From: Blattabacterium cuenoti
GTDB taxonomy: Bacteria; Bacteroidota; Bacteroidia; Flavobacteriales; Blattabacteriaceae
Assembly: GCF_014251635.1 (NCBI RefSeq)
Contig: NZ_CP059194.1
Coordinates: 124,001 to 188,000, forward strand
Direction: 5' to 3'
DNA: 64,000 bases
Both the position numbers and the translations under genes were made by a program. Below the pieces are notes generated by a model that was not told where the DNA came from, did no database searches, and worked only from the letters and a program-made list of their open reading frames with translations. Every line of letters begins with the position of its first letter. Position 1 is the first letter of the stretch. Below are positions 1 to 64,000 of this stretch, piece after piece.

Positions 1-1228
1 GAGTCTCTTTTATTTTTTCCCTAAATTCTTCCAGTGTAAAATAACTCTGATCTAGAGTATAAAAAAGAAAAAATTTAATAGCTTTATCAAAAAAATTTTG
101 CGAACTAATCATTCCATACTCTACTATAATTTTTATATCTTTCCACTTTTTTTGAAAATTATCTATATCTTTTCTAAACATAGAATCCAGCTTATCAGCT
201 ACTTTTCTTGTTATATATTTAGATATATTTTTAACAGATGTATCCGATTGTAAATGAGAACGTGATACGTTAAGAGGAATATCTGGAGAATCTATAACTC
301 CTTTTAATAAACTGAGAAAATCTGGAAGAATCCCTTCCAAGTTATCCGTAATATAAACTTGATTTTGATACAAATAAATTTTATCTTTCTGTATATCTAT
401 TCTTTTTTCTATTTTAGGAAAATATAAAATTCCTGTTAAATGAAAAGGGTGATCTATGTTTAGATGTACCCAAAATAAAGGTTCTTCTAATTGATTGGGG
501 TACAATTCATGATAAAAATCTAAATAATTCTTATCGTTTAACTGAAGTGGATTTTTTTTCCAAGCAGGATTGACATTATTAATAACAGTTTCTTTATCAT
601 CTGATTTTGAGGATAAAGAAATTGTTATAGGCATAAATTTACAGTATTTTTTCAATAACTTTAAAATACGATCATGCTCTAAAAATTCTTTGTTTTCTTC
701 ATTAAGAAATAAAATAACTTCGGTCCCTCTATCTCTTTTTTCGATTTCTTTCATCATAAAATTTGGATCCCCTTCACAAGACCAAAGTATGGATGATGCA
801 TTTTTTTTATAAGATTGAGTCAATATCATGACTTTATTTGACACCATAAAAGAAGAATAAAAACCTAATCCAAAATGTCCAATAATATTATAATCCGTTG
901 TATTTTTATATTTTTTAACAAACTCTTCAGCTCCAGAAAAAGCTATTTGATTAATATATTTATCCACTTCTTCTTGAGTCATCCCTATTCCATTATCTAA
1001 AATATGAAGTGTATTATTTATTTTATCTATGATAATTCTAACTTTAAAATCATCAACAATATCATATAAATTTTCTAATTTGATTAAAGTTTTTAATTTT
1101 ATAACAGCATCTATAGCATTAGAAACTAGTTCACGTAAAAAAACTTCTTGATCTGAATAAAGAAATTTTTTAATAATAGGAAAAATATTATCTGAAGTAA
1201 CACTAATTTTTTTATTTTTATTAATCAT
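1..1228 (-). CDS. htpG: Molecular chaperone HtpG (Hsp90), 3' end outside window
   Basis: Reading the complement from the ATG at 1228 gives an open frame that runs off the left edge after about 409 residues, so the C-terminal part is missing. The N-terminal GHKL ATPase domain is clear: a helix with the ATP-lid asparagine (ELVSNAIDA), the DNGIGM motif and the glycine-rich GHFGLGFYS loop, followed by the Hsp90 middle domain. HtpG is a cytosolic ATP-dependent homodimeric chaperone. The start is well placed: the protein begins with basic residues and reaches the typical 'SDQEVFLRELVSNA' segment at once. It lies upstream of nothing obvious and 83 bp from the 3' end of ftsY on the same strand. Identification is secure. 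Confidence 0.95.
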   Translation of the reverse strand, partial: MINKNKKISVTSDNIFPIIKKFLYSDQEVFLRELVSNAIDAVIKLKTLIKLENLYDIVDDFKVRIIIDKINNTLHILDNGIGMTQEEVDKYINQIAFSGAEEFVKKYKNTTDYNIIGHFGLGFYSSFMVSNKVMILTQSYKKNASSILWSCEGDPNFMMKEIEKRDRGTEVILFLNEENKEFLEHDRILKLLKKYCKFMPITISLSSKSDDKETVINNVNPAWKKNPLQLNDKNYLDFYHELYPNQLEEPLFWVHLNIDHPFHLTGILYFPKIEKRIDIQKDKIYLYQNQVYITDNLEGILPDFLSLLKGVIDSPDIPLNVSRSHLQSDTSVKNISKYITRKVADKLDSMFRKDIDNFQKKWKDIKIIVEYGMISSQNFFDKAIKFFLFYTLDQSYFTLEEFREKIKET

Positions 1229-1311
1229 AAAATGTTGAATTATAAAATTATAAACAAATAAAAATTATACCGTAATTATACATTTATATATAATGTCAGT
1301 TTGATCTATAT

Positions 1312-2250
1312 TCAAAAAAAACAATCTACAAATTTTTTTCCATCAAATACTTTTAAATCCTGTATTTTTTCTCCAATCCCTAAATATTGTATAGGAATTT
1401 TAAATTGATCCATAATTCCTATCCCCACTCCTCCTTTAGCTGTTCCTTCTATTTTTGTTAAAATAATAGAAGTAATTTTGACAAAAGAAGTGAATTGTCT
1501 GATCTGTTCAAAAGCATTTTGACCAGTTGTTGCGTCTAAAATCAGTATAGTTTCATGAGGAGATTCAGATATTATTTTTTTCATAACTCTATTTATTTTA
1601 GATAACTCTTCCATAATACTGATTCGATTTTGCAATCGCCCAGCAGTATCAATCAGGACCACATCTTTTTTTTTGGATATTGCAGATTGTAAAGTATCAT
1701 ATGCTACAGATGCTGGATCTGCATGCATATGTTGTTTGATTAAAGGAACTCCAGCTTTATTTGACCATATTTCGAGTTGATCAATAGCTGCGGCTCTAAA
1801 TGTATCTGCAGCACCTATGACAACATAAAATCCTTTTTTCTTTAGAAAAAAAGCTAATTTTCCAATTGTAGTTGTTTTTCCAACACCATTAACTCCGACT
1901 ATCAGTATAACATATGGTTTTTTGTTAGTTTTTTTTATTTTTTTTTCTAAAGAGACATTTTTAATATCTATAAAAATGTTTTCAATTTCTTTTTTAAGTA
2001 TATCATAAATATCTTGTGTGTTCCTATACTTTTCTGTTTGAATTTTTTTTTCTAAATTATTAATGATTTTTATAGTAGTTTTTGTTCCTATATCAGCAGA
2101 TAACAATATCTCTTCTATATGATCAATAATGTTTATGTCTATTTTCGATTTTTTAAAAAAAATATTTCTGATTTTATAGAAAAAAGATTCTCTAGTTTTT
2201 TTTAATTCATAATCGAATATTTTATTTTTTTCTTTTTTTTTAAAAAACAT
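1312..2250 (-). CDS. ftsY: Signal recognition particle receptor FtsY
   Basis: FtsY is the membrane-associated SRP receptor GTPase that docks ribosome-SRP complexes at the Sec translocon. At 312 aa it has a short lysine-rich N-terminus and no long acidic A domain, followed by the N domain (about 20-100) and the SRP-type G domain. Visible motifs are the P-loop GVNGVGKTTT at about 119-127, DTFRAAAIDQL, the G3 motif DTAGR, and TKIEGTAKGG near the C-terminus. FtsY rather than Ffh is indicated by the absence of an M domain. It is the last gene of the run rpmB-rpmG-DUF4295-ftsY, an order I know from Bacteroidetes. Confidence 0.96.
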   Translation of the reverse strand: MFFKKKEKNKIFDYELKKTRESFFYKIRNIFFKKSKIDINIIDHIEEILLSADIGTKTTIKIINNLEKKIQTEKYRNTQDIYDILKKEIENIFIDIKNVSLEKKIKKTNKKPYVILIVGVNGVGKTTTIGKLAFFLKKKGFYVVIGAADTFRAAAIDQLEIWSNKAGVPLIKQHMHADPASVAYDTLQSAISKKKDVVLIDTAGRLQNRISIMEELSKINRVMKKIISESPHETILILDATTGQNAFEQIRQFTSFVKITSIILTKIEGTAKGGVGIGIMDQFKIPIQYLGIGEKIQDLKVFDGKKFVDCFF

Positions 2251-2262
2251 TATAATAAGTCA

Positions 2263-2427
2263 TTACTTTTTTATAAAAAAAATACTGATTTCTTTCTCAG
2301 AAATCATTTTATTTTCAAAGATATAGGTATCAGACCCTGACTTTTTAGATTTAACTATTCTTATAGCTAAAATCATTTTTTTTTTTGAAATCTTTTTTTT
2401 TTGATTATCGATTCCCTTTTTAGACAT
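2263..2427 (-). CDS. DUF4295-family small basic protein
   Basis: A 54-aa ORF on the complement starts at the ATG at 2427 and stops at 2263-2265. It is rich in lysine (MSKKGIDNQKKKISKKKM...) and ends in a short hydrophobic tail (ISIFFIKK). It sits between rpmG (17 bp downstream of its stop) and ftsY (12 bp before its start). This is exactly where Bacteroidetes carry a roughly 50-residue DUF4295 protein, and size, basic N-terminus and context all fit. The function is unknown; its basic character and position next to L33 and L28 genes make a ribosome-associated role plausible, but that is inference only. Confidence 0.8.
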   Translation of the reverse strand: MSKKGIDNQKKKISKKKMILAIRIVKSKKSGSDTYIFENKMISEKEISIFFIKK

Positions 2428-2444
2428 TTTGTATTAATTTAAAT

Positions 2445-2627
2445 TTATTTAATCTCTTTATGAATTGTATACTTTCTTAGTATTGGGTTATATTTTTTAA
2501 GTTCAATTCTATTTGGAGTGTTTTTTTTATTTTTTGTTGTAACATATCTAGAACAACCAGGAATTCCGATTTTTATTTGTTCAATGCATTCTAATATAAC
2601 CTGCACCCTATTTCCTTTTTTTCCCAT
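2445..2627 (-). CDS. rpmG: 50S ribosomal protein L33
   Basis: This 60-aa basic protein starts [14 protein letters not shown] and carries the L33 pattern: an N-terminal beta strand, [23 protein letters not shown] in the middle and LRKYTIHKE at the end. It retains one Cys (in ILEC) and one in IPGC but lacks the full four-cysteine zinc site, so it looks like a zinc-independent L33. L33 binds near the E site of the 50S subunit. It lies 14 bp downstream of rpmB and upstream of the DUF4295 gene, most likely in one operon with ftsY. Confidence 0.95.
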
Positions 2628-2641
2628 TTTTTTATTTTTAA

Positions 2642-2869
2642 TTAATATTTATACTTAAAACGTTTTAAAACCTTTTCTATCCCTATTTTATTAATAAGTT
2701 TTACAGCGGAAATGCAAACTTTTAAAGTAATCCACTTTTTTTCTCTTATCAAAAAAAAACGTTTTTTACATAGATTAATGTTAAAACGACGTTTATTTTT
2801 GTTATTTGCATGAGATACTCTATTTCCTATCATGGCTTTTTTTCCTGTCAATTCACAAATTTTTGACAT
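2642..2869 (-). CDS. rpmB: 50S ribosomal protein L28
   Basis: This is L28 of the large subunit, 75 aa from the ATG at 2869 ([29 protein letters not shown]). The frame stays open upstream to 3004, but that extension is hydrophobic, unlike L28, and overlaps the divergent yebC start, so the internal ATG is the real one. The [19 protein letters not shown] signature is diagnostic. It is the first gene of the rpmB-rpmG-DUF4295-ftsY run. Its start is 89 bp from the divergent yebC start, so the gap should hold promoters for both directions. Confidence 0.95.
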
Positions 2870-2958
2870 AATAATTTTTTTTGTTAACTTAATATACACC
2901 AAAACCAAAATGACTATAAATATAATATTATTATCATAAAAATAAAGACGTTCATTCC

Positions 2959-3669
2959 ATGTCAGGACATAGCAAATGGGCAAATATACAACATAGAAAA
3001 TCAAATCAAGATTTCAAAAAATCTAAAAAATTTTCTAAAATTATTAAAGAAATCTCTACAGCCGTAAAAGAGTCAGGAACAAACAACTCTCGTTTCAAAA
3101 ATGCAATTTTAAATGCTAAATCAGTCAATATTCCTAAAAATACTATAGAAAAAGCTATAAAAAAAGCTTTACAAATCAAAACAGATGATTACAAAAATTG
3201 TAATTTAGAAGGATTCATACACGGAATCAGTATAATTATAGAATGTATGACTAATAACAGCATTCGAACCGCTTCCAATATTAGAACACTTTTTAATAAA
3301 AATGGAGGAAGATTATGTCATAATGGGGAATTAACTCACTTTTTTCACAAAATGGGTGTTTTTTGTATAAGAAAAAAAGATATTCATTATTCAATGGATG
3401 ATTTCGAACTTATGACAATAGATTTTGGGGCTCAAAATTTTACAACAGATCACAGCACGATTTATTTGTACACAGATTTTGAATATTTTGGTTCTATGAA
3501 AAACAATTTAAAAAAGTTAAAAATATTACATGAATATAAAATCGAATATATTCCCAAACAGATTAAATCCCTTTCAAAAGAAAAAAGAAATAAAGTTTTC
3601 AATTTAATTGAAAAAATTCATATGAATGATGATGTAGAAAATATATACTCAGATTTAAATAAAATTTAA
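2959..3669 (+). CDS. yebC: YebC/TACO1-family protein
   Basis: The 236-aa protein opens with the family signature [15 protein letters not shown] and continues with the three-domain YebC/TACO1 fold (a conserved [11 protein letters not shown] helix, then [14 protein letters not shown] in place of the usual GSLGTSGSVSYMF). Members have been described as transcriptional regulators and, for TACO1 and some bacterial YebC, as translation factors helping ribosomes through proline stretches. The normally conserved middle motif is noticeably diverged here, fitting relaxed selection in an endosymbiont. It is divergent from rpmB and immediately upstream of rnpB. Confidence 0.9.
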
Positions 3670-3679
3670 ATAAAAAAAT

Positions 3680-3990
3680 AAAAAGTAGAATGTCCTATCG
3701 CATTTTTTTAGTAAAAAAAATGAGGAAAGTCCGGACACCGTAGAGCAACACAATGGGTAACCCCCATCCATCGTAAGGTGAGGAATAGTGCAACAGAAAG
3801 AATGTACAGATTATTAAGATTAATATTGCTGTAGTGAAATCATGTAAACTCTGTGTGGTGAAATGCCATGTACACCGGAAAACTAGCTCGGTTGAAACCG
3901 GGGGGTAGGCAGATTGAGATCTTGGGTAACCTAGATCCTAGATAAATGATAGGTATAAAAACAGAATCCGGCTTACAATTTTACTTTTTT
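3680..3990 (+). ncRNA. rnpB: RNase P RNA (M1 RNA), catalytic subunit
   Basis: The universally conserved RNase P elements are present: GAGGAAAGTCCGG at about 3722, the ACAGAAA-like core at about 3794, GGTGAAA near 3857, GGGGGTAGGCAG near 3901, and ACAGAATCCGGCTTAC at 3961-3976, which closes P4. P1 can be drawn as a 12-bp helix pairing 3680-3691 with 3978-3989, which sets the ends. It is compact, at about 310 nt. The 3' strand of P1 ends one nucleotide before the tRNA-Ser at 3991. Ends are inferred from the P1 helix rather than measured. Confidence 0.93.
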
Positions 3991-4075
3991 GGAGAGATGG
4001 CCGAGAGGATTAAGGCGCACGTCTGGAAAGCGTGTTCACAAAAAAGTGTCAAGGGTTCGAATCCCTTTCTCTCCG
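3991..4075 (+). tRNA. tRNA-Ser (anticodon GGA)
   Basis: A class II tRNA of 85 nt. The acceptor stem is GGAGAGA paired with TCTCTCC, discriminator G. The anticodon stem CACGT/GCGTG holds the loop CTGGAAA, giving anticodon GGA. A long variable arm (ACAAAAAAGTGT) precedes the T arm GGGTTCGAATCCC. The CCA end is not encoded. It directly abuts rnpB, leaving no room for a separate promoter, so it is probably co-transcribed with the RNase P RNA. Confidence 0.95.
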
Positions 4076-4087
4076 CTTATACATTTA

Positions 4088-5251
4088 TTAGAAATTTTCT
4101 ATATCTCTTAATTTTTTTTCGATCAAATTAGTCCTAACTCCTAATAATCGATCTATATCCTTGGAAGCTCCTTGTAATTTATCTTGAGCTTGATGAAGTA
4201 ACAATCCAAATTTTGTGAATTCTTGTTTTACCGTTTCTAAAATTTTCCATACTTCAGAACTTCTTTTTTGAATAGCTAAAGTTCTGAAACCAATTTGTAA
4301 ACTATTTAATACAGCAGCTAATGTAGACGGACCTGCTATCACTGTTTTATATTTTCTTAATAATTCCTCTAACAAACTAGAATTTTTTGCAATTTCAGCA
4401 TATATTCCTTCAAAAGGTAAAAAAAGGATAGCAAAATCAGTAGTGTATGGAGGGTCAATATATTTATCTTGAATATCTTTAGACATTTTTTTCAACACAG
4501 ATTCCATATTTTTTATAGCTGTTTCTATATTTTTCTTTTCCCCATTACTATAAGCTTTTTGAACTTTTTCATAAGTTTCTTTCGGAAACTTAACATCAAT
4601 AGGTAACCATATCATATTTCCATCTTCAAGTCCTGGAAGTTTAATTGCAAATTCTACTACAAAATTTGTATTAGGTTTGGTTACAACATTAGAAGCGTAT
4701 TGTTCTGGAGATAAAATTTGTTGTAAAAGCATTGAAAGCTGCATTTCGCTAAAACTTCCACATATTTTTACATGATTTAAGGTTCTTTTTAAAGAACTCA
4801 CATCTTTTGCTAATATTTTCATTTCACCTAATCCTTGTTGTAAAACAAATAATTGATTTCCAATTATTTCGAATGATTTCCCCAAATGAAGATTTAAAGA
4901 ACTTTGAAGTTTATTACTGACATTTTCTCTTATCTCCTCAAGTTTTTTTTCAAGAATTTTAATAAATTTTTCCTGTGATGTATAAACAGAGTCTAATTTC
5001 TTATCTTGATTATCAATACAAAATTGAACTTTTTTATCTATAACATCTTGAAAAATTTTTATAGTTTGTATTAAACCATTTTTCATTTCCAATAAAGAAT
5101 CGACGGCTTCGATTCTACTATATTTAGATAATTTTTGAATCTCATTCTGTTGATCTTTAAATTCTTTTCTAAAGAAAAATTCCAATTTTCTAAAAAAATA
5201 GACACAACATATGAAAAAGATAAAAAAATTAAAAAATATAAATACATTCAA
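4088..5251 (-). CDS. rmuC: DNA recombination protein RmuC
   Basis: The 387-aa protein has an N-terminal membrane anchor (hydrophobic residues about 2-20), a coiled-coil region (about 25-150) and the RmuC nuclease-like domain (about 160-365). That domain contains CGSFSEMQLSMLLQQILSPEQY, LPIDVKFPKETY and LFLPFEGIYAEIA. RmuC limits rearrangements at inverted repeats in E. coli and has a predicted PD-(D/E)XK-like core; the DVKFP segment carries the D and K expected there. It is followed on the same strand by nothing obvious and is convergent with the tRNA-Ser. Retention is notable given the tandem duplication and inverted repeats elsewhere in the window. Confidence 0.92.
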   Translation of the reverse strand: MNVFIFFNFFIFFICCVYFFRKLEFFFRKEFKDQQNEIQKLSKYSRIEAVDSLLEMKNGLIQTIKIFQDVIDKKVQFCIDNQDKKLDSVYTSQEKFIKILEKKLEEIRENVSNKLQSSLNLHLGKSFEIIGNQLFVLQQGLGEMKILAKDVSSLKRTLNHVKICGSFSEMQLSMLLQQILSPEQYASNVVTKPNTNFVVEFAIKLPGLEDGNMIWLPIDVKFPKETYEKVQKAYSNGEKKNIETAIKNMESVLKKMSKDIQDKYIDPPYTTDFAILFLPFEGIYAEIAKNSSLLEELLRKYKTVIAGPSTLAAVLNSLQIGFRTLAIQKRSSEVWKILETVKQEFTKFGLLLHQAQDKLQGASKDIDRLLGVRTNLIEKKLRDIENF

Positions 5252-5266
5252 ATTATGAGGAAAAAA

Positions 5267-5339
<73 letters not shown>

Positions 5340-5398
5340 AATATTATATTGTGTGAATATAATGTTTTTCATCTACAAAATCAAATATTAAAATGAAT

Positions 5399-6991
5399 TC
5401 ATCCATTCATAGATATTAAAAATTCTTCATTATTTTGAGTTCTAGACATTCTAGATCTTAAAAATTCCATAGCTTCCACTGGGTTCATATCGGAAAGATG
5501 TTTTCGCAAAATCCACATTCTTTGTAATGTGTTTGGATCAAGTAAAAGATCGTCTTTTCTTGTACTAGAAGAAACAAGATCAATAGCTGGATAAATTCGT
5601 TTATTAGCTATTTTTCTATCTAATTGAAGCTCTTTATTCCCTGTTCCTTTAAATTCTTCAAAAATTACTTCATCCATTTTCGATCCTGTATCAATCATAG
5701 CTGTGGCGATTATAGATAAAGATCCTCCATTTTCTATGTTTCTAGCGGCTCCGAAAAATCTTTTAGGTCGGTGTAATGCATTTGCATCCACTCCTCCTGA
5801 TAATACCTTTCCAGACGCAGGAGAAACAGTGTTATAAGCACGCGCTAAACGCGTAATTGAATCTAACAATATGACAACGTCATGTGAGCATTCGACCATT
5901 CTTTTTGCTTTTTGCAAAACAATGTTAGCGACTTTAACATGTCTATCTGCTGGTTCATCAAAAGTAGACGCAATGACTTCTCCTTTCACATTTCTCTGCA
6001 TATCTGTTACTTCTTCTGGCCGTTCATCAATCAATAATATAATTAAATATACTTCAGTATGATTAGCCGCAATAGCATTAGCTATTTCTTTTAATAAAGT
6101 AGTTTTTCCTGTTTTAGGGGGTGCGACAATCATTCCTCTTTGTCCTTTTCCTATAGGAGTGAAAAGGTCTACAATTCTTGTAGAAAGAGTTGCATTTTTT
6201 TCAGCTAATTTAAATTTTTCGTTTGGAAATAATGGAGTTAAATGCTCAAAAGAATCTCTATCCCTAACAAAAGAGGGAGATCTTCCATTGATTTCAAGAA
6301 TTTTAATTAATGGAAAATATTTTTCCCCATCTTTAGGTGGACGAACTTCTCCCCTTATTGTATCTCCTGTTTTCATCCCAAAAAGTCTAATTTGAGATTG
6401 AGAAACGTAAATGTCATCAGGAGATGATAAATAATTAAAATCAGAAGATCTTAAAAATCCGTAATTTTCTGGCATAATTTCCAATACTCCTTCGCTTATT
6501 ATTATACCTTCAAATTCATATTCAGGAGTACGGTATTTATTAGAAGAGATTTTCTGTGATCCTACTTCTATTCCGTGAGATGATGATGTATTTTGAGCTT
6601 CGAATCTATCATTTCTATCATTTTTTTTCCAATTAGAAAAATTTTGATGTTTTTTTTGAAATTTCGTGGATTCTTCTGAAAGTTTAGAATTTGAAATTTT
6701 TAAATGTTCTTGGGGAATCAATTTTTTTTTACCATTTATGCTGTTGTTTTCTGAAAATGAATTTTTAGATAATGAATTTTTAGATTCAGTGTTTTTTCGC
6801 ATTTTAAATCCTTTTTTTAAAGGATTTTCTCTTTTTGAAACAGAAGTATTTTTTTTATTATTGAAAATGGAAATAATTTTTTCTAGAAGTTCGTTCTTTC
6901 GTAATTGTGTACATTTTTTTAATCCTGATGAACGAGCAATCTCCTGTAATTCAAAAAGTTTTTTACTTTTTAATTCAGTTATATCAAACAT
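5399..6991 (-). CDS. rho: Transcription termination factor Rho
   Basis: Rho is the hexameric RNA-dependent ATPase that terminates transcription. The 530-aa protein has a Rho N-terminal helix bundle (residues 1-45), a lysine/asparagine/serine-rich low-complexity insertion (about 45-155), the cold-shock-like RNA-binding domain (about 160-235; [14 protein letters not shown]) and the ATPase domain. The P-loop APPKTGKTT lies at about 290-298, with [15 protein letters not shown] (Walker B) and the Q-loop/R-loop segments [25 protein letters not shown]. The insertion makes it about 110 residues longer than E. coli Rho, as usual in Bacteroidetes. The start ATG at 6991 precedes a canonical N-terminus ([19 protein letters not shown]). 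Confidence 0.97.
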
Positions 6992-7160
6992 AAAGTGATT
7001 GGGTTTTATATATAATAATATATATGCTTGGTTAAGTAATATGTTTTTAGTGTATGTAATGTATTATGAAAAAAAATAACTTAGAAACGATAAATGCAAT
7101 TATACAAAAAATTAATTTGAACTTTAATAACATTATAAAAATAATTTAATCTTTCATATT

Positions 7161-7568
7161 ATGTTATATAGAATACAAACATTGTACTTACTTATTTCTA
7201 TTTTTATTTATTCTTTCCTCATATACTTTTTATGTTCTTTAAATAAAAAGATAACTGATTTTTTTGATTTTCATTTGTATTTGAAAGAAACAATTTTAAT
7301 TTTTATAATTATATGTCTATTCCTATCTATTTTAAGTTTTTTCCTTTTCAAAGAAAAAAAATTGCAAATATTTTTCAACAAAATTAATATACTTGCTAAT
7401 ACTATTCATGTAATAATCCTTTTTTTTTCATGTTATCAATTGAATGTGAATATATACATATTTATCATGTTTATTTTTTTTATATTATGTATATATATTT
7501 TATATATAACGAATAGAGCTATAAAAAAAGATATCGAATTAATCGATTCTATAAATCGAATACGATAA
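7161..7568 (+). CDS. DUF4293-family integral membrane protein
   Basis: This 135-aa protein starts MLYRIQTLYLLIS, the typical beginning of DUF4293 proteins, and contains four hydrophobic segments (about 8-27, 44-65, 79-97 and 101-120) followed by a short basic tail ending INRIR. DUF4293 genes neighbour rho in Bacteroidetes, and that is the arrangement here (divergent from rho, 169 bp away). No catalytic motif is visible and the function is unknown. prfA follows 48 bp downstream and may be co-transcribed. Confidence 0.8.
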   Translation: MLYRIQTLYLLISIFIYSFLIYFLCSLNKKITDFFDFHLYLKETILIFIIICLFLSILSFFLFKEKKLQIFFNKINILANTIHVIILFFSCYQLNVNIYIFIMFIFFILCIYILYITNRAIKKDIELIDSINRIR

Positions 7569-7616
7569 TAGTTGATTTCAACATAAATATAATAAAGGGA
7601 TTTATAAGATTTAAAA

Positions 7617-8696
7617 ATGAAAAAAACTTCATTGATTCAAAAGTTAGAAGTTTATAAAAAGGAATTTCATGAAATTTCAGAATCAATTATACAACCTAGT
7701 ATTATATCTGATCAAAATCAGTACAAAACATTATTAAAAAAATACAAAAAATTAGAAAAAATAGTTTCTCTATATGAAGAATACAATAAAAAATTAACTT
7801 TTCTTAAAGAAATAAATTTCATTATAGAAAACGATTCTGATCCGGAAATGAAGGAATTAGCTTCAACAGAAAAATACAAAATATTAGAAAATTTATCTTC
7901 TATTGAAAAAGAATCCTGTCGTCTACTTTCTTCTTCCAAAGAAGAATGTGCAACAGAAGATCATAGAAACGCTGCTATCGTGGAACTCCGTTCTGGAACA
8001 GGTGGAGATGAAGCATGTCTTTTTGTAGAAGATATATTAAGAATGTATACTATGTATTTTAAAAAATCAGGTTGGAAATATAAAATCATACATGCTCAAA
8101 GAGGAGGAATAAAAGGATACAAAGAAATTATTTTAGATGTCAATGGAGAAGAAGGGGTTTATGCTAATTTAAAATTCGAATCTGGAGTGCATAGAGTGCA
8201 AAGGATTCCAAAAACAGAATCTCAGGGAAGAGTACACACATCTGCTATCACCGTAGCCGTTCTCCCTAAAGTAAAAGATATAGAAATCAACATTAACTTA
8301 TCTGATATAAAAAAAGATACTTTTAGGTCTAGTGGATCTGGAGGACAACATGTAAACAAAACAGAATCTGCTGTCCGATTAACACATATTCCAAGTAAAA
8401 TTACAGTAGAATGTCAAGAAGAACGCTCTCAACATAAAAATTTTGAAAAAGCTATAAGCATTTTACGATCACGTATTTATCAAAATGAAAAAGAAAAAAG
8501 ATTAAAAAAAATATCTGTAAAAAGAAAATCCTTGATTTCTACAGGGGATCGTTCCGTAAAAATTCGTACCTACAATTATCCTAAAAATCGAGTCACGGAT
8601 CATCGAATTCATAAATCTATTTATGATCTTGCAGGATTTATGAATGGGAACATTCAAGAAATGATCAATTTTTTAAAATTGTTTGATAAAAAATAA
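7617..8696 (+). CDS. prfA: Peptide chain release factor 1 (RF-1)
   Basis: RF-1 reads UAA and UAG stop codons and triggers peptide release. The 359-aa protein has the GGQ motif at about 242-244 (SSGSGGQHVNKTESA) and the RF1-type PxT codon-recognition tripeptide (PKT, about 198-200, in RIPKTESQGRVHTSA) rather than the SPF of RF2. Its length matches the family. The upstream gene encodes a DUF4293 protein. It converges on accC with only 3 bp between stop codons and no terminator hairpin visible between them. Confidence 0.97.
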   Translation: MKKTSLIQKLEVYKKEFHEISESIIQPSIISDQNQYKTLLKKYKKLEKIVSLYEEYNKKLTFLKEINFIIENDSDPEMKELASTEKYKILENLSSIEKESCRLLSSSKEECATEDHRNAAIVELRSGTGGDEACLFVEDILRMYTMYFKKSGWKYKIIHAQRGGIKGYKEIILDVNGEEGVYANLKFESGVHRVQRIPKTESQGRVHTSAITVAVLPKVKDIEININLSDIKKDTFRSSGSGGQHVNKTESAVRLTHIPSKITVECQEERSQHKNFEKAISILRSRIYQNEKEKRLKKISVKRKSLISTGDRSVKIRTYNYPKNRVTDHRIHKSIYDLAGFMNGNIQEMINFLKLFDKK

Positions 8697-8699
8697 CAT

Positions 8700-10067
8700 T
8701 TATTTTATTTGTATTCTATTGTAAAAATCGGAATTTAGATTATCTAAAAAATTTGTATTATAATTTCCTTTTAAAAAATCATTATTTTGCATAAGTTTTC
8801 TGTGGAAAGGAAGAGTTGTATGTATTCCTTCTATTACAAATTCATCTAAAGAACGACGCATTTTTTCAATGGTTTCTTTTCTACTTTTAGCCGTGGTAAT
8901 AATTTTAGCAATCATAGGATCATAATAATGTGGGACAAAATATCCTGCATAAATATGTGTGTCAATGCGCACACCTTTTCCTCCAGGTAAATGCATTTGA
9001 GTGATTTTTCCAGGAACAGGACGAAAATTGTAATGCGGTTCTTCTGCATTAATTCTACATTCTATTGAATACATTTTGGGATAATAATTTTTTTTTCTAG
9101 AAAGTTTTTTACCATAAGCTATGGATATTTGTTCTTGAATTAAATCTAAACCTGTTATTTCTTCGGTTATAGTATGTTCCACTTGTATTCTTGGATTCAT
9201 TTCCATAAAATAAAAATTCTTATTTTGATCTACCAAAAATTCTATAGTTCCTACTCCTTCATAATGAATAAATTCAGCTGCTTTTACGGCTTCTTCTCCC
9301 ATTTTTTTTCTAAGGGATCTAGTTAAAAATGGAGAAGGGGCTTCTTCTACCAATTTTTGATTTCTTCTTTGAATGGAACAATCTCTTTCTGATAAATGAC
9401 ATGCTTCTCCATATTTATCTCCTAGAATTTGTATTTCTATGTGTCTTGGATTTAAAATTAATTTTTCTATATACATATCTTTTTTTCCAAAACAAGACCA
9501 AGCTTCTTTTTTAGCTTCTTCCCAAGAATTTTTTAAATGATTTTTATCTAAAACAGATCGGATTCCTTTCCCTCCACCACCATAAACCGCTTTTATAATA
9601 ATCGGATATCCTATTTTATCTGCAATTTTCTCAATCTCTTTATAAGATGATTCAAAAAAACAGTCAGATCCAGGTAAACAAGAAATTCCAACTTTTTTCA
9701 TAGTTTTTTTGGCTGAAATTTTATTCCCCATTTGAATCATATGACTAGGTTTAGCCCCAATAAATTTTATATCATGTTTCTGACACATAGAAGAAAAATA
9801 TGCATTTTCAGACAAAAATCCATATCCAGGATGAATGGCATCTGCGTTCGTAATTTCTGCTGCAGAAATCAAATTTGGTATATTTAAATAAGATTGATAT
9901 GAATGAGGAGGCCCAATACATACAGCTTCATCAGCAAAATAAACATGAAGACTATGTTTATCTGCTGTAGAATAAACAGCTACAGTTTTAATTCCCATTT
10001 CTTTAGCTGTTCGTATAATTCGCAAAGCAATTTCTCCACGATTAGCTATTAATATTTTTTTAAACAT
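8700..10067 (-). CDS. accC: Acetyl-CoA carboxylase, biotin carboxylase subunit
   Basis: AccC carboxylates the biotin on AccB with bicarbonate and ATP, the first half-reaction of malonyl-CoA synthesis. The 455-aa protein shows the N-terminal MFKKILIANRGEIALRII signature, the ATP-grasp glycine-rich loop GGGGKGIR (about 163-170), the catalytic segment MEMNPRIQVEHTITEE, and the C-terminal BC domain (IDTHIYAGYFVPHYYDPMIAKII). It lies 6 bp downstream of accB on the same strand, in a rpmF-accB-accC run. The carboxyltransferase subunit accD is about 46 kb away in this window. Confidence 0.96.
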   Translation of the reverse strand: MFKKILIANRGEIALRIIRTAKEMGIKTVAVYSTADKHSLHVYFADEAVCIGPPHSYQSYLNIPNLISAAEITNADAIHPGYGFLSENAYFSSMCQKHDIKFIGAKPSHMIQMGNKISAKKTMKKVGISCLPGSDCFFESSYKEIEKIADKIGYPIIIKAVYGGGGKGIRSVLDKNHLKNSWEEAKKEAWSCFGKKDMYIEKLILNPRHIEIQILGDKYGEACHLSERDCSIQRRNQKLVEEAPSPFLTRSLRKKMGEEAVKAAEFIHYEGVGTIEFLVDQNKNFYFMEMNPRIQVEHTITEEITGLDLIQEQISIAYGKKLSRKKNYYPKMYSIECRINAEEPHYNFRPVPGKITQMHLPGGKGVRIDTHIYAGYFVPHYYDPMIAKIITTAKSRKETIEKMRRSLDEFVIEGIHTTLPFHRKLMQNNDFLKGNYNTNFLDNLNSDFYNRIQIK

Positions 10068-10073
10068 AAAAAT

Positions 10074-10553
10074 TTAACAATTCGGATCTATAAGAAATAA
10101 AGGCTGGTCATAATCAACAGGGGAAGCATCTTCCACTAAAACTTTCACCAAGTTTCCATTAACTTCAGATTCAATATCATTAAATAATTTCATAGCTTCG
10201 ATTACACAAACTTTTGTTCCTATTTTTACTTTATCTCCTATTTTGACAAAAGGCTCTTGATCAGGATGAGGTTTTCTGTAAAATGTTCCTATCATAGGAG
10301 ATTTTATGGTTAAATATTTGTTTTTATTTTCTTTTTCTATTTTATAAAATCTATCAGAAAAATCAGAAGAAATAGAAGAAGATGATGATGAAGATATTTT
10401 AGTAGGATAAGCAGGATTCCATGAACGTTTTTCTTTTTTTATTAATGTTCTATTTTTCATGTATATTTCAGTATTTCCTATTTTAATCTTTATTTCATCA
10501 ATATTTGAACCAGAAATAAATTGAATCAGGGATTTTATTTTTTTTAAATCCAT
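10074..10553 (-). CDS. accB: Biotin carboxyl carrier protein of acetyl-CoA carboxylase
   Basis: The 159-aa protein has an N-terminal region (1-45), a serine-rich linker (a run of serines at about 54-62), and a C-terminal biotinyl domain with the EAMKLFNDI motif, where K122 would be biotinylated. The thumb region before the motif (MIGTFYRKPHPDQEPFVKIGDKV) is that of genuine acetyl-CoA carboxylase BCCP. It carries the carboxyl group from AccC to AccA/AccD. It is placed between rpmF and accC with 15 and 6 bp gaps. Confidence 0.96.
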   Translation of the reverse strand: MDLKKIKSLIQFISGSNIDEIKIKIGNTEIYMKNRTLIKKEKRSWNPAYPTKISSSSSSSISSDFSDRFYKIEKENKNKYLTIKSPMIGTFYRKPHPDQEPFVKIGDKVKIGTKVCVIEAMKLFNDIESEVNGNLVKVLVEDASPVDYDQPLFLIDPNC

Positions 10554-10568
10554 AATTTTTTATTTTAT

Positions 10569-10769
10569 TTATAAGGATTCTTTTTTATTTTTTTTACTAT
10601 AGACAATTCTTCCTCTGTAATAAAGCTTGTTTTCATACCAATGTGCATGATGGTATAAATGTTTTTGATTGGTAACAACACACTTTGCTAATAAAGGTTC
10701 TTTTATTTTAAAATGACTTCTTCTTTTGTTTTTTCTAGATTTAGATTGCCTTCTTTTAGGGTGGGCCAT
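10569..10769 (-). CDS. rpmF: 50S ribosomal protein L32
   Basis: The 66-aa protein has the L32 start MAHPKRRQSKSRKNKRRSHFK and a C-terminal half (KCVVTNQKHLYHHAHWYENKLYYRGRIVY) with a single cysteine, so it lacks the four-cysteine zinc ribbon of many L32 proteins. Cysteine-poor L32 is what I would expect from Flavobacteria. In free-living relatives rpmF is usually flanked by a DUF177/YceD gene and fabH. Neither is present here: accB follows directly, and proS is divergent upstream. Confidence 0.94.
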   Translation of the reverse strand: MAHPKRRQSKSRKNKRRSHFKIKEPLLAKCVVTNQKHLYHHAHWYENKLYYRGRIVYSKKNKKESL

Positions 10770-10858
10770 ATAATTATTTATTTAATAAATTACTAATTTA
10801 GAAATAAAATTAAATGTGTTAAATAATTTTTCTATCTTTCAAAATAGAATCATTTATT

Positions 10859-12328
10859 ATGAGTCAATTAAGTAAACGTAGTGAAAATTACTCAAAATGG
10901 TACAATGAAATTGTTGTTAAATCTGGTTTAGCAGAATTTTCCGGAGTACGTGGTTTTATGATTATTAAACCATATGGATACTCTTTATGGGATAGAATGA
11001 AAACAATACTAGACAAAATGTTACAATTAACTGGACATCAAAATGTTTATTTTCCTTTACTTATTCCAAAATCTGCTTTCTCAAAAGAAAAAGAGCATAC
11101 TGAAATTTTTTCTGAAGGATGTGCCGTTGTTACACATTCTAGATTAAAAAAAAATCAAGATAAAGAAGAGCTAATCGTTGATCCTGAATCTAAGTTGCAA
11201 GAAGAACTAGTAATTAGACCTACTTCAGAAAGTATTATATGGAAAACTTATAAACGTTGGATTCAATCTTATAGAGATTTACCAATTTTATTTAATCAGT
11301 GGGGAAATGCACTAAGATGGGAAATGCGAACTCGTTTATTTCTTAGAACTTCTGAATTCTTATGGCAAGAAGGGCATACGGCTCATTCTACAGAAAAAGA
11401 AGCTATAGAAGAAGCCATAAAAATATTAAATATTTATACAGATTTTTCAGAAAAATTTTTGGCTATTCCTGTATTGAAAGGAATCAAACCATATATGGAT
11501 AAATTCTATGGTTCAGAAAAAACATACTGCATCGAAGCCCTTATGCAAGATGGAAAAGCTTTACAAATTGGAACCTCACATTTTTTAGGACAAAATTTTT
11601 CTAAAGCTTTTGATGTGAAATTTACTAATTCTAACGGAAAAAAAGAATATGTATGGGGGACTTCTTGGGGCGTATCTACAAGATTAATAGGGGGATTAGT
11701 TATGTCGCATTCTGATGATCGAGGTTTAGTCTTACCTCCAAAAATAGCTCCTATACAAATTGTTATTATTCCTATATATTATAAAGAAAACAATACAATC
11801 ATTAATAAAATATCAGAAAAAATTTTAAATATTATAAAAAAAGAAAAAATAAGAGTAAAATATGATAATAGAATTACATTGACTCCTGGATGGAAATTTC
11901 ATGAATATGAAATAAAAGGAGTGCCTATACGAATTAGCATAGGAAAAAATGAAATACAAAATGAAAAAGTAGAAATATTTAGAAGAGACACATATGAAAA
12001 AACATATATACCTTGGAAAAATTTAAAAGATTCAATACTAAAATTACTAGATGAAATACAAAAAAATATTTATAAAAAAGCTTTTCACAGAACTCAAAAA
12101 TTAATTATAAAATCAGATCATTACAATGATTTTAAGAATAAAATAAATCATTCAGGAGGATTTATTTTTGCTCATTGGGATGGAACAAAAAATACAGGGA
12201 AAAAAATTCAAGAAGAAACAGAAGCAACTATACGTTGCATTCCTATGTATAATGAAAAGGAAAAAGGAAAATGCATTTTTTCTGGAAAACCTTCTATGCA
12301 AAGAGTAGTTTTTTCTAAATCTTATTGA
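10859..12328 (+). CDS. proS: Prolyl-tRNA synthetase (eukaryote/archaeon-like type)
   Basis: This class II aminoacyl-tRNA synthetase charges tRNA-Pro. The 489-aa protein lacks the INS editing domain of E. coli ProRS and instead has the C-terminal extension of the archaeal/eukaryotic type, ending in tyrosine (VVFSKSY). Class II motifs are visible: motif 1 ([19 protein letters not shown]), motif 2 ([32 protein letters not shown]) and motif 3 ([28 protein letters not shown]). It is divergent from rpmF (89 bp) and its 3' end overlaps convergent pyrD by 7 bp. Confidence 0.96.
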
Positions 12329-13263
12329 AAATTTTTTAATCTTCCTTTAAAACTATTTATAGATGAATAATTCTTTTTTTCTAAAATAAAAGTCAACTCT
12401 TTTTTCAGTCTTTCAAATACCGAAATTCCCTCCTTCATAAATTGTGTTCCAATTTGAACAGCAGAAGCTCCACATAATATGTGTTCAAAAATATCTTCTC
12501 CAGAAGAAATCCCTCCACATCCTATTATAGAAATATCTTTTCGAAGATAAGTATAAAACTTATGAATGTTAGCTAATGCAAATGGTTTTATAATTGACCC
12601 GCCTATTCCTCCAAATCCTTTTTTAGGTCGTATTACTACTGACTCCTTATTTGTGTCAATAAAAAGACCATTAGGTAAACTATTAATACAAGTAATAAAA
12701 AAAATAGGAAACTGATTTAGAATTAAAGCTACATTTTTAATATGTGCATCTTGAAAATAAGGAGGAAGTTTAATTCCTAAAGGTTTTTTATTAAATTTAA
12801 ATATATTTTCCATAAAATTTGAAATTTTATAAAAATCATAACCTAACATATTTTCTTTTTCAAGAAGATTTGGACAAGACAAATTTAATTCTATAGCAGT
12901 GACTTTTGAAGATTGGTTTGCTTTTCGAATAAGAAAACAGTTTTCTTCTGTAGATAATCCGGATATAGAAAGAAAAATAGGTTTATTTATATTTTTATTT
13001 TCTAAAAAATTTAGATAAAAATTAATACCAAGATTAGGTAATCCCATTGAATTTATACTTCCTGTATTCCATTCAAAATATCTAGGTAAAACATTTCCTT
13101 TTCTTGGTTTATGTGTACAACTTTTTGTCACAACTCCACCAGAAGAACTATTTAATAAACTGGATAGTTCTTCATCAGTTGAACAAAGAACTCCTGATGC
13201 ATTCAGAATACATAACGGGAGTTTTATCCCGTTTATATTAGCAGAAATATCTATTTTTTTCAT
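12322..13263 (-). CDS. pyrD: Dihydroorotate dehydrogenase, class 1A type
   Basis: This enzyme oxidises dihydroorotate to orotate, step four of pyrimidine synthesis. The protein is about 313 aa from the ATG at 13263; a TTG ten codons upstream (13293) would give 323 aa, but the ATG is preferred because the fold starts directly after it. The FMN-binding segments [24 protein letters not shown] and [12 protein letters not shown] are present. The catalytic cysteine lies in [10 protein letters not shown], as in class 1A/1B enzymes (class 2 uses serine). No electron-transfer partner gene (pyrK) adjoins, so a soluble fumarate-linked class 1A enzyme is most likely. It is divergent from the pyrE-pyrF fusion. 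Confidence 0.88.
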
Positions 13264-13331
13264 AATCACATTATTAATTATAATAGAATCCAAAGTATAA
13301 AATTTTTAACTTTACCAAAACAGTTTTTCTT

Positions 13332-14696
13332 ATGGAAGAAAAAGAACAATTTTTTTTAGAAATTTATAATTTAGGAATTATAAAATTTGGAAATTTCACA
13401 TTAAAAAGTGGAATGAATTCTTCTATATATATAGATTTTCGTCCAATAGCTTCTAGACCTGATTTATTAATAAAGTTATCGGATTTACTGATACATGAAG
13501 TGCCATCTTATGATTTCGAGTTAATTTGTGGAGTTCCATATGCGGCTTTACCGATAGCTACTGCTTTATCTTTGGTCTATAAAATTCCGCTAATTATTAA
13601 AAGAAAAGAAAATAAAGGATATGGGACTGAACGAATGATTGAAGGAATATATAAAAAAGGACAAAACTGCTTAATTATAGAAGATGTTATCACAAGCGGA
13701 GATAGTTTACTAAAAACGGTAATAGACCTTGAAAAAGAAGGATTAATAATAAAAAATATTATGTCTATTCTTGATAGAGAACAAGGAGGAATAGAAAATA
13801 TAAAAAAAAGAGGATATAATATCCGAACTTTATTTCGAATAGGAGAAGTTTTCAAAATATTAAGAAAGAAACATTTTTTAAAAAAAAAAGAAATAGACAT
13901 GATTCAATTTTTTTTTAGAAAAAAAAATATAAAAAATATTCAAAATAAACGGATATCCTATGAAGAAAAAAAAGATAAAATCTCTCATCCTATAGGAAAA
14001 AAACTTATAGATATTACATTGAAAAAAAAAACAAATTTAATAGTTTCCGCTGATTTAATATATACTAAAAATATTTTGAAATTAGTAAATTTAATTGGCG
14101 ACAGAATTTGTGGATTAAAACTACATGCAGATATTATAGATGATTTTTCATATTCATTTATAAATAATCTTAAAAACATTTCTATAGAAAAAAAATTTTT
14201 ATTATTCGAAGATAGAAAATTATGTGACGTTGGTCCTACTAATTGTCTTCAATTGCATTACGGAATACATAAAATTTCTTCTTGGGCGGACATCATTACA
14301 GCGCACGTCCTTGCTGGTAGTATGAGTATACAAAATTTGAACATACCTTCTAGTATAGGGTTGATTACAATATCTGAAATGTCCTCTTATGGAAGATTAT
14401 CTGATGATAATTATGTAAGAAAAGCGCTAAATATTTCTTTAAAAAATCCAAAAGTTATTGGAACTGTTGCACAAAGAAAAATAGATGATCGATTATTATT
14501 ATTTACACCTGGGATTCATTTTTCTATGAAAACAAATAATGTAGGAAATAATTACATTCATCCTGTTCAAGCTTTTGAAAAAAATGGAAGTGATTTTATT
14601 ATTGTGGGGAAAGCTATTTATCAATCTGTAAATCCTAAAATCACAGCAGAAGAATATAGAAATGCAGGATGGAAAGCTTATGAAAATGGACTTTAA
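13332..14696 (+). CDS. pyrEF: Fused orotate phosphoribosyltransferase / OMP decarboxylase (UMP synthase-like)
   Basis: One 454-aa frame carries both last steps of UMP synthesis. Residues 1-185 are a PyrE domain, with the PRPP-binding loop CLIIEDVITSGDS at about 113-125 and the dimer-loop lysines IIKRKENKGYGTE. Residues 215-454 are a PyrF domain with GLKLHADIIDDF (K263) and EDRKLCDVGPT, so the K-D-K-D tetrad is intact (K263, D294, K296, D299). The linker is lysine-rich. Domain order and the 'KLHAD...EDRKxxDxG' pattern match eukaryotic UMP synthase rather than the usual free-standing PyrF. It is divergent from pyrD (68 bp), placing three pyrimidine steps together. Confidence 0.93.
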   Translation: MEEKEQFFLEIYNLGIIKFGNFTLKSGMNSSIYIDFRPIASRPDLLIKLSDLLIHEVPSYDFELICGVPYAALPIATALSLVYKIPLIIKRKENKGYGTERMIEGIYKKGQNCLIIEDVITSGDSLLKTVIDLEKEGLIIKNIMSILDREQGGIENIKKRGYNIRTLFRIGEVFKILRKKHFLKKKEIDMIQFFFRKKNIKNIQNKRISYEEKKDKISHPIGKKLIDITLKKKTNLIVSADLIYTKNILKLVNLIGDRICGLKLHADIIDDFSYSFINNLKNISIEKKFLLFEDRKLCDVGPTNCLQLHYGIHKISSWADIITAHVLAGSMSIQNLNIPSSIGLITISEMSSYGRLSDDNYVRKALNISLKNPKVIGTVAQRKIDDRLLLFTPGIHFSMKTNNVGNNYIHPVQAFEKNGSDFIIVGKAIYQSVNPKITAEEYRNAGWKAYENGL

Positions 14697-14720
14697 ATAA
14701 TTCTATTCCATTTATATGAT

Positions 14721-14834
14721 ATGAGTTTTTTTTTGTTAAAATTAATGATACTGATTATAATTTTATTTAATTTGTATATACATACATATTATATTTTAAA
14801 AAATTATTTCAATCATAAAAAATTTCATGAATAA
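14721..14834 (+). CDS. Possible 37-aa single-span membrane peptide
   Basis: A short ATG-initiated ORF fits exactly between pyrEF and marC. It encodes an N-terminal hydrophobic stretch (MSFFLLKLMILIIILFNLYI), then a Tyr-rich boundary and a basic tail (HKKFHE). Its stop is 9 bp before the marC ATG. Topology resembles a small inner-membrane peptide, but AT-rich spacer can give such ORFs by chance, and I recognise no family. No ribosome-binding site is evident. Confidence 0.3.
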   Translation: MSFFLLKLMILIIILFNLYIHTYYILKNYFNHKKFHE

Positions 14835-14843
14835 ATTTTGAGT

Positions 14844-15419
14844 ATGGAATGGATAAATTCATTAATCAGTTGTTTTATGATACTTTTTAGCATTATAGAC
14901 ATATTAGGGAACGCCCCCATAATTATGGGGTTTAAATCAAAGGGGAACATTATAGACACTAAAAAAGTTATAATCACTTCTCTTGTAATATTTTTATCTT
15001 TTCTTTTTTTAGGACAACCTATGCTGAAAATTATTGGAGTTGATGTGCATTCTTTCTCTGTAGCGGGATCTGTAGTATTATTTTTAATAGGTTTAGAAAT
15101 GATATTGGGAATAGACCTTCATAAGGTTACGGAAAATGCTCAAACTTCTATTGTTCCAATAGCTTTTCCACTTATAGCTGGTCCTGGATCTTTAACTACT
15201 TTAATTTCATTAAGAGCAACTTATGACGTAAATGTTATTCTTTTATCTCTCATTTTGAATATGATAGTTGTTTATTTTGTTATAGATAGATGTGATTTTA
15301 TAGCTGAAAAAATAGGAAATAACGGATTGGATATTTTAAAGAAAATATTTGGAATTGTTTTATTAGCTTTTGCTGTGAAAATTTTTGGGGCAAATGCGGG
15401 GCAATTATTTCAGCAATAA
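14844..15419 (+). CDS. marC: MarC-family integral membrane protein
   Basis: The protein has six hydrophobic segments and the MarC-family signatures ILFSIIDILGNAPIIMGF near the start and VPIAFPLIAGPGSLTTLI in the middle. A TTG at 14838 would add two residues; the ATG at 14844 (MEWINSLISC) is preferred, giving 191 aa. The family function is unresolved (once linked to multiple antibiotic resistance, later disputed). It converges on the frameshifted rnpA with only 7 bp between stops. A perfect inverted repeat begins about 90 bp beyond its stop. Confidence 0.88.
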   Translation: MEWINSLISCFMILFSIIDILGNAPIIMGFKSKGNIIDTKKVIITSLVIFLSFLFLGQPMLKIIGVDVHSFSVAGSVVLFLIGLEMILGIDLHKVTENAQTSIVPIAFPLIAGPGSLTTLISLRATYDVNVILLSLILNMIVVYFVIDRCDFIAEKIGNNGLDILKKIFGIVLLAFAVKIFGANAGQLFQQ

Positions 15420-15426
15420 TTAATAA

Positions 15427-15784
15427 TTAATGGTTTTTTATTATTTTATTAAAAATATTTAGAACAGATTCATTAATATTTTTAAATTCAGGTAAATAGA
15501 AAGCTTTATAAATCAAAATTATGTAATAATTTTGATTTATAATTAAAATGTGTTTTTCTAAAATCGATTTATTTAAAAAAAAAGAAGCTTTTAATAAACG
15601 TTTTATTCTATTTCTGTGAACTGATTTTTTGAAATTTTTTTTTTACCAGAGTTCCAACGAGATTGATTGATGAATTTTTATCAAAACTTTTTTCTGATAA
15701 AAGAACAGACAAAATAGGATATACAAAGAAATATTTTCCATTTTTTATTACTTTTTCAAAACTTTTTTTTTCTTTAAATTGCAT
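15427..15784 (-). pseudogene. rnpA: RNase P protein component, +1 frameshift in an A10 tract
   Basis: On the complement, ATG at 15784 opens MQFKEKKSFEKVIKNGKY and reads to NLVGTLVKKKFQKISSQK before a stop. The break is an A10 run (15635-15644). Dropping one A restores ...GTLVKKNFKKSVHRNRIKRLLKASFFLNKS... to a stop at 15427-15429. The restored stretch holds the RnpA signature RNRIKR that contacts the RNA subunit. RnpA aids substrate binding by RNase P. With one A removed the protein would be 118 aa, normal for the family. Everything else is intact, so the gene is either freshly broken, rescued by slippage on the A-tract, or affected by a homopolymer sequencing error. It lies 12 bp downstream of fbp. 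Confidence 0.88.
15508..15540. repeat. Perfect 15-bp inverted repeat with 3-nt loop
   Basis: Left arm 15508-15522 (ATAAATCAAAATTAT) and right arm 15526-15540 are exact reverse complements around the loop GTA. It lies inside the 3' part of rnpA and about 90 bp beyond the marC stop on the other strand. It could act as a terminator-like hairpin for marC transcripts, although no T-tract follows directly. Confidence 0.85.
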
Positions 15785-15796
15785 TTTTTTTAAAAT

Positions 15797-16798
15797 TTAT
15801 TCACAATATCCCATAAACTCTTCTAACTTGGAAACCATCCCTGTAGGCCCACAAGCAAATGGAGTTCTTTGATGCAATTTAGTTGGTTTTATGTCTAAAA
15901 TCCGTTTTTTCCCATCAGAAGCTTTTCCTCCAGCTTGTTCTGCTAAAAAAGCGATAGGATTACATTCATAAAGTAATCTTAATTTTCCTTCTGGAGAAGA
16001 AGCTGTTTTTGGATAGATATATATTCCTCCTTGTATCATATTTCGGTGAAAATCTCCGACTAAAGATCCAATATATCTTGCTGTATAGGGACGATTATCT
16101 TTTTCTTCTTGACAATACCTGATAAATTCCCTAATTCCATTAGGGAATTTATCAGAATTACCTTCATTAATAGAATATATCTTTTCTGTTTTAGGAAAAC
16201 GAAGATTAAAATGAGATAAGTAAAATGTTCCAACTGAAGGATCTAAAGTAAATCCATGCACCCCATTTCCAGTGCTATATACCAATATAGTAGAAGATCC
16301 ATAAATAATATATCCGGCAAGAATTTGTTGATTGCCTTTTTGCAAAAAATCTTCTATTGTTAAATTCATTTGAATAGGAGATTTTCTCATATATACAGAA
16401 AATATAGTTCCAATAGATACATTCACATCGATATTAGAAGAACCATCAAGTGGATCTATTAAAACAATGTACTGATTTTTAAAATTTTTTTCTTGTTTTC
16501 CTTTTATTACTATAAAATCTTTACTTTCTTCAGAAGCAATTCCGCAAACAACATTTCGACTTTTAAAAGATTCAATGAAAGCTTTATGAGCAAAATCATC
16601 CAATTTTTGTTGATTTTCACCTTGCACATTAGTAACGCCAGAACTTCCTATGATTTTTTCTGTTAACCCTGCTTTATTAACTTCTTTATGAATAGCTTTA
16701 GAAGCTAATTTTATAGAGCTAAACAATCGTAATAATGCTTCGGTGGAATATGAAAAACGATCTCTATTTTCTATAATAAACTCTCCTAATGTATACAT
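15797..16798 (-). CDS. fbp: Fructose-1,6-bisphosphatase, class I
   Basis: This enzyme hydrolyses fructose-1,6-bisphosphate to fructose-6-phosphate, the committed gluconeogenic step. The 333-aa protein shows the metal-binding motif [20 protein letters not shown], upstream ASEES, the substrate-binding region [26 protein letters not shown], and C-terminal [20 protein letters not shown]. Length and motifs are those of class I enzymes. rnpA follows 12 bp downstream on the same strand. A perfect 17-bp inverted repeat sits inside the conserved [16 protein letters not shown] segment. Confidence 0.97.
16119..16155. repeat. Perfect 17-bp inverted repeat with 3-nt loop inside fbp
   Basis: Arms 16119-16135 (CTGATAAATTCCCTAAT) and 16139-16155 are exact reverse complements around the loop TCC. 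On the coding (minus) strand it spans the codons for the [13 protein letters not shown] segment, which is conserved in class I enzymes. It should form a strong hairpin in the fbp mRNA. Confidence 0.9.
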
Positions 16799-16963
16799 GT
16801 ATCTCTATCTAAGGAAATACTTTTTTTTACATAAAGATCAGATTTTTTTTTATATCATGCTTAACAATTGAAGTACTATTCAATAATTTTTGTTTAAAAT
16901 AAAATAAATAAACTTATAAAGTTATTACGAATTTTATATATTTCTATTAATTTTATCACTTCA

Positions 16964-17725
16964 ATGAGAATTATACAAATATCATTAATATTGTTATGGC
17001 GTACATGGTTTTTTCTTATCAATATATTTTTGATTCCCTTATGGGCAGGAGCTTCTATCCCGTTTCTTTTCAAAGAAAAACACTATCCTATTGCATATTG
17101 GTTTCATCAAATGTGGGCTAGAAGCAATCTTTTTCTTATGGGGTTTTGGTATGTGTTAGAAAAAGATAAAGAAATGTTAGATAAGAATCAACAATACGTA
17201 ATTATCAGTAATCATAGTTCTATTATGGATATTATGTTAATTTACTCTTTGATGAGAAATCATCCTTTGGTTTTTGTTGGAAAGGCAGAGTTAGCTAAGC
17301 TTCCTTTTTTTGGATTTGTTTATAAAAAGAGTAATATTCTTATTGATAGAAAAAATTTATCGAGTTGTATACATGTATTTAAAAAAATAGAAGATAAAGT
17401 AGATTCTGGAAAAAGTGTCTGTATCTTTCCAGAAGGTGGTGTCCCTAAACCTCATATTTTCTTAGATCATTTCAAGAACGGGGCTTTTTTTATCGCTATT
17501 TTAAAAAAAATTTCTATTATTCCTTTTACTATAGCTGACATAAAAACAAAATTTCCCAGTTCTTCTATTACAAAAGGAAGACCAGGAAAAATAAGAATTA
17601 AACAACATCATTCCATATCAACAAAAAATTTATCCTTAAAAGATAAGAACAATTTGAAAGAAAAATGTTTTAATTTAATAAAATATCAATTAGAAAAATT
17701 TGAACGTGAAAAAAAAAATAGTTAA
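16964..17725 (+). CDS. plsC: 1-acyl-sn-glycerol-3-phosphate acyltransferase
   Basis: This enzyme acylates lysophosphatidic acid to phosphatidic acid in membrane lipid synthesis. The 253-aa protein has an N-terminal membrane segment (about 8-35), the catalytic HX4D box (NHSSIMD, H84 and D89), the substrate motif ILIDRK and the third motif FPEGG (155-159), a small variant of the usual FPEGTR. The basic C-terminus is typical. It starts at an ATG 165 bp from the divergent fbp start and is followed by rnhA 20 bp downstream. Confidence 0.93.
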   Translation: MRIIQISLILLWRTWFFLINIFLIPLWAGASIPFLFKEKHYPIAYWFHQMWARSNLFLMGFWYVLEKDKEMLDKNQQYVIISNHSSIMDIMLIYSLMRNHPLVFVGKAELAKLPFFGFVYKKSNILIDRKNLSSCIHVFKKIEDKVDSGKSVCIFPEGGVPKPHIFLDHFKNGAFFIAILKKISIIPFTIADIKTKFPSSSITKGRPGKIRIKQHHSISTKNLSLKDKNNLKEKCFNLIKYQLEKFEREKKNS

Positions 17726-17745
17726 TTACATGAATTAAATTATTC

Positions 17746-18216
17746 GTGAAAAAAAAAATACATATTTATACTGACGGCTCTTCGAAAGGAAATCCTGGAC
17801 CAGGAGGGTATGGAATTTTTATAGAAATATTTTTTGGTCATTTTTATAATAGAAAAATAATTTCAGAAGGATTTCGTTATACAACTAATAATAGAATGGA
17901 ACTGTTATCAGTGATAGTGGGATTGGAAAAAATAAAAAATAAAAAGCAAAATATTATTGTTTTTACTGATTCTAAATATATTGTAAATACTGTGCAAAAT
18001 AGATGGATTTATAAATGGGAAAAAAATAACTTTCACAATAAAAAAAATGTAGATTTATGGAAAAGGTTTTTATATTTGTTTTACCAACATTTTGTTATAT
18101 TTCATTGGATAAAAAGTCATAATGATCATTATATCAATGACTATTGTGATAGATTGTCTGTTGAGGCTTCCAAAAAAAAAACTTTAAAAATAGACTACAT
18201 ATATGAAAATATATGA
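17746..18216 (+). CDS. rnhA: Ribonuclease HI
   Basis: RNase HI removes RNA from RNA-DNA hybrids such as primers and R-loops. The 156-aa protein starts at GTG (17746), which is the only start giving the full first strand (KKKIHIYTDGSSKGNPGPGG). The catalytic set is intact: D10, E52 (RMELLS), D75 (FTDSKYI) and D135 (CDRLS), plus the conserved H125 (SHNDHY). It follows plsC by 20 bp and converges on the SpoU-family methyltransferase gene. Confidence 0.96.
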   Translation: MKKKIHIYTDGSSKGNPGPGGYGIFIEIFFGHFYNRKIISEGFRYTTNNRMELLSVIVGLEKIKNKKQNIIVFTDSKYIVNTVQNRWIYKWEKNNFHNKKNVDLWKRFLYLFYQHFVIFHWIKSHNDHYINDYCDRLSVEASKKKTLKIDYIYENI

Positions 18217-18230
18217 AAAACGGATATAAA

Positions 18231-19040
18231 TTATATTTTAGCATAATTTCTTTGTCTAATAATTTCATATATAATTATAGACATTGCATTGCTAACATTT
18301 AATGAATCTATATTTCCAAACATAGGAATTGTTATTATTTTATTAGCTTTCTCAATCCAAATATTAGATACTCCTTTATTTTCAGAACCAAAAACTATAG
18401 CTATATTATTATTATGATAGAATTTAGTATGGTATAGATTTATCGCTTTTTTATGCTTATGAAATCCTGTTGTTAAAACTTGTATTTTATTCTTTTGTAA
18501 CCAATATATGATTGATTCTATTTTTTCTATAAAAATGTTTCTTGTAAAAAGAGTCCCTAAGCTACATCTAATAATATTAGAGTTATACACATAAGTTTTC
18601 ATGTTACATAGTATGATAATATGAATATTTGCGACGTCAGCTACTCTTAACATAGCTCCTATATTCCCAGGTTTTTCTATTCCATCTAGTATAAGTATTA
18701 AATAAGAATTATTATTAGAAATTTTTATGTTTTTCAATTGATTTATATATTTTTTTTCTTTAAACAGAGCAATAATTCCCCCTGAATTATCTCTGTATGC
18801 TAATTTTTTAAAAATTTTCATACTAATAATAAAAGTGATGGAATGAAATGACTGAATCATATTATATTTTTTAAATATTTTTTCGCATATAAATATTTTT
18901 ATTGGGGAAAAATTCCCTTTTATAGCCATTTCAAATTCTTTTATTCCTTCAACAAAAAAAACATTCATATAATTTTTTTTTTGATAAATTTTTATCAAAT
19001 CTTTAATTTTTGTATTTTGTATGCTATATATTTTTTTCAT
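18231..19040 (-). CDS. SpoU/TrmH-family RNA 2'-O-methyltransferase
   Basis: The 269-aa product begins at the ATG at 19040. The frame is open a further 43 codons upstream, but that extension runs across the divergent deaminase gene and has no family similarity. All three SPOUT motifs are present: LDGIEKPGNIGAMLRVADVA (motif 1 with the catalytic Arg), VFGSENKGVS (motif 2) and IPMFGNIDSLNVSNAMSIIIYE (motif 3, the SAM-binding trefoil knot). The N-terminal part resembles the L30e-like substrate-binding domain. It probably methylates ribose in rRNA or tRNA; the exact target cannot be read from sequence. Its start is only 11 bp from the divergent deaminase start. Confidence 0.88.
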   Translation of the reverse strand: MKKIYSIQNTKIKDLIKIYQKKNYMNVFFVEGIKEFEMAIKGNFSPIKIFICEKIFKKYNMIQSFHSITFIISMKIFKKLAYRDNSGGIIALFKEKKYINQLKNIKISNNNSYLILILDGIEKPGNIGAMLRVADVANIHIIILCNMKTYVYNSNIIRCSLGTLFTRNIFIEKIESIIYWLQKNKIQVLTTGFHKHKKAINLYHTKFYHNNNIAIVFGSENKGVSNIWIEKANKIITIPMFGNIDSLNVSNAMSIIIYEIIRQRNYAKI

Positions 19041-19051
19041 ATTTATTTGTA

Positions 19052-19461
19052 ATGATTTATAAAAAATACCATGACATGGTGTATATGAATATGGCAGTTG
19101 AACGTTCAAAATTATCTTTTTGTAAAAAAAAAAAGTAGGAGCTATTATAGTTAAAAATAACAAAATCATATCTGATGGTTATAATCGTACTCCAAATGGA
19201 TTTGATAATATATGTGAAGATCATAACGGAAATACTAAATGGTATGTTATACATGCAGAAGCAAATGCAATATTAAAAGTATCTTCTTCTTCTTTCTCTT
19301 GTGAAGGAGGGTCCATATATATCACTCATTTTCCGTGTAAAGAATGTTGTAAGCTTATTTATTTATCTAATATAAAAAGAGTTATTTACTTATATGCAAA
19401 AAATAATGACGAATTTACTTTTTTAAAACAATTGAAAATAGGAATAGAAAAACTTATTTAA
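19052..19461 (+). pseudogene. dCMP deaminase (ComEB-like), -1 frameshift in an A11 tract
   Basis: Reading from ATG 19052 gives MIYKKYHDMVYMNMAVERSKLSFCKKK and then a stop directly after an A11 run (19124-19134). Adding one A restores ...SFCKKKKVGAIIVKNNKIIS... through to TAA at 19459-19461, about 136 residues. The restored frame has the zinc-deaminase motifs HAEANAI and PCKECCKLI and the deoxycytidylate-deaminase segments SDGYNRTPNGFDN and NTKWYVIHAE. dCMP deaminase supplies dUMP for thymidylate synthase, and thyA is intact in this window. Apart from the one-base change no other damage is seen, so slippage rescue or sequencing error are real options. Confidence 0.87.
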
Positions 19462-19499
19462 ATTGACTATATATATATTATATCATATATTTTGATAAA

Positions 19500-19585
19500 A
19501 CCCAGGTGGCGAAACAGGCAGACGCGCTGGACTCAAAATCCAGTGATTTTTTTACATCATGCGGGTTCGAATCCCGCCCTGGGTA
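19500..19585 (+). tRNA. tRNA-Leu (anticodon CAA)
   Basis: An 86-nt class II tRNA. The acceptor ACCCAGG pairs with CCTGGGT, discriminator A. The anticodon stem CTGGA/TCCAG holds the loop CTCAAAA, giving anticodon CAA, which reads UUG. It has a long variable arm and the T arm CGGGTTCGAATCCCG. The A1-U72 first pair is less usual than G1-C72. CCA is not encoded. It is 38 bp downstream of the deaminase remnant and converges on ureC. Confidence 0.95.
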
Positions 19586-19595
19586 TTTTTTTAAT

Positions 19596-21302
19596 TCAGA
19601 ATAAGAAATATCTTTGAGAAAGAGGTAAAATATCAGAAGGATGAGAGCTTATTTTCTCTCCATTGATATAAACATTATAAGTTTTGGGATCCACTTCTAA
19701 ATTAGGCATTTCTTCATTTAAGATCATGTTTTTTTTGGATAAAGCACGACATCCTCTTACTATTTTTATTTGTTTCTTAATTTTATTTTTATCAAAAAAA
19801 CCATTGTTAATTGCATTTATTGATACAAAAACACTGCTTAATTTTGGTTCAAAGTATCCAAACATTTTTCGATACATAAATGGCTGAGGTGTAGGAATAG
19901 TAGCATTAGGATCTCCCATACTTGCATAAACAATCATCCCACTCTTTATGACTAACTCAGGTTTTACTCCAAAAAAAGAAGGCTTCCATAATACTAAATC
20001 TGCCATTTTTCCGATATGAATCGATCCTACATATTCTGAAATACCATGAGTAATAGCAGGATTTATAGTATATTTTGAAATATATCTTTTTACTCTAAAA
20101 TTATCATTTTTTGAATGATCTTCATTTATAGATCCTCTTTGTTTTTTCATTTTATCAGCTGTTTGCCATGTTCGTTTTACGATCTCCCCTATACGTCCCA
20201 TAGCTTGAGAATCTGAACTAGTCATACTAATGGCTCCCATATCATGTAAAACTCCTTCTGCGCTAATAGTTTCAGATCTTATACGTGATTTAGCAAAAGC
20301 AATATCTTCTGGTAAATTAGAATCCAAATGATGACAAATCATTAACATATCTAAATGTTCATCTATGGTATTACAAGTATAAGGCATGGTAGGACTTGTT
20401 GATGAAGGTAAAATATTAGAAAACGATATAACTTTCAATAAATCAGGAGCATGTCCACCGCCGGCCCCTTCTGTATGATAAGTGTGAATTGTTCTATTTT
20501 TGAATATTTTTAAGGTATCTTCTACATAACCGGATTCATTTAATGAATCTGTATGTATGTTGACTTGTACATCCAATTTTTCTGCTACATTCAAACATTG
20601 ATCTATAACATGGAAAGTACTCCCCCAATCTTCATGTATTTTTAATCCACCAGCTCCAGCTTTTACTTGTTCAATTAAAGCTTCGGGGCGAGAGCTATTT
20701 CCACTAGCAAGAAAAATAAAATTAATAGGAATATGGTCTGTACTTTTTAACATTCTTTGAATATTCCATACGCCTGAAGTACAATTTGTAGCTATAGTTC
20801 CAGTCGCGGGACCTGAACCTCCACCAATAATAGTAGTTGTTCCACTTTCTAATGCGACTTCAAACAATTGTGGGCATATAAAATGAACATGACTATCTAC
20901 ACTTCCAGATGTTACTATAATATTTTCCGAAGAAATGACTTCTGTTCCTGCTCCAATATACATATTAGGAGTAACTCCGTCCATAAAATATGGATTTCCA
21001 GCTTTTCCTATTCCAACAATAAGACCATTTTTAATTCCTATATCCGCTTTTACAATTCCCCAATGATCTATAATAATAGCATTAGTTAATACTAAATCTA
21101 AAACTCCTTCATCTCTTGTTGCAAATGGATGTTGGCCCATTCCGTCTCTAATAACTTTTCCTCCTCCAAAAACACATTCATCTCCATAAATAGTATAGTC
21201 TTTTTCTATTTCAATCCATAAAGATGTGTCTCCTAAACGAATTTTATCCCCTTTAGTAGGACCATACATACTTGCATAAGATTCTCTATCTATTTTTTTC
21301 AT
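19596..21302 (-). CDS. ureC: Urease alpha subunit
   Basis: This is the catalytic subunit of the nickel urease that hydrolyses urea to ammonia and carbamate/CO2. At 568 aa it has the usual length. The nickel ligands and active-site segments are intact: HVHFICP (His-x-His), the carbamylated lysine in [39 protein letters not shown], the flap histidine region CHHLD, and the aspartate in [12 protein letters not shown]. It overlaps ureAB by 4 bp (translational coupling). No ureD/E/F/G accessory gene lies in the window, so nickel insertion must be encoded elsewhere. In cockroach endosymbionts urease recycles host nitrogen waste. Confidence 0.98.
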
Positions 21303-21928
21303 ATAGTTGTATTTTCTTTTCCTGAAAATCCATAAATTTTTTTACTTCCTCCAATTTCTACTAACATAATTTCTTTTGTTTCACCTGGTTCAAAACGAAC
21401 GGATCTACCAGAAGGAATATCGAGTTTGTATCCTTTAGTTCCTTCTCTGTCAAAAAGAAGAGCAGAATTGGTTTCATAAAAATGAAAATGAGATCCTACT
21501 TGAATAGGGCGAGTCCCTGTATTGGATACTATTCTTTCTATACGAGATCTTCCGGGGAAGAATACAATCTCTTCTTTTAGAAGATCATATTGTCCTGGAA
21601 TTAAATTAGAATTTTTTTTTCTATTTTTTTTGATAGGATGATGTATAGTTACCAACTTTGTTCCATCAGGAAAAGTTGCTTCTACTTGAACATTATTAAG
21701 TAATTCATACACTCCATCCATAACTTGTTCATGGTTCAGAATATTTCCTGCTTCATACATGAGATCTTTTACTGTTTTTCCATCACGAGCTCCTTCCATT
21801 ACATAATGAGCGATTAAAGCTAAAGATTCAGGATAATTCAATTTTAATCCTCTTTTTAAACGTTTTTTTGCCAATTCTCCAGCCATGTGCAGAAGAATTT
21901 TTTCCTTTTCATAAGAAGTTAAATGCAT
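21299..21928 (-). CDS. ureAB: Fused urease gamma-beta subunit (UreA-UreB)
   Basis: One 209-aa protein joins UreA (residues 1-100: [47 protein letters not shown]) to UreB (about 112-209: [50 protein letters not shown]). Separate A and B genes are common in other bacteria; fusions occur in Helicobacter and some others, and the UreAB fusion is known from Blattabacterium. It is the first gene of a two-gene unit with ureC. The upstream 309-bp spacer is shared with divergent thrA. Confidence 0.96.
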
Positions 21929-22237
21929 ATGCTTTCTTTAATTTAATTCATAAACATAATATTCGTTGCAACAAACAACATACATAATAATACATATATG
22001 GGATTAAAGTTATGAAATATTATAATAATGAAAGATAAATAGAATCGTTTTTCATCCTGATTGCATCTTACAAAGTTCTTAACTATCATCTAATTTTTAC
22101 AAAAAAATTGTAGCTCTATAGATGAAAAAACTTAAATATCAATCAAAAGAATAAAAAAAAATACGTCTCCACAAATTATCGTTATTTTTGTTAGCATCTT
22201 TAATAATGGGAAAATTGTTTTAAAAAATAATTAAAAA
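21929..22237. other. 309-bp non-coding spacer between divergent ureAB and thrA
   Basis: The longest spacer in the window. Only trivial ORFs of 10 codons or fewer were seen. It should hold promoters for the urease unit (leftward) and the thr operon (rightward). A pairing TCATCTA (22086-22092) with TAGATGA (22119-22125) encloses a second possible helix, TACAA/TTGTA, so the thrA leader could fold. There are no runs of Thr or Ile codons, so a classical thr attenuator peptide is not supported. Confidence 0.5.
22183..22190 (+). promoter_or_regulatory. Candidate -7 box for the thr operon
   Basis: TATTTTTG matches the Bacteroidetes TAnnTTTG consensus and lies 47 bp before the thrA ATG. No TTG box is visible 17-23 bp upstream, so this is only a candidate. 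Confidence 0.3.
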
Positions 22238-24685
22238 ATGCAAGTTTTAAAATTTGGGGGTAGTTCCGTAGCTCATTCTGATGCAATAAAACGTATTTGT
22301 TCTTTGTTAGAAAAAAAACCAAAAGGAAGATATGCTATTGTTGTATCTGCATTAGGAAACATTACGGACCAGTTGATTCAATGTGGCCAATTAGCTTCTG
22401 AAAGAAAAAATATTTATAAAAATATATTAGAAGAAATAGAGATTCGACATCTTAATATTATAAGAGAATTGTTTCCTATCACCTATCAAAGTCATTTAAT
22501 CAGTTGGATTAAAAAAAATATAAATGATTTAGAAAGTTTATGTGACGGTATTTTTCAAGTAGAAGAACTTTCAAAACGATCTTTAGATAAAATCATGAGT
22601 TTTGGAGAATTGAGTTCTTCTTTCCTCATTGCAGAAAAATTGAAACAATCTGGGTTAGATGCAGTTTGTAAAGATAGCAGAGATTTAATTATTACAGATT
22701 CTCAATTTGGATGCGCACAAGTAGATTTTATCACAAGTAATCACCATATTATTCAGTTTTTTTGTGAAAAAACATCAGAATACATCGTTTTACCAGGATT
22801 TATCGCTTCTACGTTAGAAAACGAAACCACTACTCTTGGAAGAGGAGGGTCTGATTATACAGCGGCTATTTTAGCTGCGGCGATATCAGCTAGTTTACTA
22901 GAAATATGGACGGATGTAAGTGGAATGATGACAGCAAATCCAAAAATAGTGAATCAAGCTTTTCCTATAAAAGAAATTTCTTATGAGGAAGCTATGGAAT
23001 TATCACATTTTGGAGCAAAAGTTATTTATCCTCCTACGATTCAACCTGCTATGAAAAAACATATTCCTATACAAATTAAAAATACTTTCTCTCCTTTAGA
23101 TACGGGAACTTTGATTTATATTAACAAAAATACAAATATTAGTCAACCTGTTACCGGAATATCTGGAATTCAGAATATGGCATTGCTTACTTTGGAAGGA
23201 AGTGGTATGATCGGAATTCCTGGATATTCCAAACGTTTATTCGAAGCTTTATCACGGGAAAAAATAAATGTAATATTTATCACTCAAAGTTCTTCAGAAC
23301 ATTCAATTACGACAGGAATTCATGAAACAGATGTAATTAAAGCAAAAGCCGTTATAGATAGTGAATTTGCTCAAGAAATACATCAAAGACGGATTGATCC
23401 ATTAAGAATCGAGAAAGATCTTTGTATCATTGCGGTGGTGGGAGATAATATGAAAAATCTTCATGGAACTAGTGGGAAAATGTTTTCAGCTTTAGGAAGA
23501 AATAGTATTAATGTCAGAGCTATAGCGCAAGGTTCTACTGAAAAAAATATATCAGCCGTTATTAGAAAAAACGATTTTAAAAAGGCATTAAACACTTTAC
23601 ATGAAGCTTTTTTTGAAAGTCCACCAAAACAAATTAATCTTTTTATTTGTGGAGTAGGAAAAGTGGGAAGCAAATTGCTTGAACAGATAGATCAACAACA
23701 AAATTACTTATTAGAAGAATTAAAGCTTCAAGTTAGAGTCATTGGATTAGCTAACAGCAAGAAAATGTATTTTAATGATCATGGAATTAACTTAAGTGAT
23801 TGGGGACAATATCTGAACCAAAAAGGTATAAATATGAATATATATTCCTTTATGGAAAAAGTATGGAAATTTAATCTAAGGAATAGTTTATTTGTAGATA
23901 ATACAGCTAGTGAAGAAATGGCTATGACCTATGATAAATTTCTAAAAAATGGAATAGGCGTTATTACTTGTAATAAAATAGCTTGTTCCTCCGATTATGA
24001 TCATTATAAAAAATTAAAAACACTTTCTAGACATTTTAAAGCCCCATTTTTGTTTGAAACTAATGTAGGTGCTAGTTTACCAGTCATTAGTACACTGAAC
24101 GATCTAATTAATAGTGGAGATAAAATTCATAAAATAGAAGCTGTATTATCAGGAAGTTTAAATTTTATATTTAATCATTTTGTAGGAAAAAAATCTTTTT
24201 TAGAAGTAGTAAAAGAAGCTCAATTAAAAGGATATACAGAACCGGATTCTAGAATTGATTTAAGTGGATTAGATGTTATGCGAAAAATACTAATTTTAGC
24301 AAGAGAATGTGGTTCTCCATTAGAATTGAGTGATATTCATCAGAAATCTTTTCTTCCAGAAACTTGTTTGAATTCAAGTTCTATAGATAATTTTTATCAA
24401 GAATTGCACAGATACAGAGATTATTTTTTTAAAATAAGAAGTGAAGCGGAAAAAGATAAAAAACGTTTACGTTTTATTGCACGTTATGAAAATGGAGTCG
24501 CTTCTGTTGGATTAGAATCTGTTTCACAGATTCATCCATTTTTTCAATTAGAAGGAAAAGATAATATGGTTTTATATAATACATATCGTTATGCGGAACA
24601 ACCTCTTATCATAAAAGGAGCAGGTGCTGGAGCCGAAGTTACTGCATCTGGAGTTTTTTCAGATATTATTAAAGCTACTAAATAA
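22238..24685 (+). CDS. thrA: Bifunctional aspartokinase / homoserine dehydrogenase
   Basis: This 815-aa fusion catalyses the first and third steps from aspartate to threonine. The aspartokinase domain occupies about 1-290 (MQVLKFGGSSVAHSDAIKRI; TTLGRGGSDYTAAILAAA; EIWTDVSGMMTANP). Two ACT domains follow (about 315-455) and may give feedback inhibition by threonine. The homoserine dehydrogenase domain runs from about 465 (FICGVGKVGSKLLEQI) to the end, including CNKIACSSDYDHY, ETNVGASLPVI and GYTEPDSRIDLSG. Length is close to E. coli ThrA. It is the first gene of thrA-thrB-thrC, with 5 bp to thrB. Confidence 0.98.
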   Translation: MQVLKFGGSSVAHSDAIKRICSLLEKKPKGRYAIVVSALGNITDQLIQCGQLASERKNIYKNILEEIEIRHLNIIRELFPITYQSHLISWIKKNINDLESLCDGIFQVEELSKRSLDKIMSFGELSSSFLIAEKLKQSGLDAVCKDSRDLIITDSQFGCAQVDFITSNHHIIQFFCEKTSEYIVLPGFIASTLENETTTLGRGGSDYTAAILAAAISASLLEIWTDVSGMMTANPKIVNQAFPIKEISYEEAMELSHFGAKVIYPPTIQPAMKKHIPIQIKNTFSPLDTGTLIYINKNTNISQPVTGISGIQNMALLTLEGSGMIGIPGYSKRLFEALSREKINVIFITQSSSEHSITTGIHETDVIKAKAVIDSEFAQEIHQRRIDPLRIEKDLCIIAVVGDNMKNLHGTSGKMFSALGRNSINVRAIAQGSTEKNISAVIRKNDFKKALNTLHEAFFESPPKQINLFICGVGKVGSKLLEQIDQQQNYLLEELKLQVRVIGLANSKKMYFNDHGINLSDWGQYLNQKGINMNIYSFMEKVWKFNLRNSLFVDNTASEEMAMTYDKFLKNGIGVITCNKIACSSDYDHYKKLKTLSRHFKAPFLFETNVGASLPVISTLNDLINSGDKIHKIEAVLSGSLNFIFNHFVGKKSFLEVVKEAQLKGYTEPDSRIDLSGLDVMRKILILARECGSPLELSDIHQKSFLPETCLNSSSIDNFYQELHRYRDYFFKIRSEAEKDKKRLRFIARYENGVASVGLESVSQIHPFFQLEGKDNMVLYNTYRYAEQPLIIKGAGAGAEVTASGVFSDIIKATK

Positions 24686-24690
24686 AAATC

Positions 24691-25644
24691 ATGAAGGGAA
24701 TTAAAATATTTGCACCAGCTACTGTCGCTAATTTAGCTTGTGGTTTTGATGTTATTGGATTAGCTTTAGATTTTCCTAAAGATGAAATTTTTTTATATAA
24801 ATCTAATAATCCAGGAATACGTATTAATCGAATATATGGGGCTTCATTACCTAATGATCCAAGAAAAAATGTGGCTTTTGTTGCTTTGCAATTTTTATTG
24901 AAAAAATATCAACAAAAACAAAAATTTGATAACGAAAAAAAAATAGGATTTGAAATTGAATTAATTAAAAATATTCACCCTGGAAGCGGAATAGGATCTA
25001 GTGCCGCTAGTGCCGCTGGGGTAGTTTATGGAGCTAATGTTCTATTAGGAAACCCTTTCAATAGCATACAATTAATACGTTTTGCTATGGAAGGAGAACG
25101 TGTAGCAAGTGGGACTGCTCATGCTGACAATGTTGCTCCTGCTATCATGGGAGGACTAACATTAGTTAGGAGTTATAAACCATTGGACATAACTAAATTA
25201 CACACTCCTAATGAATTATGGGTTAGCATCATACATCCGCAAATTGAAGTTAAAACATCAGATGCTAGAGAAATTTTAAAACAAAAAATATTAATGACAG
25301 ATGCTATTAGACAGTGGGGGAATGTAGGGGCATTGGTAGCAGGATTATATCTAGAAGATTATGGATTAATAAGTAGGTCTTTAGAAGATGTTATTGCTGA
25401 ACCAATACGAGCAATGCTAATTCCAGCTTTTTATGAATTAAAAATAAGATGCAAAGAAATAGGAGCTTTGGGAGGAGGAATTTCTGGTTCAGGTCCTTCT
25501 GTTTTCATGTTGAGCAAAGGAAATCATACGGCAAAAAAAGTGACTGAAGTTATGAATAGAGTATATTCTCCGTTAAAAGTTGATTATAAAACTTATACTT
25601 CTCCTATCAATCAGCAAGGAGTCAAGTGGACTCAAATATTATAG
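24691..25644 (+). CDS. thrB: Homoserine kinase
   Basis: A GHMP-family kinase that phosphorylates homoserine, the fourth step to threonine. At 317 aa it shows FAPATVANLACGFDVIGLAL at the N-terminus, the ATP-binding GHMP motif HPGSGIGSSAASAAGVVYGAN, ASGTAHADNVAPAIMGG, and GAGGGISGSGPS-like C-terminal glycine motif (ALGGGISGSGPSVFML). It lies 5 bp downstream of thrA, with thrC close behind, in one operon. Confidence 0.97.
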   Translation: MKGIKIFAPATVANLACGFDVIGLALDFPKDEIFLYKSNNPGIRINRIYGASLPNDPRKNVAFVALQFLLKKYQQKQKFDNEKKIGFEIELIKNIHPGSGIGSSAASAAGVVYGANVLLGNPFNSIQLIRFAMEGERVASGTAHADNVAPAIMGGLTLVRSYKPLDITKLHTPNELWVSIIHPQIEVKTSDAREILKQKILMTDAIRQWGNVGALVAGLYLEDYGLISRSLEDVIAEPIRAMLIPAFYELKIRCKEIGALGGGISGSGPSVFMLSKGNHTAKKVTEVMNRVYSPLKVDYKTYTSPINQQGVKWTQIL

Positions 25645-25658
25645 AAAAAATAATTAAT

Positions 25659-26975
25659 ATGTTATATTATAGTTTAAAAAATTATAAAAACTTAGTTTCT
25701 TTCGAAGATGCTGTTTTAACAGGATTATCCCCTGATGGTGGGTTATATATGCCTGAATGTATTCCTAAACTATCCCCTAAATTTATTCATAAACTTCCAG
25801 CTTATGATATCTATACGATAGCCATGTTTGTAATAAAACCTTATATTGAAAAATGCATCCCAGAAAAGTACATTGATAATATTATTCATGATACTTTGAA
25901 TTTTTCTTTTCCATTGAAAAAAATACATGATAATATTCATGTATTAGAACTTTTTCATGGTCCCACTTTATCTTTTAAAGATGTGGGAGCTAAGTTTATG
26001 GCAGAATGTTTAAATTTTTTTTCTGAAAAATTAGGAAAAACCGTTACGGTTTTAGTAGCGACTTCAGGAGATACCGGGGGCGCTGTTGCTAAAGGGTTTC
26101 ATAAAAAGCCTGGAATAGAAGTCATTATTTTATATCCATATAATGGAATCAGTTCTTTACAAAAAAAACAAATCACTTCATTGGGAGATAATATATTCGC
26201 TTTAGAAATAGATGGGGACTTCGATGACTGTCAGAGCATGGTAAAAAAAGCCTTTTTAGACAAGAAAGTGAACGATAAATACACATTAACTTCTGCTAAT
26301 TCTATTAATGTAGGGAGATGGCTTCCTCAAATGTTTTATTATTTTTTAGCTTACAGACAAATAATAGAAAAAAATCCTATAGAATTAATTTTTTCAGTTC
26401 CTAGTGGAAACTTTGGGAATATTTGTGCAGGAATGATGGCTGAAAAAATGGGATTACCAATAAAATTTTTTATTGCATCTACAAATATTAACGATACTAT
26501 ACCTAGATTTTTAAAATCTGAAAAATACCATCCTTTTCCGGTAAAAAAAACTATATCAAATGCTATGGATATATCTAATCCAAGTAATTTTTCTAGAATA
26601 TGGTATTTATATAAAAAAAATATGTTTCAATTAAGAAAAAAACTATCTTCCTACAAATTCACAGATGAAGAAACTTTGTCAATTATAAAAATAATGTGGA
26701 AAAAATATAAATACATGCTAGATCCACATGGAGCGATTGGTTATTTAGGGCTTAGACAATATTTACAAGAAATTAATAATACTTCAGATCCAGCTATATT
26801 TTTAGAAACTGCTCATCCTATTAAATTTTTAGATCATATACCATCTTTTTTGCGTAAAAAAATTGTACCGACTCAAGAACTAGAAATATTTTTGAATACA
26901 AAAAATACCAACAAAAAAATATCTTTATCCAATAATTTTCATGTTTTCAAAGATTGGTTATTAGAAAGAAAATAA
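25659..26975 (+). CDS. thrC: Threonine synthase
   Basis: A PLP enzyme converting phosphohomoserine to threonine. From the ATG at 25659 the protein is 438 aa (MLYYSLKNYKNLVSFEDAVLTGLSPDGGLYMP), the usual N-terminus. A GTG at 25626 would extend it by 11 residues into thrB and is less likely. The PLP lysine is in LSFKDVGAKFM, the phosphate-binding glycine loop is TSGDTGGAVA, and NSINVGRWLPQ is present. It ends the thr operon and converges on thyA 16 bp away. Confidence 0.96.
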   Translation: MLYYSLKNYKNLVSFEDAVLTGLSPDGGLYMPECIPKLSPKFIHKLPAYDIYTIAMFVIKPYIEKCIPEKYIDNIIHDTLNFSFPLKKIHDNIHVLELFHGPTLSFKDVGAKFMAECLNFFSEKLGKTVTVLVATSGDTGGAVAKGFHKKPGIEVIILYPYNGISSLQKKQITSLGDNIFALEIDGDFDDCQSMVKKAFLDKKVNDKYTLTSANSINVGRWLPQMFYYFLAYRQIIEKNPIELIFSVPSGNFGNICAGMMAEKMGLPIKFFIASTNINDTIPRFLKSEKYHPFPVKKTISNAMDISNPSNFSRIWYLYKKNMFQLRKKLSSYKFTDEETLSIIKIMWKKYKYMLDPHGAIGYLGLRQYLQEINNTSDPAIFLETAHPIKFLDHIPSFLRKKIVPTQELEIFLNTKNTNKKISLSNNFHVFKDWLLERK

Positions 26976-26991
26976 ATTTTTAATTTTTTAA

Positions 26992-27786
26992 TTAAATGGC
27001 AACATCTCCCTTAATATGAGGAAAAGGATTATAGTTCTTTAATTCAAAGTCTTCAAAACGATATTGAAAAATATCTTTCACAGAAGAATTTATAATCATT
27101 TTAGGAAGTGGTCTTGGGGTTCTTTTCATCTGTAGTTTAACTTGCTCAATATGATTATTATAGATATGAGCATCTCCTATAGTATGAATGAGTTCTTTTT
27201 CTTTTAAATGGAGTATGTTAGCTAACATAGTGAGTAACAAAGCGTAAGAAGCAATATTGAATGGTAATCCAATAAAGATATCTGCACTTCTTTGATATAA
27301 AAGTAACGATAATTTTTTTTTATATACATAAAATTGAAATAATAAATGACAAGGAGGGAGTGCCATACTTTTAATCATCCCTACATTCCAAGAAGAAACA
27401 ATTAAACGTCTAGAATTAGGATTAAATTTTATTTCTTTTATAAGATTAACGATTTGATCTACAAAATGGCCATCGTAGGTTGGCCATTTTCTCCATTGAA
27501 ATCCATATATAGGACCTAATTCTCCATGATTGTCCGCCCACTTGTTCCAAATATTAACTTGATTATTTACTAAAAATTGAATGTTTGTATCACCTTTTAA
27601 AAACCATAATAGTTCATAAATAATAGACCGTATATTTAATTTTTTAGTAGTTAAAAGAGGGAAACCTTTCTTTAAGTCAAATCTCATTTGAGATCCAAAT
27701 AAGCTTATTGTCCCTATGCCAGTTCTATCTTTTCTTTTGATTCCCTTTTTTAATACGTTTTTTAATAAATTTAAATATTGTTTCAT
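26992..27786 (-). CDS. thyA: Thymidylate synthase
   Basis: ThyA methylates dUMP to dTMP with methylene-tetrahydrofolate. The 264-aa protein has the E. coli-type length, the nucleophilic cysteine in [14 protein letters not shown], the substrate-binding [21 protein letters not shown], and the C-terminal [11 protein letters not shown] that closes the active site. The dCMP deaminase that could feed it dUMP is frameshifted in this window. It is divergent from prs by 61 bp. A 10-bp inverted repeat with 8-nt loop (27463-27490) lies in its coding region. Confidence 0.97.
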
Positions 27787-27822
27787 GATCCCAATATCTA
27801 TTTTCTTTTTTAATTTAAAGAG

Positions 27823-27830
27823 TATTTTTG
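27823..27830 (+). promoter_or_regulatory. Candidate -7 box for prs
   Basis: TATTTTTG fits the TAnnTTTG consensus and lies 17 bp before the prs ATG, in the spacer divergent from thyA. No convincing TTG box is seen upstream. Confidence 0.3.
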
Positions 27831-27847
27831 CATAAAAAAATATAACT

Positions 27848-28786
27848 ATGAATCAAAAGGTTCTCTTCTTTTCTACAAGAAGTGGGTTAAAACTATCAGA
27901 AAATATAGCTTATTACTATGGAAACTTTCTAGGTAAAGTACGATTCTTAGAATTTAGTGATGGAGAATATACTCCTTGTTTTGAACAATCTGTTCGTGGA
28001 TCTCAAGTATTTTTGATTGGGTCTACTTTTCCTCCAGTAGATAATTTAATGGAATTATTGTTAATGTGCGATGCAGCTCGTAGAGCTTCAGCTTATAACA
28101 TAACACTTGTGATTCCGTATTTCGGATGGGCTAGACAAGATCATAAAGATATACCTAGAACTCCTATTGCCGCTAAACTTATAGCGAATTTGATAGTCGC
28201 TTCAGGAGCGACTAGAGTCATGACTATGGATTTACACGCGGATCAAATTCAAGGATTTTTTGATATACCTGTAGATCATTTGTATGCATCTAGAATATTT
28301 ATTGATTATATTAAAAAATTAAATATAGATCAATTAACAATCGCTTCTCCAGATATGGGAGGGGCTAAAAGAGCTAGAAGTTATGCTGGTTATTTAGGAA
28401 CAGATGTAGTAATCTGTTATAAAGAAAGAAAAAAAGCAAATGAAATAGAATTCATGAATCTTATAGGAAATGTAAAAGAAAAAAATATTATACTTATAGA
28501 TGACATGGTAGATACAGCTGGAACCTTGACGGAAGCGGCTAATTTAATAAAGAAACAAGGAGCTAAAAGTGTACGTGCGATAGCTACTCATCCTGTTTTA
28601 TCAGGAAATTCATATGAAAAAATACATCAGTCAGCAATTGAAGAATTGGCAGTAACAGATACAATTCCTATAAATCAAGTGAATCCAAGTGATAAAATTA
28701 AAATTTTGTCTTGTGCTCCGCTTTTTGCGGAAGTGATGCAATCAGTACATAAAGACGAGTCCATTAGTAATAAATTTATAATATGA
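27848..28786 (+). CDS. prs: Ribose-phosphate pyrophosphokinase (PRPP synthase)
   Basis: Prs makes PRPP, the activated ribose for the purine and pyrimidine routes encoded in this window. The 312-aa protein has [21 protein letters not shown] (substrate flank), the flag-region [21 protein letters not shown], the catalytic [21 protein letters not shown], and the PRPP-binding loop [11 protein letters not shown]. Its stop overlaps the rplY start by 4 bp (ATGA), indicating an operon prs-rplY. Confidence 0.97.
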
Positions 28787-29400
28787 AATATGTTAATATA
28801 TATGGTTATAAAAGAGATATTGGGAAAAAAGCAGTCCGTTCCATTCGACTTTCTGGAAAAGTTCCGTGTATTTTATATGGAAAAAATACAAATATTCCGT
28901 TTTCTACTTCATTAGAAAGTTTAAAGAAAATAATATATACAACAGAAGTATATGGTATTATTCTTCAGATAGAAGGATATGACCGAAGTATTAACGCGAT
29001 TCGAAAGGAAATACAATTTGATCCTGTTAATGAAAAAATATTACATGTTGATTTTTACAAAATTGATAAATTTAAATCTATTATATTAGAAATTCCTATT
29101 AAATCTTTTGGTAGACCTGTTGGAGTAGAAAAAGGAGGTGAATATCATTTGAATATCAGAAAATTAAAAGTGAAAGCAAATTCACATAATATGCCAGAAC
29201 ATATTAAATTAAATATAAATTCTTTAGATATAGGAGATAGAATAACAATTGAAGATTTATATAATGATAAATATACTATATTGCACCCTTCCCATACATT
29301 GATAGCAAGCGTAAAAAATTCGCGGACAATTATTAAAGGTGCTCAAGAAGAAGAAAATCAAGAAGGAAAAGAAAAAGAAAACAAAAAAGTAAAAAAATAA
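28783..29400 (+). CDS. rplY: 50S ribosomal protein L25 (Ctc/TL5 type)
   Basis: L25 binds 5S rRNA. The 205-aa protein is the long Ctc/TL5 form: an N-terminal L25 barrel (KRDIGKKAVRSIRLSGKVPCILYGK, then IQFDPVNEKILHVDFYKI) plus a C-terminal beta domain (about 95-185, GRPVGVEKGGEYHLNIRKLKVKA). It ends in a charged Glu/Lys tail. It is translationally coupled to prs through ATGA, an arrangement seen widely in bacteria. Confidence 0.95.
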   Translation: MKYVNIYGYKRDIGKKAVRSIRLSGKVPCILYGKNTNIPFSTSLESLKKIIYTTEVYGIILQIEGYDRSINAIRKEIQFDPVNEKILHVDFYKIDKFKSIILEIPIKSFGRPVGVEKGGEYHLNIRKLKVKANSHNMPEHIKLNINSLDIGDRITIEDLYNDKYTILHPSHTLIASVKNSRTIIKGAQEEENQEGKEKENKKVKK

Positions 29401-29408
29401 AATGGATA

Positions 29409-29864
29409 ATGTTTCTAGATTTTTATTTTATGAAAATAGCATTAAAAGAGGCTCATCTTGCTTTTTATAAAAATGAAATTCCTATAGGAGCTGCAATTAC
29501 ATATCAAAATATGGTTATAGCAAAAGCTCATAATTTAACTGAAACTTTATGCGATATTACTGCACATGCAGAAATGTTAGTGATAAACTTAGCATCTAAT
29601 TATTTGAAAAAAAAATACATAAAAAAATGTACTTTATATGTAACCCTAGAACCATGTGTCATGTGTGCTGGAGCTTTATTTTGGTCTCAAATAGGAAGAG
29701 TTGTTTGTGGGGCCTCTAACCCATCAAAAAGAGGATTCTTGTATTATGGGATTAAATTACATCCCAAAACAGAATTTGCATCTGGAATTATGAAAAACCA
29801 GTGCAAGGCTCTTATACAAGAATTCTTTTTTCAAAAAAGGATTCCAAAATATAAAAAAATTTAG
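29409..29864 (+). CDS. tadA: tRNA-specific adenosine deaminase
   Basis: TadA deaminates adenosine 34 of tRNA-Arg(ACG) to inosine. The 151-aa protein has the zinc and proton-shuttle motif HAEMLVI and the cysteine pair PCVMCAGAL, with tRNA-binding N/D residues in KAHNLTETLCDITAHAE. The start at 29409 gives MFLDFYFMKIALKEA, matching the family N-terminus. It follows rplY by 8 bp, and its stop overlaps the convergent dedA gene by 4 bp. Other zinc deaminases (guanine, riboflavin) lack this combination. Confidence 0.93.
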   Translation: MFLDFYFMKIALKEAHLAFYKNEIPIGAAITYQNMVIAKAHNLTETLCDITAHAEMLVINLASNYLKKKYIKKCTLYVTLEPCVMCAGALFWSQIGRVVCGASNPSKRGFLYYGIKLHPKTEFASGIMKNQCKALIQEFFFQKRIPKYKKI

Positions 29865-30514
29865 ATAAATATTTTTTTATTCTTATTTATTTTCATTTTT
29901 AAAAAAACAGGTATAGTTGTAATTAATACAATTAATAAAATAATCCATTCAAGATGATTTTTTAATTCCGGAAAACTTTTATCTAAATAATGGCCCGCTA
30001 ACATGATAGAAAAAGTCCAAGCAAGCGCTCCAAGAATGTTATATATCATAAATTTTTTGAAATCTATGCGAATTGCTCCTGCTATAATAGGAGCAAAAGT
30101 ACGAAACATGGGGAGAAAACGACTCATGATAAGAGCTGTTTTTTTATATTTATTATAAAACAATTTTGCTAAAATTAAATGTTTTTTTTTAAAAAAAAAG
30201 GAATCTTTTCTTTTATATAACAGTTTCCCAGATTTGTACCCTAACCAATATCCCTGTATATTACCAAGAATAGCGACGCCTGCTACGATTAAAATTATCA
30301 CAAAAAAAGGGACATTATAAAAATTTTTGCATAAATCTTCCCCAAAAATTCCAGCAGTAAATAATAAAGAATCTCCAGGCAAGAAAAAACCAATAAAAAA
30401 CCCTGTTTCCGCAAAAACAATAGCTAAAAGAATAAATAAAGCTGTATTTCCGAAATATAAAAATATCCATCTAGGATTAAACAAATGCTGAAAAAAATCC
30501 CAAATATCTGGCAT
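29861..30514 (-). CDS. DedA-family inner-membrane protein
   Basis: DedA proteins are polytopic membrane proteins, implicated in lipid carrier recycling and membrane homeostasis. The signature segments VFAETGFFIGFFLPGDSLLFTAG and MSRFLPMFRTFAPIIAGAIRIDFKKF, with the paired acidic and basic residues of the family, are present, and there are about five hydrophobic segments. A longer frame starts at TTG 30541, but the ATG at 30514 (MPDIWDFFQHLFNP, about 217 aa) fits both relatives and a TAACTTTG box that would otherwise sit on the start codon. Confidence 0.9.
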   Translation of the reverse strand: MPDIWDFFQHLFNPRWIFLYFGNTALFILLAIVFAETGFFIGFFLPGDSLLFTAGIFGEDLCKNFYNVPFFVIILIVAGVAILGNIQGYWLGYKSGKLLYKRKDSFFFKKKHLILAKLFYNKYKKTALIMSRFLPMFRTFAPIIAGAIRIDFKKFMIYNILGALAWTFSIMLAGHYLDKSFPELKNHLEWIILLIVLITTIPVFLKMKINKNKKIFI

Positions 30515-30538
30515 ATTTACAAATATGATAATGAAAGT

Positions 30539-30546
30539 CAAAGTTA
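30539..30546 (-). promoter_or_regulatory. Candidate -7 box for dedA
   Basis: On the complement the sequence reads TAACTTTG, a match to TAnnTTTG, 24 bp before the ATG at 30514. It overlaps the alternative TTG start at 30541, which argues against that start being used. Confidence 0.35.
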
Positions 30547-30633
30547 AATATTTCCATTTTTTATAAAAACTAAAAAATAAAAATATTTATTTTTATATTT
30601 TTTTCATATTCAAAAAACTAATATATTTTATTT

Positions 30634-30753
30634 ATGGAGTCTTTATTTAAATTTATTAATATTCTAGGATGGATTCCTAATATATTTTTCTTCATAATAG
30701 GTTTAATTTTTATCATTTTTTGGTTGTACAAAATATTTTATTTTATTGATTAA
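30634..30753 (+). CDS. Possible 39-aa single-span membrane protein
   Basis: An ATG-initiated ORF (MESLFKFINILGWIPNIFF...) with a single hydrophobic segment, a WLYKIFYFID end and the stop at 30751-30753. It fills the gap between dedA and aroB. The pattern of a short amphipathic start, a span, and then W-x-x-x-I-F resembles small DUF6341-like proteins of Flavobacteria, but in a shorter form; that resemblance is from memory and weak. The candidate aroB promoter overlaps its end. Function unknown. Confidence 0.4.
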   Translation: MESLFKFINILGWIPNIFFFIIGLIFIIFWLYKIFYFID

Positions 30754-30773
30754 TAAAAAATTGGTTAATTTTG
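30746..30773 (+). promoter_or_regulatory. Candidate Bacteroidetes-type promoter of aroB
   Basis: TTG (30746-30748), 17 bp spacer, then TAATTTTG (30766-30773) fits the TTG/TAnnTTTG consensus. The -7 box is 25 bp before the aroB ATG. It is the only promoter in the window for which both boxes are seen. Confidence 0.45.
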
Positions 30774-30798
30774 TTCAATGAAGATAAATTCATGAATA

Positions 30799-31866
30799 AT
30801 GAAAAAAAGGGGAGAATTTATACACTTTAATGAAGAAGCTTATGATGTCCTTAAAAATTATTTACTTCATCAAGTGGATTCTATAAAAAACATATTCATT
30901 CTAGTAGATAATATTACCTATACACATTGTCTTCCCATTCTTTTTCAGAATATAGATTTTTTGAAAAAATCTAATGTTATTAAAATAAAATCAGGGGAAA
31001 AAGAAAAAAATATTTATACGTGTATTCAAATATGTAAAAATCTAGAAAAATTTAAAGCAACTAGAAAAAGTTTAATTATAAATTTAGGAGGAGGAGTTAT
31101 AACAGATACTGGAGGATTTGTAGCTTCTATATTCAAACGAGGTATTCGTTTTATTAATATCCCTACAACTTTATTAGGAATGGTGGATGCTGCTATAGGA
31201 TATAAAACAGGTGTGAATTTAGATTCTATAAAAAACGAAATAGGATCTTTTTATGTTCCAGAATTTTTAATCATTGATACTCATTTTTTAAAAACACTTC
31301 CGAATAAAGAAATTTTTTCTGGTATGGCAGAAATGTTCAAACATGGATTAATAGCTGATAAAAATTTTTGGACACAAATGAATCAAATACAAACAGATAT
31401 CATTCAGAATAAACAGAATAAAAATGAATGGACGCACTTAATTCATCAATCTATATTGATAAAACAAAAAATTGTAGATCAAGATCCTAAAGAAAAAGGA
31501 TTAAGAAAAATTCTTAATTTTGGACACACTATTGGACATGCTTTAGAAAGTTATTTTATGAATATGAACAAAATGTTACATGGGTTTGCTGTAACTATAG
31601 GAATGATTTATGAATCATGGATTTCCTACAAAATTAATGGTTTATCCATGTCTGATTATAAAGAAATCAGATCTTCGCTTTCTGCATTATGTCCAATATC
31701 AAATCAAATTGATAATTTAGAAATTAATAAATTGTTGCTGATTATGGAACATGATAAAAAAAATGAAAAAAATAAAATTCAATTTTCTTTATTAAAAGAA
31801 ATAGGAGAATGTTCATATAATTGTCAAGTACCATATTCTTTGATCAAAGAGAGTTTTTTGAACTAA
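30799..31866 (+). CDS. aroB: 3-dehydroquinate synthase
   Basis: AroB cyclises DAHP to 3-dehydroquinate, the second shikimate-pathway step toward aromatic amino acids. The 355-aa protein has the NAD-binding GGGVITDTGGFVAS, the substrate segment RFINIPTTLLGMVDAAIGYKTGVN, the zinc-ligand regions GMAEMFKHGLI and NFGHTIGHALES, and HGFAVTIGM. Length is normal. It is upstream of gyrA by 31 bp on the same strand, with no other aro gene in the window. Confidence 0.96.
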   Translation: MKKRGEFIHFNEEAYDVLKNYLLHQVDSIKNIFILVDNITYTHCLPILFQNIDFLKKSNVIKIKSGEKEKNIYTCIQICKNLEKFKATRKSLIINLGGGVITDTGGFVASIFKRGIRFINIPTTLLGMVDAAIGYKTGVNLDSIKNEIGSFYVPEFLIIDTHFLKTLPNKEIFSGMAEMFKHGLIADKNFWTQMNQIQTDIIQNKQNKNEWTHLIHQSILIKQKIVDQDPKEKGLRKILNFGHTIGHALESYFMNMNKMLHGFAVTIGMIYESWISYKINGLSMSDYKEIRSSLSALCPISNQIDNLEINKLLLIMEHDKKNEKNKIQFSLLKEIGECSYNCQVPYSLIKESFLN

Positions 31867-31897
31867 GTGTTTTTAATAATTAATATTTTCAAAAAAA

Positions 31898-34363
31898 ATG
31901 AATGAAAGTGAAGGAGAGAAATTGATTTCTATTAATATTGAAGATGAAATGAAATCATCTTATATAGATTATTCTATGTCTGTTATTGTATCCAGAGCTC
32001 TTCCCGATGTTAGAGATGGATTAAAACCTGTACATAGAAGAGTTCTTTATGGAATGTATCAGTTAGGAATTCTTTCTAACAGTTCTTATAAAAAATCCGC
32101 TCGTATTGTGGGAGAAGTCTTAGGAAAATATCATCCACATGGAGATGTTTCCGTTTATGAGACGATGGTTCGTCTGACTCAAAAATGGACATTACGTTAT
32201 CCATTAATAGATGGACAGGGTAATTTTGGATCATTAGATGCAGATCCTCCGGCAGCCATGCGTTATACAGAAGTAAAAATGAAAAAAATATCTGAAGAAA
32301 TGTTGTTGGATATTAAAAAAGAAACTGTGGATATGCAATTAAATTTTGATGATTCTTTGGAAGAACCTACAGTTTTACCTACACGAATTCCAAACCTTTT
32401 GATAAATGGATCTTCTGGTATTGCAGTTGGAATGGCTACTAATATCCCTCCTCACAATTTAAAAGAAACTATAAATGCTATTTGCGCTTATATAGAAAAT
32501 AACGATATATCTATAGAACAGATCATGAAATATATTAAAGCTCCTGATTTTCCTACAGGTGGAATTATTTACGGATATGATGGAGTTAAAAATGCTTTTT
32601 TTACCGGAAAAGGACGTATTATTTTACGCGCAAAAGTACATTTCGAAGAAATTCATGGGAGACAATGTATTATTGTAGATGAGATCCCTTATCAAGTCAA
32701 CAAAGCTGAGATGATCGCTAGAACAGTGGAACTTATGAAAGAGGGTAGAATGGAAGGTATTTATCAAATTCGGGATGAATCAGATAGAAATGGATTACGT
32801 ATTGTCTACATTTTAAAACAAAATACAAATTCTAATATATTATTGAATAAATTGTTTCAATTAACTTCTTTACAAACTTATTTTAATATAAATAATATAG
32901 CTCTCGTTAATGGAAAACCTGTTCAATTAAATATAAAAAGTCTTATTCAACATTTTGTTGATCATAGACATAATGTTATTATTCGCCGTACTAAATACGA
33001 GCTCAATAAGTGTAAAAATCGTGTTCATATTTTGTTAGGTTTTTTGAAAATATTAGATGATTTAGATATCATGATTCAATTAATTCAAAACTCTAAAAAT
33101 CATTATGATGCCTGTGATAGATTGATTCAAAAATTTAAAATATCAAAAAATCAATCTCAATCCATTTTAGAGATGAAATTACAAAGCCTTACATCTTTAG
33201 AAATCAATAAACTTAAAAAAGAATATAACGAACTTATTAAAAAAATAGAATTTTTTAAAAATGTTTTGGAAAAGCATTCCACAAGAACTAAAATTATTCA
33301 AGAAGAACTTTTAAATATCAAAAAAAAATATCAAGATACACGTCGTACTCAAATTGATTATTCAGGAGATAAGGTGAACATAGAAGACCTAATTGAAAAC
33401 AAACAGGTCGTTCTTACTATTTCCCATGCCGGTTATATTAAAAGAACATCTTTATCAGAATACAAACGTCAAGGAAGAGGAGGGGTGGGAAACAGAGGGG
33501 CTACTGCTAGAGAATCGGACTTTTTCAAACATTTACTTGTAGCAACCAATCATCAATATCTACTTTTTTTTACAGAAAAAGGAAAATGTTTTTGGCTTAG
33601 AGTATATGAAATTCCAGAAGGGTCTAAAATTTCTAAAGGGAGAGCGATACAAAATATTATTCATCTTCAACAAGATGATAAAGTTAATGCTTATATCTTA
33701 ACGGAAGATCTTACTAATAAAAAGTATGTAAAAGATTATTATGTTATGATGATTACGCAAAAAGGTATTATTAAAAAAACATCTTTAGAAAATTATTCTC
33801 GTCCTAGAAAAGATGGGATCAATGCGATTGTTATTCGTAAAGGAGATTCTTTGTTGGAAGCGATTTTAACTAAGGGAGACAGCCATGTTTTTATTGCTGT
33901 AAAAAGTGGAAGAATTATTCGTTTTTCAGAGAATCAAGTTCGTTCTACTGGAAGAAATTCTTCCGGAGTCATAGGAATTAATACAAATAATCAAGATTTG
34001 GTTATTGGAATGATATGTGTAGATGTAGAAGGAAAAGAAAAAGGACATTTATTAGTTGTTTCTGAAAAAGGATTTGGAAAAAGATCCCATATAAAAGATT
34101 ATCGTATTACCAATCGTAGTGGAAAAGGAATTAAAACAATAAATATAACTCAAAAAACAGGGCGTTTAATTTCCATAAAATATGTCACGGATCAAGATGA
34201 TTTGATGATTATTAAAAAATCAGGGATTATTATACGTATTCCTGTATCAGATATAAGAGTTATGGGAAGAACAACTCAAGGGGTCAGATTAATCAATTTA
34301 AAAGAAAACGATTCCATAGCTGATGTGGCAAAAGTATACAAACCTATTATGGGTTTTCATTAA
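31898..34363 (+). CDS. gyrA: DNA gyrase subunit A
   Basis: GyrA cuts and rejoins DNA in the gyrase that introduces negative supercoils. The 821-aa protein has the winged-helix region with catalytic Tyr123 (AAMRYTE), the tower and coiled-coil, and a C-terminal beta-pinwheel starting with the GyrA box region [15 protein letters not shown]; that box separates it from ParC. In the quinolone-resistance region [12 protein letters not shown], Val84 replaces the usual Ser83 and Glu88 replaces Asp87 (E. coli numbering). Its last codons overlap the convergent prc stop by 17 bp. Confidence 0.96.
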
Positions 34364-36575
34364 AATCTCGTAATATATTGATACATTCTGCTATATAAAA
34401 ATCTTTCTTCAGATTTTTTTCCCATTTTTTTTGTTCTTCTGACTCTTTTTCTTTTAAAAAAATTTTGTAATGGGGAGGAAAAGCTTGTAATCCATATATA
34501 TTCAAATTTTTTTTTAATTTTTTAAAATTTTCATTTCTTTTTTTTATTTTTAAATTTTCATAAAAAAATTCTTCCCAGTTTAAAGAAAATTGTTTTTTAT
34601 TAAAATTAGAAAAATTTTTTTCTAATGATTGTATTTTTTTATAAATATTGATAAAATTCTTATTTTTTTTCAAACGTTTTATGCTTTTATTTTTAATATT
34701 TTCTAAATATAAATTATTATAATAAAAGTGAAGAGAAGGAATAGGATCTGTATAATCCCATTTTATAGGATTGATTTGATTTTTTTCTATAAATTTTAAA
34801 AATAGACTTTCCGTATTACTTGGAATGACTATATCGGAATTTACTCCTTTTAATTGAGTAGAATCTCCATTCACACGGTAAAATTTATTAATAGTAAATT
34901 TTAAAGCTCCTAATTTTTCATTATAGAAAAAAAATCGATTTAATGGATAAACTGTTTGTACAGTTCCTTTTCCATATGTTTGATAACTTCCAACAATAAT
35001 ACCTCTTTTATAATCGGCTATAGCCGCAGCGAGAATTTCGGAAGCAGAAGCAGATAACTCATTCACAAGAACGACAAGGGGTCCTGTCCACAGAATTTGA
35101 TTTTTATAACTTTTAAGTATCTTTTTTTTTCTGTTAGGCTTTCCTATTTGTACGATAGGAACTTTTCCTAAAAAAAAACTAGCAATTTCTATTACAGTAT
35201 CTAAAGATCCTCCTCCGTTATTTCTGATATCTATCAAAATTCCTTTTATATTTTCTTTTTTGAATTTTTGAATAATTTCTTTCATATCTTTAGTTGCATT
35301 TCTCCCATTTTGATTTTCAGGATTAAAATAAAATTCTGGGAGTCGGATCAAACCATACTTATCTTTATTTTTATCCAATATGACTACACTTTTTGCAAAA
35401 ATTTCTTTCTTTTCAATTATATCCCTAGTAAGAATCACTTCTTCTATAGATCCATTTTTCTTTTGAAGAGTTAGTTTCACTTTGATCCCTTTTTTTCCTC
35501 TTATTAAGCGAATCGAATTTTCTAATAACAGACCTACAATATTTTTAGATTCTGAGTTTATGTTTTTTGCTACTCGTATAATTTTATCTCCTACTTCTAT
35601 TTTTTTGTTTTTCCATGCAGGGCCACCATAAATGAGTTTAACAACGGTAGGATATCCTTTTTCATCTTCTTCTAATTCTATACCAATTCCTCCTGTTTGT
35701 CCAGATACATTAAAATCGAAAATTTCTTTTTCCTTTGGAGAAAAATAATTTGTATGAGGATCATATTGAGAAGTAATAGTATTAACATATATAGAAAACC
35801 AATCGGATTCTTTTTTTATTTTTAATTTTCTGAAATAATCTTGAATATATTCTTCTACTTTTTTTCTTGATTTTTTTTCGTTATTAACGAATGCATTTTT
35901 CCAAATCATTTTTTGGTTTGTGGAAGTCATCATTTTTTGGTTTGTGGAAGTCATCATTTTTTGGTTTGTGGAAGTCATCATTTTTTGGTTTGTGGAAGTC
36001 ATCATTTTTTGGTTTGTGGAAGTCATCATTTTTTGGTTTGTGGAAGTAATGATCTCTAATAAAGTTAAATATTTTAAATATTTTCTCCATTTTTCAATCC
36101 ATTCTTGTTTATTATTTGGATAAAAAGAATTTTGTTCTCTAAATATGTACATTTCTTTTTGATTGAAATCAAAAGATGTTTTTAATATTTTATAACATAT
36201 AGATTCCACTTCTTTTACTCTTAGTAAAAAACGTTTCATGATAATATTAAAAAAAGTAGGATCTCCATGAATCCAAAAATCGTCTATTTTTTCTTTATAT
36301 AAAGAAAGATCTTCCACATCTTTTTGTAGAAAAAAACGTTTTTGATTATCTAATTTTTCAAAAAATTTATGATATACTTTTTGTGAAAAATCATTATTTA
36401 TACAAATAGGATTTGTGTGTAAAAAGTAAAGTGTTTTATATATTGTTTTGAGTACTATACGGTATTTTTCCTGTTCTCCTTCTCCTAATGGGGAACAGAA
36501 ACTTAATGAAAAAATGATAAAAAAACCAATTATTATGTACTTAATATCATTCAGTTTTTTTATTTTGAAGTTCAC
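34347..36575 (-). CDS. prc: Carboxy-terminal processing protease (Prc/Tsp family, S41)
   Basis: A periplasmic S41 protease of 742 aa. A basic N-terminus and hydrophobic segment (about 12-27) end in SLSFC, a possible but atypical lipoprotein site. Order: an N-terminal helical domain (about 30-250), PDZ domain ([30 protein letters not shown], about 270-360), then the protease with [14 protein letters not shown] and the Ser/Lys dyad in [11 protein letters not shown] and [14 protein letters not shown]. Within the N-terminal domain lie six tandem 8-residue units (TSTNQKMM) encoded by a 24-bp minisatellite. It is longer than E. coli Prc (682 aa), partly through that insert. The 5' part is duplicated downstream of surE. 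Confidence 0.93.
35905..36048. repeat. 24-bp minisatellite, 6 tandem units, inside prc
   Basis: Six head-to-tail copies of a 24-bp unit (ATCATTTTTTGGTTTGTGGA plus AGTC on the plus strand), identical apart from the last base of the final unit. The period is a multiple of three, so the prc frame is kept and each unit adds eight residues. There are no spacers, which excludes a CRISPR array. Confidence 0.97.
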
Positions 36576-37927
36576 AATTATGTTATGTATTAAATATTAG
36601 TAAAATTATATATAAATGTAAATAGCTTTTTTATATAATATAAAATGATAAAAAAACCAATTATTTTAGTCACAAATGATGATGGCATTATAGCTCCAGG
36701 GATTAGAGCTCTTGTTCATTCTATGAATCTTTTAGGAGATGTGTATGTAGTGGCTCCAAATAAACCTCAGTCTGGAGTAGGACATGCAATAACAATGAAT
36801 ACAATATTATATTGTGATTCGGTAAAGATAGATAATGGAAATCAAAAAGAATGGGAATGTTCTGGAACTCCAGTCGATTGTGTTAAATTAGCAATTAATG
36901 ACCTTCTTCCAAGGAAACCTGATATTTGTGTATCAGGAATTAATCATGGATCAAACTCTTCTGTAAATATTATGTATTCTGGGACTGTATCTGCTGTGAT
37001 TGAGGCAAGTATAGAGGGAATTCCATCTGTAGGATTTTCTCTTTTAGATTTTGATTGGAATGCTGATTTTGAACCATCTAAAAAATATGTATCTCAAATT
37101 GTAAAAAAAATTCTTTATAATCCTATTCCGGAAAAAAAAATTACTTTGAATGTAAATATTCCTAAATTAAAAAAAGAAGAAATCAAAGGAATTAAAATAT
37201 GTAGACAAGCAGAGTCTAAATGGAGAGAAAGTTTTGATAAACGTTCCAATCCTAAAGGAAGAACTTATTATTGGTTAGTAGGAGATTTTGTTAATTTGGA
37301 TGAAAAGGCAGATACAGATGAATGGGCATTAAAGAATGGATATGTATCTATTGTTCCTATTCAATTTGATTTAACAAATTATACTATATTAAATCTTTTA
37401 AAAGATTGGAATTTTATTGTATTATTTGTTTTTTTCCGGATATATAGTTTGTTCTGAATTTGAATATTAAAACGTATTATAATTGTGTCATCTTTTTTAG
37501 AGGGATCTTTAAATCCCAAAAAAATCCAAGATTTTATTGGACAACATGATATATTGAACAACCTAAAAATTTTTATTCAAGCTGCTAAAAAAAGAAAAGA
37601 AGCTTTAGATCATATTTTATTTCATGGACCTCCAGGATTGGGAAAAACCACGCTAGCACATATTGTGGCTAATGAATTATGTGTAAATATTACTATTACT
37701 TCAGGATCTGTTTTAGATAAGCCTGGAGATTTAGCTGGGTTGTTGATTCATTTAAAAATAAACGATGTAATTTTTATTGATGAAATTCATCGTCTTTCTC
37801 CGATAGTTGAGGAATATTTGTATTCAGCTATGGAAAATTATAAAATAGATATTATCATCGATTCTGGATCGAATGCTAGATCACTACAAATCGATTTGTC
37901 TCCTTTCACTTTAATAGGAGCCACTAC
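35927..37927. repeat. Tandem duplication unit, left copy (2,001 bp)
   Basis: This segment recurs exactly as 37928-39928. It contains five of the six minisatellite units, the 5' part of prc, all of surE and the first 443 bp of ruvB. The join at 37927/37928 puts ruvB sequence (CCACTAC) directly onto minisatellite sequence (TCATCATTT). No microhomology is evident: the bases flanking the two ends differ (G vs C before the unit end, A vs T after). Confidence 0.97.
36645..37457 (+). CDS. surE: 5'/3'-nucleotidase SurE, copy 1
   Basis: SurE dephosphorylates nucleoside 5'- and 3'-monophosphates. The 270-aa protein has the metal-binding ILVTNDDGI (the two Asp residues), APNKPQSGVGHAITM, CSGTPVDCVKLAI, and VSGINHGSNSSVNIMYSGTVSAVIEA. 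The C-terminal end (FIVLFVFFRIYSLF) is unusually hydrophobic for SurE. The copy at 38646 is identical over its full length. It is divergent from prc (69 bp) and 27 bp upstream of the truncated ruvB copy. Confidence 0.95.
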   Translation: MIKKPIILVTNDDGIIAPGIRALVHSMNLLGDVYVVAPNKPQSGVGHAITMNTILYCDSVKIDNGNQKEWECSGTPVDCVKLAINDLLPRKPDICVSGINHGSNSSVNIMYSGTVSAVIEASIEGIPSVGFSLLDFDWNADFEPSKKYVSQIVKKILYNPIPEKKITLNVNIPKLKKEEIKGIKICRQAESKWRESFDKRSNPKGRTYYWLVGDFVNLDEKADTDEWALKNGYVSIVPIQFDLTNYTILNLLKDWNFIVLFVFFRIYSLF

Positions 37928-38060
37928 TCATCATTTTTTGGTTTGTGGAAGTCATCATTTTTTGGTTTGTGGAAGTCATCATTTTTTGGTTTGTGGAAGT
38001 CATCATTTTTTGGTTTGTGGAAGTCATCATTTTTTGGTTTGTGGAAGTAATGATCTCTAA
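37485..38060 (+). pseudogene. ruvB: Truncated chimeric ruvB (N-terminal part plus minisatellite tail)
   Basis: Starting at GTG 37485, the first 147 residues are identical to RuvB (Walker [14 protein letters not shown], Walker [11 protein letters not shown]). At 37927 the frame runs into the prc minisatellite read on its other strand, adding five HHFLVCGS units and NDL before a stop: 191 residues in total. The sensor/arginine-finger region and the winged-helix DNA-binding domain are lost, so it cannot be a working RuvB helicase. The full gene lies at 39486. If translated, it could interfere with RuvB hexamers; that is speculation. Confidence 0.92.
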
Positions 38061-38576
38061 TAAAGTTAAATATTTTAAATATTTTCTCCATTTTTCAATC
38101 CATTCTTGTTTATTATTTGGATAAAAAGAATTTTGTTCTCTAAATATGTACATTTCTTTTTGATTGAAATCAAAAGATGTTTTTAATATTTTATAACATA
38201 TAGATTCCACTTCTTTTACTCTTAGTAAAAAACGTTTCATGATAATATTAAAAAAAGTAGGATCTCCATGAATCCAAAAATCGTCTATTTTTTCTTTATA
38301 TAAAGAAAGATCTTCCACATCTTTTTGTAGAAAAAAACGTTTTTGATTATCTAATTTTTCAAAAAATTTATGATATACTTTTTGTGAAAAATCATTATTT
38401 ATACAAATAGGATTTGTGTGTAAAAAGTAAAGTGTTTTATATATTGTTTTGAGTACTATACGGTATTTTTCCTGTTCTCCTTCTCCTAATGGGGAACAGA
38501 AACTTAATGAAAAAATGATAAAAAAACCAATTATTATGTACTTAATATCATTCAGTTTTTTTATTTTGAAGTTCAC
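37911..38576 (-). pseudogene. prc: Truncated prc copy (N-terminal 213 residues)
   Basis: The start (38576) and first part are identical to prc, including the signal segment and part of the N-terminal helical domain. After five TSTNQKMM units the frame crosses the duplication join into antisense ruvB and stops after SSGSY (221 aa). PDZ and protease domains are absent, so it has no catalytic activity. The upstream region is also duplicated, so it may still be transcribed. The intact gene is at 34347-36575. Confidence 0.9.
37930..38049. repeat. 24-bp minisatellite, 5 units, at the duplication join
   Basis: Five copies of the same 24-bp unit as at 35905-36048. They begin two bases after the end of duplicated ruvB sequence. 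The left end of the duplication therefore falls between units 1 and 2 of the original array. Confidence 0.96.
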
Positions 38577-38645
38577 AATTATGTTATGTATTAAATATTA
38601 GTAAAATTATATATAAATGTAAATAGCTTTTTTATATAATATAAA

Positions 38646-39458
38646 ATGATAAAAAAACCAATTATTTTAGTCACAAATGATGATGGCATTATAGCTCCAG
38701 GGATTAGAGCTCTTGTTCATTCTATGAATCTTTTAGGAGATGTGTATGTAGTGGCTCCAAATAAACCTCAGTCTGGAGTAGGACATGCAATAACAATGAA
38801 TACAATATTATATTGTGATTCGGTAAAGATAGATAATGGAAATCAAAAAGAATGGGAATGTTCTGGAACTCCAGTCGATTGTGTTAAATTAGCAATTAAT
38901 GACCTTCTTCCAAGGAAACCTGATATTTGTGTATCAGGAATTAATCATGGATCAAACTCTTCTGTAAATATTATGTATTCTGGGACTGTATCTGCTGTGA
39001 TTGAGGCAAGTATAGAGGGAATTCCATCTGTAGGATTTTCTCTTTTAGATTTTGATTGGAATGCTGATTTTGAACCATCTAAAAAATATGTATCTCAAAT
39101 TGTAAAAAAAATTCTTTATAATCCTATTCCGGAAAAAAAAATTACTTTGAATGTAAATATTCCTAAATTAAAAAAAGAAGAAATCAAAGGAATTAAAATA
39201 TGTAGACAAGCAGAGTCTAAATGGAGAGAAAGTTTTGATAAACGTTCCAATCCTAAAGGAAGAACTTATTATTGGTTAGTAGGAGATTTTGTTAATTTGG
39301 ATGAAAAGGCAGATACAGATGAATGGGCATTAAAGAATGGATATGTATCTATTGTTCCTATTCAATTTGATTTAACAAATTATACTATATTAAATCTTTT
39401 AAAAGATTGGAATTTTATTGTATTATTTGTTTTTTTCCGGATATATAGTTTGTTCTGA
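38646..39458 (+). CDS. surE: 5'/3'-nucleotidase SurE, copy 2
   Basis: Identical in protein sequence to the 270-aa copy at 36645 and embedded in the right copy of the tandem duplication with the same upstream region. All SurE metal- and phosphate-binding motifs are intact (TNDDGI, SGINHGSNSSVN). It is 27 bp upstream of the intact ruvB, so this copy sits in what is likely the ancestral surE-ruvB arrangement. Both copies should be functional unless the assembly is wrong. Confidence 0.93.
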   Translation: MIKKPIILVTNDDGIIAPGIRALVHSMNLLGDVYVVAPNKPQSGVGHAITMNTILYCDSVKIDNGNQKEWECSGTPVDCVKLAINDLLPRKPDICVSGINHGSNSSVNIMYSGTVSAVIEASIEGIPSVGFSLLDFDWNADFEPSKKYVSQIVKKILYNPIPEKKITLNVNIPKLKKEEIKGIKICRQAESKWRESFDKRSNPKGRTYYWLVGDFVNLDEKADTDEWALKNGYVSIVPIQFDLTNYTILNLLKDWNFIVLFVFFRIYSLF

Positions 39459-39485
39459 ATTTGAATATTAAAACGTATTATAATT

Positions 39486-40451
39486 GTGTCATCTTTTTTA
39501 GAGGGATCTTTAAATCCCAAAAAAATCCAAGATTTTATTGGACAACATGATATATTGAACAACCTAAAAATTTTTATTCAAGCTGCTAAAAAAAGAAAAG
39601 AAGCTTTAGATCATATTTTATTTCATGGACCTCCAGGATTGGGAAAAACCACGCTAGCACATATTGTGGCTAATGAATTATGTGTAAATATTACTATTAC
39701 TTCAGGATCTGTTTTAGATAAGCCTGGAGATTTAGCTGGGTTGTTGATTCATTTAAAAATAAACGATGTAATTTTTATTGATGAAATTCATCGTCTTTCT
39801 CCGATAGTTGAGGAATATTTGTATTCAGCTATGGAAAATTATAAAATAGATATTATCATCGATTCTGGATCGAATGCTAGATCACTACAAATCGATTTGT
39901 CTCCTTTCACTTTAATAGGAGCCACTACAAGATCAGGTTTGCTTACGGCACCTATGCGTTCTAGATTTGGAATTAATTTTCGTCTTAGTTATTATGAAAA
40001 AGAATTATTAAACGATATTGTAAATCGTAGTGCAAAATTGCTAAATATTCCAATAACGGAAGAAGCCTCTCATGAAATAGCGAATAGAAGTCGCGGAACT
40101 CCACGTATAGCCAATGCTTTATTACGTAGAATTCGTGATTTTGCGGAAGTAAAAGGAAATGGAACCATTGATATTAACATATGTAATTTAGGATTACAAG
40201 CCCTTAATGTAGACAAACATGGATTAGATGAAATGGATAATAGAATTCTTTCATATATCATAGATTATTTTAAAGGAGGACCTGTTGGGATCAATACTAT
40301 AGCAACAGCTGTTAGCGAAAATTCAGATACCATAGAAGAAGTTTATGAACCTTTTCTAATTCAGGAAGGATACTTAATTAGAACACCTAGAGGAAGAAAG
40401 GTTACAAAATTAGCTTATCAACATATAAAAAAAAATTTTAAAAAAAAATAG
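39486..40451 (+). CDS. ruvB: Holliday junction branch migration helicase RuvB
   Basis: RuvB is the AAA+ motor that, with RuvA, drives branch migration. The 321-aa protein begins at GTG 39486. It shows the P-loop [13 protein letters not shown], Walker [31 protein letters not shown] (sensor/arginine finger) and the C-terminal winged helix (PVGINTIATAVSENSDTIEEVYEPFLIQEGYLIRTPRGR). It lacks some N-terminal residues of the E. coli protein but keeps all catalytic elements. The first 443 bp are also present as the truncated copy at 37485. Confidence 0.96.
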   Translation: MSSFLEGSLNPKKIQDFIGQHDILNNLKIFIQAAKKRKEALDHILFHGPPGLGKTTLAHIVANELCVNITITSGSVLDKPGDLAGLLIHLKINDVIFIDEIHRLSPIVEEYLYSAMENYKIDIIIDSGSNARSLQIDLSPFTLIGATTRSGLLTAPMRSRFGINFRLSYYEKELLNDIVNRSAKLLNIPITEEASHEIANRSRGTPRIANALLRRIRDFAEVKGNGTIDINICNLGLQALNVDKHGLDEMDNRILSYIIDYFKGGPVGINTIATAVSENSDTIEEVYEPFLIQEGYLIRTPRGRKVTKLAYQHIKKNFKKK

Positions 40452-40469
40452 ATTATATGTTCATAAGAA

Positions 40470-40477
40470 TTAACTTT
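40470..40477 (+). promoter_or_regulatory. Candidate -7 box for the purine cluster
   Basis: TAACTTTG matches TAnnTTTG and lies 32 bp before the purA ATG. No clear upstream TTG box. It is positioned to drive the purA-to-guaA run. Confidence 0.33.
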
Positions 40478-40508
40478 GTCAAAAGAATCAACATTAAAAT
40501 GAAAAATC

Positions 40509-41804
40509 ATGCCTTCAAATGTTATTGTGGGTCTCCAATGGGGTGACGAGGGAAAAGGAAAAATTACAGACTTACTTGCTAAAAATTCGGATTATGTAAT
40601 CCGTTATCAAGGAGGAAATAATTCGGGTCATTCTATTCATATTAAAAATAGTTATTTTGTTCTTCATTTAGTTCCTTCTGGAGTTATTTATTCTGGAGTT
40701 AAGTGTATTGTTGGGCCTGGAGTAGTCATTGATCCTAAATCTTTTATACAAGAAATACAAAATTTAGAATCAATGGGGATAAATACATCTAAAGTCTTTT
40801 TAGCAAAAAGAGCCCACATCACTATGCCTTATCATTGTTTGTTAGATCAATATCAAGAAGAAGCTTTAGGAGACAAGTCAATTGGTACGACTCACAAAGG
40901 AATTGGACCCACTTATGTGGATAAAATCAATAGAACAGGGATTCGTGTTTTAGATTTATTAAATTTAGAAGTTTTTCATAAAAAATTAAAATACCACATC
41001 GATCTTAAAAACAAAATTTTTACAAAAATTTTTCAAAAAAAACCACTTTTTTTTCAATCTATTTATGAAGAATATATAGAATATGCAAAAATTCTTTCTG
41101 ATCGGGTAGTAGATGCTGTTTATGAAATTCATGAGGCTTTTCATCACAAAAAGAAGATTCTATTTGAAGGAGCTCAAGCTATGCTATTGGATATAAATTA
41201 TGGAACATATCCATATGTGACAACTTCTTCTACTTCTACAGGAGGCGTCTGTACAGGAGTTGGAATTCCTCCTAACTTTTTAAAAAATTTTATAGGAATA
41301 ACAAAAGCATATTGTACTCGTGTAGGATTTGGTCCTTTTCCTACAGAGATAGGAAGTGAAATGAATGATGTGATACGTAAAAAAGGAAATGAATATGGAG
41401 CGACGACAAAACGGCCAAGACGATGCGGGTGGTTAGATTTGATCGCTCTGAAATATTCTTGTATGATTAATGGGGTCAATTATTTAGTTCTTACAAAATT
41501 AGATGTTTTAAGTGAATTGGAAATTATTAAAATATGTGTAAAATATAAATGTAATGATAAAATAATTCAATATTTTCCAGCAAATATAAAACAAGAAGTA
41601 AAAGGGATTTATGTAGACTTACCTGGATGGAAACAAGACATATCTCATATTCATGAATACGAAGATTTACCAAAAAATTGTAAAAAATATATTAAATTTA
41701 TTGAAGTTTATCTAAATTTAGAAATTTTATTAATTTCTGTCGGTTCTGAAAGGAACCAGAATATCATTAAAAACAAGTCTTTATTTTTTAAAATTTTTAC
41801 TTAA
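40509..41804 (+). CDS. purA: Adenylosuccinate synthetase
   Basis: PurA joins IMP and aspartate using GTP, the first step of the AMP branch. The 431-aa protein has the N-terminal VIVGLQWGDEGKGKITDLLA (P-loop and catalytic Asp), NNSGHSI (catalytic His), STSTGGVCTGVGIPP and a GTP-binding LTKLDVLSELE. Length fits. It is the first of eleven same-strand purine genes and is 13 bp upstream of purB, which acts twice: in the AMP branch and in IMP synthesis. Confidence 0.97.
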   Translation: MPSNVIVGLQWGDEGKGKITDLLAKNSDYVIRYQGGNNSGHSIHIKNSYFVLHLVPSGVIYSGVKCIVGPGVVIDPKSFIQEIQNLESMGINTSKVFLAKRAHITMPYHCLLDQYQEEALGDKSIGTTHKGIGPTYVDKINRTGIRVLDLLNLEVFHKKLKYHIDLKNKIFTKIFQKKPLFFQSIYEEYIEYAKILSDRVVDAVYEIHEAFHHKKKILFEGAQAMLLDINYGTYPYVTTSSTSTGGVCTGVGIPPNFLKNFIGITKAYCTRVGFGPFPTEIGSEMNDVIRKKGNEYGATTKRPRRCGWLDLIALKYSCMINGVNYLVLTKLDVLSELEIIKICVKYKCNDKIIQYFPANIKQEVKGIYVDLPGWKQDISHIHEYEDLPKNCKKYIKFIEVYLNLEILLISVGSERNQNIIKNKSLFFKIFT

Positions 41805-41817
41805 GAAAATATTTTTT

Positions 41818-43257
41818 GTGTGTAAAGAATATAAAAATCCTTTAATAGAACGATATAGTAGTAAAGAAATGTTATATAATTTTTCTCCAAAAAAAAAGTT
41901 TCTTACTTGGAGAAAATTATGGTTATATTTAGCAGAAATTCAAAAAGAATTAGGATTAAACATTAGTAATGAACAAATCCTTGACTTAAAAAATCATTTA
42001 CATGACATTGATTGGGATAGAGTTTTTTTCTATGAAAAAAAATTTCGCCATGATGTTATGGCTCATTTATATGCTTTTGGAGAAAAAGCGACTATAGCTA
42101 GACCTATAATTCATTTGGGTGTCACAAGTGCGTTTTTAGGAGACAATACGGATATTATTTTAATTCGTGATGGATTAGAGATATTATTAAAAAAATTAAT
42201 TAATGTAATTTTTCGTCTTAGGAATTTTACTTTAGAATATCATAATATACCTACTTTAGCTTTTACTCATTATCAGGCAGCTCAATTAACAACTGTAGGA
42301 AAACGTTCTGCTTTATGGTTACAAAGTTTACTTCTAGATTTAGAAGAATTAGAATTTAGATTAAAAAATATTCATTTTAGAGGAGTTAAAGGAACTGTAG
42401 GTTCAGCAGATACTTTTAAAGAATTATTTAATGGAAATTTACAAAAAGTAAAAGATTTAGAAAAAAAATTATCTAGTAAATTCAGATTTAAAAATGTTTT
42501 TCCTATAACAGGACAAACTTACGATAGAAAAGTCGATGCTCAAATATTAAATTTATTATCCAATATATCTCAATCTTCTCATAAATTTAGTAACGACTTA
42601 CGTTTATTACAAAATTTAAAAGAAATGGAAGAACCTTTTGAAAAAGAACAAATTGGATCTAGTGCTATGGCTTATAAACGGAATCCAATACGTAGTGAAC
42701 GTATAGCCTCTTTAGCTAAGTATGTTATTTCTTTATCTAATAGTTCAGCCTTAGTTGCGGCAACACAATGGTTGGAACGTACTTTAGACGATTCTGCAAA
42801 CCGAAGACTGGTTATAGGACAGTCCTTTTTATCTATAGATTCTATTTTAATGATTTGGAATAATATATTAGAAAATATAGTTGTATATCCTAAAATCATT
42901 GATAAACATATAAAAGAGGAGCTTCCTTTTTTAATGACTGAATATCTTATTATAAAATGTGTAAAAAAGGGAGCAGATAGGCAAGATATTCATGAAAGAA
43001 TACGAGTTCATTCTATGGAAACAAATGATAATATTAAATTAAAAGGAATGGAAAATGATTTTATTAAACGTATTTTACATGATAAAAAAATACCAATTGA
43101 TGAAAAAGAAATGAACCAAATTCTAAATCCTAAAAATTTTACAGGATTTTCTTCAGATCAAGCTTTAGAATTTATTGATAAAAAAGTGAATCCCATATTA
43201 AATCGTTTTCATCATCTAATTGAGTCTGATATATCTAATATGGATAGACAAATTTAA
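41818..43257 (+). CDS. purB: Adenylosuccinate lyase (eukaryotic ADSL-like type)
   Basis: PurB releases fumarate from SAICAR and adenylosuccinate. The 479-aa protein begins at GTG 41818, needed for the NPLIERYSSKEMLYNFSPKKKF start. Its sequence (TWRKLWLYLAEIQKELGL, RHDVMAHLYAFGE, RFRGVKGT-like IHFRGVKGTVGSADTF, GQTYDRKVD) resembles human ADSL much more than E. coli PurB. The catalytic signature GSSAMAYKRNPIRSERI is intact, with ANRR for substrate binding. It overlaps nothing and is 14 bp before purL. Confidence 0.95.
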   Translation: MCKEYKNPLIERYSSKEMLYNFSPKKKFLTWRKLWLYLAEIQKELGLNISNEQILDLKNHLHDIDWDRVFFYEKKFRHDVMAHLYAFGEKATIARPIIHLGVTSAFLGDNTDIILIRDGLEILLKKLINVIFRLRNFTLEYHNIPTLAFTHYQAAQLTTVGKRSALWLQSLLLDLEELEFRLKNIHFRGVKGTVGSADTFKELFNGNLQKVKDLEKKLSSKFRFKNVFPITGQTYDRKVDAQILNLLSNISQSSHKFSNDLRLLQNLKEMEEPFEKEQIGSSAMAYKRNPIRSERIASLAKYVISLSNSSALVAATQWLERTLDDSANRRLVIGQSFLSIDSILMIWNNILENIVVYPKIIDKHIKEELPFLMTEYLIIKCVKKGADRQDIHERIRVHSMETNDNIKLKGMENDFIKRILHDKKIPIDEKEMNQILNPKNFTGFSSDQALEFIDKKVNPILNRFHHLIESDISNMDRQI

Positions 43258-43271
43258 TACATGGATAAATA

Positions 43272-46200
43272 ATGAATTTCAGAATTTATATACAAAAAAA
43301 AAGTCCTTTTGATATCGATTCTAGAAAATTATACAATGAATTAAAAAATATGAATGTTTCATTGTCTAATATAATTATTTATTATATATATGATATATTT
43401 AATATAAATGAAAAACTTTTTTTAGAAAGCCTATCAAAGGTTTTTGTAGATCCTGTAACAGATATTTTGCATAAAAAGATACATTTGAATACTTCATATA
43501 TAGAATATTTTCCAGAAAAATATGATGATAGAGCCCATGCAGCTATGCAATGTATAAAAATTATAGATCCCAAATCTTCTACTAGAGTTTCCGTAAAAAC
43601 AGGACAATTAATTGAATTAATTGGTATGAAAAAAAAACAGGATTTTTATAAAATAAAAAAATATTACATTAATTCATGTTTAAATGCACAAAACGAAAAA
43701 AATGCTCCCGAAATCATAGACAATTTTATTAATTTTTCTGTTGAAAAAATAAGAAAAATCCATAGTAAATGGAATCTTTCTATGGAAGTTAATGATTTAC
43801 TATTTATACAGAAATATTTCTCTCAAGAGAAGCGAAATCCAACACAAGAAGAATTACGTATATTTGATGTTTATTGGTCTGATCATTGTCGTCATACAAC
43901 ATTTTTTACCACATTGATAGATATATCTTTTGATGGATCATTAAAAAAAACATATCAAAGTATTTTTAGAAAATATTTAAAGGATAGAGATTTAATAGGA
44001 AGATCAAAATATCCTATAAATCTTATGGATTTATCTAATCTTCCTGCTAAAATTCTTTATAAAAAGGGTAAATTAAAAAATTATGTTTTATCAGATGAAC
44101 ATAATGCGTGTATGATAATGATAGATGTAGATTTCACTGAAAAAAAAGAAAAATGGTATCTATTATTTAAAAATGAAACTCATAATCATCCTACTGAAAT
44201 CGATCCTTTTGGAGGGGCTTCCACTTGTGTAGGAGGAGCTATTCGTGATCCTTTATCTGGTAGAGCTTTTGTTTATCAAGGCCTAAGGTTGAGTGGGGCT
44301 GCTGATCCTATCAATTCAAAAACTATAAATGGAAAATTACCACAACATAAAATTTGTTGTGAATCAGCTCGTGGTTATAGTTCTTATGGAAATCAAGTAG
44401 GATTAGCAACAACTCATGTGCATGAAATTTATCATGAAGGATATAGAGCAAAAAGAATGGAAGTTGGAATGGTTATTGGCGCAGTTCCTATTGATTTTAT
44501 CAAACAGGATAAACCAAGAAAAGGAGATGTTATTTTGTTAATTGGAGGCTTGACAGGAAAAGAAGGAATTGGAGGAGCTACAAATTCTTCTCAAGAACAT
44601 AGTTCTGATTTTAAAAATCATGACCAACAAAAAGGAAATCCAATAATAGAAAGAAAAATTCAAAGATTTTTTAGAAAAAAAAAAGTTATTTCTTTAATAA
44701 AAAAATGCAATGATTTTGGAGCAGGGGGAGCCGCTGTTGCTGTAGGTGAATTAAGCGATAGTTTAGTGCTATATTTAGATAAGATACCGGTAAAAAATGA
44801 AAAAAAAATAGAATCTATAGAAATTGCGCTTTCTGAATCTCAAGAACGTATGGCAGTAATATTAGATCCTAAAAATGTGAAAAAATTTATTCATTTTTCT
44901 CGTGAAGAAAATATCATGTCTGTGCCTATCGGGAAAATCACTGACAATAAACGTATCATTTTTTATTATAAAAAAAAGGAAATTTTTAATGTAAAAAGTT
45001 CTTTTTTGAATACAAAAGGATCTCATAAAGAAAAAGCTGTTCGTGTGAATTCCCCTATTTCAGTTTCCCCTTTTAATAAATCAAAAAAAATTCCTTTTAG
45101 TAAGGAAAAATTTTTAAATACTCTTTCTGAATTAAATATAGCTTCTCAAAAAAGTTTAGTGGAGATGTTTGATAGTACTGTAGGTGCGACTACAGTTTTA
45201 ATGCCTTTTGGAGGAAAATATCAGATGACCCCATCTGAAGGAAGTGTACAAAAAATTCCTGTTTTAAGAGGAAATACAAATACAGTAAGTTTAGCTTCTT
45301 GGGGTTTTCATCCTGAAGTTTCTACTTGGAGCCCTTTTCATGGAGGTGCTTATGCAATTGTAGAATGTATTTCAAAAATTGTTTCTATGGGGGGTGATTA
45401 CAGAAATACTTATTTTAGTTTTCAAGAATATTATCAAAAATTGGGAAATGACCCAGAAAATTGGGGGAAACCTTTTTCTGCTTTATTAGGGGCTTATCAT
45501 GCTCAGATGTCATTGAAACTAGCTTCTATAGGGGGAAAAGATTCTATGTCTGGTACGTACAAAAATTTACATGTTCCACCAACATTTATCGCCTTTGGTG
45601 TAGCTACAGGTTTATGTTTTCATATTATATCTCCTGAATTTAAAAAAGCAGGAAATAAAATTTATTTGTATTATCACAATTCATTAAAGAATGAAATGCC
45701 AGATTTTGATTCTATAAAAAAAGCCTATGACCAGGTTCATGAAGGAATTTGTTCCGGGAAAATTGTTTCGGTTAAAACAGTTAAAGATGGAGGCATTTCT
45801 GTTGCTCTTGCCAATATGTCTTTTGGGAATCGTTTAGGAGCAGTCATTGATTATAAAGATCATTTGCTTGAAACGAACATAGGTTCCTTAATTATAGAAT
45901 CTTCATCTTACATTCCATACAAAAATTTTATTCCAATAGGAGAAATTATTTCTCACGAGTATTTAAATTTTAATGGAATATCTATTGATATAGATGAATC
46001 TATAAAAAATTGGTTAAAAACTTTTTCTCCTATTTTCTCTTCTAATTTTTCTAATTCTAATAATACTAAAAAAATAAAAGTAGAAAAAATTAAACAAAAA
46101 GAAAAGTATAATTCTATCATATGGAAATGTAAATTTAAAAAAAAAGGGAAACCCCGTGTGTTTATTCCTATATTTCCTGGGACAAATAGTGAATTTGAAT

Positions 46201-46940
46201 CGATTCGTGCATTTGAAAAAGAGGGTTCTATAGTAAATACTTTAGTATTTAAAAATCTAAATGATAAAGATATTATAGAGTCCATTTTATATTTTAAAAA
46301 ATATATAGAATCTGTACAAATATTTATGCTTTGTGGAGGTTTTAGTGCTGGAGATGAACCAAATGGATCTGCTAAATTTATTGTATCTATATTACATAAT
46401 CCATATATTCAAGATGCTGTTAAATATTTTCTTGATCAAGATGGATTGATTTTAGGAATTTGTAATGGATTTCAAGGACTTATAAAGTCTGGATTATTAC
46501 CTTATGGTAAAATTCGTTTGATGGATTCTAATTCTCCGACATTGACTTACAATAAAATAGAAAAACATATATCCCAATGTGTTCATATTAAAGTGATCTC
46601 TGATCACTCTCCATGGTTAAACGGGATGAAAAATAAAATATATACTCTCCCCATATCTCACAGCGAAGGAAGATTTTATGCAAATAAAAAAACAATAAAT
46701 ACTTTATTAGATAAAAACCAAATTTCCACACAATATGTAGATTTAGAAGGAAATCCTAGTTCAGATAGATTATATAATCCTAATGGATCTGTTGAATCCG
46801 TAGAGGGTTTATTAAGTGAAGATGGTAGAATTTATGGAAGAATGACTCACCCAGAACGTTATGATCATGGTTTATTAAAAAATATTCCTAATGTTCATGA
46901 ACATTCAATTTTTAAAAATGCAGTACAATATTTTTTATAA
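43272..46940 (+). CDS. purL: Phosphoribosylformylglycinamidine synthase, large single-chain form
   Basis: PurL converts FGAR to FGAM with glutamine and ATP, step four of IMP synthesis. At 1,222 aa it is the large form that unites the PurS-like N-domain, two synthetase halves ([38 protein letters not shown]) and a C-terminal glutaminase ([13 protein letters not shown], with the nucleophilic Cys, and HPERYD). Gram-positive bacteria split these into PurS, PurL and PurQ. It is the largest gene in the window and is 18 bp upstream of purE. Confidence 0.97.
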   Translation: [1222 protein letters not shown]

Positions 46941-46958
46941 TAAAAATCAAAATAAATT

Positions 46959-47453
46959 ATGAAAGTGGCTATATTTTTTGGAAGTATTTCTGATAAATCA
47001 ATTATGAAAATAACAGCGGAAGTCCTCGAAAAATTTAACATAAGTTATGAATCTTATGTAATTTCCGCACACCGATTACCAGATATTTTATCAAACACTA
47101 TCAAGAAAATAGAATCTGAAGGGACAGATGTAATTATTGCAGGAGCTGGATTATCCGCTCATTTACCTGGATTTATTTCTTCTAAAACGATTTTACCTGT
47201 TATAGGAGTCCCTATTCATTCTAATAATAATTATGGATCCTTAGGAGGAATAGATGCTCTTTTTTCTATAGTACAAATGCCAAAAAACGTTCCCGTAGCT
47301 ACAGTAGGAATAAATAATTCCTATAATGCAGCTTTATTTGCTATTCATATTTTAGCTACAAAATATCAAGATATAAGGAAATTATTGCTAAAATTCAGAA
47401 TGAAAAAAAAGGAAAAATTGATAACTGAAATCAAGCAACATTTATTACCATGA
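46959..47453 (+). CDS. purE: N5-carboxyaminoimidazole ribonucleotide mutase
   Basis: PurE shifts the carboxyl group from N5-CAIR to CAIR (class I) or carboxylates AIR directly (class II). The 164-aa protein has the N-terminal FFGSISDKSIMKI, the active-site SAHRLPD and AGAGLSAHLPGFISSKTILPVIGVPI, and SIVQMPKNVPVATVGI. The SAHR/AHLPG pattern is that of class I, which normally needs PurK. No purK lies in the cluster. It shares an ATGA overlap with purC. Confidence 0.94.
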   Translation: MKVAIFFGSISDKSIMKITAEVLEKFNISYESYVISAHRLPDILSNTIKKIESEGTDVIIAGAGLSAHLPGFISSKTILPVIGVPIHSNNNYGSLGGIDALFSIVQMPKNVPVATVGINNSYNAALFAIHILATKYQDIRKLLLKFRMKKKEKLITEIKQHLLP

Positions 47454-48172
47454 GCTGCATAATTAAAAAAAATATTTTATCAGAAGGGAAAACAAAAAAA
47501 ATATATGCTACCAATAATCCATTTGAAGTATTAATTCATCATAAAGATAGTATAACTGCTTTTGATGGATTAAAAGAGAATATATTACAAGACAAAGGTG
47601 TTTTAAATAATGAAATAACTACATTGATCTTTCAATTTATAAATTCTCGTGGAATCAAAACTCATTTTATACGAAAAAAAAACAACAGAGAGCAGTTGTG
47701 TCATAAAGTAGAGATGATCCCTTTAGAATTTGTTGTTCGAAATATTGTTGCGGGAAGTATGTCTAAACGTTTAGGCGTTAAAGAAGGGATTCATCTGTAT
47801 AATCCTATTTTTGAAATATTTTATAAAAATGATAAGTTAAAAGACCCCTTAATTAACGATCATCATGCAGTATTTCTAGAAATTATTTCATATGAAGAAT
47901 TAAATACCATTTATAGCATAACATCGAAAATCAACCATATTATAAAAAAATATTTCTTAGATAAAAATATTATATTGGTGGATTTTAAAATAGAATTTGG
48001 GAAGAATCATAAAAATGAGATTCTACTTTCCGATGAAATTAGTCCAGATACTTGTCGTTTTTGGGATAAAAAAACAATGAAAAAATTGGATAAAGATTCA
48101 TTTAGAATGGGATTACAAGAAAAAGTATTTGACATTTATATGGAGATATTAAAAAGGTTAAATGTAAGTTAA
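47450..48172 (+). CDS. purC: SAICAR synthetase
   Basis: PurC ligates aspartate to CAIR with ATP. The 240-aa protein shows LSEGKTKKIYATNNP (ATP loop), TAFDGLKENILQDKGVLNN, PLEFVVRNIVAGSM, and LSDEISPDTCRFWD. Length is normal for bacterial PurC. The start codon overlaps the purE stop (ATGA), giving translational coupling, and purF follows 12 bp downstream. Confidence 0.97.
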   Translation: MSCIIKKNILSEGKTKKIYATNNPFEVLIHHKDSITAFDGLKENILQDKGVLNNEITTLIFQFINSRGIKTHFIRKKNNREQLCHKVEMIPLEFVVRNIVAGSMSKRLGVKEGIHLYNPIFEIFYKNDKLKDPLINDHHAVFLEIISYEELNTIYSITSKINHIIKKYFLDKNIILVDFKIEFGKNHKNEILLSDEISPDTCRFWDKKTMKKLDKDSFRMGLQEKVFDIYMEILKRLNVS

Positions 48173-48184
48173 TCCATTAAAATA

Positions 48185-49648
48185 ATGGAACAAAGATATT
48201 CTTTTTCCAAAAAGATGATATCTCAATTATTTCCTTATATTCTGGAAAATAATTATTTTGATAAATTTCATGATGAATGTGGTGTTTTTGGAATTTATTC
48301 ACCTTATAAAGTAGACACATTTTCTTTAATTCAATTTGGTTTATTTGCATTACAACATAGAGGACAAGAAGCTTGTGGTTTTTCTGTCTTACGAGATGGA
48401 TTTATTATATCACATAAAAGTGAAGGATTGGTTTTAGATTTTTTTAGAAAAATTTCAAATTCTGAATGTTATCATGGAAATGCTGTGATTGGACATACTC
48501 GTTATTCCACAGAAGGAGGGCAAAGTAAAAAAAATATTCAACCTTTTTTTGGAGAGGATTCTTATGGAAAAAGCACTATATCTATAGTACATAATGGAAA
48601 TTTAGTCAATGCTCAAGATCTACGTAGAGAATTGGAATCCAAAGGAATAAATTTTATATCCGAATATTCAGATTCAGAAGTTATTTTACGTTTAATACAA
48701 AAATATTTACCAGAATCTGATAACAGTTTAGAAAAAGCTATTCAAAAAACAACTATTGATATTAAAGGAGCATATTCTGTGATTGTCCTTATGGATAATA
48801 AAATGGCTGCATTTAGAGATCCAAACGGAATACGTCCTTTATGTTATGGAATGTTGAATGAAGAGATTTATATATTTAGTTCTGAAACATGTGGAATTGA
48901 TTCAGTAGGAGGGTTTTATGTAAGAGATGTATTCCCAGGAGAGATTATAATAGTGGAGAAAAAATCAATTCAATTCTCTCTACTTACAAAAAGAAAAAAT
49001 ATAAAAAAAAGAATATGTTCTTTTGAATATATTTATTTTTCTCGTCCTGATTCCTTAATTGAAAATATAAATGTTTATGAAATTCGTGAAAAGAGTGGAG
49101 AAAAACTTTACGAACAACATCCAGTAGAAGCGGATGTAGTTATTGGAGTTCCAGATTCTGGAGTTCCAGCTTCTATTGGGTATTCTAAAGCTTCGGGAAT
49201 TCCTTTTAAACCAATTTTAGTAAAAAATAAATATATTGGAAGATCTTTTATTCATCCTCAACAAGAAATGCGTGAAAAAATGGTAAACTTGAAATTAAAT
49301 CCTATATTAGATGAAATAAAAGGAAAACGAATTGTTATTATCGATGATTCTATAGTTCGCGGAACTACCAGTCGTAGATTAGTTTACATATTAAGAAAAG
49401 CAGGTGCTAAAGAAATTCATTTTAGAAGTGCTTCTCCTCCTATTATAGGTCCATGTTATTTAGGAGTAGACACTCCAAGTAAAAAAGATCTCATATCATA
49501 CAATCATATTGATAAAAAAAGTATAGCAAAAATTCTAAATGTAGATAGTTTAGAATTTTTAAGTATGGATAATTTTATAGATATTCTTGGAAGTATTCAT
49601 TATTGTTTTGGTTGTTTTACCGGAAATTATCCAGTTAAAAAAAACTAA
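48185..49648 (+). CDS. purF: Amidophosphoribosyltransferase (Fe-S type)
   Basis: PurF makes phosphoribosylamine from PRPP and glutamine, the committing step. The 487-aa protein has a roughly 31-residue propeptide before the nucleophilic cysteine (HDECGVFGIYSPY, Cys32), a PRPP loop VIIDDSIVRGTTS, and four cysteines matching the 4Fe-4S ligands of the B. subtilis enzyme (in KKRICSFEYIYFSRPDS, IIGPCYLGVD and YCFGCFTGNYP). An oxygen-sensitive, processed enzyme is therefore expected. It is mid-cluster, 14 bp before purM. Confidence 0.96.
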   Translation: MEQRYSFSKKMISQLFPYILENNYFDKFHDECGVFGIYSPYKVDTFSLIQFGLFALQHRGQEACGFSVLRDGFIISHKSEGLVLDFFRKISNSECYHGNAVIGHTRYSTEGGQSKKNIQPFFGEDSYGKSTISIVHNGNLVNAQDLRRELESKGINFISEYSDSEVILRLIQKYLPESDNSLEKAIQKTTIDIKGAYSVIVLMDNKMAAFRDPNGIRPLCYGMLNEEIYIFSSETCGIDSVGGFYVRDVFPGEIIIVEKKSIQFSLLTKRKNIKKRICSFEYIYFSRPDSLIENINVYEIREKSGEKLYEQHPVEADVVIGVPDSGVPASIGYSKASGIPFKPILVKNKYIGRSFIHPQQEMREKMVNLKLNPILDEIKGKRIVIIDDSIVRGTTSRRLVYILRKAGAKEIHFRSASPPIIGPCYLGVDTPSKKDLISYNHIDKKSIAKILNVDSLEFLSMDNFIDILGSIHYCFGCFTGNYPVKKN

Positions 49649-49662
49649 TTAATATATATAAT

Positions 49663-50652
49663 ATGAAAGTGAATAAAAAAAAAATGACCACATGCAAAAT
49701 TAGTAAGATTTTAGAAAATACTTATAACAATAGAGTAATGAGTACGTTAGATCATTTTTCTGGTTTTTATAAAATATATGAATATGGATATAAGGAACCT
49801 ATTTTAGTATCTGGAGTTGATGGAGTGGGGACTAAGTTACGTTTGGCTATAGACTGCAAAAAATATAATGTGATTGGAGAAGATTGTTTTGCAATGTGTG
49901 CAAATGATGTTTTATGTCATGGAGCTATTCCTTTATTCTTTTTAGATTATTTAGCTTGTGGGAAACTCGATTCTAGTATTGTAGAAAAAATTGTACAAGG
50001 TATAGCTATTTCCTGCAAAAAAACAAACACCTGTCTGATTGGGGGAGAGACTGCGGAAATGCCCGGAATTTATAGAAAAAATGATTATGATGTAGCTGGA
50101 TTTTGTGTAGGTATTGTAGAAAAAAACCATCTTGTCGATGGTAAAAAATTAATTCAAGAAGGAGATGTTTTAATAGGACTGCCCTCATCAGGTGTACATA
50201 GTAATGGTTTTTCTGTAATTAGAAATATTTTTTCTAAAGAAGATTTTTTAAAATCTTTCCAAGAAAAACCGTTTTATGAGACGCTTTTAATTCCAACTAG
50301 AATTTATCATTTTCCTATTCATGCTTTATTAAAAGAATTTTTGATACACGGATTAGCTCATATTACTGGAGGAGGAATATCTGATAATCTATATCGAATT
50401 CTTCCAGAAAATTTATCAGCTGTAGTGGAAAAAGAAAAAATTCCTATCCAGCCTGTTTTCAATTACATTCGAAAAAAAGGAAATCTATCAGAACATAAAA
50501 TGTGGAATACTTTTAATATGGGAGTAGGAATGATTATAGTAGTGTCTTTTGAAGAAAAAGATTCTCTTTTGGAAAGACTCCATTTTTTAGGAGAAAAGCC
50601 TTTTATTTTGGGGAATATTGTGAAAGGAAATAAAAAAGTATTTTTGATATAA
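49663..50652 (+). CDS. purM: AIR synthetase with a short N-terminus
   Basis: PurM cyclises FGAM to AIR. The 329-aa protein resembles E. coli PurM from EPILVSGVDGVGTKLRLAI onward, with GGETAEMPGIYRKNDYDVAGFCVG, SSGVHSNGFSVIR, HITGGGISDN and FNMGVGMI. The usual first segment with the YKDAGVDI-type motif is missing, and there is no space for it in the 14-bp gap after purF. Start at ATG 49663; ATG 49684 is an alternative. Whether the short N-terminus affects activity cannot be told from sequence. Confidence 0.93.
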   Translation: MKVNKKKMTTCKISKILENTYNNRVMSTLDHFSGFYKIYEYGYKEPILVSGVDGVGTKLRLAIDCKKYNVIGEDCFAMCANDVLCHGAIPLFFLDYLACGKLDSSIVEKIVQGIAISCKKTNTCLIGGETAEMPGIYRKNDYDVAGFCVGIVEKNHLVDGKKLIQEGDVLIGLPSSGVHSNGFSVIRNIFSKEDFLKSFQEKPFYETLLIPTRIYHFPIHALLKEFLIHGLAHITGGGISDNLYRILPENLSAVVEKEKIPIQPVFNYIRKKGNLSEHKMWNTFNMGVGMIIVVSFEEKDSLLERLHFLGEKPFILGNIVKGNKKVFLI

Positions 50653-50662
50653 AAACATTTCC

Positions 50663-51241
50663 ATGAAAAAAATAGCTATTTTAGTTTCTGGAAAGGGAAC
50701 TGGTATGCAGCATATTTTACAAGCAATTAAAAGCGGAAAGCTTTATAATTCAATGGTAAATCTAGTGATTTCTGATAGATGGTGTAAAGCCATTCAATAT
50801 GCGTTGAAAAAAAATATTACAGTATTTTCTTTAATAAGGACTAATAAAAAATTTCTTTCTAAAGAAATAAGTAATATACTTGCAAGGTATATTCCGGATC
50901 TTATAGTTCTTTCAGGGTTTCTTTCTATACTTGATGCAGAGTTTTGTGAAAAATGGTTGAATAAAGTTATAAATATTCATCCTTCTTTATTGCCTAAATA
51001 TGGAGGAAAAGGAATGTATGGAATAAAGGTACATCAAGCAGTTATAAGAAATAAGGAAAAAATATCAGGTGCTACAGTTCATTATGTCACAAAAAATGTG
51101 GATTTAGGAAATGTAATTTTGAAAAAAACATGTCAAATCGATTCAGATGAAACTCCAGTATCTTTATCGAAAAAAATTTATCTGATAGAAAAAGAAATAT
51201 TAATTCAATCTATTAACAAACTTTATAATAAAGAATTATAA
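50663..51241 (+). CDS. purN: Phosphoribosylglycinamide formyltransferase (folate-dependent)
   Basis: PurN formylates GAR with 10-formyl-THF. The 192-aa protein has ILVSGKGTGMQHIL near the N-terminus (GSGSN region altered), the catalytic INIHPSLLPKYGGKGMYG (Asn and His) and the catalytic aspartate in SGATVHYVTKNVDLGNVI. Length fits the monofunctional bacterial enzyme. It is followed by a 51-bp gap before purH, the longest gap in the cluster. Confidence 0.95.
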   Translation: MKKIAILVSGKGTGMQHILQAIKSGKLYNSMVNLVISDRWCKAIQYALKKNITVFSLIRTNKKFLSKEISNILARYIPDLIVLSGFLSILDAEFCEKWLNKVINIHPSLLPKYGGKGMYGIKVHQAVIRNKEKISGATVHYVTKNVDLGNVILKKTCQIDSDETPVSLSKKIYLIEKEILIQSINKLYNKEL

Positions 51242-51292
51242 TTATAAGGAGTTATACACTCAAAAAGTAACAATTAATTTGTAGTATGTATT

Positions 51293-52825
51293 ATGAAAAG
51301 AGCTTTGATTAGTGTTTATGAAAAAAATGAAAAATTATTTAAATTTGTCAATTTTTTAGATCAAAAAGGATATCAAATAGTTTCTACTGGAGGGACCTAC
51401 CAATATTTTATTAAAAAAGGATTATCAAATCTCATAGAGGTTTCTAATTTTACTTCTTTTCCTGAAATTTTAGATGGAAGAGTAAAAACCATTCATCCTA
51501 ATATATATGCAGGAATTTTAGCTAATCGTTCCATTGAAAAACATATGAAATCTGTTCATTCTCACAATATTCATCTTATTGATATTGTTTTGGTTAATTT
51601 TTATCCATTTTTTGAAAAAATACATCATAAACCTGAACCTATCAATATTAATTCCTTAATAGAATTTATTGATATTGGAGGGCCATCTATGCTTCGAGCG
51701 GCTGCTAAAAATTTTTTACATGTAACCGCTATTACAGATAAGAATGATTATGAGTTAGTTCAATCTGAAATTGACGATTATGGATTTCCTTCATTAAAAT
51801 TGAGAAAAAGATTAGCAGGAAAAGCGTTTAATTTTACTTCTGCTTACGATTCTGCTATTTCTCAATATCTTTTGGATGATAAATTTCCTATTTATTTACA
51901 TTCTTCTTATGAAAAGAAAATAAATCTCCGTTATGGAGAAAATCCTCATCAAAAAGCAGCTTATTATGTAAATATAACTCATAAAGGATCAATGCGTAAT
52001 TTTCAGCAATTACATGGAAAAAAATTATCATTTAATAATTTAAGAGATATGGATGTAGCATGGAAAGTTGTGACTCAATTTTCAGAACCTGCTTGTTGTA
52101 CCGTGAAACATTCCACTCCTTGTGGGGTAGCGTTAGGAAAAAACATTATTGAGGCATTTCAAAAAACTTATTACGCTGATACTATTTCGTCTTTTGGAGG
52201 AATAATGGCTGTTAATGTCCCAATTACAAAAGAATTAGCAAAAGAGATCAACCACATTTTTTTAGAAGTGGTTCTTTCTCCAAATTACGAAACAGATGTT
52301 TTAAATATTTTAAAAATTAAAAAAAATCTTAGAATTATTAGTATCAGTGAACCTATTTCAGATAGGTTAGAATATGTGCAAATAGACGGAGGAATTTTAG
52401 TACAAGAATCTGATTATTTTTTTCCTTATGAAAAAAGTTATAAAATAGTTACTAAAAAAAAATTTAGTGATCAAGAACTAAAATCTTTATTTTTTGCTCA
52501 AAAAGTAGTAAAATATGTGAAATCTAATGCTATTGTAGTGGCTAAAAATACGCAAACTTTAGGTATTTCTGGAGGTCAAACTAATAGAATTTGGGCTGCT
52601 CGTCAAGCTATAGAAAGAGCTTTAGAAAAAAGTAAAGAGGGATTAGTTCTCGTTTCTGATGCTTTTTTTCCTTTTAGAGATGTTGTCGATGAAGCAGCAC
52701 GTTCTGGTGGAATACGTGCTATTCTTCAACCAGGAGGGTCTATACGTGATGAAGAATCTGTAAAAGCTTGTGACGATTATGGAATTGCAATGGCTTTTAC
52801 TGGAAAAAGACACTTTAAACATTAA
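51293..52825 (+). CDS. purH: Bifunctional AICAR transformylase / IMP cyclohydrolase
   Basis: PurH performs the last two steps to IMP. In the 510-aa protein residues 1-~195 form the cyclohydrolase (KRALISVYEKNEKLFKFVNFL, VSTGGTYQYF, EILDGRVKTIHPNIYAGIL). The rest is the transformylase, with LRYGENPHQKAAYY, TVKHSTPCGVALG, SFGGIMAVN and ISGGQTNRIWAARQAI. The catalytic Lys-His pair (VKHSTPCG) is intact. purD follows by 6 bp. Confidence 0.97.
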   Translation: MKRALISVYEKNEKLFKFVNFLDQKGYQIVSTGGTYQYFIKKGLSNLIEVSNFTSFPEILDGRVKTIHPNIYAGILANRSIEKHMKSVHSHNIHLIDIVLVNFYPFFEKIHHKPEPININSLIEFIDIGGPSMLRAAAKNFLHVTAITDKNDYELVQSEIDDYGFPSLKLRKRLAGKAFNFTSAYDSAISQYLLDDKFPIYLHSSYEKKINLRYGENPHQKAAYYVNITHKGSMRNFQQLHGKKLSFNNLRDMDVAWKVVTQFSEPACCTVKHSTPCGVALGKNIIEAFQKTYYADTISSFGGIMAVNVPITKELAKEINHIFLEVVLSPNYETDVLNILKIKKNLRIISISEPISDRLEYVQIDGGILVQESDYFFPYEKSYKIVTKKKFSDQELKSLFFAQKVVKYVKSNAIVVAKNTQTLGISGGQTNRIWAARQAIERALEKSKEGLVLVSDAFFPFRDVVDEAARSGGIRAILQPGGSIRDEESVKACDDYGIAMAFTGKRHFKH

Positions 52826-52831
52826 AAAATA

Positions 52832-54067
52832 ATGAAAATTTTAATTCTTGGAAGTGGGGGACGTGAACATGCTATAGGAAAAAAATTATTGGAAGATAAT
52901 CAATCTATACATCTTTATTTTTATCCTGGAAATGGAGGGACTAGTTTAATAGGGAAAAATATTGAAAATCATCATACTGTATTAGAATTAGGTTTTTTCG
53001 CTAAAAAAAATACGATAGATATAACCATTGTAGGATCCGAAATTTTTTTATTGGAAGGAGTCGTCGATATTTTTAATAATTTTGGATTAAAAATAATTGG
53101 ACCACATTATTTAGCTGCTAAACTTGAAGGAAATCGAATTTTTGCTAAATCCTTTATGAAAAAATATGGAATTCGTACTCCTAAGTACGATATTTTTTAT
53201 TGTTATGAAAAAGCTATTAATTTTTTAAAAAAATATACAAACTCTATAGCTATTAAAACTAATGGCATAGCTGCAGGAAAAGGGGTTATTTTAGCTCATA
53301 ACCAAAATGACGCTAGAAAAGCTTTAAAAAATATTATGATAAAAAAAAAGTTTGGAAAATCTGGGAATCAAATTATAATAGAAGAATTTTTACAAGGAAA
53401 AGAAGCTTCTATTATATCTCTTTTCAATGGAAAAGATATTATCCCTTTCTTATCGGCTAAAGATTATAAAAAAATTGAAGAAAATGAAAAAGGATTGAAT
53501 ACAGGAGGAATGGGTACGATTGTTCCCAATCCATATATGACAAATTCTGTTTGGATTGATTTTAAAAAAAATATCTTAGAACCTACTTTAAAAGGGTTAA
53601 TTATAGAAAAATTAACCTTTTTTGGATTTTTGTATTTTGGATTAATGATAACTCATAACAAAGTTTACTTATTAGAATACAATACTCGTATTGGAGATCC
53701 TGAAGCTCAAACTTTATTTCCATTAATGAAAAGTAATTTCTTAAATATTATTCAATCTTCCTTTCAACATAAATCAATATCTATTGATTGGGAAAAATTG
53801 TGTTCTTGCTGTGTAGTTTTATCATCTAAAGGATATCCTGAAAAATATGAAAGTGGAAAAATTATAACAGGTTTAAATTCTTTAAAAGAACCTTTTTACA
53901 TTGCTGGAGCAAAAAAAGAACAAGAAAAATGGATCACATCAAGTGGACGAGTTCTTAACATAGTAGGAATAGGAAAGACCCTTCAAGAAGCCAGAAAAGA
54001 AGCTTACGATAAGGCTAAAAAAATTCAATTTGAAAATTTGTATTTCAGAAAAGATATTGGTTTATAA
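52832..54067 (+). CDS. purD: Phosphoribosylamine-glycine ligase
   Basis: PurD makes GAR from phosphoribosylamine, glycine and ATP. The 411-aa ATP-grasp protein has the N-terminal ILILGSGGREHAIGKKL, the P-loop-like AIKTNGIAAGKGVILA, IIIEEFLQGKEASIISL, the substrate loop KGLNTGGMGTIVPNPY and the metal-binding LEYNTRIGDPEAQTLFP. Slightly shorter than E. coli PurD but complete. It lies between purH and guaA. Confidence 0.97.
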   Translation: MKILILGSGGREHAIGKKLLEDNQSIHLYFYPGNGGTSLIGKNIENHHTVLELGFFAKKNTIDITIVGSEIFLLEGVVDIFNNFGLKIIGPHYLAAKLEGNRIFAKSFMKKYGIRTPKYDIFYCYEKAINFLKKYTNSIAIKTNGIAAGKGVILAHNQNDARKALKNIMIKKKFGKSGNQIIIEEFLQGKEASIISLFNGKDIIPFLSAKDYKKIEENEKGLNTGGMGTIVPNPYMTNSVWIDFKKNILEPTLKGLIIEKLTFFGFLYFGLMITHNKVYLLEYNTRIGDPEAQTLFPLMKSNFLNIIQSSFQHKSISIDWEKLCSCCVVLSSKGYPEKYESGKIITGLNSLKEPFYIAGAKKEQEKWITSSGRVLNIVGIGKTLQEARKEAYDKAKKIQFENLYFRKDIGL

Positions 54068-54087
54068 TTCATTATAAAAATACAAAA

Positions 54088-55641
54088 ATGAAAAAAGATT
54101 TTATACTCATATTAGATTTTGGATCTCAATATAGTCATATGATTGCTAGAAGAATTCGAGATATAGGAGTATATACTTTATTATATCATTATAATGAGAC
54201 TTCTATATATCATGTAATTTCAAAAAAAAAACCTAAAGGATTGATTCTATCAGGAGGGCCTTTTTCTATTTATGAAAAAGGCTCTCCATTAATATCCAAA
54301 AATATTTTTCAACTAAATATCCCCATATTCGGAATTTGTTATGGAATGCAACTTATTTCTTTTCTTTTTGGAGGAGAGATAAAAAAATCAAAACACAAGG
54401 AATATGGTAAATCAGATTTGATCATAGATCACCCTAATAACAGTCTATTTTATGGAATTCCAGATAAATCTATTGTTTGGATGAGTCATTTTGATGAAGT
54501 AAAAAATATTCCAAAAGAATTTAAAGTTATCGGACATACATCATCTTGTGATATTGCTGCTTTTAGTCATATCAATAAAGATATTTATGCAGTTCAATTT
54601 CATCCAGAAGTAAAAAATACAGAATATGGAATATATATGTTAAAAAATTTTGTTTTTCACATTTGCAAATGTAGTTCAAATTGGAAATTAAATAACTTTG
54701 TTAAAAATACAATAGATGATATTAAAAAACGTGTAGATAAAAAAAAAGTTGTGTTAGGTTTTTCTGGAGGAGTAGATTCTTTTGTCACCGCTTATATCAT
54801 TCATCAAGCTATTGGTGATTCTTTAAATTGTATTTTCGTAGATACAGGATTATTGTTGAAAAATGAAAAAAAAAAAATATCTTCTTTATGTGAAAAAATG
54901 CATTTTACTATAAAAATAATAGACGCTAAAAATCGTTTTTTATCTAAACTAACCGGAATTGTGGATCCAGAAATTAAAAGAAAAGTTATAGGGAAAGAAT
55001 TTCTATATATTTTTCAAAAAGAGTCAAAGAAAATCAAAGATGTTGAATTTTTCGCACAAGGGACCATTTATTCAGATGTTATTGAATCTTCTGTTTTTTC
55101 AAAAACTTCAATAAGTTGTTCTATAAAATCTCATCATAATGTAGGAGGGCTCCCAACGGCATTAATGAAATTAAAACTCATTGAACCATTAAAAGAATTA
55201 TTTAAAGATGAAGTTAGAAAAATAGGAGAAAAATTAGGACTTCCAAAAGAAATTTTATATCGTCATCCATTTCCTGGACCTGGTTTAGGAATTCGTATAA
55301 TTGGAGAAATTAATGAAAAAAAAATCTCTATTTTAAAAGAAGCAGAGGCGATTTTATTACAAGAATTAAAAAATTACGATATTTATTATTCTGTTAATCA
55401 GGCTTTTATAGTTTTATTGCCTGTAAAAACTGTAGGAATTAAAGGGGATAAACGAACTTATGAATATGCTGCGATATTACGTGTTACGAACACTGAAGAT
55501 TTTATGACCGCCACTTTTTCACATTTATCTTACGATTTTTTAGAAAAAGTTTCAAATAGAATTACAAATGAGGTTGATGGAATTAATAGAATAGCATATG
55601 ATATTACCTCTAAACCACCATCTACTATTGAATGGGAATAA
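54088..55641 (+). CDS. guaA: GMP synthase (glutamine-hydrolysing)
   Basis: GuaA aminates XMP to GMP. The 517-aa protein has an N-terminal glutaminase (FGICYGMQLISFLFGGE with the nucleophilic Cys, and FHPEVKNTEYG), the ATP-pyrophosphatase P-loop LGFSGGVDSFVTAYI, and the dimerisation domain HPFPGPGLGIRIIGE ... ITSKPPSTIEWE. It ends the purine run, 21 bp after purD; guaB, the preceding enzyme, is not in this window. It converges on accD with 3 bp between stops. Confidence 0.97.
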   Translation: MKKDFILILDFGSQYSHMIARRIRDIGVYTLLYHYNETSIYHVISKKKPKGLILSGGPFSIYEKGSPLISKNIFQLNIPIFGICYGMQLISFLFGGEIKKSKHKEYGKSDLIIDHPNNSLFYGIPDKSIVWMSHFDEVKNIPKEFKVIGHTSSCDIAAFSHINKDIYAVQFHPEVKNTEYGIYMLKNFVFHICKCSSNWKLNNFVKNTIDDIKKRVDKKKVVLGFSGGVDSFVTAYIIHQAIGDSLNCIFVDTGLLLKNEKKKISSLCEKMHFTIKIIDAKNRFLSKLTGIVDPEIKRKVIGKEFLYIFQKESKKIKDVEFFAQGTIYSDVIESSVFSKTSISCSIKSHHNVGGLPTALMKLKLIEPLKELFKDEVRKIGEKLGLPKEILYRHPFPGPGLGIRIIGEINEKKISILKEAEAILLQELKNYDIYYSVNQAFIVLLPVKTVGIKGDKRTYEYAAILRVTNTEDFMTATFSHLSYDFLEKVSNRITNEVDGINRIAYDITSKPPSTIEWE

Positions 55642-55644
55642 TTT

Positions 55645-56484
55645 TTATATCATCATAGAAACCAAATTATGTATATTTTTTTTTAATTCGGTTCTAGGGG
55701 AAATTAAATCTATAAACCCATGATCCATTAAAAATTCTGCTGTTTGAAATCCTTTTGGAAGGTCTTTTCCTATTATTTCTCTGATCACTCTAGGTCCAGC
55801 AAATCCAATAAGAGCTCCTGGTTCAGCTATATTTATATCCCCAAGTAGGGAGTAAGAAGCGGTCACCCCTCCCGTAGTTGGATCAGTTAAAATAGAGATA
55901 TAAGGAATTCTAGCATCTCGTAATTGGGTTAATCTAGCTATGGTTTTAGCCATTTGCATTAATGAAAAAGAGGATTCCATTATTCTTGCTCCACCGGATT
56001 TAGAAATTAATATATATGGATATTTTTTATCGATACAATATTTGATTGCTCTAGATATTTTTTCTCCTACTACGGACCCCATGGATCCTCCTATAAATGA
56101 AAAATCCATACAAGATATCACAACATTTATAGTTTTAATTTTTCCAACTCCTGTTCTAATTGCATCATATAAATTTGTTTTTTTTCGTGCTTCTTGAATT
56201 CTATCTGTGTACTTTTTATAATCTTCCCATTTCATAGGATCTTTGCTCATCATTTTTACATTCATTTCTAAAAATTCACCATGATCAAAAAGAATTTCAA
56301 AATATTCTTTACTATGAATTCTTACATGATATCCATCTTCTGGACTAACATAAGCGTTTTTTTTTAATTCTTCCGTATCTATAATTTTTCCGCTAGGAGT
56401 TCTGTACCAAATCCCTTTTGGAAAATCTTTTCTTTCGTCTATAGATGTTATAATATTCTTTTTTTTTCTCAAAAACCAAGTCAT
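55645..56484 (-). CDS. accD: Acetyl-CoA carboxylase carboxyltransferase beta subunit
   Basis: With AccA, AccD transfers the carboxyl group from biotin to acetyl-CoA. The 279-aa protein aligns with AccD throughout: [115 protein letters not shown]. The four zinc-ribbon cysteines of E. coli AccD are absent (WYRTPSG and VSPEDG replace the CxxC pairs), as I recall for other Flavobacteria. It lies 9 bp downstream of fbaA. Confidence 0.95.
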
Positions 56485-56493
56485 GGTTGTATT

Positions 56494-57564
56494 TTATAAA
56501 GTATTAATATTATTCATGAATTCAAAATATTTTTTTAAAATAATTTTAAAAGATTTTTCTCCTTCTCTTAACCATACTCTTGGATCATAATATTTTTTAT
56601 TAGGAACATGTTTTCCTTTTGGATTTCCTATTTGTTTTTTTAAATATTCCTGATTTTTATTCATATAATTTCTAACCCCACAAGTAAAAGCATATTGTAA
56701 ATCAGTATCTATGTTCATTTTTACTACTCCATAACTAATAGCTTTCTGTATTTCTTCTTCGGTAGAACCTGATCCACCATGAAAAACAAAAGAAACTGGT
56801 TTTTTGGTATGAGTATGAAATTTTTTTTGTATATATTCTTGTGTATTTTTCAAAATTTCAGGACGAAGCATGACATTTCCAGGTTTATAAACTCCATGTA
56901 CGTTTCCAAAAGAAGCTGCTATAATAAAATTATCACTAATTTTCATTAATCTCTCATAGGCATAAGAAACCTCTTCTGGTTGAGTATAAAGTTTATTGTT
57001 TTCTATATTAGAGTTATCTATTCCATCCTCTTCTCCTCCCGTGACGCCAAGTTCTATTTCAAGAGTCATTCGACTTTTATTCATTCTATCAAAATATTGC
57101 TCACAAATATTAATATTATCTTTTAAAGATTCCTGAGAGAGATCTAACATATGTGAGCTAAATAACGTTTTTCCAAAACGTTTATAATATTTTTCATTGG
57201 CTTCTATCAAACCATCTATCCATGGAAGAAAAGGTTTAGAACAATGATCTGTATGAAGAATAACTGTTGTTTTATAGTATGAAGCCAATTTATGAATATG
57301 CATAGCACAAGCTATAGCGCCTTGAATTGCTGCTTTTTCTTTGTTATTACTTAATCCTTTTCCAGCATTAAAAATAGCACCTCCATTAGATAATTGAATA
57401 ATAACAGGAGAATTTACTTCTGCAGCGGTTTCCATAACAGCATTCATAGTATTAGATCCGGTAACGTTTACAGCTGGTATGGAAAATACATTTTCCTTAG
57501 CGTATTCGAATATTTCTTTCACAAGATTACCAGTAGCAACTCCAAAAGGAAATTTTTTAAACAT
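56494..57564 (-). CDS. fbaA: Fructose-bisphosphate aldolase, class IIA
   Basis: This zinc-dependent aldolase interconverts fructose-1,6-bisphosphate and triose phosphates. At 356 aa it is the E. coli FbaA type, with the metal ligands in VILHTDHCSKPFLPW, the SSHMLDLSQESLKDNI segment, MTLEIELGVTGGEEDGIDN, ASFGNVHGVYKPG, FHGGSGSTEEEI and MNIDTDLQYAFT. Together with fbp in this window it gives the gluconeogenic path to hexose phosphate. accD follows in the same direction. Confidence 0.97.
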   Translation of the reverse strand: MFKKFPFGVATGNLVKEIFEYAKENVFSIPAVNVTGSNTMNAVMETAAEVNSPVIIQLSNGGAIFNAGKGLSNNKEKAAIQGAIACAMHIHKLASYYKTTVILHTDHCSKPFLPWIDGLIEANEKYYKRFGKTLFSSHMLDLSQESLKDNINICEQYFDRMNKSRMTLEIELGVTGGEEDGIDNSNIENNKLYTQPEEVSYAYERLMKISDNFIIAASFGNVHGVYKPGNVMLRPEILKNTQEYIQKKFHTHTKKPVSFVFHGGSGSTEEEIQKAISYGVVKMNIDTDLQYAFTCGVRNYMNKNQEYLKKQIGNPKGKHVPNKKYYDPRVWLREGEKSFKIILKKYFEFMNNINTL

Positions 57565-57594
57565 GTATTTAAAATTTTATTTTAAAAGGATTAA

Positions 57595-57602
57595 CAAATG
57601 TA
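57595..57602 (-). promoter_or_regulatory. Candidate -7 box for fbaA-accD
   Basis: The complement reads TACATTTG, matching TAnnTTTG, 30 bp before the fbaA ATG. No CAA/TTG box is seen at the expected distance. Confidence 0.3.
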
Positions 57603-57741
57603 AAAAAAAGTATTTTTTATATTCGATTTAATTGATTTAATTTAATAATTATTATTTCTTAACATATATAAATAAAAATCAAGTGTATTACTTAATTTTT
57701 TATACGAATTTTTGTAAAAATATAAGTTAATAAAATTTAAT

Positions 57742-60324
57742 ATGCTAGTTTCACCATCTACATTAAAAATATACAATGCATCAGCAGGTTCGGGAAAAAC
57801 TACTTTTTTAGTAATCAATTATCTTTATGTTTTATTAAAAAGCCCTTATCCTGATGAATTTAAAAGAGTTTTGGCTTTAACTTTTACTAAAAAAGCTTCT
57901 GAAGAAATGAAAAATCGTATTTTACAGTGCATCAAAGAATTTTCAAATAAAAAAGTTAAAGAAGAATATCATTTTTTGTTTGATTGTATTACAAAGAATT
58001 TAAGTTTAACGAAGCATCAATTGTTTCAACGTTCTGAAAAAATATTATTTTCCATATTACACGATTTCTATTCTTTTTCTAAAAATATAAGTACGATAGA
58101 TAAATTTACTTATAATATTATAAGATCTTTTTTCCCAGAAAAAGAAATCAGTTTAGAAATGGATACAGACCAATTTTTATTGAAAATTGTAGAAAATATA
58201 TTATACAGATTAAAAAATTCTGAAAAATGGTCAAATATTTTGATACAATCATCTTTAGAAAAACTAAAGAAAGGAAAAAATTGGGATTTAAGAAAAGAGC
58301 TATTTAAAATAGCTCATATAATGGTTGAAGAAAATAATTTTCTTCCCATAAAAGAAATTAAAAATTCTTCTATAAAAGATTTCGTTCAGTTAAAAAATAT
58401 TTTAATTCAAAGAACTAAAATATTCGAAAAAAAATGTAAAAAAAAAGGAGAAAAGTTTTTTAAACTTTTAGAAAAAACTTCTATTCAAAAACATTCATTC
58501 ATTCATTTAGATTTACCCAGATTTTTTCAAAAATTTAAAGATGGAAATATATTTTTTAACCCTTTTAATGAACGTCTTGAAAAATATATTAAAAAAGGAA
58601 TATTCTACTCTAAATTTTTTTCTGATGAAAACCAAAAAATACTAATAAAAAAAAATCAAAAAAAAATACTTTTTTTATATGAAGAATCAAAATCTATATA
58701 TAAAAAAAATATATCAAATTATCTTTTAGATAAACTTTTTTTAAAAAACATAAGCATATTATCAATTATACATGAAATTGAAAAAGAGTTTCATGATATG
58801 AAAAATGAAAAAAAAATTATCTTAAATGTAGAGTTAAATAAAATTCTTTATGAAAGAATTATAAAAGGAACATTACCAAGAATATATGAAAAAATTGGCA
58901 TGCAATATAAACATTATTTCATAGATGAATTTCAAGATATTTCATTTTTACAATGGCAAAATATTAGAATATTAGTTGAAAATACATTATCAGAAAATGG
59001 ATCAGCTATGATAGTAGGAGACCCTAAACAATCTATATATAGATGGAGAGGAGGTGATGCTAAACAATTTATAAAATTAATTAATTGTAAGTCAATATGT
59101 TATAAAAAAAAAATAAAAACTATAGAAAAAAATTTTCGTAGTTATGAAGAAATTGTAAAATTTAATAATTTACTTTATCAATCTATATCTAAAATATTCA
59201 ATTCGACTATTTATCAAGATATATATAAAAACTACAAACAAAAAATAGAGAAAAAATCTGGGGGATATGTAGAAATAAATTTTATTCATGATTTTAATAA
59301 AAATTATAAAGAATATATTTACTATAATATAAAAAATAAAATAAAAAAATTATTAAAACAAAAATATGCATTATCAGATATTGCTATTTTAGTCAGAAGT
59401 AATGAAGAAGGTAATTTTTTATCTGAAAAACTAGTGGAAGACGGTATAATTGTAAATACTTCTGTTTCTTTATTAATAAAAAATCATTTGGAAATACAAA
59501 TTATCATAAATTTTTTTTACATTATTGCTTATCCTCATTGTTATCAAAAAAGAGTTATTTTAATTTTTCTATTATTAGAGAAGAAATTTTTTCATCCTAA
59601 AAAAAATGATCATGATTTCATTACGAAAATACTTTTTCTACCTTTGGATTTATTCTTAAAAAAAATTTTGTTTAAGAATTCATTAACATCAAATAAATTA
59701 TATAATAAATCGATATACAATATCTCAGAAAAGATTATTGAATCTTTTGGATTATTAAATCAAAAAAATTCTACATATATCTATTCTTTTTTAGATTTTG
59801 TTTATAGATCTATGAAAAGAGTAGGAAATTCTATTATAGATTTTTTAGATTATTGGGAATTAAAAAAAGAAAAGGAAAGTCTTGTGATTTCTGATCACAT
59901 CAATGCTATTCGTATTATGACCATTCATAAATCTAAAGGGTTGCAATTTCCTGTGGTACTTATTCCTTTCACAGATTGGAATATTTTTTCTAAAAAAAAA
60001 GAAGAAGCATGGATTGATGTAAATCCTCATTTATATAATGGATTAAATACTATTTATATAGAAATAGAGACCTATTTCAAACAAATGAAACATGATAATA
60101 ATATCCGTAATTTTTATGAGTATTATCTATCAAACATTAAATTCGATAACATAAATTTGTTATATGTAGCGACTACTCGTTCTATTGAACAGCTCATTTT
60201 ATTTTCAAGGCTTGGAAACGATAAATCTGTATCATTTTATATTAAAAATTTTCTATGTGAAAAAAAAATGTGGAAAGAAAAAAAATATAAGTATATTTTT
60301 GGAAAAGAAAAAAAAAATACTTAG
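57742..60324 (+). CDS. UvrD/AddA-like superfamily 1 helicase without nuclease domain
   Basis: The 860-aa protein carries all SF1 motifs: Walker A NASAGSGKTTFLV (about 12-24), LALTFTKKASEEMKNRI, STIDKFTYNIIRSF, DEAD-type HYFIDEFQDISFLQW, VGDPKQSIYRWRGGD, KNFRSYEE, IRIMTIHKSKGLQFPVVLIPF and NLLYVATTRSIEQLILFS. It resembles AddA/RecB-type helicases of Bacteroidetes, which as I recall are over 1,000 aa and end in a PD-(D/E)XK nuclease domain. Here the chain stops soon after motif VI. No addB neighbour is present. It probably acts in double-strand-break repair, but as a helicase only. Confidence 0.85.
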   Translation: MLVSPSTLKIYNASAGSGKTTFLVINYLYVLLKSPYPDEFKRVLALTFTKKASEEMKNRILQCIKEFSNKKVKEEYHFLFDCITKNLSLTKHQLFQRSEKILFSILHDFYSFSKNISTIDKFTYNIIRSFFPEKEISLEMDTDQFLLKIVENILYRLKNSEKWSNILIQSSLEKLKKGKNWDLRKELFKIAHIMVEENNFLPIKEIKNSSIKDFVQLKNILIQRTKIFEKKCKKKGEKFFKLLEKTSIQKHSFIHLDLPRFFQKFKDGNIFFNPFNERLEKYIKKGIFYSKFFSDENQKILIKKNQKKILFLYEESKSIYKKNISNYLLDKLFLKNISILSIIHEIEKEFHDMKNEKKIILNVELNKILYERIIKGTLPRIYEKIGMQYKHYFIDEFQDISFLQWQNIRILVENTLSENGSAMIVGDPKQSIYRWRGGDAKQFIKLINCKSICYKKKIKTIEKNFRSYEEIVKFNNLLYQSISKIFNSTIYQDIYKNYKQKIEKKSGGYVEINFIHDFNKNYKEYIYYNIKNKIKKLLKQKYALSDIAILVRSNEEGNFLSEKLVEDGIIVNTSVSLLIKNHLEIQIIINFFYIIAYPHCYQKRVILIFLLLEKKFFHPKKNDHDFITKILFLPLDLFLKKILFKNSLTSNKLYNKSIYNISEKIIESFGLLNQKNSTYIYSFLDFVYRSMKRVGNSIIDFLDYWELKKEKESLVISDHINAIRIMTIHKSKGLQFPVVLIPFTDWNIFSKKKEEAWIDVNPHLYNGLNTIYIEIETYFKQMKHDNNIRNFYEYYLSNIKFDNINLLYVATTRSIEQLILFSRLGNDKSVSFYIKNFLCEKKMWKEKKYKYIFGKEKKNT

Positions 60325-60326
60325 AT

Positions 60327-61181
60327 TTATTTTACATGTTTTTCCGCGTGATAAGAAGATCTAACTAATGGACCGCTTTCTACATATTTAAATCCCATTT
60401 TTAATCCAATTTTTTTCAATTCTTTGAATTGTTCTGGAAAAACGAAAAAACGAACAGGATAATGTTTTAATGAAGGTTGTAAATATTGTCCCATTGTTAA
60501 AATATCTACTTTAGATTTTTTAATATCTTTCATCGTTTCTATTATTTCTTCTTTTGTTTCTCCTAATCCTAACATAATTCCTGTTTTAGTGCGTATATTT
60601 TGATTCTTTTCTTTTATATATTGTAAAACTTCTAGACTACGATCATATTTAGCTTGAATACGAACTTTTTTTGTTAATCTAGCGACTGTTTCCACATTAT
60701 GAGAAATAACTTCTGGTTTAATATCAATTATTTTATCTATTATTTTTTTTTCTCCTTTAAAATCGGGAATTAAAGCTTCTATTGTAATGTCTGGATTAAA
60801 ATGTCGTATTTTTTGTATGGTTTGAATCCATATGTAAGACCCCATGTCCTGTAAATCATCTCTATTAACAGAAGTTAATACAGCATGTTTAATTTTTAAT
60901 ATTTTTATAGATTTTGCTACTTTTTCTGGTTCTTTCCAATCTATTTTCTCAGGACGTCCTGTTTTCACTCCACAAAATCGACAAGATCTTGTACAAATAT
61001 TTCCCAATATCATGAAAGTAGCCACTCCTTTATCCCAGCATTCCCCTATATTTGGGCAACTTCCACTCTGACAAATTGTATTCAGTTTATGCAAAGAAAC
61101 TAATTTTTGCAATTCATGATAATTCTTACTCATTGGCAATTTTACTTTGATCCACTTTGGTTTCTTTTGAATTATATTCAT
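60327..61181 (-). CDS. lipA: Lipoyl synthase
   Basis: LipA is a radical-SAM enzyme that inserts two sulfurs into octanoyl groups on lipoyl domains. The 284-aa protein shows the auxiliary-cluster cysteines CQSGSCPNIGECW, the radical-SAM CTRSCRFCGV, the AVLTSVNRDDLQDMGS segment, PEVISHNVETVARL and the C-terminal serine ligand in GPLVRSSYHAE. Complete. It converges on the helicase gene with 2 bp between stops and is divergent from the nif3-like gene by 96 bp. Confidence 0.97.
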   Translation of the reverse strand: MNIIQKKPKWIKVKLPMSKNYHELQKLVSLHKLNTICQSGSCPNIGECWDKGVATFMILGNICTRSCRFCGVKTGRPEKIDWKEPEKVAKSIKILKIKHAVLTSVNRDDLQDMGSYIWIQTIQKIRHFNPDITIEALIPDFKGEKKIIDKIIDIKPEVISHNVETVARLTKKVRIQAKYDRSLEVLQYIKEKNQNIRTKTGIMLGLGETKEEIIETMKDIKKSKVDILTMGQYLQPSLKHYPVRFFVFPEQFKELKKIGLKMGFKYVESGPLVRSSYHAEKHVK

Positions 61182-61242
61182 ATCTTTTTTTTATTATTTT
61201 ATTATTATACTATCAAAAAATATAAAAATCAATTTTTTTTGA

Positions 61243-61250
61243 TAAATTTG
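61243..61250 (+). promoter_or_regulatory. Candidate -7 box for the Nif3-like gene
   Basis: TAAATTTG matches TAnnTTTG 27 bp before the ATG at 61278, in the lipA spacer. No TTG box at the expected position. Confidence 0.3.
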
Positions 61251-61277
61251 TTAAAATGAGTGTTTTTTTTTATTTAT

Positions 61278-62381
61278 ATGGAAGTGTTTGTTAGAGATAT
61301 AGCTAATATATTAGAAGATATAGCCCCTCTAGAATATGCAGATTCTTATGATAACGTTGGATTAATAGTAGGATCATTTCATAGAAAAGTAAAAAATGTA
61401 CTAATTACTTTGGATCTCACTGAAGAGGTTTTTGATGAATCTCTTAAAAAGAAATGTGATTTGATAATTTCTTTTCATCCCGTCATCTTTAAATCTATTA
61501 AGAATATAACTGGAAAAACATTTTCGGAAAGAGTCATAATTCATGCGTTAAAAAATGATATATCTATTTATGTGATTCACACAAACTTAGATATGATATG
61601 GGAAGGAACTTCTTCTTATATATCTAAATTATTACGAATAAACAGAGAAAAAGTTCTTTTTCCTAAAAAAGAAACTATAAAAAAATTAGTTACTTATGTT
61701 CCAGTTAATTATGCAGAAAAAGTTAGAAATGCTTTGTTTGAAGCAGGAGCTGGAAATATTTCTAATTACAGTCACTGTAGTTATAATTTTGATGGATTTG
61801 GAAGTTACATGGGAAATAAAAAAACTAAACCTTTTTTTGGAAAAAAAGAAATTTTTCATATGGAAAAAGAAACTTGTATTAGCGTTCTTTTTCCTGATTA
61901 TAAATTGAACATAATAAAAAATGTATTATTTAAAAATCATCCTTATGAAGAAGTAGCTTACGAAATTTATAATCTTGAAAATATAAATCCTTATATAGGA
62001 ATAGGTTTTATAGGAAATATTATGGAAAAAATGAATGAATATGATTTTCTTCTTTTTATAAAAAAAAGAATGAACGTTCCTTGTATTCGACATTCTAATT
62101 TTACAGAAAAAAAAATTCAAAAAATAGCGATGATTACAGGGTCAGGTCGTTTTGGAATAGAAACAGCTATAGAAGAAAAAGCTGATGTTTTTATATCCTC
62201 TGATTTAAAATATCATGATTTTTTTAAGTATGAAAAAAAAATATTAATTGTAGATATAGGGCATTATGAATCTGAAAAATTTACTAAAAATTTACTGAAA
62301 TCTTTTTTATATAAAAATTTTACTTCGATTTACGTTTATGAATCAAAAATTCATACTAATCCAGTTAAATATTTTTATTAA
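61278..62381 (+). CDS. Nif3-like dinuclear metal centre protein
   Basis: The NIF3/DUF34 family forms toroids with a two-metal site; its reaction is not established, and GTP cyclohydrolase FolE2-related and metal-chaperone roles have been suggested. The 367-aa protein has IAPLEYADSYDNVGLIVGS at the start, the metal-ligand motif ISFHPVIFK, VIHTNLDMIWEG, an inserted ACT-like middle domain (about 130-240), and the C-terminal ITGSGRFGIETAIEEKADVFISSDLKYHDFF and DIGHYESE. The start is set at ATG 61278; a GTG at 61260 would add a non-family extension. The coiled-coil gene follows 2 bp downstream, as in Flavobacteria. Confidence 0.9.
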   Translation: MEVFVRDIANILEDIAPLEYADSYDNVGLIVGSFHRKVKNVLITLDLTEEVFDESLKKKCDLIISFHPVIFKSIKNITGKTFSERVIIHALKNDISIYVIHTNLDMIWEGTSSYISKLLRINREKVLFPKKETIKKLVTYVPVNYAEKVRNALFEAGAGNISNYSHCSYNFDGFGSYMGNKKTKPFFGKKEIFHMEKETCISVLFPDYKLNIIKNVLFKNHPYEEVAYEIYNLENINPYIGIGFIGNIMEKMNEYDFLLFIKKRMNVPCIRHSNFTEKKIQKIAMITGSGRFGIETAIEEKADVFISSDLKYHDFFKYEKKILIVDIGHYESEKFTKNLLKSFLYKNFTSIYVYESKIHTNPVKYFY

Positions 62382-62383
62382 TT

Positions 62384-63175
62384 ATGGTCCATAAAATACA
62401 AGAAGCTGTCACTGTAATAGATAAATTGAGAGTATTATATAATCTTCAATTAATAGATTCTCGTATAGATGAAATACGAAAGTTCCGTGGTAATATTCCT
62501 ATGGAAATAGGAAGTCTAGAAGAAGAAATTTCCCAAATGAAAAAGAAATTAGAAAATCTTCATGAAGATATTCTTTGTATAAAAGAAAATATAAATAAAC
62601 AAAGTAAAAACATTAAATCTTCAGATATTTTGATTAAAAAATATGAAAAACAAAAAGATCATATTAAAAATCATAAAGAATTATATTCTCTAGATAAAGA
62701 GATTGATTACCAAAAGTTAGAAATTCAATTAGCTAAAAAAAAAATTAAGGAATTAAATGTTCATATTTATAAAATGGAAGAAATTTTTAAAAAAAAAGAA
62801 GATTTATTAAAAAATAAAGAGGAGCACTTTTTTCACAAAAAAAAAGAATTGAATAACATTTGTTTAGAAAACGATAAAGAAGAAAAAATATTATTAGAAC
62901 GATCTTTATGTTTTTCTAAAAAGGTAGATAATGGTTTATTGAAAACTTATCGAAGAATCAGAAATGGAGTCAAAAATGGAGTAGCTGTTGCTCCAGTACA
63001 AAGAGGGGCTCCATTGGGTTCTTATCTCGCAATTACACCTCAAAAATATTCTGAATTGATACAACGTAATAAACTTTTAATAGACGAACATAGTGGTAGA
63101 ATATTAATAGATGCGGAATTGGCTGAGGAAGAAAAGAAAAAATCTTTTGTGTTTTTTTCTAAAAAAAAATTATAA
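62384..63175 (+). CDS. Coiled-coil zinc-ribbon-family protein (CT398-like) without cysteine ligands
   Basis: The 263-aa protein begins VIDKLRVLYNLQLIDSRIDEIRKFRGNIPMEI and continues as long charged coiled coils (about 40-190). A C-terminal module follows (KTYRRIRNGVKNGVAVAPVQRGAPLGSY ... DEHSGRILID). This matches the family annotated as 'zinc ribbon domain-containing protein' beside nif3. The CxxC pairs that would bind zinc are absent: the tail has none. The function is unknown; related proteins have been linked to flagellar or secretion scaffolds in Chlamydia and Helicobacter, which may not apply here. Confidence 0.82.
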   Translation: MVHKIQEAVTVIDKLRVLYNLQLIDSRIDEIRKFRGNIPMEIGSLEEEISQMKKKLENLHEDILCIKENINKQSKNIKSSDILIKKYEKQKDHIKNHKELYSLDKEIDYQKLEIQLAKKKIKELNVHIYKMEEIFKKKEDLLKNKEEHFFHKKKELNNICLENDKEEKILLERSLCFSKKVDNGLLKTYRRIRNGVKNGVAVAPVQRGAPLGSYLAITPQKYSELIQRNKLLIDEHSGRILIDAELAEEEKKKSFVFFSKKKL

Positions 63176-63179
63176 AATC

Positions 63180-63734
63180 ATGGTACGAACTTATTCTTCT
63201 AGTAAAATTAAGATTAAAATTAAAGATTTTGAATTATTAGAAGTTTCTTCAGGAAAGAGGAAATTTTTAAGAGATTATTTTTCAAATCAAGCAACTGTAA
63301 TAATGTTTATTTGTAATCACTGTCCATATGTGAAACATATTAATGATGAATTAATTCGTTTAGCTAATGATTTCCTGTCAAAAGGAATTTCATTTTTAGC
63401 GATTAATTCTAATGATGCAAAAAAGTATTCAGAGGACTCTCCAGAAAATATGGAAAAAGTACATCATCAGTTAGGTTATCCTTTTCCTTATTTTTTTGAT
63501 GAAACACAGGAAGTTGCTAAATATTATTGTGCAAAATGTACTCCTGAATTTTTTATTTTTTCCGGAAAGGGAAATTTATGTTATCATGGCCAATTAGATG
63601 ATTCTAGGCCTGGAAATAATATTCCTGTTACAGGTTTTGATGTGAGAAATATATTGCAAAATATTTTAAAAGGAAAAAAAATATATCCAATAGTAAAACT
63701 AAGCTACGGATGTAATATCAAATGGAAAACATAA
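63180..63734 (+). CDS. Thioredoxin-fold (AhpC/TSA-like) protein
   Basis: The 184-aa protein starts at ATG 63180; an upstream in-frame ATG at 63111 would overlap the previous gene and add a shadow sequence. It has a thioredoxin fold with the active-site pair in MFICNHCPYVKHIND (CNHC), the central LAINSNDAKKYSEDSPENM segment and CTPEFFIFSGKGNLCYHGQLDDSRPG, typical of the 'thioredoxin family protein' group. There is no signal peptide, so it is probably cytosolic; redox partner and substrate are unknown. Its 3' end overlaps the convergent nrnA-like gene by 17 bp. Confidence 0.87.
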   Translation: MVRTYSSSKIKIKIKDFELLEVSSGKRKFLRDYFSNQATVIMFICNHCPYVKHINDELIRLANDFLSKGISFLAINSNDAKKYSEDSPENMEKVHHQLGYPFPYFFDETQEVAKYYCAKCTPEFFIFSGKGNLCYHGQLDDSRPGNNIPVTGFDVRNILQNILKGKKIYPIVKLSYGCNIKWKT

Positions 63735-64000
63735 GATTTTTATAATAGCTTGGGATAATATTTAGAAAATATTCTATAGATTCAGATAAGCTTTTTTCTG
63801 ATATCCCTCCTGCTGCGTTTTTGTGACCTCCTCCTCCAAAATGTTTTCTAGCAAAGAAATTTACATCAAAATTTCCTTTCGAGCGAAAGGAGATTTTGAT
63901 AGGATAATTTTCTTTTTCTTCAAAAAAGAAAACAGAAAAAACAATATTTTTAATACCTAATCCATAAGTAATAATCCCTTCTGTATCTCCTTGTTTATAT
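63718..64000 (-). CDS. DHH/DHHA1 phosphoesterase (NrnA-like), 5' end outside window
   Basis: The complement is open from the right edge to the TGA at 63718-63720, giving the last 93 or so codons of a gene. The visible part is a DHHA1 domain with KISFRSKGNFDVNFFARKHFGGGGHKNAAGG, the glycine-rich motif that binds substrate in NrnA (nanoRNase/pAp phosphatase) and related enzymes. The N-terminal DHH catalytic domain lies outside the window, so NrnA cannot be separated from other DHH phosphoesterases with certainty. Confidence 0.85.
   Translation of the reverse strand, partial: YKQGDTEGIITYGLGIKNIVFSVFFFEEKENYPIKISFRSKGNFDVNFFARKHFGGGGHKNAAGGISEKSLSESIEYFLNIIPSYYKNLMFSI

What the first reader, a model, noticed from the sequence alone, without database searches (positions are those of the whole stretch)
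35927..39928. Perfect 2,001-bp tandem duplication spanning prc 5', surE and ruvB 5'
35927-37927 and 37928-39928 read as exact copies at constant offset. It leaves one intact prc, one intact ruvB and two intact surE genes, plus truncated prc and ruvB. The join has no microhomology. Large identical duplications are unexpected in reduced endosymbiont genomes, which usually lack repeats. It may be very recent, selected for surE dosage, or an assembly artefact.
Basis: seen in the sequence. Interest (0 to 1): 0.8.

Follow-up and report, generated by a model that had tools for sequence, protein, structure and literature searches.

The report
Repeat probably created by genome assembly
A perfect 2,001-base head-to-tail copy in the genome of a cockroach endosymbiont (Blattabacterium) is really in the record, but it most likely comes from closing the circular assembly at a hard-to-assemble mini-repeat, not from a real gene duplication.

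Summary
In detail: 35927-37927 and 37928-39928 are identical over exactly 2,001 bases, with a blunt join. The genome is a single 635,117-bp Blattabacterium contig in which no other direct repeat outside this locus exceeds 72 bp. No relative carries the duplication.

The best explanation is an assembly-closure artefact. The left end lies inside a 6 x 24-bp minisatellite in prc. In a single-copy model of this genome, that array is the only branching point in the whole chromosome for k = 77-119. A short-read assembly would therefore give one linear contig that starts and ends there. Joining its ends with 2,001 untrimmed (or appended) bases gives this sequence: zero mismatches, blunt join, near-round length, one edge in the array. 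In a sister assembly both remaining N gaps lie at minisatellites.

Selection for surE dosage is unlikely. surE is absent from 8 of 49 Blattabacterium genomes and single-copy in the other 40 relatives. RecA is present, so a real tandem repeat should be unstable. A genuine, very recent duplication cannot be excluded without reads (about 20%). The prc minisatellite itself looks real and varies in copy number among relatives.

The parts
35927..37927 (.). Copy 1 of the 2,001-bp unit (array part, prc 5' part, surE, ruvB 5' part)
   Evidence: identical to 37928-39928, 0 mismatches
37928..39928 (.). Copy 2 of the 2,001-bp unit; inferred to be where the original linear contig began
   Evidence: identical to copy 1; start lies in the minisatellite, the only graph-branching locus of a single-copy model at k=77-119
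37927..37928 (.). Blunt join, ruvB next to minisatellite; 0 bp microhomology
35905..36047 (.). 24-bp x 6 perfect minisatellite inside prc (encodes TSTNQKMM repeats), left array
   Evidence: TRF 100% match; copy number varies in relatives
37928..38048 (.). Same minisatellite, 5 copies (121 bp), at the join
34347..36575 (-). Intact prc (tail-specific protease, 742 aa)
   Evidence: Pfam TSP_NTD, PDZ, Peptidase_S41, DUF3340
36645..37457 (+). surE copy 1 (270 aa)
   Evidence: Pfam SurE 219 bits
37485..38060 (+). Truncated ruvB' running antisense into the array (HHFLVCGS repeats)
   Evidence: RuvB_N without the lid and C-terminal domains
37911..38576 (-). Truncated prc' ending across the join (...MMSSGSY)
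   Evidence: TSP_NTD only; translation
38646..39458 (+). surE copy 2, identical to copy 1
39486..40451 (+). Intact ruvB (321 aa)
   Evidence: RuvB_N, AAA_lid_4, RuvB_C

Best explanation
Assembly-closure artefact. The real chromosome most likely has one prc-surE-ruvB locus with a 24-bp minisatellite in prc. A short-read assembly stopped only at that minisatellite, giving one linear contig for the whole chromosome. When the ends were joined, about 2 kb of sequence present at both ends (a terminal overlap, a finishing read or amplicon, or a wrap-around of about 2,000 bases added to check circularity) was not trimmed. The record was later rotated to its standard start, which moved the untrimmed seam to the middle of the record, where it reads as a perfect tandem duplication. 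Shown here: identity, blunt join, uniqueness, position of the edge in the array, and that the array is the sole graph-breaking point. Inferred: the short-read assembly, the trimming error and the rotation.
For: (1) In silico, after removing one unit, the circular 633,116-bp genome has a single branching cluster for k=77, 91, 95, 99, 111 and 119, at this array (159905 on), and none at k=121/127. One linear contig starting and ending here is therefore the expected short-read product. (2) The duplication starts 22 bp inside that array; a random breakpoint would fall in it with p about 2e-4. (3) In the sister assembly G008, 2 of 2 N gaps lie inside or between minisatellites that make up about 0.3% of that genome, so assemblies of this set do break at such arrays. 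G022 also holds an N gap, at a homopolymer stretch. (4) 0 differences in 2001 bp and a join with 0 bp homology. (5) The length is 2,000 + 1. (6) No other genome examined has it: the relatives are single-copy for the region, and three full relatives have no comparable duplication. (7) The four records I hold in full start at the same homologous ATG, so they have been rotated. Trycycler's authors note that after such normalisation duplicated bases at contig ends appear in mid-sequence, and report start/end overlaps up to 80 kbp (PMC8442456). HGAP contigs often carry duplicated overlapping ends that must be trimmed (PMC5513972). (8) Published Blattabacterium short-read work reached one near-complete linear contig from 100-nt reads (632,334 of 632,370 bp), then proofread repetitive regions by Sanger sequencing (PMC4567559).
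Against: No reads, depth or assembly log could be examined. The right edge, in ruvB, is not at a repeat, so the 2,001-bp extension has to be explained by overlap, a finishing read or wrap-around. No second example of the error was found in the three other full genomes. That G000 was made from short reads by this kind of pipeline is inferred, and its record has no N.
Confidence: 0.75

Rival explanations
1. Genuine, very recent tandem duplication. A replication or repair accident at the prc minisatellite (fork stall or break) was joined end to end with ruvB 2 kb away; the repeat has risen to majority in the symbionts of the sampled insect by drift.
For: The sequence shows it and both interrupted genes keep an intact copy. 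The edge lies in a repeat array, a plausible breakage site. The array is truly variable among relatives: 2.3 copies in G022, 3 octapeptide units in G003. About half of random breakpoint pairs have no microhomology, so a blunt join is not excluded.
Against: It would have to be younger than about 2% of the G000-G022 divergence. It is the only such repeat in the genome and absent in the three full relatives. RecA is present, so direct repeats of 2 kb should be lost quickly (established knowledge). The length 2,001 and the coincidence with the sole assembly-breaking site need two chance events.
Confidence: 0.2
2. Genuine duplication kept by selection for a second copy of surE (5'/3'-nucleotidase).
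For: surE is the only gene wholly inside the unit and both copies are intact with their upstream region.
Against: surE is missing from 8 of 49 Blattabacterium genomes and single-copy in the 40 other relatives. In G002 the prc-ruvB neighbourhood remains while surE is gone. In any tandem duplication of this extent the enclosed gene is automatically intact.
Confidence: 0.03
3. Mixed population: most symbiont chromosomes are single-copy and a minority carry the duplication, and the assembler took the minority path.
For: Tandem duplications are common transient states in bacterial populations (established knowledge).
Against: A minority path is rarely kept in a consensus; nothing here tests it.
Confidence: 0.02

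Closest known systems
Untrimmed start/end overlap of a circular contig (circularisation error)
   Same: Perfect identity, blunt seam, single occurrence, appears mid-sequence after rotation (described in PMC8442456 and PMC5513972)
   Different: The overlap here is 2,001 bp and one edge sits in a minisatellite rather than at an arbitrary read end
Spontaneous bacterial tandem duplication by illegitimate recombination
   Same: Head-to-tail copies; one intact copy of each interrupted gene
   Different: Usually longer, often with repeats or short homology at the join (own knowledge); none here
Coding minisatellite (VNTR) in an endosymbiont gene
   Same: 24-bp in-frame units in prc with copy number varying between relatives
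   Different: Explains the left edge only, not the 2-kb copy

Membership tests
Circularisation/assembly-closure artefact | Copies identical with no divergence | tested here: met
   0/2001 mismatches
Circularisation/assembly-closure artefact | Seam at a place where the assembly would break | tested here: met
   array is the only branching locus at k=77-119 in the single-copy model
Circularisation/assembly-closure artefact | Seam not explained by sequence homology between the two ends | tested here: met
   0 bp microhomology
Circularisation/assembly-closure artefact | No reads across the seam; depth over the unit equal to flanks | not testable with these tools
   no read data available
Genuine recent tandem duplication | Head-to-tail copies in the record | tested here: met
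Genuine recent tandem duplication | Independent support from reads or from a close strain with the same junction | tested here: inconclusive
   no relative carries it; no strain of the same species available; reads not available
Selected surE amplification | surE retained and important across the genus | tested here: not met
   absent in 8 of 49 genomes, single-copy in 40 relatives

The most novel reading that the evidence does not exclude
A real, very recent 2-kb tandem duplication seeded at a coding minisatellite in an otherwise repeat-free obligate endosymbiont, showing that such genomes can still make gene duplications through minisatellite breakage.
Probability: 0.2. Interest if true: 0.4.

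Novelty: not a real feature. Interest (0 to 1): 0.15.

Why it matters
If it is an artefact, this record overstates the genome by 2,001 bp, one surE gene and two gene fragments, and should not be counted as an exception to the rule that reduced endosymbiont genomes lack duplications. The check used here (does the seam lie at the only place where a short-read graph would break?) can be applied to other lone perfect tandem duplications in 'complete' genomes. If it is real, it would be a rare fresh duplication in a genome that otherwise only loses genes.

Tried and rejected
Selection for surE dosage: rejected on surE losses in the genus. Shared inherited duplication: rejected, since the relatives are single-copy for the region. 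Homologous recombination between flanking repeats: rejected, as there is no homology between the two breakpoints. Unrotated record boundary: the record ends lie elsewhere and share no terminal overlap. Reading the assembly methods of the source project: the likely papers are not held, and other Blattabacterium papers do not name a 635,117-bp genome. A promoter/terminator scan of the region added nothing. A match between array length at the join (121 bp) and a common assembler word size was considered and set aside as numerology.

Full report
OBSERVATION. The window is bases 124001-188000 of a single 635,117-bp contig. Its 36 same-genus relatives in the first search include chromosomes whose lengths equal published Blattabacterium genomes (622,952, 587,248, 605,745 and 632,490 bp; against the table in PMC6039017), and a named relative is Blattabacterium cuenoti ESCALves. 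The genome is therefore Blattabacterium, the cockroach fat-body endosymbiont. Copies 35927-37927 and 37928-39928 are identical over 2001 bases and the identity stops exactly there on both sides. Nothing else in the chromosome is comparable: outside this locus the longest direct repeat is 72 bp and the longest inverted repeat 51 bp.

ANATOMY. The unit holds part of a 24-bp minisatellite, the 5' part of prc (minus strand), all of surE and the 5' part of ruvB. Intact prc uses copy 1 and intact ruvB uses copy 2. The fragments at the join are a RuvB N-terminal domain that runs antisense into the array, and a Prc N-terminal domain that ends just past the join. A tandem duplication always leaves one whole copy of the genes cut at its two ends, so this is not a sign of selection. 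The join has no microhomology, but 48.5% of random breakpoint pairs have none either.

RELATIVES. In the relatives where the region aligns, the prc-surE-ruvB region is single. SurE was counted in 49 genomes of the genus: 2 copies here, 1 in 40, 0 in 8. In G002 the prc 5' end and ruvB are still neighbours while surE is gone. G022 is collinear with G000 at about 93% identity and differs here by lacking the copy. With no difference in 2001 bp, a real duplication would have to be younger than about 2% of that divergence.

THE MINISATELLITE. The left edge of the duplication is 22 bp inside a perfect 6 x 24-bp array in prc, encoding TSTNQKMM repeats, which is the longest perfect array of the genome. 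The same place in Prc has 2 units in G022 and 3 in G003, and a degenerate or single unit elsewhere. The exact array sequence is not found in the other genomes of the genus. The array is therefore a natural, fast-changing element, and also an assembly obstacle.

WHY AN ARTEFACT IS MOST LIKELY. I built the word graph of the chromosome with one unit removed. For k = 77, 91, 95, 99, 111 and 119 the only branching locus in the whole circle is this array; at k = 55-71 one other array joins it; at 121 and above there is none. A short-read assembly of a single-copy genome would thus come out as one linear contig with both ends at this array, which is exactly where the repeated segment begins. In sister genome G008 both N gaps fall in or between minisatellites, so such arrays do stop these assemblies. 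A published Blattabacterium pipeline obtained a single contig a few bases short of the circle from 100-nt reads and then treated repetitive regions by Sanger sequencing (PMC4567559). Joining the ends of such a contig with about 2 kb of shared or appended sequence left in place gives all observed features: perfect identity, blunt seam, one edge in the array, the other at an arbitrary base, a length of 2,000 + 1, and a unique event. Untrimmed ends are a described error class, and rotation moves them to mid-sequence (PMC8442456, PMC5513972). The four records I could read in full all start at the same homologous ATG, so they were rotated. That these records come from one project and from short reads is my inference.

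WHAT REMAINS OPEN. No reads could be examined. A genuine break at the minisatellite followed by end-joining would leave the same sequence. Against it stand the total absence of divergence, the lack of any comparable repeat in four full genomes, an intact RecA, which should make a 2-kb direct repeat unstable, and the coincidence with the sole assembly-breaking site. I put the artefact at 0.75 and a real duplication of any kind at about 0.25, with selection for surE at 0.03.

Noticed in passing
35905-36047: In-frame 24-bp coding minisatellite in the N-terminal domain of Prc (TSTNQKMM x6), with a different copy number or unit sequence in relatives: 2 units in G022, 3 units of TSKNQKKI in G003. 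It suggests repeated expansion at the same codons.
   Followed up: partly
prc-ruvB interval in relatives G002, G015, G019, G020, G025, G033, G036, G063: surE not detected in 8 of 49 Blattabacterium genomes; in G002 prc and ruvB remain neighbours. Apparent repeated gene loss.
   Followed up: partly
L221-L252 (G008), genome positions 127389, 251753, 489606, 523873, 524078: G008 is much richer in long coding-type minisatellites (24-84 bp units, up to 381 bp perfect) than G000, G022 or G030, and both of its N gaps sit at them.
   Followed up: partly
37485-38060: The array read on the other strand is also open (HHFLVCGS repeats), so the truncated ruvB' gains a repetitive tail; probably meaningless.
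   Followed up: no
G030 357501-362500 (L205-L206): A run of exactly 5,000 N; either a withheld stretch or a scaffold gap of fixed size.
   Followed up: no
G000 563462-563575: A 42-bp x 2.7 perfect array, the only other repeat that breaks a short-read graph of this genome at k = 55-71.
   Followed up: no
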